DNA of 34,922 nucleotides from a virus. Location of the stretch: positions 1-34,922 of IMG/VR virus record IMGVR_UViG_3300008108_000400; one strand, given 5' to 3'. Shown here piece by piece: positions 1 through 34,922 of this stretch (positions within the stretch are counted from its first letter, which is position 1; every line of letters begins with the position of its first letter). The position numbers and the translations under genes are program-made. Under the pieces are notes generated by a model. The model was not told the DNA's origin. It searched no databases and was given only the letters and a program-made list of their open reading frames with translations.

Positions 1-170
1 GGCTCTTGCACGTATATGACGTACTTAGTCACCCCGTACATATCGAAAGAGTCTTGATCGAATACTATCGAGCATATGTTCCCTCTTCCGACGCTCATCC
101 CTACGTAGTAGGCCATCCCGTCTTTCTTAGGATCGCGGCCAGCTACTATCTTCCTGATAAGGCCGTTCAT
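1..170 (-). CDS. Partial hypothetical phage protein (N-terminal 56 residues)
   Basis: The reading frame starts at ATG 170-168 and runs off the left edge without a stop. The start overlaps the TAA of the upstream gene as TAATG, which suggests coupled translation. The visible protein begins MNGLIRKIVAGRDPKKDG and continues with alternating hydrophobic residues (YYVGMSVGRGNICSIVFDQ), so a small beta-rich fold is likely. Nearly all its isoleucine codons are ATA, as in the other minus-strand genes here. It resembles in style small conserved proteins of marine Bacteroidota phages, but I cannot assign a function. Confidence 0.6.
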   Translation of the reverse strand, partial: MNGLIRKIVAGRDPKKDGMAYYVGMSVGRGNICSIVFDQDSFDMYGVTKYVIYVQE

Positions 171-466
171 TAGTTCAGGCTTATGTCGTCACCAAACAGG
201 CTTCTCATCTTGCTATCCCCAGTCATAGCCGAGAACGCCTTGTGCATCATAGTTGTCACGCTATACAGCTCCACATCGTCTTCGATGGCAAAGTGGTATG
301 TAGCTAGCACATCTATGTTTTCTTCGTCTTCGTCAGCGTCATCTATGATACCATACATAGCTGCACATACAAGCCTGTCTTCGAGGTCGTACTTGGCTGC
401 AAGAGATTCTATTTTGGAGACGATCTTCTTTATTTCGTCAAAAAACTCCCTGTATTCCTTTTTCAT
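170..466 (-). CDS. Hypothetical acidic protein, 98 aa
   Basis: This is an acidic, mostly helical protein (MKKEYREFFDEIKKIV at the start, then a DDADEDEENID stretch near residue 45). I chose ATG 466; a GTG one codon upstream (469) is the alternative. A TATCTTTG promoter box lies at 488-481, giving a leader of only about 10 nt. The TAA overlaps the ATG of the next minus-strand gene, so the two are probably co-translated. No domain is recognised. It faces away from the winged-helix gene at 496 and shares its short intergenic region, so that regulator could control it. Confidence 0.7.
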   Translation of the reverse strand: MKKEYREFFDEIKKIVSKIESLAAKYDLEDRLVCAAMYGIIDDADEDEENIDVLATYHFAIEDDVELYSVTTMMHKAFSAMTGDSKMRSLFGDDISLN

Positions 467-470
467 CACT

Positions 471-478
471 TAAATTTG
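471..478 (+). promoter_or_regulatory. Bacteroidota-type -7 box TAAATTTG for the 496 gene
   Basis: TAAATTTG matches TAnnTTTG, 17 nt upstream of the ATG at 496. No clear -33 TTG is visible at the usual distance. It lies beside the opposing box at 481-488, so the two transcripts would start inside each other's promoter. Confidence 0.5.
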
Positions 479-480
479 TA

Positions 481-488
481 CAAAGATA
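481..488 (-). promoter_or_regulatory. Bacteroidota-type -7 box TATCTTTG for the 466 gene
   Basis: Read on the minus strand, 488-481 is TATCTTTG, the same octamer used by the strong plus-strand promoters in this window. It is 14 nt upstream of ATG 466. The -33 element is weak or displaced (a TTTG lies about 26 nt upstream). Confidence 0.55.
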
Positions 489-495
489 GAGTTAT

Positions 496-924
496 ATGCC
501 TAAGTCCAGGGTCCCAAAGGTGAGGATGTTCAGGGAGTTTTCCTACATGAAACCCTACTTTGTGGGGAAAAATCACCTCAAACGCATGAAGCAGAACAGG
601 ACTAAGTTCTTGGATTCTTCTGAGGTATCTCAAAGCGAGCTGGAGTTCTTGTTGTGGGCTTACGACCTAGAGTTCTTCACCATCAAGTTCGCTAGTGAAG
701 ACTATGAAATGAATGCTGGGAACCTTTCTAGCAGGATCCTCTATCCGCTTATGAATAGTGGGTATATATACAAGCATTTCGACAAGCTTACTTCTTCAGA
801 TATGTACGAAGACCATCTGTTTAGGGGTGAGACCAAGTTTAACTACAGAGTTCGCTATGCGCTTACTCAGAAGGCTAGATTGTGCGTGCAGAGGTTCTAC
901 AATATGTTCGATCACCTCCCCTGA
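496..924 (+). CDS. Winged-helix (MarR-like) putative transcription regulator
   Basis: This 142-residue protein has a basic N-terminus (KSRVPKVRMFREF) followed by a segment that reads like a MarR-type winged helix: SQSELEFLLWAYDLEFFTI (helices), NLSSRILYPLMNSGYIYKH (likely recognition helix and turn into the wing) and YRVRYALTQKARLCVQRFY (wing and last helix). The YALTQKARL segment is typical of that fold. It is the only plus-strand gene in the 1-3031 block, has its own promoter box at 471 and ends convergently over the last codons of the 912-1055 gene (13 nt overlap). I infer a phage regulator that may act on the divergent promoter pair. The fold is inferred by eye; targets are unknown. Confidence 0.7.
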   Translation: MPKSRVPKVRMFREFSYMKPYFVGKNHLKRMKQNRTKFLDSSEVSQSELEFLLWAYDLEFFTIKFASEDYEMNAGNLSSRILYPLMNSGYIYKHFDKLTSSDMYEDHLFRGETKFNYRVRYALTQKARLCVQRFYNMFDHLP

Positions 925-1055
925 CCTGCGTATGGCTTCTCGTAGGTAGAGCTGCTCTTGTTTTTAGACCTGCTCTTAGCGTGTCTTCCGTGGTTCTTCT
1001 TGGAGTTCAGCACGAGCTTCTCTGAAGCCCTTCCGCTAGATTTTGCTTTAGCCAT
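912..1055 (-). CDS. Very basic 47-aa phage protein
   Basis: ATG 1055 overlaps the TGA of the M15 peptidase gene (TGATG). The product starts MAKAKSSGRASEKLVLNSKK and ends in a Lys/Arg/Ser-rich tail, ...YEKPYAGQGR. More than a third of residues are basic. Similar short Lys/Ser-rich proteins ending in PYxGQGR occur, from memory, in marine Bacteroidota phages; function unknown, with nucleic-acid binding or virion association as guesses. Its 3' end overlaps the convergent regulator gene by 13 nt. Confidence 0.7.
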   Translation of the reverse strand: MAKAKSSGRASEKLVLNSKKNHGRHAKSRSKNKSSSTYEKPYAGQGR

Positions 1056-1513
1056 CAGTACAGCTTGTATATTGTTGCTTTTCCGTCGCGCATAGCACGC
1101 AGCACGCGCTTCTTATTGTTCCCTTTGTGGTATGACACGTGTACCCATTCTGGATTCTCGTCGTTACCGAACTCCCAAATCAGTTGATTGAACTCTAGGT
1201 TCTTCCTGATGAATTCAAAAACCTCTTTGTTTGTGACGCCTCCATGAGTATCTGCGTCAAGATCGAGCGCACGCCCAACCATATGCTCCGACGTTTTCGA
1301 CCCTCCGACTGCTTTATTGAGTTCTTTGCAGCGGAATCCTGATGATACTGCGATAGGTACATCGAAGTGGTCTCGTAAGGGCTGAAAAACATGAGTAGCT
1401 ATATCTATAAGATTTGCAATGTCCTCTTTATCTGGGGCATTATTTATCCCCAGGCGCTCTGCCGTTATAGACTTTGTCACCTCCCTTAGGCTGAGGTTTT
1501 TGCTTAGTTGCAT
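1055..1513 (-). CDS. Peptidase M15 family endolysin
   Basis: This 152-residue protein matches the peptidase M15A (D,D-carboxypeptidase/endopeptidase) core used by many phage endolysins. Zinc ligands are readable: H77 and D84 in SEHMVGRALDLD, and H125 in EWVHVSYH; E114 in LIWEF is the likely catalytic base. The SSGFRCKELNKAVGG segment (58-71) before the first ligand is typical of the family. There is no signal peptide, so export would need the holin encoded at 22629-23087. The start ATG follows an A-rich leader (TTAAAAATG). Its stop overlaps the next gene's start. Predicted substrate: peptide cross-links of host peptidoglycan. Confidence 0.88.
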   Translation of the reverse strand: MQLSKNLSLREVTKSITAERLGINNAPDKEDIANLIDIATHVFQPLRDHFDVPIAVSSGFRCKELNKAVGGSKTSEHMVGRALDLDADTHGGVTNKEVFEFIRKNLEFNQLIWEFGNDENPEWVHVSYHKGNNKKRVLRAMRDGKATIYKLY

Positions 1514-1589
1514 TTTTAATTGAATTGTTATATGCTACTACGGACGGGTTGACTCTCTTTATAGACGGGTTGAAGTACCCTCTGCTCAC
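1440..1589 (-). CDS. Possible overlapping 49-aa small protein (GTG start)
   Basis: A GTG overlapping the upstream stop as GTGA opens a frame reading VSRGYFNPSIKRVNPSVVAY and ending ...VYNGRAPGDK, 49 residues. It fills the otherwise empty 72 nt before the M15 gene and then overlaps the first 74 nt of that gene in another frame. The GTGA coupling and the plausible composition support it; the long overlap and non-ATG start argue against. Confidence 0.3.
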   Translation of the reverse strand: MSRGYFNPSIKRVNPSVVAYNNSIKNATKQKPQPKGGDKVYNGRAPGDK

Positions 1590-2092
1590 CGATTGAGGCC
1601 ATTGCGAGCGTTGAGCATCTGAAGCAGCTGCTGCATCCCGCCTTGGCCTCCTTCTTCGTCTTCTTCTTCCTCCTCGTATCCACCAGCCTTCTTCTTCATC
1701 ATGCGCTCTGACTCGTTGTATCTCGTGCCAGTGGCTTCGTATTGTGCTACGTCGAGCTCGAACTCCCCGTTTTCGTTCTTTCTGACAGGGAAGTCTTCGT
1801 CGGCGATGAGGTCATTCCCCTCTTCGTCTCTAGCTACAGCGTACTCGTTCCACACCCCATACACTTTTACAGGTGCTTGGCCAGGGACTCCCGTGTCGTA
1901 CATGACGTACTCTCTATCCCCATCCATCATAACGGGTGAAGCGAACTGACCAGTAAGCATAAACTCTGGGCTCTTAGGCTTGGAAGGTTGTCCACCTCCT
2001 CCATTCTGCATAGCTCTCATCATGGCCTCCATTCCGCCTCCCTCATTGAATTTCATGAAGGAATTGCTTATTCCTGTATAGTTACTGGGCAT
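1586..2092 (-). CDS. Hypothetical Gly- and Glu-rich phage protein, 168 aa
   Basis: I start this gene at ATG 2092 (MPSNYTGISNSFMKFNEGGG), two nt after the stop of the 47-residue gene at 2094-2237, rather than at the GTG at 2176, which would run through that whole gene. An A-rich stretch precedes the ATG. The protein has a Met/Gly-rich segment near residues 17-40, a beta-rich middle (PVMMDGDREYVMYDTGVPG, VKVYGVWNEYAV), and an acidic run (EEEEEDEEGGQGG) before a C-terminal helix (MQQLLQMLNARNG). The 'FNEGGG' style is common in virion-associated proteins of marine Bacteroidota phages. Function unknown. Confidence 0.65.
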   Translation of the reverse strand: MPSNYTGISNSFMKFNEGGGMEAMMRAMQNGGGGQPSKPKSPEFMLTGQFASPVMMDGDREYVMYDTGVPGQAPVKVYGVWNEYAVARDEEGNDLIADEDFPVRKNENGEFELDVAQYEATGTRYNESERMMKKKAGGYEEEEEDEEGGQGGMQQLLQMLNARNGLNR

Positions 2093-2093
2093 G

Positions 2094-2237
2094 TTATTTT
2101 TTATTTCTGCTAAGATACTTGAAAAATTCGACTTGTCTAAGGCGGTCCTTTGCCCCTTTAAGGGTAGGTGATTCACCTAGGTTTCTCCCTTTAGAAGACA
2201 CTACTCGGTAGCCGCCTGAAGACTTTTTTACTATCAT
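2094..2237 (-). CDS. Small basic 47-aa protein
   Basis: ATG 2237 overlaps the TGA of the preceding gene (ATGA). The product begins MIVKKSSGGYRVVSSKGRN and continues LGESPTLKGAKDRLRQVEFF. It reads as a short beta hairpin followed by an amphipathic helix; the pattern GxYxVVSxKGxNLGxxxTxxxAxxRLRQVEFFK is one I recall from small phage proteins that replicate a 'plectonemic' strand-strand-helix unit. Tight coupling to both neighbours supports reality. Function unknown. Confidence 0.7.
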   Translation of the reverse strand: MIVKKSSGGYRVVSSKGRNLGESPTLKGAKDRLRQVEFFKYLSRNKK

Positions 2238-2401
2238 GCCTTTTTAGACTTCATCAGGGCCTTCTGAGATCTAGCCATTATTCTAGATGCTCTCTTCATG
2301 TTGCCCTTTCCAGAGTCAGCGACTCTTTCGGACTTGTCTTCAAGGCGCATGGCCTTGTCTGAAAGGCGCATCCCTTTTTTCTGTGATTTGGGGTAGTTCA
2401 T
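2234..2401 (-). CDS. Basic helical 55-aa protein
   Basis: I start at ATG 2401 (MNYPKSQKKGMRLSDKAMRL), just after the stop of the 2403-2612 gene; a longer frame opening at 2539 would cover that gene. The protein is rich in Lys, Arg, Met and Ser with heptad-like repeats (MRLSDKAMRLEDKSERVADS), so a charged helix or coiled coil is likely. It is coupled to the next gene by ATGA. Function unknown; its size and charge fit an internal virion or DNA-associated protein. Confidence 0.62.
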   Translation of the reverse strand: MNYPKSQKKGMRLSDKAMRLEDKSERVADSGKGNMKRASRIMARSQKALMKSKKA

Positions 2402-2402
2402 A

Positions 2403-2612
2403 TTACTTAATACGTCTAAATGTGTTAGGTTCTCCTTTGTAAAGCCACGAAGATTCTCCCTTTGGCTTGGGTCCTTCCAAGTCTTCAAGGCCAGCAAGGA
2501 GGCCAGAGACACGGCCCTGGTACTTACCAAGACGCTCAAGAAGCTTTTTAACGTCCTTCTTAGGCGGCTTCGGAGCCTTACCTCCGTCGCTGTACTTCTT
2601 CATGCACTTCAT
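2403..2612 (-). CDS. Small Lys/Pro-rich protein, 69 aa, N-terminus like the 3031 gene
   Basis: The start MKCMKKYSDGGKAPKPPKK nearly repeats the start of the gene at 3031 (MKCMKYSNGGG), and the DNA around both starts is also alike, from the TATATTTG box to ATGAAGTGCATGAA. A Lys-rich linker is followed by a short helical middle (KKLLERLGKYQGRVSGLLAG) and a basic end. The start lies only 4 nt beyond the promoter box, so its mRNA may be leaderless. No family recognised; possibly virion associated. Confidence 0.68.
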   Translation of the reverse strand: MKCMKKYSDGGKAPKPPKKDVKKLLERLGKYQGRVSGLLAGLEDLEGPKPKGESSWLYKGEPNTFRRIK

Positions 2613-2616
2613 GATG

Positions 2617-2624
2617 CAAATATA
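2617..2624 (-). promoter_or_regulatory. -7 box TATATTTG four nt before the 2612 start codon
   Basis: Minus strand 2624-2617 reads TATATTTG. Only CATC separates it from ATG 2612. In Bacteroidota promoters transcription starts a few nt after this box, so the predicted transcript begins at or next to the start codon. No good -33 TTG is seen at 20 nt. Confidence 0.5.
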
Positions 2625-2644
2625 ATTAAGAAACTAATCAGCCC

Positions 2645-3031
2645 TTATTGGAAGTCAACTGTAGTACCAAGATTTCTTGGATTAGACTGAGGCTTTCCAG
2701 ATCTCTTAACGGCCCTCATCCTTCTTTTCTGCTCTTTCTCCTTCTGCCTGGCCATCTCCTTCACAGAAATAACTCTATTGCTATCAAGGCGCTTTTTAGA
2801 GCTAAGTGTACCAGCCTTTTGACCAGCGTCACTGCTGCTTCTCACAACGGCATTTACAGTTATGCCAGATCCACCCGCAGCAGCCGTGTTTGAAGGCGCG
2901 TCGGGATTGCAAGATCTAGGGGTTTTACCGCTAGTTTCATTGAAATTCACTGGAGCAGCAGCAGAACTGCCTTTTCCACGTCTTTTTGGGCGATCTATAC
3001 CACCGCCATTACTGTATTTCATGCACTTCAT
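2645..3031 (-). CDS. Hypothetical basic protein, 128 aa
   Basis: I choose ATG 3031 (MKCMKYSNGGGIDRPKRRGK); the frame continues open upstream to 3082 but that extension contains the promoter box. The protein is low in complexity: Gly/Pro/Lys/Ser at the front, an Ala/Ser/Asn-rich centre, then a basic helix (KEMARQKEKEQKRRMRAVKR) and a Pro/Asn-rich tail. It is the first gene of the minus-strand run going left from the non-coding region. Function unknown; disorder and charge suggest a nucleic-acid or virion role. Confidence 0.6.
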   Translation of the reverse strand: MKCMKYSNGGGIDRPKRRGKGSSAAAPVNFNETSGKTPRSCNPDAPSNTAAAGGSGITVNAVVRSSSDAGQKAGTLSSKKRLDSNRVISVKEMARQKEKEQKRRMRAVKRSGKPQSNPRNLGTTVDFQ

Positions 3032-3035
3032 AGCG

Positions 3036-3043
3036 CAAATATA
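3036..3043 (-). promoter_or_regulatory. -7 box TATATTTG four nt before the 3031 start codon
   Basis: Minus strand 3043-3036 reads TATATTTG followed by CGCT and then ATG, the same architecture as at 2624-2617. A TTG lies 25 nt upstream, slightly too far for the usual spacing. Supports a leaderless transcript. Confidence 0.5.
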
Positions 3044-3090
3044 CAAAAGACACAAAGCACCGCTTCCACAACTACTTTGCATTCTAGCAA

Positions 3091-3113
3091 GCGGGGCTCT
3101 CGCAAGCCCCCGC
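3091..3113 (-). other. GC-rich hairpin in the leader of the minus operon
   Basis: GCGGGGCT (3091-3098) pairs with AGCCCCCGC (3105-3113) with one bulged C and a 6-nt loop. It lies between the promoter at 3139-3169 and the first minus gene, so it would fold in that mRNA leader. No U tract follows on either strand, so it is not a standard terminator; a pause, stability or attenuation element is possible. Confidence 0.45.
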
Positions 3114-3138
3114 AGCTGCCTTAGCTAAAGAAGCGTAG

Positions 3139-3169
3139 CAAAGTTACAACTTTTTCGGGTAAAAGTCAA
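3139..3169 (-). promoter_or_regulatory. Bacteroidota promoter driving the leftward operon
   Basis: On the minus strand TTG (3169-3167) is followed after 20 nt by TAACTTTG (3146-3139), the same spacing as the strongest plus-strand promoters of this window. Predicted start near 3134, giving a leader of about 100 nt before ATG 3031 that holds the GC-rich hairpin. Confidence 0.62.
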
Positions 3170-3184
3170 GTAGGTCTCACCGCC

Positions 3185-3193
3185 TGTGGATAA
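3185..3193 (-). promoter_or_regulatory. Perfect DnaA box TTATCCACA
   Basis: TGTGGATAA on the plus strand is the exact complement of the strong DnaA box TTATCCACA, followed by the AT-rich AAATTGTT. By chance a given 9-mer is expected about 0.27 times on both strands of 35 kb, so position in the main non-coding region matters more than mere presence. The window also encodes a DnaA domain IV-like protein (12474-12803). Confidence 0.5.
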
Positions 3194-3550
3194 AATTGTT
3201 GAGTTATACGTGATCTTGGGGTTGCGCCCCTACATACGTGTCGTCACGCGTAAACCGAAACCGAATCCTAAGACCCCGTAGGGGTTCTTAGAGGCAGATT
3301 TCACCTAACTTTTCAGCTTTTTAAGCTGAGTGTCAAGCAGAAAGGCAGCTTTGGTTGAAGCAGAACTGCAATTGAGCTTTGTGAATCGTTGATTCACAGC
3401 AAGAAGCAAACCCTCCTCGTCTCACACCTAACCTCAGCTCACCTCAGGGGGGCCTTCGCACGTCACGTCCTGCGGGCCTCACGCCTCGCACATCTGCGCA
3501 TCACATGCACACGTCCTCGCATCACCCGCACGCGATCTTGATGGCCCTTT

Positions 3551-3579
3551 TTACTCCCCTAAAGGGGAGTAAGTTTTTT
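3551..3579 (+). terminator. Rho-independent terminator before the first early promoter
   Basis: TTACTCCCC (3551-3559) and GGGGAGTAA (3564-3572) form a perfect 9-bp stem with loop TAAA, followed by GTTTTTT. An outer pair TCTTGAT (3536-3542) and ATCAAGA (3580-3586) brackets it. It would stop rightward transcripts entering from the control region just ahead of the promoter at 3595. Confidence 0.78.
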
Positions 3580-3594
3580 ATCAAGAAAAATAAA

Positions 3595-3627
3595 TTTGGA
3601 TTTTCGGAATTCGCCGTAGTATCTTTG
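3595..3627 (+). promoter_or_regulatory. Early promoter P1
   Basis: TTTG (3595-3598), 21-nt spacer, TATCTTTG (3620-3627). The upstream AATAAATTTGGA and the GCCGTA..TATCTTTGGGCC core are shared with P2 and P3. Predicted start near 3632, about 40 nt before ATG 3673. Confidence 0.8.
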
Positions 3628-3672
3628 GGCCATCGGTTTCGCTGTTGAAGCCGTCTCAAAACACTCTCAGCT

Positions 3673-4311
3673 ATGCTGAATCAAACCTCCCTCCTCTCTG
3701 ACCTTCGGTCAACTGTCAACGCCCTGTCCTGCCGTCCCACCGCAGAGCGCAAGGCTCATGCCACGAAGCTCCTTCAGGAGCTGTTGGCCTTCGTCGATGG
3801 GGTTCAGGTCGGCTCCTCTCCTGCACCTCAGGTCAAGCACAAGACACCGAAGGTGTCGAAGGTTGCCAAGGTCACCAAGGCATCTCCTACGGAGATGGTA
3901 GCTGACCAACAGGAGCTTCGTGCAGCAACCCCAAAGGGGTTTGCTGTGACCAAAGCCGACAAGGTCAAGGCCGCTGAACGTGTTGCAAAGCAACAAGCCG
4001 AGGCTGTGGCTCGTCAGCCCAAGCCCGTGACGCCAGCCGCGAAAGCACCGAAGGTGCAAGCCGCTGTTGCCGCTCCGTCTTCAGAACTCTTGAGTTCTGT
4101 GACTGCGATGCAGGACGCCATGAAGCTCCTCTCTGAGCTTAGCTCAGCTACTGCGGTGGCTACGACGGAAGTCCGTAAGGACTTGACTTCACTCGAGGCT
4201 CGTGTCGCTGCTCTCGAAGCTAAGCCGAAGGCTTCTGCCAAGCGTTCGCCGAAGCAGTCAGCTTTAGCTGACATGTTGCTCGACTCTGACTTCGACGGCA
4301 TGCCTTGGTGA
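3673..4311 (+). CDS. Lys/Ala/Pro-rich early protein with acidic C-terminal tip, 212 aa
   Basis: First gene after promoter P1. Residues 1-45 are helical (LRSTVNALSCRPTAERKAHA), 50-135 are a Lys/Ala/Pro/Val-rich, histone H1-like disordered basic region (KTPKVSKVAKVTKASPTE), 140-195 look like a coiled coil (LLSSVTAMQDAMKLLSELSS; VRKDLTSLEARVAALEAKP), and the end is SALADMLLDSDFDGMPW. The acidic tip with a final aromatic recalls the tails of SSB and T7 gp2.5, and the 15087 protein ends DEDLPF. A DNA-binding early protein is the best guess. Composition is more GC-rich than the late genes. No family recognised. Confidence 0.75.
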   Translation: MLNQTSLLSDLRSTVNALSCRPTAERKAHATKLLQELLAFVDGVQVGSSPAPQVKHKTPKVSKVAKVTKASPTEMVADQQELRAATPKGFAVTKADKVKAAERVAKQQAEAVARQPKPVTPAAKAPKVQAAVAAPSSELLSSVTAMQDAMKLLSELSSATAVATTEVRKDLTSLEARVAALEAKPKASAKRSPKQSALADMLLDSDFDGMPW

Positions 4312-4410
4312 GCCGAAGGCTCCGCTGGCGTCAGGTGAGGCGTGAGGGGTGTGTGTGATGCACACTCGCTCATGCTCACACTGGGCCGCTCACAAGTGGA
4401 GTCACCATCT

Positions 4411-4422
4411 AACCTTTAGGTT
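4411..4422. promoter_or_regulatory. Palindrome AACCTTTAGGTT upstream of P2 (operator-like)
   Basis: A 4-bp inverted repeat, AACC/GGTT around TTTA, ending 11 nt before the -33 TTTG of P2. The counterpart upstream of P3 is AACCTAAAGGTT at the identical distance. Equal spacing suggests a protein-binding site rather than a chance repeat. Confidence 0.45.
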
Positions 4423-4433
4423 AAAAAAATAAA

Positions 4434-4466
4434 TTTGGATTTGTGGAATCTTTGTCCGTATCTTTG
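4434..4466 (+). promoter_or_regulatory. Early promoter P2
   Basis: TTTG (4434-4437), 21-nt spacer, TATCTTTG (4459-4466). It shares AAAAAATAAATTTGGA with P3 and TATCTTTGGGCCATC with P1. Predicted start near 4471, then CAATCAATCAAACC also found after P3. Confidence 0.8.
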
Positions 4467-4493
4467 GGCCATCAATCAATCAAACCCCCTGTC

Positions 4494-4652
4494 ATGGGAC
4501 ACACACTCACCTCACCCCTCATGGAAGCTAAGCTTCAGCAGTTGTTTCAAGGTCTTACTCAAGACCAAGCTCACGCCACGTCATGTTACGCTCAGCTCTC
4601 TTGCAGAGAGCAGCAGTTTGCAGACATGCTCTTCGAGCAAGGCGACCTTTGA
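4494..4652 (+). CDS. Small hypothetical early protein, 52 aa (or 43 aa)
   Basis: Two starts are possible: ATG 4494 (MGHTLTSPLMEAKLQQLF) or ATG 4521 (MEAKLQQLFQGLTQDQAH). The second follows CACCTCACCCCTCATG, which resembles the CA-rich leaders of the next genes, so it may be the true one. The product is a short helical acidic peptide containing two Cys (HATSCYAQLSC) and ending FADMLFEQGDL. It lies directly behind P2. No family recognised. Confidence 0.5.
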   Translation: MGHTLTSPLMEAKLQQLFQGLTQDQAHATSCYAQLSCREQQFADMLFEQGDL

Positions 4653-4681
4653 TTTTCATCTCACTACACACACATCACGTC

Positions 4682-5026
4682 ATGTCACAAGCACAAGTAG
4701 CGACTAAAGTCGCAAAGTCCATCAAGGCTAATCTCTCAGCACCCTTTTGGGTGCAGGTCATGTCAGATGACGCCGCACTCACCAGTGTAAACGGCACTAC
4801 GTGCCATGTTTGGAAGTGGAACCTGCTCCTCCTTCGGAGGGATGTGAACCTCTACTCGAAGGGCATCCTGCCCCATAGGGGCTGGAAGGTCACGACGGTC
4901 AAGCGTTACCTTGGGGTGACGGGATCGGCTGACGTGTTGCGAGAGAAAGTCCATGCCATCTACGATGGCCTCGTCTCAGCAGACCGAGAGCGTTTCGAGC
5001 CGACCAAATCAGCCCATGTCGCCTAA
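4682..5026 (+). CDS. Hypothetical early protein, 114 aa
   Basis: Start at ATG 4682 after the leader CACATCACGTC; the frame is open further upstream, but that part would overlap the previous gene. The protein is MSQAQVATKVAKSIKANLSA, then a beta-rich part (FWVQVMSDDAALTSVNGTT, HVWKWNLLLLRRDVNLYSKG) and a basic stretch (RGWKVTTVKRYLGVTG) with a final acidic helix. The composition looks like a small single-domain protein, perhaps nucleic-acid binding. No family recognised. Confidence 0.65.
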   Translation: MSQAQVATKVAKSIKANLSAPFWVQVMSDDAALTSVNGTTCHVWKWNLLLLRRDVNLYSKGILPHRGWKVTTVKRYLGVTGSADVLREKVHAIYDGLVSADRERFEPTKSAHVA

Positions 5027-5057
5027 TCATTCACCTCACCTCACATTACCTCACGTC

Positions 5058-5558
5058 ATGATGACCTTCAACGAATCCCGAAAGTACTTTGCAGAGCAAG
5101 TCCTTCAAACAGGTGGAGCTACGCTCCGAGCAGTACGAAACGAGAAAGGAATCCAAGGATTCGAACTCCCGCCTGAGACGGGGTACATGGTCAGCTATAA
5201 GCTGACTGAAGACCGAGATTTCTTGGTCATCGAAATCGATGACGACCAAAACATGACTCGAACTTGGGCAGGGAACCTGTTCGACGTGCTGTGGCGTCAC
5301 GCAGATTACAGGCTCCTTGACGTGATGTTAGAACAGGATTTCATCGACGGGTACTACAACCTGTTCAGCGACAACGAAGCGGAGTCCCGCAAGATTGCCA
5401 TGGATGTAGAATACATCGGGGCTTGGATTGATGAGGGAAACTTAATCGGAGATTACAGCAAGCACTTCGACACGTTAGGTGATGCGATTGCATTCGGGAA
5501 AGCGAACGAGCAAGCGGCCATCTACGACCTCGCAAACAAGACCTCCATCTATCTCTAA
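5058..5558 (+). CDS. Hypothetical acidic early protein, 166 aa
   Basis: I start at ATG 5058, directly after CCTCACGTC, instead of an in-frame ATG at 4953 inside the previous gene. The next codon is also ATG. The protein opens MMTFNESRKYFAEQVLQTGG, has beta strands near 40-70 (GYMVSYKLTEDRDFLVIEI), and a long helical acidic second half (DFIDGYYNLFSDNEAESRKI). It ends at TAA 5556-5558, inside the operator-like palindrome of promoter P3. Function unknown; a host-takeover role is only suggested by its early position. Confidence 0.66.
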   Translation: MMTFNESRKYFAEQVLQTGGATLRAVRNEKGIQGFELPPETGYMVSYKLTEDRDFLVIEIDDDQNMTRTWAGNLFDVLWRHADYRLLDVMLEQDFIDGYYNLFSDNEAESRKIAMDVEYIGAWIDEGNLIGDYSKHFDTLGDAIAFGKANEQAAIYDLANKTSIYL

Positions 5559-5568
5559 CCTAAAGGTT
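5557..5568. promoter_or_regulatory. Palindrome AACCTAAAGGTT upstream of P3 (operator-like)
   Basis: Inverted repeat AACC/GGTT around TAAA, ending 11 nt before the -33 TTTG of P3, as at P2. The loop is the reverse complement of the P2 loop, so the two sites are the same sequence in opposite orientation. The CCTAAAGG core also sits in the terminator stem ahead of P1 (3558-3565). Confidence 0.45.
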
Positions 5569-5579
5569 AAAAAAATAAA

Positions 5580-5612
5580 TTTGGAAATGTCGAACTCATC
5601 GCCGTATCTTTG
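5580..5612 (+). promoter_or_regulatory. Early promoter P3
   Basis: TTTG (5580-5583), 21-nt spacer, TATCTTTG (5605-5612), preceded by AAAAAATAAATTTGGA as at P2. Predicted start near 5617, 18 nt before ATG 5635. Confidence 0.8.
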
Positions 5613-5634
5613 CGGTGTCAATCAATCGAAACAC

Positions 5635-5931
5635 ATGGACAACATCACAACACCCCGCTACCCACGTCAATGCTCCGTCACAGGACGTGGCATGTACGAC
5701 GGATACTGCATCGACAACGGCATGTACTATGCTTCCGATGTCAGCTCCTTGGCCATCATCCTCCGTGACAAGTACGGGTTCCGCGAAATCACAGACGCAG
5801 ACCTCACGTTACCCATGACGGACAGCCTTCAGGCTATCCTCGACGACACCTACGAGGACGAGCTGTGGTACTACACCGAGTGGTCGGACGACGACGAGCC
5901 AAACTACGACGAAATTGAACTTGAATTCTGA
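5635..5931 (+). CDS. Hypothetical acidic early protein with CxxTGxGM motif, 98 aa
   Basis: ATG 5635 is the first in-frame start after promoter P3; a longer frame from 5479 would run across the promoter. The product starts MDNITTPRYPRQCSVTGRGM and continues YDGYCIDNGMYYASDVSSLA. The C..TG.GM..GYC.D pattern reads like a small, perhaps degenerate zinc-ribbon found in unknown phage proteins; only two Cys are present, so metal binding is doubtful. The C-terminal half is very acidic and Trp/Tyr-rich (DELWYYTEWSDDDEPNYD), a style seen in DNA-mimicking inhibitors, which is only a guess. Confidence 0.68.
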   Translation: MDNITTPRYPRQCSVTGRGMYDGYCIDNGMYYASDVSSLAIILRDKYGFREITDADLTLPMTDSLQAILDDTYEDELWYYTEWSDDDEPNYDEIELEF

Positions 5932-5944
5932 ATCACATCACGTC

Positions 5945-6202
5945 ATGAGCAACGACATCGAACAGACCTACCTGCGCCTTAGAGAGACGGAGGAGTACTA
6001 CTACAACAGGTACGAAGAGTGCTTGGCAAAAATCGACTATTACACATCCAAAGGATGGCCTAACAAGCACGTTCGAGAGGACTTATACGACTGGCTTAAG
6101 TTCTATTCGGGAGCGGCCATCAGCAGAGCTGAAGACATCGCCGACATGGAAGCAGAGAACCCTGAATTAGCAAATATCAAAATCAATCACATCACGTTAT
6201 GA
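5945..6202 (+). CDS. Hypothetical helical protein, 85 aa
   Basis: Starts at ATG 5945, preceded by AATCACATCACGTC. The protein (MSNDIEQTYLRLRETEEYYY, NRYEECLAKIDYYTSKGWPN) is mostly helical, Tyr- and Glu-rich, with a likely coiled coil at the front. Its TGA overlaps the ATG of the next gene. No family recognised. Confidence 0.65.
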   Translation: MSNDIEQTYLRLRETEEYYYNRYEECLAKIDYYTSKGWPNKHVREDLYDWLKFYSGAAISRAEDIADMEAENPELANIKINHITL

Positions 6203-6414
6203 CACGACACGAACTTGAAACCGCAATTTGCGGAGCAATCATGCGAGGCGAAGCGGCCTACATGTACATGACCCACGAAGAGACACGTTCCTACGGAACA
6301 GCGGTCACACTCCCCTCACCTCAGACGTCAGGCACATACACACAACAGCGTACCTACGCCATGCTTGAGGCACGGAAGTTGGCCGATGAACTTCAGAAAG
6401 TGAACTGGTTATGA
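6199..6414 (+). CDS. Hypothetical protein, 71 aa
   Basis: ATG 6199 overlaps the previous stop (ATGA) and follows the leader AATCACATCACGTT. Sequence MTRHELETAICGAIMRGEAA then a polar middle rich in Thr, Ser and Pro and a C-terminal helix (AMLEARKLADELQKVNWL). Part of the early operon driven from P3. Function unknown. Confidence 0.62.
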   Translation: MTRHELETAICGAIMRGEAAYMYMTHEETRSYGTAVTLPSPQTSGTYTQQRTYAMLEARKLADELQKVNWL

Positions 6415-6542
6415 GAAAGTTAACGTACATCAACCCCGTATCTGAGCGAATCATGCGCTCACTTGAGGAGCGCATCGACTTCCACAACGATGAGTTGCGC
6501 CGACTGAATCGAGAGCTAACGAAGTTAATCGAAGAACTATGA
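6411..6542 (+). CDS. 43-aa coiled-coil-like microprotein
   Basis: ATG 6411 overlaps the previous TGA, and its own TGA overlaps the next ATG, so it sits in an unbroken ATGA chain. The product starts MRKLTYINPVSERIMRSLEE and continues as a regular heptad helix (RIDFHNDELRRLNRELTKLI). Such short coiled coils may be protein-interaction peptides. Function unknown. Confidence 0.62.
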   Translation: MRKLTYINPVSERIMRSLEERIDFHNDELRRLNRELTKLIEEL

Positions 6543-6739
6543 GATACACCTTTGACCCCTACGTCCTGAACGTCAGGTACGACACGACCTGTGACGAGAC
6601 AGGCAAGATCATCCGCAAGGGTGATGAAGCAGTCCGATTCCCCAATACAGGGCACATCTTCTGCCTCGAAAGCAACACCTACCGTGACTACCTGTCACGA
6701 CTCCACGATATGCGTCTCGAAGACGCAATGTTCAACTGA
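6539..6739 (+). CDS. Hypothetical protein, 66 aa
   Basis: ATGA-coupled to the 43-residue gene. The protein (MRYTFDPYVLNVRYDTTCDE) carries C18xxTGKxIxKGDEAV and a second Cys at 42, a pattern I recall from small phage proteins that may form a beta-hairpin ribbon. No further motif. It is the last gene of the early run before a change of leader type. Confidence 0.62.
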   Translation: MRYTFDPYVLNVRYDTTCDETGKIIRKGDEAVRFPNTGHIFCLESNTYRDYLSRLHDMRLEDAMFN

Positions 6740-6777
6740 TTCCCTCTCAAAACACAAACCCTTTTAATTCATTTACA

Positions 6778-7131
6778 ATGAAAAACTTTTTTGTTCTCCC
6801 CCTGTTCGTCGCTTTCAGCGTAGCTGTTTCTGCTCAAACCTTCACCGCAAAGACCTCTTCGGGTGGTGGATTCGATGTCACCTCAGGTGTCGAAACGAAA
6901 GACGTCTTCGAGCTTGATGGCAAGACCTTCCCTGTACGTCAGACGAACAACGGGTCACGCTATGTGACTGCCACCAGCAAGTCAGGCAATCCGTATGCCG
7001 TTTGGTTGGGCCAACCGACTGAAAACGAGTTCGAAGGCCGCACGGTTTACGTCACGAAGAACGGGTCGTTCTGTGTCTACATCATCGGAAGCAACGGCTT
7101 CCCGTATGCAAAGTGGTTGGACAAGAACTGA
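6778..7131 (+). CDS. Secreted small protein with duplicated motif, 117 aa
   Basis: A typical signal peptide opens the protein (MKNFFVLPLFVAFSVAVSAQ, cleavage likely after A19 or Q20, as in many Bacteroidota exports). The mature part is beta-rich with two related units: GSRYVTATSKSGNPYAVWLG near 59-78 and GSFCVYIIGSNGFPYAKWLD near 96-115, sharing (Y/F)xVxxxSxxGxPYAxWL. It is preceded by the leader AAACACAAACCCTTTTAATT, reused at the ERF gene. An early secreted phage protein could modify the periplasm or block superinfection; no family recognised. Confidence 0.75.
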   Translation: MKNFFVLPLFVAFSVAVSAQTFTAKTSSGGGFDVTSGVETKDVFELDGKTFPVRQTNNGSRYVTATSKSGNPYAVWLGQPTENEFEGRTVYVTKNGSFCVYIIGSNGFPYAKWLDKN

Positions 7132-7140
7132 CCTAACTCA

Positions 7141-7158
7141 TTGGTGAACAGCCACCAA
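7141..7158 (+). other. Hairpin immediately upstream of tRNA-Thr
   Basis: TTGGTG (7141-7146) pairs with CACCAA (7153-7158), loop AACAGC, ending one nt before the tRNA. No T tract, so more likely a processing or 5'-leader structure than a terminator. Confidence 0.5.
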
Positions 7159-7159
7159 A

Positions 7160-7232
7160 GCCGCATTAGCTCAGAGGCCAGAGCAGCTGATTTGTACTCA
7201 GCGGGTCGGGGGTTCGAATCCCTCATGCGGCT
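7160..7232 (+). tRNA. tRNA-Thr (anticodon UGU)
   Basis: A cloverleaf can be folded by eye: acceptor GCCGCAT/ATGCGGC, D stem GCTC/GAGC, anticodon stem GCTGA/TCAGC with loop TTTGTAC (anticodon TGT), T arm GGGGG-TTCGAAT-CCCTC with one G-T pair, discriminator T. 73 nt, CCA not encoded. It reads ACA. The next gene starts 7 nt after it, so the tRNA must be cut from an mRNA precursor. Confidence 0.93.
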
Positions 7233-7238
7233 CACATC

Positions 7239-7316
7239 ATGAAACAAGCAGTTGACTTTTTAATTGCTATTGCAATAATCCTAATTTTTGTTTATCTAAT
7301 CACAAAAAAACCATGA
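7239..7316 (+). CDS. 25-aa single-membrane-span microprotein
   Basis: ATG 7239 follows the tRNA-Thr 3' end and the CA leader CACATC. The peptide MKQAVDFLIAIAIILIFVYL plus ITKKP is one hydrophobic helix with positive residues at the C-terminus. Its TGA overlaps the ATG of the following gene (ATGA). Such peptides can be holin-like, pore-forming or modulators of host membrane proteins; nothing selects among these. Confidence 0.6.
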   Translation: MKQAVDFLIAIAIILIFVYLITKKP

Positions 7317-7615
7317 AAATCACATCACACCTCGAGCACGGCCACGACCATGAAGAGGTCGAAGTCATCTCAATCAAGTACGTCGACGTAGTTTTCGAGC
7401 GAGACGAAGAAACAGCATACCAAACTGTTTTGTCCAATTGGGTTGTGGAAACCATATACAGGCATGGCAATTTCTACGAAGAAACCGTGACGCTAATTCG
7501 GGCAAGCGTAATTCACCGTGACTCAAGAGAGAAGCTGTGCAAAGCCGAACTCTCCGAAGAGGAAGAGGAAAAAATCAAAGATTACATCTCGAACATAGAA
7601 ATCATGTACCCATGA
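7313..7615 (+). CDS. Hypothetical acidic protein, 100 aa
   Basis: ATGA-coupled to the membrane microprotein and to the next gene. The N-terminus MKITSHLEHGHDHEEVEVIS has a His-rich patch (HLEHGHDHEE) that could bind metal. The middle is alternating beta (YVDVVFERDEETAYQTVLSN) and the C-terminus an acidic helix with EEEEEK. No family recognised. Confidence 0.63.
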   Translation: MKITSHLEHGHDHEEVEVISIKYVDVVFERDEETAYQTVLSNWVVETIYRHGNFYEETVTLIRASVIHRDSREKLCKAELSEEEEEKIKDYISNIEIMYP

Positions 7616-8025
7616 GCAACATCAAGCTACGATTCCACCTCGCCCAAGGGCCGAACTTCAAGCATTGGCAGTTGAAAGTAGACGAGGCCGTTTCTTACTA
7701 CAACCCCGACAACACATCATTCACGATGCAAGACGTGACGCTCGTCAATAACAAGTCCACGGCACGCAAGATCCACGAAGGCGCGAACAAGACGGTGTGC
7801 GCATGGCTTCGACCGAAGCAGGTTCAGGTTAATAGCCTGAATCTCAATGACCTAAACCAAGCCTTCGATTCCATGCTGGACATGAGGAAAGAGGGCACGT
7901 TAGTTCAGGTCATGTACAACCCACGTGAGTTCCCACACTGGGTAGACAACAGCGGGAACAACTTGGATGGACGCACCCTCCGCAAGGCCATGACCATCGG
8001 GAAGCTCATCTACGCTATCATTTAA
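7612..8025 (+). CDS. Hypothetical protein, 137 aa
   Basis: I start at ATG 7612, overlapping the previous TGA, rather than at an upstream ATG (7537) inside that gene. The protein begins MSNIKLRFHLAQGPNFKHWQ and contains VDEAVSYYNPDNTSFTMQDV, a pattern I recall from unknown phage proteins with 'HLA.G.NF..W..K' openings. It has an alpha/beta appearance, with a Cys (KTVCAWLRPKQVQV) and an HWVD segment near the end. It is the last gene before the tRNA-Ile unit. Confidence 0.66.
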   Translation: MSNIKLRFHLAQGPNFKHWQLKVDEAVSYYNPDNTSFTMQDVTLVNNKSTARKIHEGANKTVCAWLRPKQVQVNSLNLNDLNQAFDSMLDMRKEGTLVQVMYNPREFPHWVDNSGNNLDGRTLRKAMTIGKLIYAII

Positions 8026-8064
8026 TCAGTCCTACGAAGTAGGGAAAAATAGTTGCTTGAAACC

Positions 8065-8095
8065 TTGGAAATGTGGAAACAACGGCATATCTTTG
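8065..8095 (+). promoter_or_regulatory. Promoter P4 for the tRNA-Ile unit
   Basis: TTG (8065-8067), 20-nt spacer, TATCTTTG (8088-8095). The spacer start GGAAATGT matches P3. Predicted start near 8100, just ahead of the inverted repeat that brackets the tRNA. Confidence 0.78.
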
Positions 8096-8103
8096 CCGAA
8101 GTT

Positions 8104-8247
8104 CGTTGAAAGACAGAGTCCTGCACCTCTACGTTATGAAAGGTGCACCAACATGGGGGCGTAGCTCAGTTGGTTAGAGCAGGATTCTTATACAATCAAG
8201 GCCGTAGGTTCAAGTCCTACCGCCCCTACAAGGACGGTCTTTCAACG
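8104..8247 (+). ncRNA. Stem-bracketed tRNA precursor transcript
   Basis: CGTTGAAAGAC (8104-8114) is perfectly complementary to GTCTTTCAACG (8237-8247), and GTCCT (8117-8121) to AGGAC (8231-8235), giving 16 bp that enclose the whole tRNA-Ile. Inside the 5' flank TGCACCT (8122-8128) pairs with AGGTGCA (8141-8147). Promoter P4 ends 9 nt before it. I read this as a dedicated precursor in which the long stem directs processing or protects the RNA; no coding frame fits. The 329-nt gap 8026-8354 otherwise holds only a GAGTG/CACTC hairpin at 8290-8303. Confidence 0.6.
8155..8228 (+). tRNA. tRNA-Ile (anticodon UAU)
   Basis: Acceptor GGGGGCG/CGCCCCT (one G-T pair), D stem GCTC/GAGC with loop AGTTGGTTA, anticodon stem GGATT/AATCA with a G-A mismatch at 27-43, loop CTTATAC (anticodon TAT), T arm GTAGG-TTCAAGT-CCTAC, discriminator A; 74 nt, CCA not encoded. 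It reads AUA, a codon that is frequent in the minus-strand late genes here and scarce in the plus-strand early genes. Confidence 0.9.
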
Positions 8248-8354
8248 CCCCTCACCCCCTGCCCTGCGTGAATGTCGATCCCGTATCGTTGAGTGGTGTC
8301 ACTCTTAGCGTATGGGTGGGGGGTTTACGAGGTCAAACAAAAAAATTAAATAGA

Positions 8355-8582
8355 ATGAACAGGTATAAAGAGATGTATTATGAGCAGAACAAGTCACGTG
8401 ATGCTAACGGAATGATGCAAGAAGAGCTTGATTTCCTGTTCGACTTGATTCACCCGTATCAACACTGGATCAAAGCGCATGACACCACAGCAAGCGTGAA
8501 GAGATACTTCCGAAATCGATACAGCAACGACATCAACAATTACGTAAAGCCTCAGATAGCGGACATAACCCCTGAGTTTTGA
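8355..8582 (+). CDS. Hypothetical protein, 75 aa
   Basis: I start at ATG 8355 after the A-rich leader AAAAAAATTAAATAGA; an in-frame ATG at 8268 would begin just downstream of the tRNA stem and give a poor N-terminus. The protein (MNRYKEMYYEQNKSRDANGM, then MQEELDFLFDLIHPYQHWIK) is helical and polar. No family recognised. Confidence 0.6.
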   Translation: MNRYKEMYYEQNKSRDANGMMQEELDFLFDLIHPYQHWIKAHDTTASVKRYFRNRYSNDINNYVKPQIADITPEF

Positions 8583-8596
8583 ACCTTTAATCAGCC

Positions 8597-8878
8597 ATGA
8601 ACAACATCGGAAAAAACAACTTTGAGTTCACTGGAATTCAAGCAGGAACTAAAGTACTTGTTAGTCGAGATGAGGAGGAATGGCAAGAACGCATCTTCCT
8701 GACATCCATCCAAGGTGCATGGTATCCTTATATCTGTGTAGCTATAGACTATGAAGATGACTACCTACATGGAAAACCATTTGAAGTAAACACTTGGTTT
8801 GACCTAAAGGAAATCCAAGGTGAAAAGACCATTGTGCTACCCCCGTTACACTTTTCAGGACATTCAAATGCGGTTTGA
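8597..8878 (+). CDS. Hypothetical beta-rich protein, 93 aa
   Basis: Starts 14 nt after the previous stop, preceded by CCTTTAATCAGCC. The sequence MNNIGKNNFEFTGIQAGTKV and LVSRDEEEWQERIFLTSIQG suggests a small beta barrel: strands KVLVSRD, WQERIFLTS, YPYICVAIDY, FEVNTWFDL. 'GTKVLVSRDEEEW' resembles a domain seen in unknown phage proteins that replace a Tudor/SH3-like opening; this is a guess. Confidence 0.62.
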   Translation: MNNIGKNNFEFTGIQAGTKVLVSRDEEEWQERIFLTSIQGAWYPYICVAIDYEDDYLHGKPFEVNTWFDLKEIQGEKTIVLPPLHFSGHSNAV

Positions 8879-8910
8879 CATCACTTTTCAGGACTTAAAA
8901 CAAAGACAAG

Positions 8911-9144
8911 ATGGCTAGGAAAATTGAGTATAGGGTTGTTCAAGAGGCAACCCGCCCTCCGTACTACTCGCTTGAGTACTTATGCTTTGATGATAAGGGC
9001 GAATTTATTGTGAAGGGCGAACCCCTTCTCTTAGGAAGGAGTCTTAAGGAATTACGAGATACATTAGTAAAGATGATAGAAGCAATAGACGCGGTAGTCA
9101 TGGATGAAATTAAGACAGGTCAAATTGCACCCGATAGGTTGTAA
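8911..9144 (+). CDS. Hypothetical protein, 77 aa
   Basis: Start MARKIEYRVVQEATRPPYYS, followed by a beta hairpin (YLCFDDKGEFIVKGEPLLLG) and a C-terminal helix (LKELRDTLVKMIEAIDAVVM). This strand-strand-helix arrangement is common in small phage proteins of unknown function; the 9175 gene shows the same pattern. It belongs to the densely packed plus-strand run. Confidence 0.62.
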   Translation: MARKIEYRVVQEATRPPYYSLEYLCFDDKGEFIVKGEPLLLGRSLKELRDTLVKMIEAIDAVVMDEIKTGQIAPDRL

Positions 9145-9174
9145 AAACACCCTATTATTTACAACGAATACCCG

Positions 9175-9435
9175 ATGAGGTATAAGCCTAAACACCCAGC
9201 AAAAACAAGTCAAATGAAACCAGAACTCATGTCCGCAAGCTTCACCTTTGGACAAGAAGGTAACACCGAAGGAACGACGAGTGAGTACGAAGAGATTACC
9301 ATCGAATATCAGAATCCGTTTGATCTTCATCATGGGTTCTTCGTATTACGAACCACTGGCTGGTCTATTGACAACGCAGCAGAACTTGCAGAACTCTTGG
9401 ATAGGATTATAAAAGTAGACACCAAAGAGAAATAA
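9175..9435 (+). CDS. Hypothetical protein, 86 aa
   Basis: The protein opens MRYKPKHPAKTSQMKPELMS and may start at one of the internal Met codons instead. It then reads EITIEYQNPFDLHHGFFVLR followed by TTGWSIDNAAELAELLDRII, again strands then a helix as in the preceding gene, so the two may be distant paralogs. Its stop is 2 nt before the next ATG. No family recognised. Confidence 0.6.
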   Translation: MRYKPKHPAKTSQMKPELMSASFTFGQEGNTEGTTSEYEEITIEYQNPFDLHHGFFVLRTTGWSIDNAAELAELLDRIIKVDTKEK

Positions 9436-9437
9436 CA

Positions 9438-9611
9438 ATGAACGAACAGCAACTGATTTCGCTTGCCGAGACAGGCAACGACGAGAAAGCCAACGAAGCT
9501 ATGGCTATCCTACGCAAGGATTACGACCCTACCTATGTGTGGTGCGCTGACTGCGATTACCTTGTGGTGAAAGAGAAAGATTGCTGTAACAACAAAACCA
9601 AAGAGAAATGA
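9438..9611 (+). CDS. 57-aa protein with Cys pairs
   Basis: ATG 9438 follows the previous stop after AACA... spacing of two nt. The product begins MNEQQLISLAETGNDEKANE and ends with a Cys-rich part: W-C-A-D-C-D at about 35-40 and CC at 49-50, which could bind one zinc (CxxC...CC). Its TGA overlaps the next ATG. No family recognised; a small zinc protein is likely. Confidence 0.62.
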   Translation: MNEQQLISLAETGNDEKANEAMAILRKDYDPTYVWCADCDYLVVKEKDCCNNKTKEK

Positions 9612-9808
9612 AAATAACTCTTGAGGATTACCACCACACTTGCGCAGATGGGTGCTGTCATACCTACGGTTATGACCTTTTTGTTGACGGCAACAAAATC
9701 GGCAGCTTCGAAGACGAAGACGTACACCGATTGATTGAACTGCTAAACGTATGGTTTAATCGTTTGCCCAAAGAAGCTGGGATGACAAAACCTGACTGGT
9801 GCTGGTGA
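9608..9808 (+). CDS. 66-aa Cys/His protein
   Basis: ATGA-coupled to the previous Cys-rich gene. Start MKITLEDYHHTCADGCCHTY contains HHxCxxxCCH, a plausible metal site, followed by YDLFVDGNKIGSFEDEDVHR and a helix. I recall similar 'DGCC' proteins in marine phages without function. The final codons TGG TGC TGG TGA lie in the first copy of the tandem repeat (9801-9865), so repeat expansion has touched the gene's end. Confidence 0.64.
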   Translation: MKITLEDYHHTCADGCCHTYGYDLFVDGNKIGSFEDEDVHRLIELLNVWFNRLPKEAGMTKPDWCW

Positions 9809-9865
9809 CTATTAACTCTAGCTGGTGACTATTAACTCTAGCTGGTGACTATGGCTGGTGACTAT
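9801..9865 (+). repeat. Tandem repeat GCTGGTGACTAT, four copies
   Basis: A 20-bp unit, GCTGGTGACTATTAACTCTA, occurs at 9801-9820 and 9821-9840, then shortened GCTGGTGACTAT copies at 9841-9852 and 9854-9865. The first copy includes the stop codon of the 9608 gene. Slippage, an iteron-like binding array, or a leader sequence are possible. Confidence 0.9.
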
Positions 9866-9898
9866 TCCACAGAGGGAAATGCGTTTCCTTCTGTGGAA
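9865..9898 (+). other. Strong 15-bp hairpin after the tandem repeat
   Basis: TTCCACAGAGGGAAA (9865-9879) pairs with TTTCCTTCTGTGGAA (9884-9898) over 15 bp with one G-T pair and a TGCG loop. What follows is ATAACTAACTAATT rather than a T run, so terminator activity is uncertain. It may stabilise mRNA ends or be a protein site. Confidence 0.65.
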
Positions 9899-9929
9899 AT
9901 AACTAACTAATTAACAAGCAGATAAAAAC

Positions 9930-10163
9930 ATGAAAGTAACAATGGAATTTGAACTCCCTGAACAGGAGCCTGAGTTCAATCGTGCGGCAAACGGAGCTAA
10001 GATGGCGTTGATGATTCACGACTTGATAGAAGGCCTACGAGTACGATACAAGCACAAGGATGATATGTCTGATGACGCACGAGAAGAATGCCTATACACC
10101 CGTGAGAAAATTGGACAGATGTTAGATGATTACGGGCTGTCGTTTTTGTACAACAACGAATGA
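9930..10163 (+). CDS. Hypothetical helical phage protein, 77 aa
   Basis: Start MKVTMEFELPEQEPEFNRAA, then NGAKMALMIHDLIEGLRVRY and a last helix with REKIGQMLDDYGLSFL. I recall a widespread phage family of this size and layout (an opening 'F.LPE...EF..A.....', then helices), found in many phages without known function. First gene after the 9865-9898 hairpin. TGA overlaps the next ATG. Confidence 0.7.
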   Translation: MKVTMEFELPEQEPEFNRAANGAKMALMIHDLIEGLRVRYKHKDDMSDDAREECLYTREKIGQMLDDYGLSFLYNNE

Positions 10164-10282
10164 TACACCCCTTCTACGAGTCATCCCTATGGATCATCAC
10201 CATCCTTGGGTGGGCCATCACAATCACAAACAACATCGAATTGCGAGAGCAACTAATTGAATTTAAGAAAAATGAAGATTAA
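10160..10282 (+). CDS. 40-aa single-span membrane microprotein
   Basis: ATGA-coupled to the preceding gene and overlapping the start of the next. The peptide MIHPFYESSLWIITILGWAI is followed by TITNNIELREQLIEFKKNED: a short outside end, one hydrophobic helix (about 9-24) and a charged helical tail in the cytoplasm. No family recognised. Confidence 0.58.
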   Translation: MIHPFYESSLWIITILGWAITITNNIELREQLIEFKKNED

Positions 10283-10886
10283 CGAAGTAACCAAAAACGC
10301 AGAAGTTCGTAAGCAACTTCGCCGCAACCTGAAGCATTGGTATTCACAGGCCACTGTTGAGGATAAGTACGAGGGTCAACGGTGGTACACCGAGGCAAGT
10401 CAGTTCGCCTCGTTTCTCTCAGATAAATACGGGGTGACCAAAGAGATTGCGGCTGGCGTAGTGAGTGCGCTTTCACCTAACAACAAGTGGAAGCGAAACA
10501 AGATTGACGCAGAACTCGTTCTCTCAGCTTGCGCTGCTGGCATGTCTCCTGATGCAGTCAGCGTATGCACTTTCAACGCAAACAAAAAGCGAGCATTTCA
10601 GATTGCCGTAGGAAACTTCAGGATTCTGAAGTCATCCCCAAAGACGTATGCCTTTGCAAGAAACGTAGGAGAAGATGACCCGTCACACGTCACTATAGAT
10701 CGGTGGCACATCCGAGCATGTCAGACCACGAGCAAGTCACCTATTCAAGTGCAGGAGTCAATCACCTCCAAACAATACAGCGTAATCGAACAAGAGACCA
10801 TCAAGGTAGCTAACGAGTTTGGCATCAAGCCACACGAATTTCAAGCCACCATATGGGTATGCATTAAGAATCACTGGAACCGATAG
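10272..10886 (+). CDS. Conserved phage protein of unknown function, 204 aa (HhH-glycosylase-like pattern)
   Basis: I start at ATG 10272; a TTG at 10257 is the alternative. Recognisable blocks: WYTEASQFASFLSDKYGVT (36-60), VVSALSPNNKWKRNK (66-80), CTFNANKKRAFQI (97-110), SHVTIDRWHIRACQ (about 138-151) and a final FQATIWVCIKNHW. These blocks occur together in an unknown protein family of several phage groups. The order helix, 'ALSPN', 'N..K', 'TIDRW' loosely recalls helix-hairpin-helix DNA glycosylase-type folds with a catalytic Asp, but I would not assign activity. It overlaps the membrane microprotein gene by 11 nt. Confidence 0.66.
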   Translation: MKINEVTKNAEVRKQLRRNLKHWYSQATVEDKYEGQRWYTEASQFASFLSDKYGVTKEIAAGVVSALSPNNKWKRNKIDAELVLSACAAGMSPDAVSVCTFNANKKRAFQIAVGNFRILKSSPKTYAFARNVGEDDPSHVTIDRWHIRACQTTSKSPIQVQESITSKQYSVIEQETIKVANEFGIKPHEFQATIWVCIKNHWNR

Positions 10887-10988
10887 GCTCCAAAAAACTA
10901 TCAATCAAATGATTATCTCGCTTTACATAAAGCTTTTTCTAACTTCAATCGGATTTCATCCAAACTTCACACAATACCTTTAATCGTT

Positions 10989-11855
10989 ATGGAAAATCAA
11001 TTTCAATCACTCGACTGGACTGTCGAGAAGCGCCCTCTTCAACTCGCAGATGGAACCGAGACTCCGTTCTATGCGGTGGTTCGTAGCGACAACGACGATG
11101 TGTTCGCCTCTGTCAAGAAGGGCTACACCTTGTTTCAGAATAGCCAAATGATTAATCTCGTGAACGCCGTGTCAAGCCATGCTAATGCACCTGTACACAG
11201 GGCTGGCGTACTGGACGGTGGCCGCAAGGTGTTCGTTCAACTCAAGTCACCCATGCAGATCAACGGCATCGGAGAGAACAACGACCGAGTGGACTTCTAC
11301 ACCACATGTATCAACTCACATGACGGGACAACTGCCTTGTCATGGGGCAACTCAAGCCTTACGATTAGCTGCTCAAACACATTCTTTCAGACAGTCAAAC
11401 GTCTCAAAGACCAAGGCCGTGCAAAGCACACTCAGCGGTCCATCGAGGAGGTGCTTGGCATGATCGACAGCAGCAAGAAGATGCTTGAGGCGGTTAACCT
11501 GAGCGCTGAGATGACTGCCGACAAGATGGTCGCTATGTCGAAGAAATCGGTAAGCCAAGATCAAATCAACAAGTTCATCGCCGCTATGGTTGACGTTGAC
11601 TTTGCTCGACCAACTCAAGACATCAACGCTAAGAAGTTCAACCGAGCTAACGCCCTGCGTGATGCGGTATGGGCCGAGATGAATGAGAAGGGCCGTAGCG
11701 CTTGGGGTATGTTCAACGGCGTAACCAAGTTCACCACTCACCTCAGTGGCAACAATGCCGCTCGCCGAGAATCAAGCAAGATGGTCGGCAGTCACACTAT
11801 GCTCGACAACAAAGCGTTCGAGCTTGCGTTTAACCTGTCGGGAGCAAAACTTTAA
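10989..11855 (+). CDS. DUF932 family protein (phage/plasmid-like), 288 aa
   Basis: The protein matches the DUF932 / TIGR03299 family: an N-terminal Y-A-V-V-R-S-D segment with 'SVKKGYTLFQNSQMINLVNA' (about 42-61), 'GGRKVFVQLKSP' (77-88), 'FYTTCINSHDGTTAL' (102-118), 'LTISCSNTF' (123-132) and a C-terminal 'GMFNGVTKFTTHL'. The family is common in phages and plasmids and has no settled function; a role in DNA metabolism is often assumed. It is in a run of genes leading to the recombination module. Its start follows CACAATACCTTTAATCGTT. Confidence 0.85.
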   Translation: MENQFQSLDWTVEKRPLQLADGTETPFYAVVRSDNDDVFASVKKGYTLFQNSQMINLVNAVSSHANAPVHRAGVLDGGRKVFVQLKSPMQINGIGENNDRVDFYTTCINSHDGTTALSWGNSSLTISCSNTFFQTVKRLKDQGRAKHTQRSIEEVLGMIDSSKKMLEAVNLSAEMTADKMVAMSKKSVSQDQINKFIAAMVDVDFARPTQDINAKKFNRANALRDAVWAEMNEKGRSAWGMFNGVTKFTTHLSGNNAARRESSKMVGSHTMLDNKAFELAFNLSGAKL

Positions 11856-11860
11856 TCGCC

Positions 11861-12067
11861 GTGGCGAAAGGAGTTTATGACGGAGGTGACGTGCGTTTTG
11901 GCACGGCCTCCGTCGCTCTTCAGCATATCCATGACATCATGGATCGATACTCATCGATTGACGTTCTTGCGTATTACGAGAACGAAACCCAAGCGATGGA
12001 AGAACTGATTATTAACATAGCCGCCACCTTAGCAGTATGCTTAGACGAGGGCTTAATCGAGGAATGA
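11861..12067 (+). CDS. Hypothetical protein, 68 aa (GTG start)
   Basis: GTG 11861 is 5 nt after the DUF932 gene stop; no closer ATG exists. The product MAKGVYDGGDVRFGTASVAL reads on as a helical acidic protein (QHIHDIMDRYSSIDVLAYYE, LIINIAATLAVCLDEGLIEE). The next gene begins one nt after its stop. No family recognised. Confidence 0.58.
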   Translation: MAKGVYDGGDVRFGTASVALQHIHDIMDRYSSIDVLAYYENETQAMEELIINIAATLAVCLDEGLIEE

Positions 12068-12068
12068 A

Positions 12069-12275
12069 ATGAATATCACACAAGAGATGACCCACATTCA
12101 AAAACAAAACGAACTTAAAGACAAGGCCATGATGCTTGACAAGTTCATGGCTTGCTGCGAGTCATTCATAGACAAGCTTCGTAACGACGAAGAAACACCC
12201 GTTCATGAAATGCATGCTGACTTTGTGAAGGATGTCCTGATGATCAGGAAGGACGCCAAGAACTATGGATTCTGA
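12069..12275 (+). CDS. Hypothetical helical protein, 68 aa
   Basis: Start MNITQEMTHIQKQNELKDKA, fully helical, polar and with a Cys pair (MACCESFIDKLRNDEE). It may form a coiled coil. It is packed between two genes with only 1-2 nt spacing, which supports it. No family recognised. Confidence 0.6.
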   Translation: MNITQEMTHIQKQNELKDKAMMLDKFMACCESFIDKLRNDEETPVHEMHADFVKDVLMIRKDAKNYGF

Positions 12276-12276
12276 T

Positions 12277-12477
12277 ATGCTATACGTAATCACAGCAACC
12301 AAGAATAACCGACACGAGATATTCACCTTCCCTGTGGGGGTATACAACAAGAAGGACGCAGCCATCGAAGCGGCGAAGAACCACAAGGAAGAGTTCGGGA
12401 AACACTACGACTACTACGTATACGAGTTCAAAGTCAACGTACAAGACACAAGTTCACCACCAATCTTTATGGTATGA
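12277..12477 (+). CDS. Hypothetical protein, 66 aa
   Basis: I prefer ATG 12277 (MLYVITATKNNRHEIFTFPV), one nt after the previous stop; ATG 12265, four codons upstream, would overlap the previous gene. The remainder (GVYNKKDAAIEAAKNHKEEF, HYDYYVYEFKVN) is strand-strand-helix-strand, a compact alpha/beta unit. The TGA overlaps ATG 12474. No family recognised. Confidence 0.6.
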   Translation: MLYVITATKNNRHEIFTFPVGVYNKKDAAIEAAKNHKEEFGKHYDYYVYEFKVNVQDTSSPPIFMV

Positions 12478-12803
12478 CATCACATATGCAGATTCAAAAA
12501 ATCTACAATCAGTACTACTCGGTGCTGATGGCAGAGAAAGACAACGGATACGAGGTTGAAAAGCTACACCGAGCAAGGACGATTGATTACGTCCAGCCAC
12601 GTGCGGCGATCTTAGTAGCGCTCAGTAACAAGTACAGGCCCTTTCACATAGGCAATGCCCTCAAGATGCATCACACTACGATCCTGTATCATCGGGATAG
12701 GCACGAAGGAAACGTGATGTCGTGGAATGGATATGACCCCCTGTACAAGTTAGCCGAAGAAGTGATGGAAAAATCCTTCATTGATGGGCAGTTCGCCCTT
12801 TAA
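12474..12803 (+). CDS. DnaA domain IV-like DNA-binding protein, 109 aa
   Basis: The centre of the protein resembles the DnaA C-terminal duplex-DNA-binding domain: PRAAILVALSNKYRPFHIGN (about 42-61) followed by ALKMHHTTILYHRDRHEG. The HHTTILYH block corresponds to the DHTTVLHA signature helix that reads the DnaA box. No AAA+ ATPase domain is present; the whole protein is only slightly longer than the domain. Start may be ATG 12474 (ATGA overlap) or ATG 12486, which follows GACATCACAT. It could bind DnaA boxes to aid phage replication or to compete with the host initiator. Assignment is by motif only. Confidence 0.72.
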   Translation: MTSHMQIQKIYNQYYSVLMAEKDNGYEVEKLHRARTIDYVQPRAAILVALSNKYRPFHIGNALKMHHTTILYHRDRHEGNVMSWNGYDPLYKLAEEVMEKSFIDGQFAL

Positions 12804-12829
12804 TGATGGGCAAAGCCTACAAATACACC

Positions 12830-13033
12830 ATGAATAAAATGATCCCCATCGTGGCAGTGACCATGATCTCATGCTCCTCACAAGAGCCAACAGCGCAGCC
12901 ATGCTGCGAGAAGAACTTTGCCGAACAAAACCAAGATGTTCACCATCTGCTTCGATCGCTGGGCGCAGCCCCAGCCACGAAACAAGAAACCTGCGAGCAC
13001 GAGGATGGAGACAATTTCTCACCAAATCCTTGA
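12830..13033 (+). CDS. Small putative lipoprotein, 67 aa
   Basis: The protein MNKMIPIVAVTMISCSSQEP has a short signal sequence with a lipobox (MIS-C15), so Cys15 would be lipidated. The frame also opens at 12803. After the lipobox come a Cys pair (QPCCEKNFAEQ) and a charged tail. Small phage lipoproteins can block superinfection or act as spanin subunits, but this is unproven. A second frame (12918-13160) is also open across the end of this gene, so its exact extent is uncertain. Confidence 0.55.
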   Translation: MNKMIPIVAVTMISCSSQEPTAQPCCEKNFAEQNQDVHHLLRSLGAAPATKQETCEHEDGDNFSPNP

Positions 13034-13084
13034 CTCGTACTTGTTTTCTGACGTAGATTTGCAGCATCACAAAACCCCAAACAC

Positions 13085-13264
13085 ATGTCACATTCACCTG
13101 AAACAGAGCGTCAATCATCAGATTATTCAGGTTGGGAAGAGACGTACTCGTATGAGTTAGACGGCGTAACTTATGTCACTCCAAGTGCAAGCTTCGCTTT
13201 TAGCCGAGGAGGAAACGTCAAACTTGTTCGATCAGTATACATCAACGATGGTAACAGAATCTGA
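13085..13264 (+). CDS. Hypothetical protein, 59 aa
   Basis: ATG 13085 opens MSHSPETERQSSDYSGWEET, then a beta hairpin (YSYELDGVTYVTPSASFAFS) and a strand-rich tail (VKLVRSVYINDGNRI). It ends 17 nt inside the next gene. Another frame, 13005-13160, overlaps it; I prefer this one because its end looks like folded protein while the other becomes His/Lys-rich and irregular. No family recognised. Confidence 0.5.
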   Translation: MSHSPETERQSSDYSGWEETYSYELDGVTYVTPSASFAFSRGGNVKLVRSVYINDGNRI

Positions 13265-13616
13265 GGTTATAGCTATGATCATGGATGACGAGTCAATATC
13301 TCGCCCATCTAAGTCGATCATCATCGGAGACATAGTAGACCAAGGCATTAACGATTGGTCTGCCATAGACGTAGCCTCAACACTCAGAGAATACTCTGAC
13401 GGATTCAAGGGATACACGGAAAGCCTTGTGAAAGCAAAAAAGATTCTTGGTATGCACGTCACTCCAGATCTTGAAATCGATACCGTAGCAGGCAACATGT
13501 CGGGGTCAACTGACTTCGACAAGCTGTATCTCAAGTCAACACATAACATGCTCAACTTCGTCTGCTCCTACGTAAAGGTGCACTCGATCGTAAAAGATCT
13601 TTGGTCAGAACGCTGA
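13248..13616 (+). CDS. Hypothetical protein, 122 aa
   Basis: I start at ATG 13248 (MVTESEVIAMIMDDESISRP), not at an in-frame ATG further up (13173) that would overlap the previous gene. The protein is helical, with a possible hydrophobic-charged N-terminal helix, SIIIGDIVDQGINDWSAIDV, and a basic helix (LVKAKKILGMHVT). The gene ends the plus-strand run before the structured stretch at 13624-13700. No family recognised. Confidence 0.6.
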   Translation: MVTESEVIAMIMDDESISRPSKSIIIGDIVDQGINDWSAIDVASTLREYSDGFKGYTESLVKAKKILGMHVTPDLEIDTVAGNMSGSTDFDKLYLKSTHNMLNFVCSYVKVHSIVKDLWSER

Positions 13617-13623
13617 CCTACCT

Positions 13624-13700
13624 GAGATGCTGCTCATGGTGTGCGGGGAGATCCCGTAACAGGCTGCTGTGTAAAAGCCCGATGAAACAAGCCGCATCTC
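13624..13700 (+). ncRNA. Candidate structured RNA between genes
   Basis: GAGATGC (13624-13630) and GCATCTC (13694-13700) close a 77-nt unit. Inside, TGCGGG...CCCGTA (13642-13647 with 13653-13658) and GGCT...AGCC (13662-13665 with 13676-13679) form two further hairpins, so a multi-branch fold is drawn easily. It lacks a T arm and anticodon loop and is not a tRNA. It lies 7 nt after one gene and 35 nt before the ERF gene. A 5' control element for the recombination genes is possible. Confidence 0.4.
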
Positions 13701-13734
13701 TTTCTCTAAACACAAACCCTTTTAATTTATTTCA

Positions 13735-14214
13735 ATGTCTATTCACAAGAAACTCTCCGCTATTCAAGCGGAGTTAAAAGCCCCCAAGGGTCAGTTCAAC
13801 AGCTTCGGGAAGTACAACTACCGCTCATGCGAGGACATCCTGGAAGCAGTGAAGCCGCTGCTCGCCAAGCACGAACTCGGCATGACGATTAGCGACTACA
13901 TCGTATCTCACGAAGGCCGCGTGTATGTCCGTGCTGAAGTTGTCGTCTTTGACTTCGAAGGTAACGTAATCAATGTGCAGGCACAGGCCCGTGAGGAGGA
14001 CTCAAAGAAGGGCATGGACGCTTCTCAGGTTACTGGGGCCACGTCATCATATGCTCGTAAGTATGCCCTCAACGGCATGTTCCTGATCGACGACACCAAA
14101 GACAGCGACTCTACCAATACCAACAAGAAGCAGGCATACGAAAGCGTGATGTCTAAGTATGGCAACGAGCTGTCTGATCGGCAGAAAGAAGCCATCAAGA
14201 AGTTCGTTCGATGA
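13735..14214 (+). CDS. erf: ERF family single-strand annealing protein
   Basis: This 159-residue protein fits the ERF superfamily of phage recombinases: N-terminal 'KKLSAIQAELKAPKGQFNSF' leading to GKYNYRSCEDILEAVKPLL (about 25-45), a beta-rich middle (YVRAEVVVFDFEGNVINVQA), and the family hallmark 'SQVTGATSSYARKYALNGMF' (about 98-117). It anneals complementary single strands in phage recombination. Its leader CACAAACCCTTTTAATTTATTTCA repeats that of the 6778 gene. It is coupled (ATGA) to a RecE-like nuclease, and the SSB-like gene follows, which together form a typical annealing module. The C-terminal part is short and charged. Confidence 0.9.
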   Translation: MSIHKKLSAIQAELKAPKGQFNSFGKYNYRSCEDILEAVKPLLAKHELGMTISDYIVSHEGRVYVRAEVVVFDFEGNVINVQAQAREEDSKKGMDASQVTGATSSYARKYALNGMFLIDDTKDSDSTNTNKKQAYESVMSKYGNELSDRQKEAIKKFVR

Positions 14215-14993
14215 GGATACCAGAGATGCTGATGCAGAGGTACAACAAGGAACACTTGTCGTACTCCTCTTTAAAGAAGGCGCTAACTGACATCGCTCTC
14301 TTTGATCTCCACATGAAGGGCAAGGTGGAATACAAATCTGACGCTCTGGAATTTGGAAGTATGTATGACGCTATATTGTTTGACTTGGACAGGGCTAAGG
14401 CTACCTACAAGGTTCTTAGTAACCAAGAAATCCTCGGTATGTGCAGCGGAAAAACCGCAAGCTCTAAAAGACCAGAGGCGACTGCTGAGTTCAAAGAGAT
14501 AAAAGAAAAGATGCGGATCGACCTGTTTGATAGTGGCGTGCTAGTGTGCTCCCAAGAGGACTGGGATCAGGCGATAGCCATGGTAGACCGCCTCCGAGTG
14601 TGTGGCATCTTAGACACCTACCTGAAGGGTGATTACCAAAAAGAAGTATATGGAGAGATCAATGGCGTTATTATCAAGGGTTATCTTGATTGCCTTGGCA
14701 GTGGCTTTATTTCAGACAGCAAGTCTACACGTAGCGTCGATGGCTTTAGGTATGACGTCAACAAGCTGTGCTACGACATACAAGCTTATCTCTACTGCAA
14801 GCTTACAGGGATCGACGACTTCTATTGGGTTGTGCAAGAGAAGACATACCCATATCTACCAGCGGTCGTCAAGTGCTCACAAGAAAGCCTCTTCCGAGGA
14901 GAGATGAAGTTCTTCAACGCAATAACTAAGATCTCAGCTTGGCTGAATGATGACTCAGCAGGCGAGACAGACTACATGACATTCGAAGTATGA
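14211..14993 (+). CDS. RecE-like PD-(D/E)XK exonuclease
   Basis: The 260-residue protein has the shape of exodeoxyribonuclease VIII/RecE-type nucleases. The N-terminal LSYSSLKKALTDIALFDLHM and 'ALEFGSMYDAILFD' (about 46-58) are the family's entry, and the catalytic core is IIKGYLDCLG...FISDSKST (about 154-172), giving D in GYLD and D-x-K in DSKS. A helix with YDIQAYLYCKLTGIDDF follows, as in this family. It would resect double-strand ends to give the single strands used by the ERF protein, to which it is coupled by ATGA. It ends overlapping the ATG of a membrane microprotein. Confidence 0.82.
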   Translation: MRIPEMLMQRYNKEHLSYSSLKKALTDIALFDLHMKGKVEYKSDALEFGSMYDAILFDLDRAKATYKVLSNQEILGMCSGKTASSKRPEATAEFKEIKEKMRIDLFDSGVLVCSQEDWDQAIAMVDRLRVCGILDTYLKGDYQKEVYGEINGVIIKGYLDCLGSGFISDSKSTRSVDGFRYDVNKLCYDIQAYLYCKLTGIDDFYWVVQEKTYPYLPAVVKCSQESLFRGEMKFFNAITKISAWLNDDSAGETDYMTFEV

Positions 14994-15076
14994 GCCGATT
15001 CAACAACACAATCACCTCAGCACTTGCTGTCATAGTGTACTTCGTAATAATGATTATCGCAATAAACCTTTTTTAA
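14990..15076 (+). CDS. 28-aa membrane microprotein
   Basis: ATG 14990 overlaps the nuclease stop (ATGA). The peptide MSRFNNTITSALAVIVYFVI plus MIIAINLF is essentially one hydrophobic helix. It is placed between the nuclease and SSB-like genes and ends within the leader of the latter (CCTTTTTTAATT). The position is odd for a membrane peptide, so it may be a translation-coupling leader peptide as well. Confidence 0.5.
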   Translation: MSRFNNTITSALAVIVYFVIMIIAINLF

Positions 15077-15086
15077 TTTTTTTCAA

Positions 15087-15407
15087 ATGAGCGAAAACTC
15101 AACCAAGTATGATTCCGTATTCATCGGATATGCTGAAGACCCGAAACTTGATCCTAACGGCAAGTATGTATCACAACGCCTTCGACTGAAGGTTCCTGAA
15201 CTTAAGGACCTCATGGAGCGGTATGCCACCGCTGTAAAACCTGACGGTACTGGCGGAAACGTGTTCATCACTGTAGGGGTAAGCAAGAATGGCAAGTCAT
15301 TTGCCACCGTGTGGGACCCCAACAGCGAGAAGGCAAAGGAGAACCAGCAGTCAAAGTCTTCTTACTCTAAGAAGCCGAGTGCAGCAGACGAGGACCTCCC
15401 CTTCTAA
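15087..15407 (+). CDS. SSB-like ssDNA-binding protein with DEDLPF tip
   Basis: The protein (106 residues) has a compact beta-rich front: KYDSVFIGYAEDPKLDPNGK, YVSQRLRLKVPELKDLMERY, GGNVFITVGVSKNGKSFATV, then a flexible Ser/Lys/Gln linker and the end DEDLPF. The acidic tip ending in Pro-Phe is the hallmark of bacterial-type SSB tails that recruit partner proteins, supporting an ssDNA-binding role in the ERF/exonuclease module. The barrel itself is not a clear match to the cellular SSB, so the fold call is tentative. A strong terminator follows at 15433-15477. Confidence 0.72.
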   Translation: MSENSTKYDSVFIGYAEDPKLDPNGKYVSQRLRLKVPELKDLMERYATAVKPDGTGGNVFITVGVSKNGKSFATVWDPNSEKAKENQQSKSSYSKKPSAADEDLPF

Positions 15408-15432
15408 GTTCTTTGGCTTGTATGCCGCTATT

Positions 15433-15477
15433 GAATGGGGGTTGAAGAGTGTAAATTTCTTCAGCCCTCATTCTTTT
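15433..15477 (+). terminator. Rho-independent terminator after the SSB-like gene
   Basis: A 16-bp stem joins 15433-15448 with 15458-15473 (5' arm GAATGGGGGTTGAAGA, 3' arm TCTTCAGCCCTCATTC, two G-T pairs), loop GTGTAAATT, then TTTT. It should end or reduce transcription of the recombination module. Confidence 0.78.
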
Positions 15478-15522
15478 AGTGGGGTCAACAACAACGGAGG
15501 CAGTACTTCTTTCTTCTGCGTG

Positions 15523-15711
15523 ATGTCCGATCATAAGGACTACGAGGTGCATATCCCTGCGAATGAAGATGATTACGTGATCTTATGCATCACGAACAAA
15601 AACGGGGACAACTGCGTGCTGATGAAGTCAACCGATTGTTCAGGGATGACACTGTCTATGCAAGACATGGTCCCTTTGATCAAGCGAAAGTTTAGGATAG
15701 AGATCTCATGA
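15523..15711 (+). CDS. Hypothetical protein, 62 aa
   Basis: I start at ATG 15523 (MSDHKDYEVHIPANEDDYVI); the frame is open far upstream but that part overlaps the SSB-like gene and the terminator. The protein is beta-rich (LCITNKNGDNCVLMKSTDCS) with a basic end (LIKRKFRIEIS). It is coupled to the next gene by ATGA. No promoter was found between the terminator and this start, so it probably relies on read-through. No family recognised. Confidence 0.55.
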   Translation: MSDHKDYEVHIPANEDDYVILCITNKNGDNCVLMKSTDCSGMTLSMQDMVPLIKRKFRIEIS

Positions 15712-15950
15712 AGAAAGACATATACTACCAGACCTTAAAGGTGGGGTTTAAGAAAGACAAGACCATCTACACACGAGAGGTGTACTGCCTGTCTCACTCT
15801 GAAGATGTCGGATTGATTGCAGCAGACAACTACAGCATGGCCATCATAGCCAAGCAATGTTACCCTAAAACATACAAGGGTGACGTCAAGATAATAATTA
15901 AAGAAATAATTGAATCAAAACTGTTATGGAAAAGTCCTACGAATACGTGA
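15708..15950 (+). CDS. Hypothetical basic protein, 80 aa
   Basis: ATGA-coupled to the previous gene. The protein (MKKDIYYQTLKVGFKKDKTI) is strand-rich, with YTREVYCLSHSEDVGLIAAD and a Lys/Ile-rich end (YKGDVKIIIKEIIESKLLWK). It overlaps the start of the DUF3310 gene by 25 nt. No family recognised. Confidence 0.6.
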   Translation: MKKDIYYQTLKVGFKKDKTIYTREVYCLSHSEDVGLIAADNYSMAIIAKQCYPKTYKGDVKIIIKEIIESKLLWKSPTNT

Positions 15951-16159
15951 ACCATCCCAATCACTACAACGAGTTCTCCAAAGAAACATGGGAGATGATG
16001 ATTGATGTGTGGGGTCTCGACAACTTCCTCATCTTTTGTGAGATGAACGCTTTCAAGTACAAGATGCGAGCAGGGTCAAAGCTGGGGGAGACCGCAGACA
16101 AAGACGTCATGAAGGCTAACTGGTACTTGAACAAAGCAGCAGAGCTGAAATGCAAGTAA
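15926..16159 (+). CDS. DUF3310 family protein, 77 aa
   Basis: The protein fits DUF3310, a small family found in many phages, sometimes annotated as nucleotide kinase-like because of a phage example: YVNHPNHYNEFSKETWEMMI (7-26) then FLIFCEMNAFKYKMRAGSKL, with 'NHPNHY', 'NAFKYKMRAG-K' and 'KANWYLNKA' as family signatures. The biochemical role is not established. It overlaps its neighbours on both sides (25 nt with the preceding gene, 10 nt with the primase-helicase gene), which points to tight co-expression with replication genes. Confidence 0.85.
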   Translation: MEKSYEYVNHPNHYNEFSKETWEMMIDVWGLDNFLIFCEMNAFKYKMRAGSKLGETADKDVMKANWYLNKAAELKCK

Positions 16160-17943
16160 CTATATTCGAGAGCATATACCACACTAAGTCCCCCAGGTAT
16201 ATCTCTCTGGGCCTGGCGCTTCGCAGGATTCAAGACGGATCAAGCGAGAAGACCATAGAGCTTGTCCGCAGCGGTGACAAGGAGTCAAAGAAGAAACTGC
16301 CTATCGTCCTGTTCAGCGGTCAGTTCTCTGATCGTACTGATGACGGGCTGTTTGACCACAGCGGATTCATCGTGCTTGACTTCGATCACGTTGGGTCAAC
16401 ACCAGAAGAGGTGACGCTTACAAAGTCAACTATTGGTACTGACCAATACGTTTACTCTGCATGGATGTCGCCATCAGGTGACGGCATCAAGGTGCTCGTA
16501 AGGATTACAAATCCTGAGCGACACAGAGACCACTTTAGGGCGCTCAAGGTTTACTTCAACAAGCAATACGGGATTACCCCTGACGACTCTGGAATCAACG
16601 AATCTAGGGCGTGCTTTGAGTCTCACGACCCAGACATAATCGTCAACGAGTCTGCTTCAAAGTTCGGGGCGTTCTCTAGTGAGAGAGCAGACACTCAGGT
16701 AGCCGTGGTTCGTGACCACTACACGGACTACATGAAGCTAAACCTCGCCGCCAAAATGATACGTGTCGCAGAGGATGGCAACAAGCATACCGCACTGCTT
16801 CGTGCTGCACGACTGTGTGGCGGGTATGTCTCAGCTGGGCGTATGGAGGAGGACGAAGCAATTCGGATTCTTCACAGGGAGATATGCAAGCGTAACATAG
16901 ACTCTGAGGAGCAGGCTATGATCACCATACGTGACGGGATAGAGCTTGGGAAGAAAGACCCAATCAAAACCCTCGTCTCGAATGAGAAGAGCGCTCAGCG
17001 TGAGATGCTCTTGAGTGATGGGGACATGTCGTTCATATCGTCTGACGATGAGGACTTCAGGTGGATTGACAGCTATGCAAATGGAGAGATACAAGTAGGG
17101 CTGGATACGGGTGACGCAAAGCTTGACGAGTACTTCAGGTACAAGAAAGAGTTCCTAATCATCAACGGACACAGCAACGTAGGTAAGACTACGATGGCGC
17201 TTTATCTCATGGTGAATGCTACTGTACGGCATGGATGGAAGTGGGTTGTGTACTCTTCTGAGAACAGGACCTCTTCGCTTAAGATGACTCTGATGCAGTT
17301 CGGGTTCAACAGGCGCGTAAATGAGATGTCGTATGATCAGCGCAAGGCTGCTTACAAGTGGGTTCAAGAGCACTTCACCGTGATCAACAACAACCAAGTG
17401 TATAGCTACGCAGAGATTATCCTGTTCCTTGAGAAGGTGCTGCGTCAGCAGGCTGTGGATGCGGTGTTTGTAGACCCGTACAACAGCCTAAAGCTTGACA
17501 TGGGCAACTCAAACATCGGGGTGCACGACTACCACTACGAGGCAGCGTCTGAGTTCCTGACGTTCAGCAAAGCAAACGACATCGCTGTGTGGCTGAACAT
17601 GCACGCCGTAACAGAAGCTCAGCGTAGGAAGGGTGATGATGGACTCCCTGTGGCTCCATACGCAGAGGACACTGAAGGTGGAGGCAAGTTCGTGAACCGA
17701 GCAGACTGCTTCATCACCATACACAGGAAGGTTCAAGCACCAGACGTAAGCCTACGTAAGACGACTGAGTTTCACGTTAGGAAAGTCAGGGAAACGGAGA
17801 CTGGAGGCGCTCCATCGCCAATAGACAACCCCGTTACGTTCACAATGAACACTCCGATGACTGCTTTCAGGGTGAATTCTACTGGAAAAGAACTGTTCGA
17901 TCCTGTTGGTTTACAGTTCAATGTGTACCATCAGTTCAATTAA
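16150..17943 (+). CDS. Primase-helicase fusion (AEP-like primase domain + RecA-type helicase)
   Basis: 597 residues with two parts. The N-terminal part resembles the BT4734/VirE-N type archaeo-eukaryotic primase domain typical of Bacteroidota mobile elements: acidic pair in FIVLDFDHV (D77, D79) and SPSGDGIKVLVRI (107-119). The middle (about 180-270) is helical. The C-terminal part is a DnaB/RecA-like ATPase: Walker A GHSNVGKTT (340-348), Walker B AVFVDPYNSL with D442, a following 'WLNMHAV' strand and the NRADCFITIHRK segment. It should prime and unwind DNA at the phage fork, like T7 gp4 in role but with a different primase type. Starts inside the DUF3310 gene. Confidence 0.85.
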   Translation: MQVTIFESIYHTKSPRYISLGLALRRIQDGSSEKTIELVRSGDKESKKKLPIVLFSGQFSDRTDDGLFDHSGFIVLDFDHVGSTPEEVTLTKSTIGTDQYVYSAWMSPSGDGIKVLVRITNPERHRDHFRALKVYFNKQYGITPDDSGINESRACFESHDPDIIVNESASKFGAFSSERADTQVAVVRDHYTDYMKLNLAAKMIRVAEDGNKHTALLRAARLCGGYVSAGRMEEDEAIRILHREICKRNIDSEEQAMITIRDGIELGKKDPIKTLVSNEKSAQREMLLSDGDMSFISSDDEDFRWIDSYANGEIQVGLDTGDAKLDEYFRYKKEFLIINGHSNVGKTTMALYLMVNATVRHGWKWVVYSSENRTSSLKMTLMQFGFNRRVNEMSYDQRKAAYKWVQEHFTVINNNQVYSYAEIILFLEKVLRQQAVDAVFVDPYNSLKLDMGNSNIGVHDYHYEAASEFLTFSKANDIAVWLNMHAVTEAQRRKGDDGLPVAPYAEDTEGGGKFVNRADCFITIHRKVQAPDVSLRKTTEFHVRKVRETETGGAPSPIDNPVTFTMNTPMTAFRVNSTGKELFDPVGLQFNVYHQFN

Positions 17944-17978
17944 CGCTTAATTCTCTCTCTATTGTCGGCTTTGTGTTG

Positions 17979-17986
17979 TAACTTTG
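17979..17986 (+). promoter_or_regulatory. -7 box TAACTTTG four nt before the GTG at 17991
   Basis: TAACTTTG matches TAnnTTTG, then CCGA and GTG 17991: the same 4-nt distance as at the two leaderless minus-strand genes. A TTG lies 14 nt upstream (17962-17964), shorter than usual. Suggests a leaderless transcript for the resolvase gene. Confidence 0.5.
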
Positions 17987-17990
17987 CCGA

Positions 17991-18524
17991 GTGAAGAGAG
18001 CAAAACGGGGGACGCCACCACGGGCCAGCGCTCGCAAGAAGCAGCTGGGACGTTACAAAAGCGGACTCGAAAAGCAGTGCGCTGATTTGCTTTGTGATCA
18101 CGGCCTAGACTTTGACTACGAAGAAGTGGAGTATACACTTGTGGATCAGTTCAAGTATGAGGGCGTGTATCATAAAATGACTGCCTCCTCTAAAGAGCTG
18201 TCAGATAGAACTGGTAAAGCAGTTCTTGCGATTAAGTACACTCCAGACTTCGTAGCAAAGGATAGGTCGTGGATCATAGAGACAAAAGGTTTTACTCCAT
18301 CTCATCACGACTTTCCTATGAGATGGAAGCTTTTCCTTCGTTATCTTTCGGATCTTGGCGAAACACCAAAGCTCTTTATCGTTAAGAATAGAGAGCAGAT
18401 AGAAGAGGCAATAAGAATCATAAAGAATGACGGACATAACAAAGTTGGAGCTAGCGAGAGTGTACGCACTCGCTACAGAAAGGATACAGATGGCAGCCGT
18501 AGATCTCTACGAGGAGCTGTTTGA
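17991..18524 (+). CDS. T7 endonuclease I-like Holliday junction resolvase
   Basis: A GTG start gives 177 residues. After a basic front (KRAKRGTPPRASARKKQLGR) the nuclease core appears: Y-K-S-G-L-E-K-Q with the catalytic Glu (about 26), IKYTPDFVAKD (catalytic Asp about 86) and WIIETKGF (Glu-x-Lys about 95-97). This order, SGxE...YTPDF...ExKG, is that of phage T7 endonuclease I, which cuts branched DNA before packaging. An insert between YTLVDQF and the PDF motif makes the core longer than in T7. The last 30 residues lie in a 98-nt overlap with the next gene and look unlike the rest, so they may be a recent extension. Confidence 0.83.
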   Translation: MKRAKRGTPPRASARKKQLGRYKSGLEKQCADLLCDHGLDFDYEEVEYTLVDQFKYEGVYHKMTASSKELSDRTGKAVLAIKYTPDFVAKDRSWIIETKGFTPSHHDFPMRWKLFLRYLSDLGETPKLFIVKNREQIEEAIRIIKNDGHNKVGASESVRTRYRKDTDGSRRSLRGAV

Positions 18525-18702
18525 TAGCAACGGAGAAGCAAAGACGCACCCAGGTCAGGTGACGAATTTGGTTTCTTCATTTAGGGCCAAGGCAGGGTAT
18601 GAGATGGATATGATAAGGGAGGCCGCAGTTCAGTACGCCGAACAACATAACCATCTCAATGGTAAATCAAAACAGACGAGCCTACTCGACTACAACGGGT
18701 AA
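18427..18702 (+). CDS. Hypothetical protein, 91 aa
   Basis: ATG 18427 lies inside the end of the resolvase gene (98-nt overlap), and the gene overlaps the next by 44 nt. The protein is helical (MTDITKLELARVYALATERI, QMAAVDLYEELFDSNGEAKT) with a second helix (VTNLVSSFRAKAGYEMDMIR) and a polar end. Helices of this kind suggest a small DNA or protein binder. No family recognised. Confidence 0.6.
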   Translation: MTDITKLELARVYALATERIQMAAVDLYEELFDSNGEAKTHPGQVTNLVSSFRAKAGYEMDMIREAAVQYAEQHNHLNGKSKQTSLLDYNG

Positions 18703-19159
18703 GGTAGCTGAGGCCAGATTCAAGGCGGCAGCTCAAGCACTTGGACTTACCGTAGAAAAATCTACTAGCGCAGAAGACACCAGAGAACACGTAGATTTCT
18801 GGATGGCTTATGACGGCGCTGGTAGATGGGGCGTTGACGTAAAAGGAAACAACATGCCTCACGAGATATGGTGCGAGTTCAAGAATGTCAGCGGCAACAC
18901 TGGATGGATGTACGGAGGAGCTACCATCATTGCCTTTGACATGCCTGAAGAAGGAGGATTCTGCATTGTAAATAGGGAAGATCTTGCCAGATATTGCGAA
19001 GAGAATGTAGAAGACGTATTCGTCAAACACCCTTTCGACGCATACAAAAAGAAGTATCAAAGGAAGGATAGACTTGACGTTATAACCAAGGTTTCAATCC
19101 TTGATTTGATGTCAATTCCTTCATACAGAGTGTGGTACTACTACGCAGATTATAAGTAG
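18659..19159 (+). CDS. Putative PD-(D/E)XK nuclease-like phage protein, 166 aa
   Basis: The protein contains TTTGKVAEARFKAAAQALGL (12-31) with a conserved Glu, then EHVDFWMAYDGAGRWGVDVKG (about 42-62), a D...D-x-K arrangement like the nuclease superfamily, and IWCEFKNVSGNTGWMYGGA, a block I recall from phage proteins of unknown function. FDMPEEGGFCIVNREDLARY follows. The VDVK motif is probably the catalytic triad. It sits with a resolvase and the reductase, in line with DNA processing. Catalysis is inferred from motifs only. It overlaps the preceding gene by 44 nt. Confidence 0.65.
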   Translation: MVNQNRRAYSTTTGKVAEARFKAAAQALGLTVEKSTSAEDTREHVDFWMAYDGAGRWGVDVKGNNMPHEIWCEFKNVSGNTGWMYGGATIIAFDMPEEGGFCIVNREDLARYCEENVEDVFVKHPFDAYKKKYQRKDRLDVITKVSILDLMSIPSYRVWYYYADYK

Positions 19160-19164
19160 ATTTG
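19157..19164 (+). promoter_or_regulatory. -7 box TAGATTTG upstream of the reductase gene
   Basis: TAGATTTG matches TAnnTTTG and begins in the stop codon of the preceding gene. Predicted start near 19169, leader about 45 nt before ATG 19215. No TTG is seen 20 nt upstream, so strength is uncertain. Confidence 0.42.
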
Positions 19165-19214
19165 CCCCCCTGTAAAAGCTAAACACCAATACACCAAACA
19201 AACACTTTTAAAAA

Positions 19215-21098
19215 ATGAGTTCTTCCATTCCATGGGGGGAGGTAGGTTACCCCGTCTTCAAAAGAACCTATGCACGAGCCGTTGAAAATCGCACAGAAGA
19301 ATGGCCTGAAACCGTAGAGCGAGTAATCAATGCTTGCAACGATCAGCTTGGATGTGGCTTCAACGAAGTAGACAAGCAAGAGATACGAGACATCATGCTC
19401 AACCTTAAGGGCACGGTGGCTGGACGTTTCTTGTGGCAGCTAGGCACAGAGACCGTAGACAAGCTTGGCTTGCCTTCGTTGCAGAACTGTGCGTTCGTAG
19501 TCGTTGACGAAGAGGTGCGTCCATTTACGTGGGCATTCGAGATGCTCATGCTTGGCAGCGGAGTTGGATTCAACATTCAAAGGGAGTACATAGACGGGCT
19601 GCGCCCTCCGTTTAAGGACGTAATCATTGAAAGAGTAGATCGAAATGACGCTGATTTTATTGTACCTGATAGTAGGGAGGGGTGGGTTGAGCTCCTTAAA
19701 AGAGTTCTTGAGGCATCTTTCTACACGGGTAAAGGGTTTACGTTCGCGACTCATCTGATCCGATCTAAGGGATCACCTATCAAGGGATTCGGCGGCGTAG
19801 CAAGCGGTCCTGAGGATTTGGTTTGGGGTATGTTCGAGATTAACAAGCTGCTCAACGGGAAGAACGGGGGATGCCTAACTTCAGTGGACTGCCTTGACAT
19901 TATGAACATCGTCGGTCGCATCGTGGTAGCAGGTAACGTGAGACGCTCTGCACAGATTGCTATCGGTGACGCTACCGATGTGGAATACTTGAACGCTAAG
20001 CGTTGGGACCTTGGCAACATTCCTAACTGGAGGGCCATGTCAAATAACAGCGTGGTGTGCTCCAACACAGAACTCCTGCCAGAGGAATTTTGGGAGGGGT
20101 ACAAGGGCAACGGAGAGCCATACGGATTGATCAATCTCGTAGCAGCTCGACGCATGGGACGCACCCATGAGACTGAATACCCAGATCCAGATGTGCAGGG
20201 ATTCAACCCCTGTGCAGAGCAGAGCCTTGCAAACTTCGAGACGTGCTGCTTGGCAGAAATCTACCTGCCTAACATCGAGTCATATACTGAGCTGAAGAAG
20301 GTGGCCAGATACCTGTACCGCATCAATAAGCACAGCCTTGCCATCAAGTGTGCGGTCCCAGAAACGGAGCATATCGTACACAAGAACATGCGTATGGGGA
20401 TTGGCGTGACGGGTTACTTGCAGGCTACAGAACAGCAGCGCTCTTGGCTTAGCGACTGTTACACTTACCTCAGGGCATACGACGAAGAGTACTCGAAGAT
20501 CTCAGGTTTCAATCATAGCATTAAGCTGACTACGGTAAAGCCTTCTGGAACACTCAGTCTTCTCGCTGGGGTAACCCCAGGTGCTCACCCAGCTTACAGC
20601 CAGTACTACATCCGTCGAATCAGGATGGCTTCAGGCACTCCGCTGGTGAACGCAGCTAAAGAGGCTGGGTATCCTGTAGAGTTCGTCCGAAACTTTGACG
20701 GAACAGAGGACCACAGCACGGAGGTTGTAAGCTTCCCATGCAAGTTTCCTGAAGGAACCAAGCTCGCTAACGACATGACTGCCGTGGATCAGCTTGAGGT
20801 GATTAAGCGGTTGCAGAAAGAGTGGTCAGATAACGCCGTGTCTGTGACCATATACTACAGGAAAGAAGAGCTGGATGAGATAAAGGCTTGGCTCAAGAAT
20901 AACTACGCTAACGTCAAGACCGTTTCTTTCTTGCTGCACAATGACCACGGGTTTGATCAGGCCCCTCTCGAAGAGATCAGCAAGGATCGATACGAAGAGA
21001 TGTCGGCCATGGTAAAGCCATTGGTATCAGTTGATGGTATCAAGTTCGAAGATCTTGACATCACAGATTGTGATTCAGGCGCATGTCCAGTGAGATGA
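19215..21098 (+). CDS. nrdJ: Adenosylcobalamin-dependent (class II) ribonucleoside triphosphate reductase
   Basis: The 627-residue protein matches the monomeric class II reductase of the Lactobacillus leichmannii type. Active-site residues are readable: C92 in QNCAFV and C344 in NFETCCL (redox pair), C333 with E335 and N331 in FNPCAEQ (thiyl radical site), VKPSGTLSLLAGVTPGAHPA near 440, and the C-terminal shuttle pair C619/C624 in DCDSGACPVR. It makes deoxynucleotides for phage DNA without oxygen or a small subunit but needs vitamin B12 from the host. It ends the plus-strand replication block, behind a promoter box at 19157 and before a strong terminator. No thioredoxin or other reductase gene is seen in the window. 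Confidence 0.93.
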   Translation: MSSSIPWGEVGYPVFKRTYARAVENRTEEWPETVERVINACNDQLGCGFNEVDKQEIRDIMLNLKGTVAGRFLWQLGTETVDKLGLPSLQNCAFVVVDEEVRPFTWAFEMLMLGSGVGFNIQREYIDGLRPPFKDVIIERVDRNDADFIVPDSREGWVELLKRVLEASFYTGKGFTFATHLIRSKGSPIKGFGGVASGPEDLVWGMFEINKLLNGKNGGCLTSVDCLDIMNIVGRIVVAGNVRRSAQIAIGDATDVEYLNAKRWDLGNIPNWRAMSNNSVVCSNTELLPEEFWEGYKGNGEPYGLINLVAARRMGRTHETEYPDPDVQGFNPCAEQSLANFETCCLAEIYLPNIESYTELKKVARYLYRINKHSLAIKCAVPETEHIVHKNMRMGIGVTGYLQATEQQRSWLSDCYTYLRAYDEEYSKISGFNHSIKLTTVKPSGTLSLLAGVTPGAHPAYSQYYIRRIRMASGTPLVNAAKEAGYPVEFVRNFDGTEDHSTEVVSFPCKFPEGTKLANDMTAVDQLEVIKRLQKEWSDNAVSVTIYYRKEELDEIKAWLKNNYANVKTVSFLLHNDHGFDQAPLEEISKDRYEEMSAMVKPLVSVDGIKFEDLDITDCDSGACPVR

Positions 21099-21148
21099 AA
21101 CCCATATCTCAATGCTGGATTAGTCAGCTGTACTACTTTGAAATAATT

Positions 21149-21177
21149 GAGGGGGCGCATGGCCCCCTCTTTTTTTT
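21149..21177 (+). terminator. Strong rho-independent terminator after the reductase gene
   Basis: GAGGGGGC (21149-21156) and GCCCCCTC (21162-21169) form a perfect 8-bp stem with loop GCATG, followed by eight Ts. It separates the plus-strand genes from the convergent minus-strand late genes that end at 21213. Confidence 0.92.
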
Positions 21178-21212
21178 CACATACAATGCCCTTGTAAGGC
21201 TATAAGGTTACA

Positions 21213-21413
21213 TTACTTAAATCTAGCCTTCTCGTTTATCTTCACTGTAGTTCCGTCAGACATCTTGCCCTTTGCTTTGAAATGATTTCTCTTGACAGTA
21301 CCGTCAGGGTTTGTCACCAAAACAAATTTCCCAGTAACAGGAACTTCTTTGTCGTCTATTCCGACAGTCCAAGTGCCCTTTTCTTTTGTTCTAGTTCTTT
21401 TCTTGGGAGTCAT
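21213..21413 (-). CDS. Small basic hypothetical protein, 66 aa
   Basis: Last gene of the late operon. The protein MTPKKRTRTKEKGTWTVGID and DKEVPVTGKFVLVTNPDGTV shows beta strands with a basic N- and C-terminus (KINEKARFK). ATG 21413 overlaps the end of the metalloprotease gene by 23 nt. A TATCTTTG box at 21476-21469 inside that gene may give it a separate transcript. No family recognised. Confidence 0.62.
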   Translation of the reverse strand: MTPKKRTRTKEKGTWTVGIDDKEVPVTGKFVLVTNPDGTVKRNHFKAKGKMSDGTTVKINEKARFK

Positions 21414-22632
21414 TTATCTTTCTTATTATTTCGTGAATGTCTTCGGGCTTAGTCGCCAACTGCCTAGGCAAAGATAATCCAAAACAATTACAATTTTGTC
21501 CATACACATTGAGCAGGTAGAGAACGTCGTTTGACGTGACCATGTGATCCAGATCTATATCTCCTTCTGTGCAGAACTCGCAACCCATGTTAGAAAGCAT
21601 GACAAGCAAGTCGCTTGTACCTATGTGACAATCCCCGTCTAAATCCCCGAAACAAAACACCTCATCAGAAAACAAGTCAGACCTTTGATACTCAAGCATA
21701 GCATGCATACGCTCTATCTGTCCTTCAGTAAACACGTCTCTGCATTCTTCTGGACAGTAGTCCATATGATTGTTGGGGTAGAACTGCACCCCTCCGTAAT
21801 TCATCAATGGGCAATGATACCCTGGAACATCTGGACAGCCTTGGCTAGCCTTTGTAGGAGGCGTGTCGCACACGTAGTCTCCACTGTGTTCACAAGGGCC
21901 TAGGTATTGACCGCAGTTAGATATGGCGCTTGCACCGTTCTTAAACACATGATGCAGTCCGCAGTAGTGACCAACCTCGTGAGTAAGCGTTTCGTTCTCA
22001 AACCTGAACGTGAGGTGAGGACCGTAGGTCCCCATCACTTCTGTCTCTACCCATACCCCGTCCAACACGCTATATGGAATATATGTAACCCATGCAAAAC
22101 CAAGGATCGATGAGCAGAAGTCTGGGGCAACGTAGATGTTGCAATACTCTGCCGTATTCCATTTGACCATGTTGCTCCACTGAGCCATCTGCGTTCCGTA
22201 CTGAGGAAAGCACACCCCAGATCCTGACCTATACGAAGAGGCCCATGTGAAGCTGTTCAGATTGGTATAATCGATGTCCTCAAGAGTGAACGAGATGTCA
22301 GTTCCTTCAAAGTCCACATTCAGCTGAACCATAGCATCCTCAATAATCGACTCTTGGATTTGGCTATTGGCAAACGCTGTATCCCAAAGCACATGAACTA
22401 CGCACTTAATTTCTTTGTGGCTATATGCAGTTCTATTTTTTGTGTGGTTCTTTGGGAGTATGTCTTCTTGAGGCCCCATAACGAAGCACTCCTCTTGAGC
22501 TACAGCTGGGGAGGAGCATGACGAGAACGCCATAAAGAGTAACACGACCATCACGGCCAGCACCTTCAAAAACACAAACGCACTACAATCGTATACCGTA
22601 TCGTATATGCTGGCTGATTCTCCTGTTCTCAT
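21391..22632 (-). CDS. Exported M43-type metalloprotease with dockerin-like repeats, 413 aa
   Basis: The N-terminus has a hydrophobic helix (FLKVLAVMVVLLFMAFSSCS, about 21-40) with a lipobox at C39 and an alternative cleavage after PAVAQ; either way export is predicted. The catalytic domain carries HEVGHYCGLHH (H218, E219, H222, H228), the HExxHxxGxxH zinc site of the pappalysin M43 family, followed by the Met-turn NHMDYCPEECRDVF (M290). Many Cys suggest disulphides. The C-terminal part has two dockerin-like Ca-binding repeats, GDLDGDCHIGTSDLLVML (329-346) and GDIDLDHMVTSNDVLYLL (357-374). The gene is ATGA-coupled to the holin-like gene, so it is a candidate lysis or envelope-attack factor; a virion or secreted role is equally open. 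Very unusual in a phage. Confidence 0.88.
   Translation of the reverse strand: MRTGESASIYDTVYDCSAFVFLKVLAVMVVLLFMAFSSCSSPAVAQEECFVMGPQEDILPKNHTKNRTAYSHKEIKCVVHVLWDTAFANSQIQESIIEDAMVQLNVDFEGTDISFTLEDIDYTNLNSFTWASSYRSGSGVCFPQYGTQMAQWSNMVKWNTAEYCNIYVAPDFCSSILGFAWVTYIPYSVLDGVWVETEVMGTYGPHLTFRFENETLTHEVGHYCGLHHVFKNGASAISNCGQYLGPCEHSGDYVCDTPPTKASQGCPDVPGYHCPLMNYGGVQFYPNNHMDYCPEECRDVFTEGQIERMHAMLEYQRSDLFSDEVFCFGDLDGDCHIGTSDLLVMLSNMGCEFCTEGDIDLDHMVTSNDVLYLLNVYGQNCNCFGLSLPRQLATKPEDIHEIIRKINDSQEKN
21469..21476 (-). promoter_or_regulatory. -7 box TATCTTTG inside the metalloprotease gene
   Basis: Minus strand 21476-21469 is TATCTTTG in the context GGATTATCTTTGC, identical over 12 nt to the box ahead of the giant gene (32809-32802). 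A TTG is 14 nt upstream. Could transcribe the 66-residue gene alone, with a leader of about 50 nt. Confidence 0.42.
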
Positions 22633-23087
22633 CTTTTATTTAGTTTTACTTTTTCATAGGATCTTCCAGCAAAGTATGCTGTAAATGCGGTAGTCATCAG
22701 TATGCTGAACGTGTCTATATACGCTGATTTTATGTTAAACAACACTTTATCAGCGCTATCCATAGCTACAAATATAGTAAAAACAAAGACCAGATAACAC
22801 AACATGATTGGCCTTATGTTCTTTGATAACCAAGAGTCAGACATCATATCCGCCTTCCATCTCTCGGTTACGTTATTCTGTGCGTTAGCCTCGTAATCAA
22901 GCAGCATCTTCTCAAACTCCATCTTTTCCTGAGCGGTCATGTTGGGGTCAAGATCAATCAGCCTTTTCACAACGCCAAGGGCTCCTTGGTCTGGAAGCAG
23001 CTCGCCTACTGTGTCGAGGACTTGCGGGGCTTTGTCTTTTAGCCAAGTTCCCAATTTGGTATCTTTTAGTTTCTTTCTGTCTCTCAT
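22629..23087 (-). CDS. Holin-like protein (3TM/GTA holin type), 152 aa
   Basis: The C-terminal half fits the GTA-holin/3TM family: RWKADMMSDSWLSKNIRPIM (about 76-95) then LCYLVFVFTIFVAMD as one membrane span and YIDTFSILMTTAFTAYFAGR as a second. The 'SDSWLSKNIRP' block is the family's hallmark. The N-terminal half is soluble and helical (KAPQVLDTVGELLPDQGALG). Expected role: forming membrane lesions at the end of infection to release the M15 endolysin, whose gene lies in the other minus block. It overlaps the stop of the giant gene and the start of the metalloprotease gene. Confidence 0.78.
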   Translation of the reverse strand: MRDRKKLKDTKLGTWLKDKAPQVLDTVGELLPDQGALGVVKRLIDLDPNMTAQEKMEFEKMLLDYEANAQNNVTERWKADMMSDSWLSKNIRPIMLCYLVFVFTIFVAMDSADKVLFNIKSAYIDTFSILMTTAFTAYFAGRSYEKVKLNKR

Positions 23088-26000
23088 GGCTGGAGGCTTT
23101 GGTATCTCTCTTGTATGAGGTCAAGTACATAGATCGAGTGAGGCATGAACGTACCGTCTGGGTAATACTCGATCATAGAATTATACTTTTCGTTTATTTC
23201 GTTTAGCGCGTCTATCTTCTCTCCGTCAGACATGTTGCTGTACTCAGGTCTTTTCATAAACTGCTGTATATCAGCATATCTGTGGGAGTTAGACATCTCA
23301 AGCATATCATTCAGTTCCTCCGCCGTAAGCGAGAACCTAAACTCTTCACCTGTCTTGCCGATGAACGAGTAAGACTTTCCTCTGTCTCTAAGCTTATCAA
23401 GAGCAACCTGAGCCTTCTTTGCCTTCAACGAAGGAACCTCAAGCTTTCTGTGTACGGACGATGCGTAGTACGGAGTCCCAACTGCCTTCGGAAGCTCGCC
23501 AGTCCTTGTGTAAATACCGAGGATTTCTATAGACACTGGATCAGTCCCAGTAGTTGTGGTCTTATAAGGATCGAACATGTAGTAAGCGAATTGATTCCCG
23601 CCCTTAGGAGACTGGGAAATTCTCTCTCCTTTCCAGTTCACCTTTACAGGCAATCCATCGGTGTTGAAAGTTCTTTCTTTTACGTGGTTGAAAATTCTAT
23701 CTGTAAGATCCTGATCTCTCTTATCTGGTAAGAACTCTCTAGTGGCCATGTTAGCACCAGAGAAGAAGTTTGGAATCGCCATAGCACTGTACGCTTTCGA
23801 AAGGCTCTCAGCATATCTCTCCATAGCCATCTCAAGCTTTTCTGGATCAGACTCGGTGATTACCTCAAGCATGCCATTCAAGCCCTGCATGAAGCTTTGA
23901 TCCATCATGTAAGAGATGAGAGACGCGTTCTCCATACCCAAAAACCTCTTCAGTATGTTTATCCCTTTCGTTGGGTTGCCGATTGCATCCTGAGCTGCCT
24001 CTCTAGTCATACTCTGAGCGTAAGCGCCCATGATAGAACCAAGTACCCCGAACGTCTGATAGCTCTTGTACACGTCACCCTCTTGAGGAGTGGGGTCGCC
24101 TCCGTTCATCAGCCTTTTCAGCGCGGTTATATTGATGCTGTTGGGGGGCATGACGTCATACATGATGTTGGTTTTCTCATCATCCTCCCAGTCTACCGCA
24201 CCGCTAAGCACCCCACTAGCGATCATGTAAAGAGCCCCTTGAGTAAAGACCTGACCAATCATAACCTTAGTGGCATTCTTAGAGGCTTCCTCTGCGTTGT
24301 TATTCAGCAAGTTAGACGCGACTCTAGCTGTACCAAAGGCAGGGGATATGTAAGTGAGAGACTCCTCCATGAAGTTGGCGATGGTCGTAACGTAAGGGAC
24401 GTTAGATCTGATAAAGAATCTGAAGAACCCAGGCGCATCAAATCCTTTGTTATTGTCGAACATCTTGCCAAGACCTCTCGAGATGTTGCTTATGATCCAC
24501 ATGCTACCTCTAGCAAGACCCCCTTCTTTCTGGAACGTCATTCTTGCTCCCTCGTCTGCGGCCTTATCCATAGAAGCTCTGTCTGGGTACTTCAGGAACC
24601 TAGCAAGTTCAGCCCCCTTCAGCCCTTTACCCACCCCTACGTGGTAGAGCTCAGTGGCTTCAGCAAATCTTCTAAATGGAATATCGCCAAGAGAAAGGAA
24701 TCTGAACATGGTTTCTGCTGGGATACCGAAGGTTCCAGCCACAAGAAGCTTCATTCTTGAATTGAGTTGCTGCCTGCCATTCCTTGTCTGAGGAAGATCC
24801 TTTGAAAGAGCAGCAAGCAGCGATCTGACAGGCATGAATCCCCTGTCCATTCTCCACTCATTAACCTCTTTCGATCTTCCAGTTGCCACTTGTTCAATGG
24901 CCTCAACCCACCCAGACCCGAACTTCTTCAACCCATGTAGGTAAGCCGCCATGCTTACCCTTCTTCCAGACGTCTTCATTCCCATGACCCCAAGCAACTT
25001 CTCAACGGGATATGACGTGAGATCAACCATGGTTCTCGGGAACATCTGAGCAATGTTGTATGCGATGTTCTTGGCCTGAGACATAGACGTAAGCAGGTTA
25101 CCCTGCATAAGCTGTATGCCTATGTCGGCCCAGCTCTTATCTACAAACACGTTAGTTAGGGTATCAAGTTGGCTTTGAGCATCTGAGTACTTTTTAATAG
25201 CCTCGCCCAGCTCAGCCTCTACATCTTCTCCAGCAATAGCTCTGTCGAGCAAAGCCTGATACTCTCTGTATGAATCCATGAACGCATCTGCGGCTACTTG
25301 CAGGTCGCTCTTTTGCTTATCGTTCAGGACCTTGCCTTGGCTCTCTGCTAGCTTAGCGATCGTGGAATAGAGGCCGAAAGAAGTGGATGTCTTCAGTTCA
25401 GCAAACTGTCTAAGCAGTCTACCTACAGAGGTTCCCATCTTAGCCAAGTCTTCAATCACGCCTGGTATAGCATCAACTCTACCTTCAGCCTGCATTCGGT
25501 TGATTATTTCAATCCCAGCAAGCACGCCTAAGTCATCGTTCCTGTTCATCAGGGAACCAAGCTTGTCACCACGCATCATAGACACCAGCTCTTGGATGCT
25601 CTTTCCTCTAAGTTCTTCTTTTGCAGTATCCAGATGCTGAGTTTCCAAGTAGTTGTTTGGATTATCCAAGATGTCGTTTTTGATCTCATAGAAGTCTTCT
25701 GAGGCAGCAGCTCTTTCTGCTGTACCTCTAAGCCTCCCCTTCTTGCTCGCTGGATTAACTAGTATAGCCTGCTGATTTTCTGGAGTCAAAGAATCAAAAA
25801 TCTCAAGCAGCGCATCCTCGTCTTCAGTGTACACCTCAGGCATATGCTTTCTAAGGTTCTCTCTAACCGCTTCAATTATAGCTTCATTCTGAGCCTGCGT
25901 TCTTGTTGCTGCTGAGGCAGTTGTCTCGGCTGCGCTGAGACCATTCTTGTTCATAGACTCTGGGTAGTACTGTATGTTGCCTCTCGCAATCATCTTTCCG

Positions 26001-29000
26001 CCTATAAACGTCACCTCGTCTGCACTCTTTATAAGTCTTCCGTTCTCGTCAGCAAACCCATTGTTTCTCAGGGGGTCCATCTCTACCAACACCCCAGTCA
26101 TCAGGTCGTCAGTCTCTTGAATCTGCTTAAACTTTCCAGACACATGCTTCTTTGGGCCTGATTCATTTGCGGCTATTCCAGCCATGTTAAACGCTGAAGG
26201 ACGTGGGAACTTAACGTCAGTTAAAATGGCCTCACTGGTCACATGCATCGGTTGTCCGCTAAGCGTTCTCGACACATTTACTACAGGATGCAACGTCTCA
26301 GACATTATCCTTGGATCCACGTAAACAAATACTCTCTGACCGTCCTTGGGTACAGTTCCCTGTGCCACTATAGCCGTGTGAAGCGGATACGGGGCAAGGA
26401 CTTCATCTATGTTTTCTGAATTTAGAACCTCTCCATTTGGAGATATAAACTCGTCTTCCCTGTGTGTTCTTGACTCACCTGGAGTTATGCTAAACATAGC
26501 CCTACCATCTTCAGAAACTCTAAAGGCTTCATCGCTTTTTATCTGCCTGTCTACAGCCTCGCTTACTAGCATTGGATTCAGCACTGCGTCAAACGCACCA
26601 CGCGCCGCCTCTGTGGTAGACATGTTTGAAATTGAATCATGGTAGTCCTGATAGCTGTTTCTAGACACCCCAGCCGCATGGCGTTGTTCGTGATTCAGCT
26701 GGAACAACATTTGTTGCGCTAAGGCTGGACTAACCTTTGCTCCGTAATCTTTAGATAGCGACTTAGACAGGTCCGTAACAAGCCCAGCTATAAATTCTCT
26801 TTCTTTTTTATTCCTTGGCTTGGTTGGGAGAAGGTCCTTTTTGTTCTTCTTGAACCACTTGTCGAGCGCTTTTATTTTGTCATTACTAAGCCCTAAGTCA
26901 TCTCTTTCGTGTTTTTTGTAACAGCTTCTTCTTATTATCTGCCCCACTACAGTCATTCTCTTCTGACTGTTTTCAAGAAGATCGTAGTAGTCCTTCCCTA
27001 GTATTTTCACAAGGCCATTCCAATCTTCCTTATTTCTTTTTGCGCCTCTGAATATATTGATTACCTGGACCAGATGCGAGTCTTGAGTTACCACATCTTC
27101 GTTGCCAAGCATGTTGGATAACCACGCCCCAATCTTTGGGGAAATCATATCCATTAAAGCTGATGTTGCCCATGCGGTTTCCGTACCTGGCTTCATAGCC
27201 ATTTCATACAAGAACTTGTCATATGAGCCGTCTACTTCCTTTCCCTCTATGTTTTTCAAAAACTTGCTCAACTGAATCCCTATAGACATAGCCCTTTGTG
27301 GGTTTACCCCAATTCCAGTAAAGGCATTTGAATTAGATATTTTGTTGATAAGTCCTTTTATCGTCTTCTTTTTAGAGTCTATAGTGCCGTCTTGAGATAT
27401 GTTCCTAGCAAGCGCCATCATCACGTATTTAGCAAGCGCCGCATTATCATTAGAAGTATTCCCGTTTGATGTTATGGCTATGATGGCTTTGAACAGGTTT
27501 ACGTTGTTCTTGGCCCATTCCATTCCAGTATCACCACCAAAATCAGTAGGATTTGAGTCAGACAAAAATCCTCTAATTCCCCGATCCGTTGCTTCAAAAA
27601 ATTTCAAAGACTCAAGGTCTCCAGATTCAATTCTTTGGTCGAAAGCAGCCTTCAGTGAATTAGAAGCCCTTTGCGCCAAAATTGTCTTAGCTCTTCCAGT
27701 AAACGTCAAAAGAGGTGTAACTCTCTTTGCAAAGTGAAGCGTATTTTTTGCATAAATAAAGTCTACTATATCTGCTCTTCTGTTCCCTTCTGAGTATTCT
27801 TTAGCCACCTCATCTGGCACGTCAATAGATCTCAGTAGCGCGTACATGTCTGTCTTCAAGTAATCCTTCTGAGCACTTGAAGCTGTTCTTAATTTCTCGG
27901 CTAATGAATTGAATTTATTTCTAAACTCCATCTCGCTTTGAGCAGGGGTAGAGTCTATAGAGAACATGGGTCTCTCTGCCTCCATGCCGTCTCTCTCCTC
28001 TATAAACTCATACATAGTCTCATACATCATGTCTATGTGCTCTTTAGAGCCTTCCAGAACTTTCCCGCCAGGAGTTTCTACATACCCATAAAAGTCTGCT
28101 TTTGGAAGCAAGCTGCTGAACTCTCCTACGGAACGAGGGCCATATTTTGCTGATAAATACTGACTAATACCATTGGACACTACTATCCCATTCATCCTCA
28201 GCTCATCCTTCGACTTCTGTTTTTGCACATTCTGGGCTATCATCTTGGCCCCGTATGATATAGGTCTATTATATTTCTCTCTACCTATAACCTCTCCAGT
28301 TTGCTTGTTTACTTCAGGAGCTGGAGGTCTGAGTTCCTTGACGTTGCCCTGATCATCAACGTAAGAGAACCCTCCAATTATTTCTGTCCTTCCGTTATTG
28401 GTCATGAAGTTGTACCAATTCCTGAAGTGGGCATAGTCATTAAACGTCTTCTTTAAATCGATTCCCTTTCCGTTGTTCTGTTCAACAATGTTGCCGTGAG
28501 AATCCAATCTAAACTCAGAGTACGTGACTGTTTTGTTGTAAAGGAATGACTTCTCTCCTCTAAAGGAGAACTTAGGTTCATCCATAGAGTTTATCTCGTT
28601 GTTGTCCACAACAGAATCCTCAGACTCCAGAATTTTAGCTATGTCCCTAGCCGACATCCCTTTGTTCATAACTATAGAGTCAGAGAACATCTTTACGATC
28701 CTCTCTGCGTTCATTCCGTTTACATCACTATCTGAAAGACCGAATGCATTCTTAATTGCATTAACTATATAGTCATAAGCAGTCGATATGATGTTCTTAG
28801 AAACCTCAAGTGATGGATTGCTGAGAGCACGGGCAAGAACCTCAGCCACTTGTTCTTCAACAAGAGCCAACCCCGTAAATCCAGCTTTAGTGTACACCCC
28901 TTTCTTCCAGTTCATTACGCTCTTGTAAGAAGCGTTTTTAGAAAACTCAGAGTGTATCTTTCTAATCAGTCCTGATTTAAGCGCTGTATCTACATCAAAA

Positions 29001-32000
29001 AATGCGTGTATTACCTCTTCTATTACATCTTTTGAATTAGACTTTTCAGTTATGTATATAGCGCCTTTGAAGTAAGCCGCTCCAATTTCATTTCTACCAC
29101 CCTTAAGTATATCGATTGAACTAGAAAGATTATCTCCATCAGCAATCAGGGTCTTTACGATAGAGTACTGATCTTTAGCAAAGTATACTTTTATGCCAAG
29201 CTTTTCTGCGGCAAATACAAGAGCGCTTGCCGTGGCTTCATTTACTATGGACGGAAGGCTTTCTCTAACGGACGTGCTTACGTCAGCAGCTAATTCTGAT
29301 TCATCTATTCTGCTTCGAATAGAGGCGTACTGCTCTTTACTGTCTGCTACATACTGGTCTACTGCATTCTTATTCTTGCTGTAGTAATTAGCCTGATATG
29401 GGGTCAGCGCTTCTCCGTTTATTATGCTGTCAGAGATGCTCTTGATGACCTCTGAATCAACAGCAGACTTTGATGCGCCTTTAGATCTCATAAACGCCAC
29501 ATCTGCCTGCACTTTGGCGTCTCTCGCTCTTTCGTTTAACGGAAGCGAATTGTCTATCTTCACTTTTCCGAGTGGATCGTATACCAAAGAAGCCGCCCCT
29601 GATTCATCATACCCAACAACCCTATAGCCAATTCCCTTCATTGATTCAGATTGGTCCATAGGGACCGAAAGCAAAAGGTCAAGTGGCGCTTGGGGGACGT
29701 CTCTAACAACATTCGACGGAACCTGAGCCTTTCTCTGCTTAAGGAAGTTTGACTTTTCTTTGAGCCTAGCTATTTCTGCCTCTGACTCTTTTATCCTTAC
29801 TGCATTCGTTGGATCTGTAGCACCACCAAAAGACTTCTCGAATCTTCTCTTTCTAGATCTTTCTCTTTCTATGAGGCGGTTGTTTGCTGCTATGGCAGTG
29901 TCTATGCCTTCAGTCCCCAAAGAGAAGGTGTACTGCTCTGTGTACTTGCCCTCTATGGCAGCAAGCTCATCGTATTTATCTCTTATCGCTTGAGCCAGGT
30001 CGTTATTAGTTGGAGACGTTCTGAGCTGTCCCTCCAATATCGCAAGCTCATTCTGAACTGCATTTATCCGATTGAAGTCAGCTTGGTTAGTCGCTGAGAC
30101 GAAGTCGTAGAAGTTCTTGTTGTCTTCCAGTATATACCTAGTATTATTGAACGACTTAATGAACTCATCTATAGCGGCAGTTCTTTCTGGTGTATTTGGT
30201 TTTGTGTTTTGAAATATCCGATTAAGATCCATTTTGGACTCTTCTATCGTTCTTACGTAACTTCTATTTCCCTTTGCTACTGCAAACGCTTGAACACCCC
30301 CAGATACCAGAAGAGTAGGAGCAGCTATTTGGCTAATCTCTTCAGCCATTCTGGATGGGCTGAGGAACCAAGAATAGTCACCAGTTACGTTAGCCGTAAT
30401 CAGGTTTTGAGCGAACGAAGTTCCAACTTCAGTTAACTGTTCTGAAGTAAGGTTCAGTCCGATCTGACCCGCGACCCTAGCCCCGTACTGCATCGGGTTT
30501 TCTGTTATAGCCCTTACAAACGTCCCTCCAAGTACTTTGTTGGCAAGGAATATGTCACCACCTACTCTTTCAAGTCCAGCAGCCACAGCAGCTCCAGCAG
30601 ATATTGCCGCAACCTTTTCAGCTGAACTAAGGCCGTAGAACTCTGGCATTTTTCTAAACATGCTATTCATGTTTCCTGCCTCCATCAAGGCCATGACAGC
30701 CATACCAGCACTTGGGTTTCTAGTCAAAGCAGTCGTCCCTATTGCGGTAAGCATATACGGCAGCGACTGGGAAGCCATACCAAGGGCTTCAGAGGCAGTC
30801 CCGTATACGTCCTCACCCCACTCATACGACTTAAACATGCCAGAAGCCTTCTCTACGTTTGACCGCACAGAGAATCTCTCCTCATATTCTTTAAGGTCAG
30901 GACGCCCAGTAAACACATCTTTAACCAATGTGCCTATTCCGCTAAACACATCCAGAATAGAAGCGCCAAAATAAGTAGCGGGTTTTGCTATGAAGCTTGA
31001 CAGAAACTCATCAACAGCGCTAATGTTAACTATCATAGCACCATTAAGCGCCATATTGCCACTAAGCGTTCTTATTAAGCCGATGTTTGCTCCAAGAGCA
31101 CCGTCACCAGTCAAATCTATTTCTACTCCTATGCTCTTGAGCCTAGTCTCCGTATCTTCAAGCTTATTTTTATCTACAGTCCCGAATCTAGACTGCAAGG
31201 CAGATACCACGGAGTTCCTTATTTCCTCTTGGTTTTTGTTCACGAACTCCTGCGCCCAGTCCTCCATGGCTTTCGCCTGAGTTGCTTCACTTTCGCTTGC
31301 CACTGCCGTATAAGCATCACTTAATTCAAAGGCAGTCCTTATAGGATTGCTTGATCGCATCACAGCACTCGGGTTTGCTGAAGACTGAGCCAGCTGCAAC
31401 GGAAGCAACATCTCGTAAATGTTTGCGGTGGACACAGCCATTTCATTGTCGGCGTCGTTGGAGAACTCTATCATTCTCTCCTTGTTGACTCTAAACGCAG
31501 CAAGCTCTGCTTTGGCTTTTTCTAGTCTCAACTGTGCCTCTTCATATGGAAAAGAAATAGGACCCACAACTGGAGCGAATGCAACCTTCAAAATCTGCTG
31601 AGAAAGCTCGTTAGAACGATCCATAGACTCATATTCGGCATTCGCCTCCCTCATTCTCTCTACAAGGTCTTCTTCATATTCCTCTGATGGAACGCTCAGA
31701 GAAGTTCTATTGGCAGCAGCCATAAGTGCGTCACTAATTATTGTCGGTATAGTGGCCTTGAACTCTTCAGCCTTACCAAGAACCTCTTCAACAGACATCT
31801 CTTGCCCAGTTCTTATGATGTATGTGTCAACTATAGCTTGAGCGTCATCAACTCTTAGCCGACCAAAACTGTCACTTATACTGGCCTCTGATTCCATAGT
31901 GGATATGCCAGAAACCATAGCTGCTGCAAGTTTTTCCTTTTCCTTTCTTCCTATACCCCTGACGTCATTCAGCGCTTGCACAGCCACAATGGCTTCATCA

Positions 32001-32785
32001 AATTTTTTCTCGTTGACCCTAGCATTAACAACAGCGCCGACATCTTCAATCGCTCTCTGAACCTCTGTGTTTCTTGCAATGGCACGCGCAGCCCATTTGC
32101 TAGTTACGAGATCCTGATCTACCATAGCGTTGATCTGGTCGTTAAACTCTGGATACTTAGCTCTTATATCCTGAGCTCTAGCATATGCATCTCTAACTGC
32201 CTCTTTTTCATTTTCTGGAGACTCTTCAAGCAGCGCATTCAGCTCCCTCTCGTTCTGAGCAAATGCAGCGCTGGACACTCTGGCACCCCTAGCTTCAGCT
32301 CTTCTCTCTACGCTCTGCTTAGTTAAGTCTAAGATGTTCTGCCTCTCGTCTTCGCCAAGGTTAAATCTGAACTGCTGCTCAAGCTGAGTAATGGCTGATG
32401 CAGCTCCCTCTTTAGAGTCTGCGCTAGATATGATGCCATGAATCTTATCGCCGATAAGCTTGTTGGTGGCCTCTATGTCTGGGTTGAGCAAGGAAGCTCT
32501 CTCTGTGAGAGGTTTAATCCTTGGCTTTGGCGACAAAAAATCCGAACCTAACGCCGAAGATGCCAATCCAGTAGGCTCTTCCGTCTGGACCTGATTCGGA
32601 TCCGACAATTCTTTTTTTTTATTAGCCTCTACGTCTATCCCGTCTATCTCTGTAGCCAAGCTCTCAATGCCTTCGTCGTCATTGATTCCGAGGTCTGGAG
32701 CTATAACTCTGGCTATTTCTTTGTTGCTTGCTTCTGGGAGTTGACTCTTAATATCGAGTATAAGTCGGATGGCCTTGTCTTGCAT
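23084..32785 (-). CDS. Giant 3233-aa virion/ejection-like polyvalent protein
   Basis: One uninterrupted 9.7-kb frame. The N-terminal third is alpha-helical with Ala/Glu-rich repeats; hydrophobic stretches occur near 665-685 (ASQSLPYMLTAIGTTAL) and 720-745 (AAISAGAAVAAGLERVGGDI); coiled coils lie near 900-1030. A zincin-like segment at about 1256-1300 has IEEVIH (H1260) and VEEQVAEVLARAL but lacks the first His of HExxH, so it may be inactive. A second HEQRH is at 2032-2036. The C-terminus contains long amphipathic helices and a hydrophobic span near 2842-2865. Size, hydrophobic patches and position after two internal-protein-like genes recall phage large internal virion proteins (T7 gp16 role, 'large polyvalent' proteins). 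No transglycosylase motif was found. ATG 32785 follows promoter 32802-32809. Confidence 0.85.
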   Translation of the reverse strand: MQDKAIRLILDIKSQLPEASNKEIARVIAPDLGINDDEGIESLATEIDGIDVEANKKKELSDPNQVQTEEPTGLASSALGSDFLSPKPRIKPLTERASLLNPDIEATNKLIGDKIHGIISSADSKEGAASAITQLEQQFRFNLGEDERQNILDLTKQSVERRAEARGARVSSAAFAQNERELNALLEESPENEKEAVRDAYARAQDIRAKYPEFNDQINAMVDQDLVTSKWAARAIARNTEVQRAIEDVGAVVNARVNEKKFDEAIVAVQALNDVRGIGRKEKEKLAAAMVSGISTMESEASISDSFGRLRVDDAQAIVDTYIIRTGQEMSVEEVLGKAEEFKATIPTIISDALMAAANRTSLSVPSEEYEEDLVERMREANAEYESMDRSNELSQQILKVAFAPVVGPISFPYEEAQLRLEKAKAELAAFRVNKERMIEFSNDADNEMAVSTANIYEMLLPLQLAQSSANPSAVMRSSNPIRTAFELSDAYTAVASESEATQAKAMEDWAQEFVNKNQEEIRNSVVSALQSRFGTVDKNKLEDTETRLKSIGVEIDLTGDGALGANIGLIRTLSGNMALNGAMIVNISAVDEFLSSFIAKPATYFGASILDVFSGIGTLVKDVFTGRPDLKEYEERFSVRSNVEKASGMFKSYEWGEDVYGTASEALGMASQSLPYMLTAIGTTALTRNPSAGMAVMALMEAGNMNSMFRKMPEFYGLSSAEKVAAISAGAAVAAGLERVGGDIFLANKVLGGTFVRAITENPMQYGARVAGQIGLNLTSEQLTEVGTSFAQNLITANVTGDYSWFLSPSRMAEEISQIAAPTLLVSGGVQAFAVAKGNRSYVRTIEESKMDLNRIFQNTKPNTPERTAAIDEFIKSFNNTRYILEDNKNFYDFVSATNQADFNRINAVQNELAILEGQLRTSPTNNDLAQAIRDKYDELAAIEGKYTEQYTFSLGTEGIDTAIAANNRLIERERSRKRRFEKSFGGATDPTNAVRIKESEAEIARLKEKSNFLKQRKAQVPSNVVRDVPQAPLDLLLSVPMDQSESMKGIGYRVVGYDESGAASLVYDPLGKVKIDNSLPLNERARDAKVQADVAFMRSKGASKSAVDSEVIKSISDSIINGEALTPYQANYYSKNKNAVDQYVADSKEQYASIRSRIDESELAADVSTSVRESLPSIVNEATASALVFAAEKLGIKVYFAKDQYSIVKTLIADGDNLSSSIDILKGGRNEIGAAYFKGAIYITEKSNSKDVIEEVIHAFFDVDTALKSGLIRKIHSEFSKNASYKSVMNWKKGVYTKAGFTGLALVEEQVAEVLARALSNPSLEVSKNIISTAYDYIVNAIKNAFGLSDSDVNGMNAERIVKMFSDSIVMNKGMSARDIAKILESEDSVVDNNEINSMDEPKFSFRGEKSFLYNKTVTYSEFRLDSHGNIVEQNNGKGIDLKKTFNDYAHFRNWYNFMTNNGRTEIIGGFSYVDDQGNVKELRPPAPEVNKQTGEVIGREKYNRPISYGAKMIAQNVQKQKSKDELRMNGIVVSNGISQYLSAKYGPRSVGEFSSLLPKADFYGYVETPGGKVLEGSKEHIDMMYETMYEFIEERDGMEAERPMFSIDSTPAQSEMEFRNKFNSLAEKLRTASSAQKDYLKTDMYALLRSIDVPDEVAKEYSEGNRRADIVDFIYAKNTLHFAKRVTPLLTFTGRAKTILAQRASNSLKAAFDQRIESGDLESLKFFEATDRGIRGFLSDSNPTDFGGDTGMEWAKNNVNLFKAIIAITSNGNTSNDNAALAKYVMMALARNISQDGTIDSKKKTIKGLINKISNSNAFTGIGVNPQRAMSIGIQLSKFLKNIEGKEVDGSYDKFLYEMAMKPGTETAWATSALMDMISPKIGAWLSNMLGNEDVVTQDSHLVQVINIFRGAKRNKEDWNGLVKILGKDYYDLLENSQKRMTVVGQIIRRSCYKKHERDDLGLSNDKIKALDKWFKKNKKDLLPTKPRNKKEREFIAGLVTDLSKSLSKDYGAKVSPALAQQMLFQLNHEQRHAAGVSRNSYQDYHDSISNMSTTEAARGAFDAVLNPMLVSEAVDRQIKSDEAFRVSEDGRAMFSITPGESRTHREDEFISPNGEVLNSENIDEVLAPYPLHTAIVAQGTVPKDGQRVFVYVDPRIMSETLHPVVNVSRTLSGQPMHVTSEAILTDVKFPRPSAFNMAGIAANESGPKKHVSGKFKQIQETDDLMTGVLVEMDPLRNNGFADENGRLIKSADEVTFIGGKMIARGNIQYYPESMNKNGLSAAETTASAATRTQAQNEAIIEAVRENLRKHMPEVYTEDEDALLEIFDSLTPENQQAILVNPASKKGRLRGTAERAAASEDFYEIKNDILDNPNNYLETQHLDTAKEELRGKSIQELVSMMRGDKLGSLMNRNDDLGVLAGIEIINRMQAEGRVDAIPGVIEDLAKMGTSVGRLLRQFAELKTSTSFGLYSTIAKLAESQGKVLNDKQKSDLQVAADAFMDSYREYQALLDRAIAGEDVEAELGEAIKKYSDAQSQLDTLTNVFVDKSWADIGIQLMQGNLLTSMSQAKNIAYNIAQMFPRTMVDLTSYPVEKLLGVMGMKTSGRRVSMAAYLHGLKKFGSGWVEAIEQVATGRSKEVNEWRMDRGFMPVRSLLAALSKDLPQTRNGRQQLNSRMKLLVAGTFGIPAETMFRFLSLGDIPFRRFAEATELYHVGVGKGLKGAELARFLKYPDRASMDKAADEGARMTFQKEGGLARGSMWIISNISRGLGKMFDNNKGFDAPGFFRFFIRSNVPYVTTIANFMEESLTYISPAFGTARVASNLLNNNAEEASKNATKVMIGQVFTQGALYMIASGVLSGAVDWEDDEKTNIMYDVMPPNSINITALKRLMNGGDPTPQEGDVYKSYQTFGVLGSIMGAYAQSMTREAAQDAIGNPTKGINILKRFLGMENASLISYMMDQSFMQGLNGMLEVITESDPEKLEMAMERYAESLSKAYSAMAIPNFFSGANMATREFLPDKRDQDLTDRIFNHVKERTFNTDGLPVKVNWKGERISQSPKGGNQFAYYMFDPYKTTTTGTDPVSIEILGIYTRTGELPKAVGTPYYASSVHRKLEVPSLKAKKAQVALDKLRDRGKSYSFIGKTGEEFRFSLTAEELNDMLEMSNSHRYADIQQFMKRPEYSNMSDGEKIDALNEINEKYNSMIEYYPDGTFMPHSIYVLDLIQERYQSLQP

Positions 32786-32789
32786 CTAT

Positions 32790-32809
32790 GCTGAGTTTCA
32801 GCAAAGATA
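32790..32809 (-). promoter_or_regulatory. Promoter box and leader hairpin for the giant gene
   Basis: Minus strand 32809-32802 is TATCTTTG; ATG 32785 is 16 nt on. Between them GCTGA/TCAGC (32790-32802) forms a 5-bp hairpin with a 3-nt loop in the leader, overlapping the box by one nt. No good -33 is seen, so the operon may also be read through from upstream genes. Confidence 0.5.
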
Positions 32810-32860
32810 ATCCATAGTGGGGATTTTGGTAACTATCAGGCTTTTTTGAACTACTAAGTG

Positions 32861-33727
32861 TTATTTAGGTTTTGACTGATAGAGACCCCTTAATTGTTTC
32901 TCAAGTGCTTTTGATTGATCCAAAAGCAAGGTTGAATAGTCCTGTGAATTATCCAATTCTTCTTGCCCTATATCCTTGCTTCCTTTAAGGATTCTCATCG
33001 GATCCTTAGTAACATATCGCTGAATAATATCTGGTATGTTTTCTCCATTCTTGCTGTTGATTGCGTGAAAGTTTTCCGCAAGTATTTGCTCAGCGGTTAT
33101 GGGGGGAAGAGCTTGTAGATTAGGCGCAAAAGGATTTGATTCTCTAGACCTTTCTTGCATATAAAAATCCAACGATTGATTGTCTCCAATAAGAAACTGA
33201 CCTTCATTCATGGTTATTATTGGTGCGCTTTTACTGTCTTCAAGCTTTCCAAGCATTTCCTCGTAATGTTCTCTTTCATAAGAGTCTTGAAGTCCGTTAG
33301 ACTCATACGGGTTTTCCGCTCCAGGAGCCGTTCTAACCATAGCGTCTTCGTAAGACTTATATGTCTGTCTGTATAGATCAGTTGCGTTGTTTACATAGGC
33401 GTTAAGCTGAGATATAGCCATGGCAAACTGGTCTGGATTGTCAGCGAAGTTTTCCAGGTTCTGGAATATCTGGTCCCTCATTTTAGACACCACGGCAGCG
33501 TCTCTACCCCACATGGTAGCAGGAGAGCCCTTAGCGTATATTTCTTTTATGTCTTTAGCTCTCTGCTCGGCTCGCTTTCTGGCCGCCTCCTCTGCTTTAA
33601 CAGCTGCCTCTTGAGCTGCCTTTTCGTATTGGCCACTTGCCTTTTGAGCCTCTACAGAAGCCTCCTCTCTTTCTTTAGCTCGCTGTCTGAGGCGGTCGAG
33701 ATAGTATGAACTTGGCTGAAACTCCAT
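32861..33727 (-). CDS. Putative internal virion protein, 288 aa
   Basis: The start MEFQPSSYYLDRLRQRAKER leads into a long charged coiled coil (ASGQYEKAAQEAAVKAEEAA, up to about residue 65), then a helical domain (MRDQIFQNLENFADNPDQFA) and a polar C-terminus. The protein has no signal or membrane span. Its position between a 312-residue protein and the giant protein matches the gp14-gp15-gp16 order of T7-like ejection proteins, which is the main reason for the call. The start lies 1 nt after the upstream stop. Homology was not tested. Confidence 0.62.
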   Translation of the reverse strand: MEFQPSSYYLDRLRQRAKEREEASVEAQKASGQYEKAAQEAAVKAEEAARKRAEQRAKDIKEIYAKGSPATMWGRDAAVVSKMRDQIFQNLENFADNPDQFAMAISQLNAYVNNATDLYRQTYKSYEDAMVRTAPGAENPYESNGLQDSYEREHYEEMLGKLEDSKSAPIITMNEGQFLIGDNQSLDFYMQERSRESNPFAPNLQALPPITAEQILAENFHAINSKNGENIPDIIQRYVTKDPMRILKGSKDIGQEELDNSQDYSTLLLDQSKALEKQLRGLYQSKPK

Positions 33728-33728
33728 A

Positions 33729-34667
33729 TTACTTGCTGTTGAATTTTGTAAACAGAGTCTTTACGTAACGCTGAAGGGCTTCTTTCTTTTGAGAGGAAGC
33801 AAGCGACTGCATCTTAGCAGCCTGGGCTGGGTTTAGTATGTACTCGCCACCAGTCATTTCTCCGATCTTGGACCCTTTAGCCACGATGTCTATAGGGTTT
33901 GTTTTATGGTTGAAAGAACCTGGCGTTTTTTGAATCCTTCCACCGTTTTTTCTGTTGTAAAAAGGTGGCTGTTGCTGCAACCATGGATTGCTTAAGTTGT
34001 AAAATGGGTCCTGAGGAATACTAAGTTCAATAGGCATTTTAGCGCTCGGAACGGCGGGGCTTTGACCTGGCATTCCCTCGAGATTTTTCAATAATCCGCT
34101 AACTTGACTTGGCTTAAAAAAATTATTGGCCCCAGCAAAATTCATCCCAGCGTTAAACAATTCCTCCCCTCCCTGAAACATAGCCTGCCTAGCCATGTCC
34201 TTGGCGTTCTTTTTGTAAAACTCTGCCTGGCTTATGGCGTCCAACTTCTTTTGTGCCTGCCCTACGTTAGCATCCATTACAGACTGCTGAGCTTGTCCAT
34301 AGTCAAGCATAGCAGATTGCAGGTTCTTTTGAGACTCCCCAGCTATTTTAGCCTGATCGGCGAATGCCTGTTGCTGCACAGCACCCAGCCCTCCAAGTAT
34401 AGATTTAGCGCCTCCAGACTTCAAGGCTCCTACTGAAGTAGCCTGATTCTTAGCGGCCTGCTCACGCATAAAGTCACCAACAGGGTCCTGCTTAGCCATA
34501 GCCAGATACTTGTTGTAAGTATCGGCCATCTGATAAGTAGGCGTCTTCTCAGCTTGCTTAATAAGAAAATCCCCAAACTTCTGGTCCTTCTTCTTCTGTA
34601 TCTGAGCGCCAACCATATCCATTATAGCTGGCACTGCCTGTAGCGCTAATGCTCCTACTCCTACCAT
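33729..34667 (-). CDS. Putative internal virion protein (gp14-like position), 312 aa
   Basis: The N-terminus is hydrophobic (MVGVGALALQAVPAIMDMVG), followed by Ala/Gln-rich helices (VGALKSGGAKSILGGLGAVQ; AMLDYGQAQQSVMDANVGQA), a Gly/Phe/Asn stretch with GGEELFNAGMNFAGANNFF, a Pro-rich linker and a C-terminal segment KIGEMTGGEYILNPAQAAKM. The EMTGGEYILNPAQ block is common in Bacteroidota phage virion proteins I have seen. The composition and size resemble T7 gp14-type small ejection proteins. It is read first of the three internal-protein-like genes; the leader ends ACACATC before ATG, another CA-type leader. Confidence 0.66.
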   Translation of the reverse strand: MVGVGALALQAVPAIMDMVGAQIQKKKDQKFGDFLIKQAEKTPTYQMADTYNKYLAMAKQDPVGDFMREQAAKNQATSVGALKSGGAKSILGGLGAVQQQAFADQAKIAGESQKNLQSAMLDYGQAQQSVMDANVGQAQKKLDAISQAEFYKKNAKDMARQAMFQGGEELFNAGMNFAGANNFFKPSQVSGLLKNLEGMPGQSPAVPSAKMPIELSIPQDPFYNLSNPWLQQQPPFYNRKNGGRIQKTPGSFNHKTNPIDIVAKGSKIGEMTGGEYILNPAQAAKMQSLASSQKKEALQRYVKTLFTKFNSK

Positions 34668-34694
34668 GATGTGTATTTTTTGCTAAGTTACTTA

Positions 34695-34922
34695 TTATTC
34701 CTGTGATTGAACGTGATGGTCTTTGGAATCAGACACATTTACGTTGATGCAGTACATCTCAGATGCAGACGCTTGTGGCCCTTTTCCGTAAAGTTCTATG
34801 ACTGCGTAGTGGCCCCTTGGATCTTCTCCTTTGATGCCATAGCCTTGTTGATCTATTAAACAATAGATTCCACCATTGTTTGTCTGTATTGTTTCAGATG
34901 CGGAAAACGTAAGCGATCCATC
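34695..34922 (-). CDS. Partial hypothetical protein (C-terminal 75 residues)
   Basis: The frame enters from the right edge and stops at TAA 34697-34695, followed directly by a second TAA. The visible part, DGSLTFSASETIQTNNGGIY then CLIDQQGYGIKGEDPRGHYA and VIELYGKGPQASASEMYCIN, is beta-rich with two Cys and a polar end (SKDHHVQSQE). It precedes the ejection-type genes, where tail or adaptor genes usually lie, so a virion protein is plausible. No family recognised. Confidence 0.62.
   Translation of the reverse strand, partial: DGSLTFSASETIQTNNGGIYCLIDQQGYGIKGEDPRGHYAVIELYGKGPQASASEMYCINVNVSDSKDHHVQSQE

Follow-up and report, generated by a model that had tools for sequence, protein, structure and literature searches.

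An exported M43-family metalloprotease encoded behind a phage holin gene points to a possible proteolytic step in the release of phages

A gene for an exported metalloprotease of peptidase family M43 (the pappalysin family) lies directly behind the holin gene in an uncultured phage and in many of its relatives, and this arrangement suggests, at the level of sequence, a previously undescribed proteolytic step in phage release. Lysis of Gram-negative hosts is usually described in terms of a holin, an endolysin and a spanin. A holin-coupled exported protease would, if this reading is true, add a proteolytic step to that scheme, in hosts with envelopes unlike that of E. coli, where spanins are poorly known. 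The gene was analysed in the window, by which is meant the whole 34,922-nucleotide stretch of the IMG/VR virus record IMGVR_UViG_3300008108_000400 (Table 1). A preliminary description of this DNA had proposed an exported M43 metalloprotease of cellular type, with a lipobox or signal and two dockerin-like repeats, coupled to the holin gene inside a phage lysis block.

Table 1. Locations of the features discussed. Positions refer to the window unless another locus is named; residues are counted from Met1, and columns in the alignment of relatives, which was built without Met1, are one lower.
Feature	Location	Strand	Basis
M43 (pappalysin-family) exported metalloprotease gene, 413 aa	21391..22632	(-)	PF05572, PDB profile search, Foldseek, omega
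Signal peptide, residues 1-45; predicted SPase I site AVA45/Q46; Cys39 (FSSC) a doubtful lipobox	22498..22632	(-)	Alignment
Short pro-segment, residues 46-72, with Cys49 as candidate cysteine switch	22417..22497	(-)	Alignment, pN/pS
Catalytic domain, residues 73-318 (about)	21679..22416	(-)	Pfam stretch 157-314 and AF2 model
Zinc motif HEVGHYCGLHH, residues 218-228	21949..21981	(-)	Alignment of relatives
Met-turn, Met290 in NHMDY	21763..21765	(-)	Conserved in relatives
First dockerin-like (F-hand-like) repeat, residues 327-351	21580..21654	(-)	Sequence pattern
Second dockerin-like repeat, residues 354-383	21484..21573	(-)	Pattern; conserved across whole clade
Conserved C-terminal segment KPEDIHEIIRKIN, residues 395-407, predicted helix	21412..21450	(-)	Alignment, AF2 model
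Holin, 152 aa	22629..23087	(-)	PHROG 3427 'holin', E 2.7e-21
Probable internal virion protein, 3233 aa, directly upstream of holin, same orientation	23084..32785	(-)	Position
M15 endolysin, on the late strand like M43, not adjacent to it	1055..1513	(-)	PHROG 894, 8.8e-36; Pfam M15_3, 1.6e-19
Ribonucleotide reductase, 627 aa	19215-21098	(+)	
Small exported protein, 117 aa	6778-7131	(+)	
Proteins in the slot behind the holin of sister phages (L224: one gene further)	L034:6426-8639; L219:4432-6552; L222:4429-6933; L224:6042-8180; L226:4544-6970; L229:4435-6573		
TM-coiled-coil protein	L089:7599-7802; L076:5783-5995; G297:40366-40575		
Tandem M43 genes	L068:4104-7368; L070:4079-7347		

By its zinc motif, Met-turn, profile score and modelled pappalysin fold, the window protein is a member of peptidase family M43 with predicted proteolytic activity. 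The Pfam profile PF05572 matched residues 157-314 with an E value of 1.5e-17 and 64.3 bits against a cut-off of 23, so that its HExxHxxGxxH is no chance motif. Ulilysin was the top match in a profile search of the PDB (3.6e-20), in which mirolysin was also matched, and both were recovered by Foldseek from an AF2 model of the protein (pLDDT 73), ulilysin being the closest (1.7e-12). The usable model was built from 43 diverse sequences, that from 20 close relatives being unusable (pLDDT 44.5); its confidence is low at the N-terminus, mostly 75-97 in the N-terminal half of the catalytic domain and 47-78 across part of the half that carries the active site. Residues H218, E219, H222, G225 and H228 are invariant in the window clade and in nearly all relatives. 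Glu295 occupies the position of the S1' Asp in ulilysin and mirolysin; among 42 sequences this position (Tyr+3) holds Glu in 17 and Asp in 14, with Glu in the window clade. Since an acidic S1' residue is shared with these enzymes, cleavage before Lys or Arg is plausible by analogy. With the open reading frame, the zinc motif, the Met-turn and a signal sequence all found, together with the Pfam match, the initial assignment as an exported M43 metalloprotease holds.

Export is indicated by the N-terminus, where an A-x-A/Q cleavage motif is retained in nearly all M43 relatives in the alignment; the signal peptide itself evolves fast (pN/pS 0.73). The lipobox offered in the preliminary description as an accompaniment to the signal did not survive, because Cys39 is not conserved: it is missing in L015, L016, L025 and L026, Phe precedes the Cys in others, and AxA/Q is common instead, so that a lipoprotein was rejected for the family. 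The adjoining pro-segment has a pN/pS of 0.095, and a Cys at the position of Cys49 is present in at least 90% of 43 M43 proteins. This residue is the counterpart of mirolysin Cys23; mirolysin is a zymogen when secreted, in which Cys23 binds the zinc, and it activates itself outside the cell and requires Ca2+ (PMC6949598). The conserved Cys matching the mirolysin switch suggests, by this analogy, that the window protein is a latent zymogen with a candidate cysteine switch. The Cys-Gly dipeptide is missing from the pro-segment in the window clade. A small exported protein with a signal peptide ending in SAQ is encoded among the early-strand genes of the window and is also found in a 62 kb relative.

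At the C-terminal end, the loops DLDGDCHIGTSD (residues 330-341) and DIDLDHMVTSND (residues 358-369) match the pattern DxDxDxxxxxxD, and the repeat region has a pN/pS of 0.077. Pfam Dockerin_1 scored below its cut-off on the window protein (E 0.84-1.5), the EF-hand match was also just marginal, and the dockerin scores of relatives were higher (L089 2.9e-4, L008 1.4e-5 to NF041540, the NCBI GC-type dockerin), all of them below the cut-offs. The repeats are thus dockerin-like in their loop pattern alone; a true (type I, cohesin-binding) dockerin is not supported at the profile level. A pattern of KPE followed by a helix is common to C-termini across the clade and is also helical in the AF2 model; no further open reading frame in the 62 kb relative ends in the segment KPEDIHEIIRKIN. 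The C-terminus has a pN/pS of 0.41. In L025 and L026 the catalytic part is like that of the window protein and the last 30 residues are like those of L024, which is a sign of recombination at the C-terminus. Neither TIGR04183 nor PF18962 matched the window protein, which therefore lacks the C-terminal sorting domain of T9SS cargo, and T9SS sorting was rejected for it. In several of the larger M43 proteins of phages the tail resembles a T9SS tail in shortened form (hhalign probability 50%, E 1.6e-4), a likeness that is suggestive only.

The gene preceding M43 is assigned to a holin because of its PHROG 3427 match and the position of this family beside endolysins, which it adjoins in MW202879, MW202753 and the cultured Nonlabens phage P12024S; among 80 further loci, many have an M15 gene beside it. 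Both genes have the late (structural) orientation, and the TGA stop of the holin gene and the ATG start of the M43 gene share a four-base overlap, from which joint translation late in infection is probable. The GC content of the M43 gene (46.1%) equals that of the window (46.6%) and thus bears no mark of recent foreign insertion. On the opposite strand, a ribonucleotide reductase with a class II (B12-dependent) insertion domain faces the lysis genes in most relatives.

Scans of IMG/VR recovered relatives of the window M43 protein at 68 loci. The M43 gene stands directly behind the holin gene in the window and in 26 other IMG/VR contigs from many metagenomes (27 in total), and a genome search gave one further likely case (L058). 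In all holin relatives of at least 56% identity recovered with the window holin (L010-L032) the next gene is M43, and the order giant protein-holin-M43 recurs in relatives. The coupling to the holin gene stated in the preliminary description is borne out. The refuting case that it named, a gene missing from all relatives as cargo or an assembly chimera, does not apply, since the 26 other contigs, in which holin and M43 are neighbours as well, rule out a chimera or single-contig cargo. Purifying selection on the gene is strong (median omega 0.094; pN/pS 0.10 in the catalytic domain). A scan of genome contigs for bacterial parents gave only two distant relatives, of about 30% identity, and 5 of 296 genomes of one phylum matched at E <= 1e-20. 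Most phage M43 proteins cluster together in a tree, but with weak support and long branches.

The association with lysis genes extends to other lineages. Next to the order of the window clade, giant protein-holin-M43, the order M15 endolysin-holin-M43-GroES-like was found in L028-L032, L046 and L056-L059, and M15 endolysin-M43 in L047, L060 and L063, whose M43 proteins are 65-75% identical to that of the window. Holin-M43 occurs in L072, holin-TM-coiled-coil-M43 in L076 and L228, TM-coiled-coil-M43 in L125 and holin-two small genes-M43 in L217 and L227; in L098/L213 the M43 gene faces the holin and TM-coiled-coil genes. L008 has M43-121 aa protein-amidase, L089, L090, L094 and L095 have a 660 aa M43 protein followed by a 67 aa TM-coiled-coil protein and M15, and in L088 M43 and the same 67 aa protein are followed by an amidase about 1 kb on. 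M43 genes with such lysis neighbours reach down to about 30% identity to that of the window. When one representative was taken per lineage, the immediate neighbour of M43 was a holin or endolysin in 5/15 lineages (about 1 expected; Poisson-binomial P 0.0016), and M43 adjoined a holin, endolysin or TM-coiled-coil gene in 9/15 (P about 1e-7, or 4e-5 with holin-giant architectures collapsed); these P values are rough, as the 15 lineages are partly dependent, P was set by hand to 0.03 for contigs with no detected lysis gene, and the TM-coiled-coil protein was first noticed through its position beside M43. Conserved adjacency to holin and endolysin genes makes it well supported that M43 belongs to the phage lysis module, and the exported protease of cellular type was rightly placed inside a lysis block. 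M43 genes elsewhere, with GroEL/ES neighbours (L071-L081), in tandem with a putative lipoprotein (L067-L070), or in L099 and L101, make this link recurrent, not universal.

Among these, L071, L073-L075, L077, L078 and L081 form a separate phage group in which M43 is followed by phage-encoded GroEL and GroES, with M43 proteins about 55-67% identical to the holin-linked ones of L072 and L076. In L068, L070 and L067 the tandem M43 genes are accompanied by a small putative lipoprotein with a dockerin-like motif at its end; L067 and L101 likewise have two M43 genes each.

The reading preferred here, to which we give about an even chance, is that the window M43 protein is made late as a zymogen, is exported by Sec and, around lysis, digests envelope, surface or matrix protein of the host, thereby aiding the release of progeny. 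The protein, probably made together with the holin, would pass through Sec, be cleaved at AVA/Q and be kept on the outer side of the inner membrane as a short zymogen in which Cys49 blocks the zinc, as we infer from mirolysin and ulilysin. Activated around lysis, it would degrade proteins in the envelope of the host, on its surface or in the matrix around it, the cell remnant would open, and neither debris nor matrix nor receptors would retain the progeny; a role in stabilizing or positioning the enzyme is probable for the F-hand-like repeats and the C-terminal helix. This reading predicts that a protease mutant is defective in release, spread or rebinding. The missing T9SS tail of the window protein, as a route outside before lysis, counts against this reading. 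Furthermore, the relatives far from lysis genes (L071-L081 and the tandem genes of L067-L070) imply that M43 need not act at lysis, and most of the distant phages with the PHROG 3427 holin family have no M43 nearby, so that M43 is dispensable for lysis in general.

In sister phages the slot behind the holin is occupied differently. L034, L219, L222, L226 and L229 have the same holin family and no M43, and the slot holds a signal-peptide protein of 707-835 aa with a T9SS type A tail (TIGR04183 E values of 4e-9, 3e-6, 6e-10, 5e-6 and 3e-9, respectively); in L224 a T9SS-tailed exported protein lies one gene further behind the holin, with an E value (2e-4) below the cut-off. The main part of these proteins matched no Pfam family, and they are mostly followed by a protein of 344-366 aa with a signal-like N-terminus, read from its sequence as outer-membrane-like. 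Such T9SS tails indicate a Bacteroidota host and a cell-surface location, and the hosts of these uncultured phages are almost certainly Bacteroidota. A broader proposal, tentative and somewhat likelier to be wrong than right, is that phages of T9SS-bearing Bacteroidota reserve the slot behind the holin for an exported protein, either an M43 zymogen or, in sister phages, a T9SS-sorted surface protein, which together would provide an extra lysis or dispersal step on the outer membrane, surface or matrix. Phage release would then be linked to the surface-protein export route of Bacteroidota.

The same surface-directed tails, together with the export of the M43 protein and the occurrence of some relatives outside lysis modules, would also suit an enzyme that strips receptors or adhesins from the surface of the infected cell and thereby prevents rebinding of progeny and entry of rival phages, with adjacency to the holin reflecting late expression only. 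Such a receptor-destroying or superinfection-excluding role is unlikely: it does not need recurrent coupling to lysis genes, and the window protein, which lacks a T9SS tail and is exported by Sec only, would remain in the periplasm until lysis.

A Sec signal with no T9SS tail and a position in the lysis module would also fit if a periplasmic M43 protease substitutes for a spanin by cutting the tethers between outer membrane and wall, the outer membrane yielding after holin and endolysin have acted. No two-component or unimolecular spanin was recognizable in the 62 kb relative, which would favour this role; however, the search was a simple TM/lipobox scan, and those relatives whose tails are T9SS-like would not stay in the periplasm. 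In addition, the TM-coiled-coil protein (67-71 aa, one TM helix and a coiled coil) is widespread near holin, endolysin or M43 genes across many of these genomes, that of the 62 kb relative among them, and its weak profile matches (holin phrog_1296, 0.0011; Rz-like spanin phrog_214, 0.0025) make it a possible spanin or second holin. Substitution for a spanin is judged quite improbable. Spanins are marked by a lipobox and/or TM segment with a fibrous or coiled-coil part that spans the periplasm, and the M43 protein does not itself qualify as one, being a globular metzincin behind a cleavable signal.

Capture of a host T9SS-type protease as auxiliary cargo, with a benefit in feeding or gliding, is very unlikely: the order M43-repeats-T9SS-like tail seen in some relatives is that of bacterial proteins, and phage-encoded T9SS cargo has a precedent in Cryophage (PMC7468147), but the constant position after the holin gene in two lineages, kept through large divergence under strong constraint, is unlike variable cargo. 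A protease packaged in the virion and acting during entry, on a surface layer for instance, is the least probable reading, for although the gene follows a giant virion-like gene on the same strand, the conserved signal peptide and many conserved Cys residues are typical of exported proteins, and gene order across lineages follows holin and endolysin, not tail genes.

The lysis-stage protease preferred here has few counterparts in existing records. None of the M43 proteins tested had a PHROG match, and 50,697 GenBank phage records gave one M43 match only, a fragment on an unverified 7.6 kb faecal scaffold; current lysis surveys therefore miss the family. A 2025 survey of viral lytic proteins makes no mention of M43 or metalloproteases and, for Bacteroidetes phages, lists no spanins other than unimolecular ones (PMC12596118). 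No phage M43, pappalysin or lysis-linked metalloprotease was described in the literature searched, in agreement with the earlier statement that no such lysis system was known, and M43 as a recurring part of the lysis module appears to be undescribed within that literature.

Among characterized enzymes, the unicellular M43 pappalysins ulilysin, mirolysin and cytophagalysin share with the window protein the zinc motif, Met-turn, fold, N-terminal Cys and acidic S1' residue; unlike them, it is phage-encoded, has a shorter pro-segment that lacks Cys-Gly in the window clade, and has extra Cys residues, F-hand-like repeats and a KPEDIHEL tail. The 'ulilysin' proteins of giant viruses such as Tupanvirus have an M43-like fold but belong to unrelated viruses of eukaryotes with no lysis module. 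The nearest precedent is the exported zinc metallopeptidase of the flavobacterial Maribacter phages Molly and Colly_1, for which matrix degradation and progeny escape were proposed (PMC8776804); however, this is a 199 aa matrixin-type lipoprotein, not M43, with a weak fold match (1.4e-5) and no reported holin coupling. The T9SS cargo of Cryophage is likewise phage-encoded and exported through a host Bacteroidota system, but consists of variable genes with glycosidase and PA14 domains and no stated holin linkage (PMC7468147), and the window M43 protein has no T9SS tail. With the holin-endolysin-spanin cassettes of dsDNA phages, the window-type lysis module shares the PHROG 3427 holin and the M15 endolysin, which in one lineage are arranged as M15-holin-M43, and to these it adds an exported protease.
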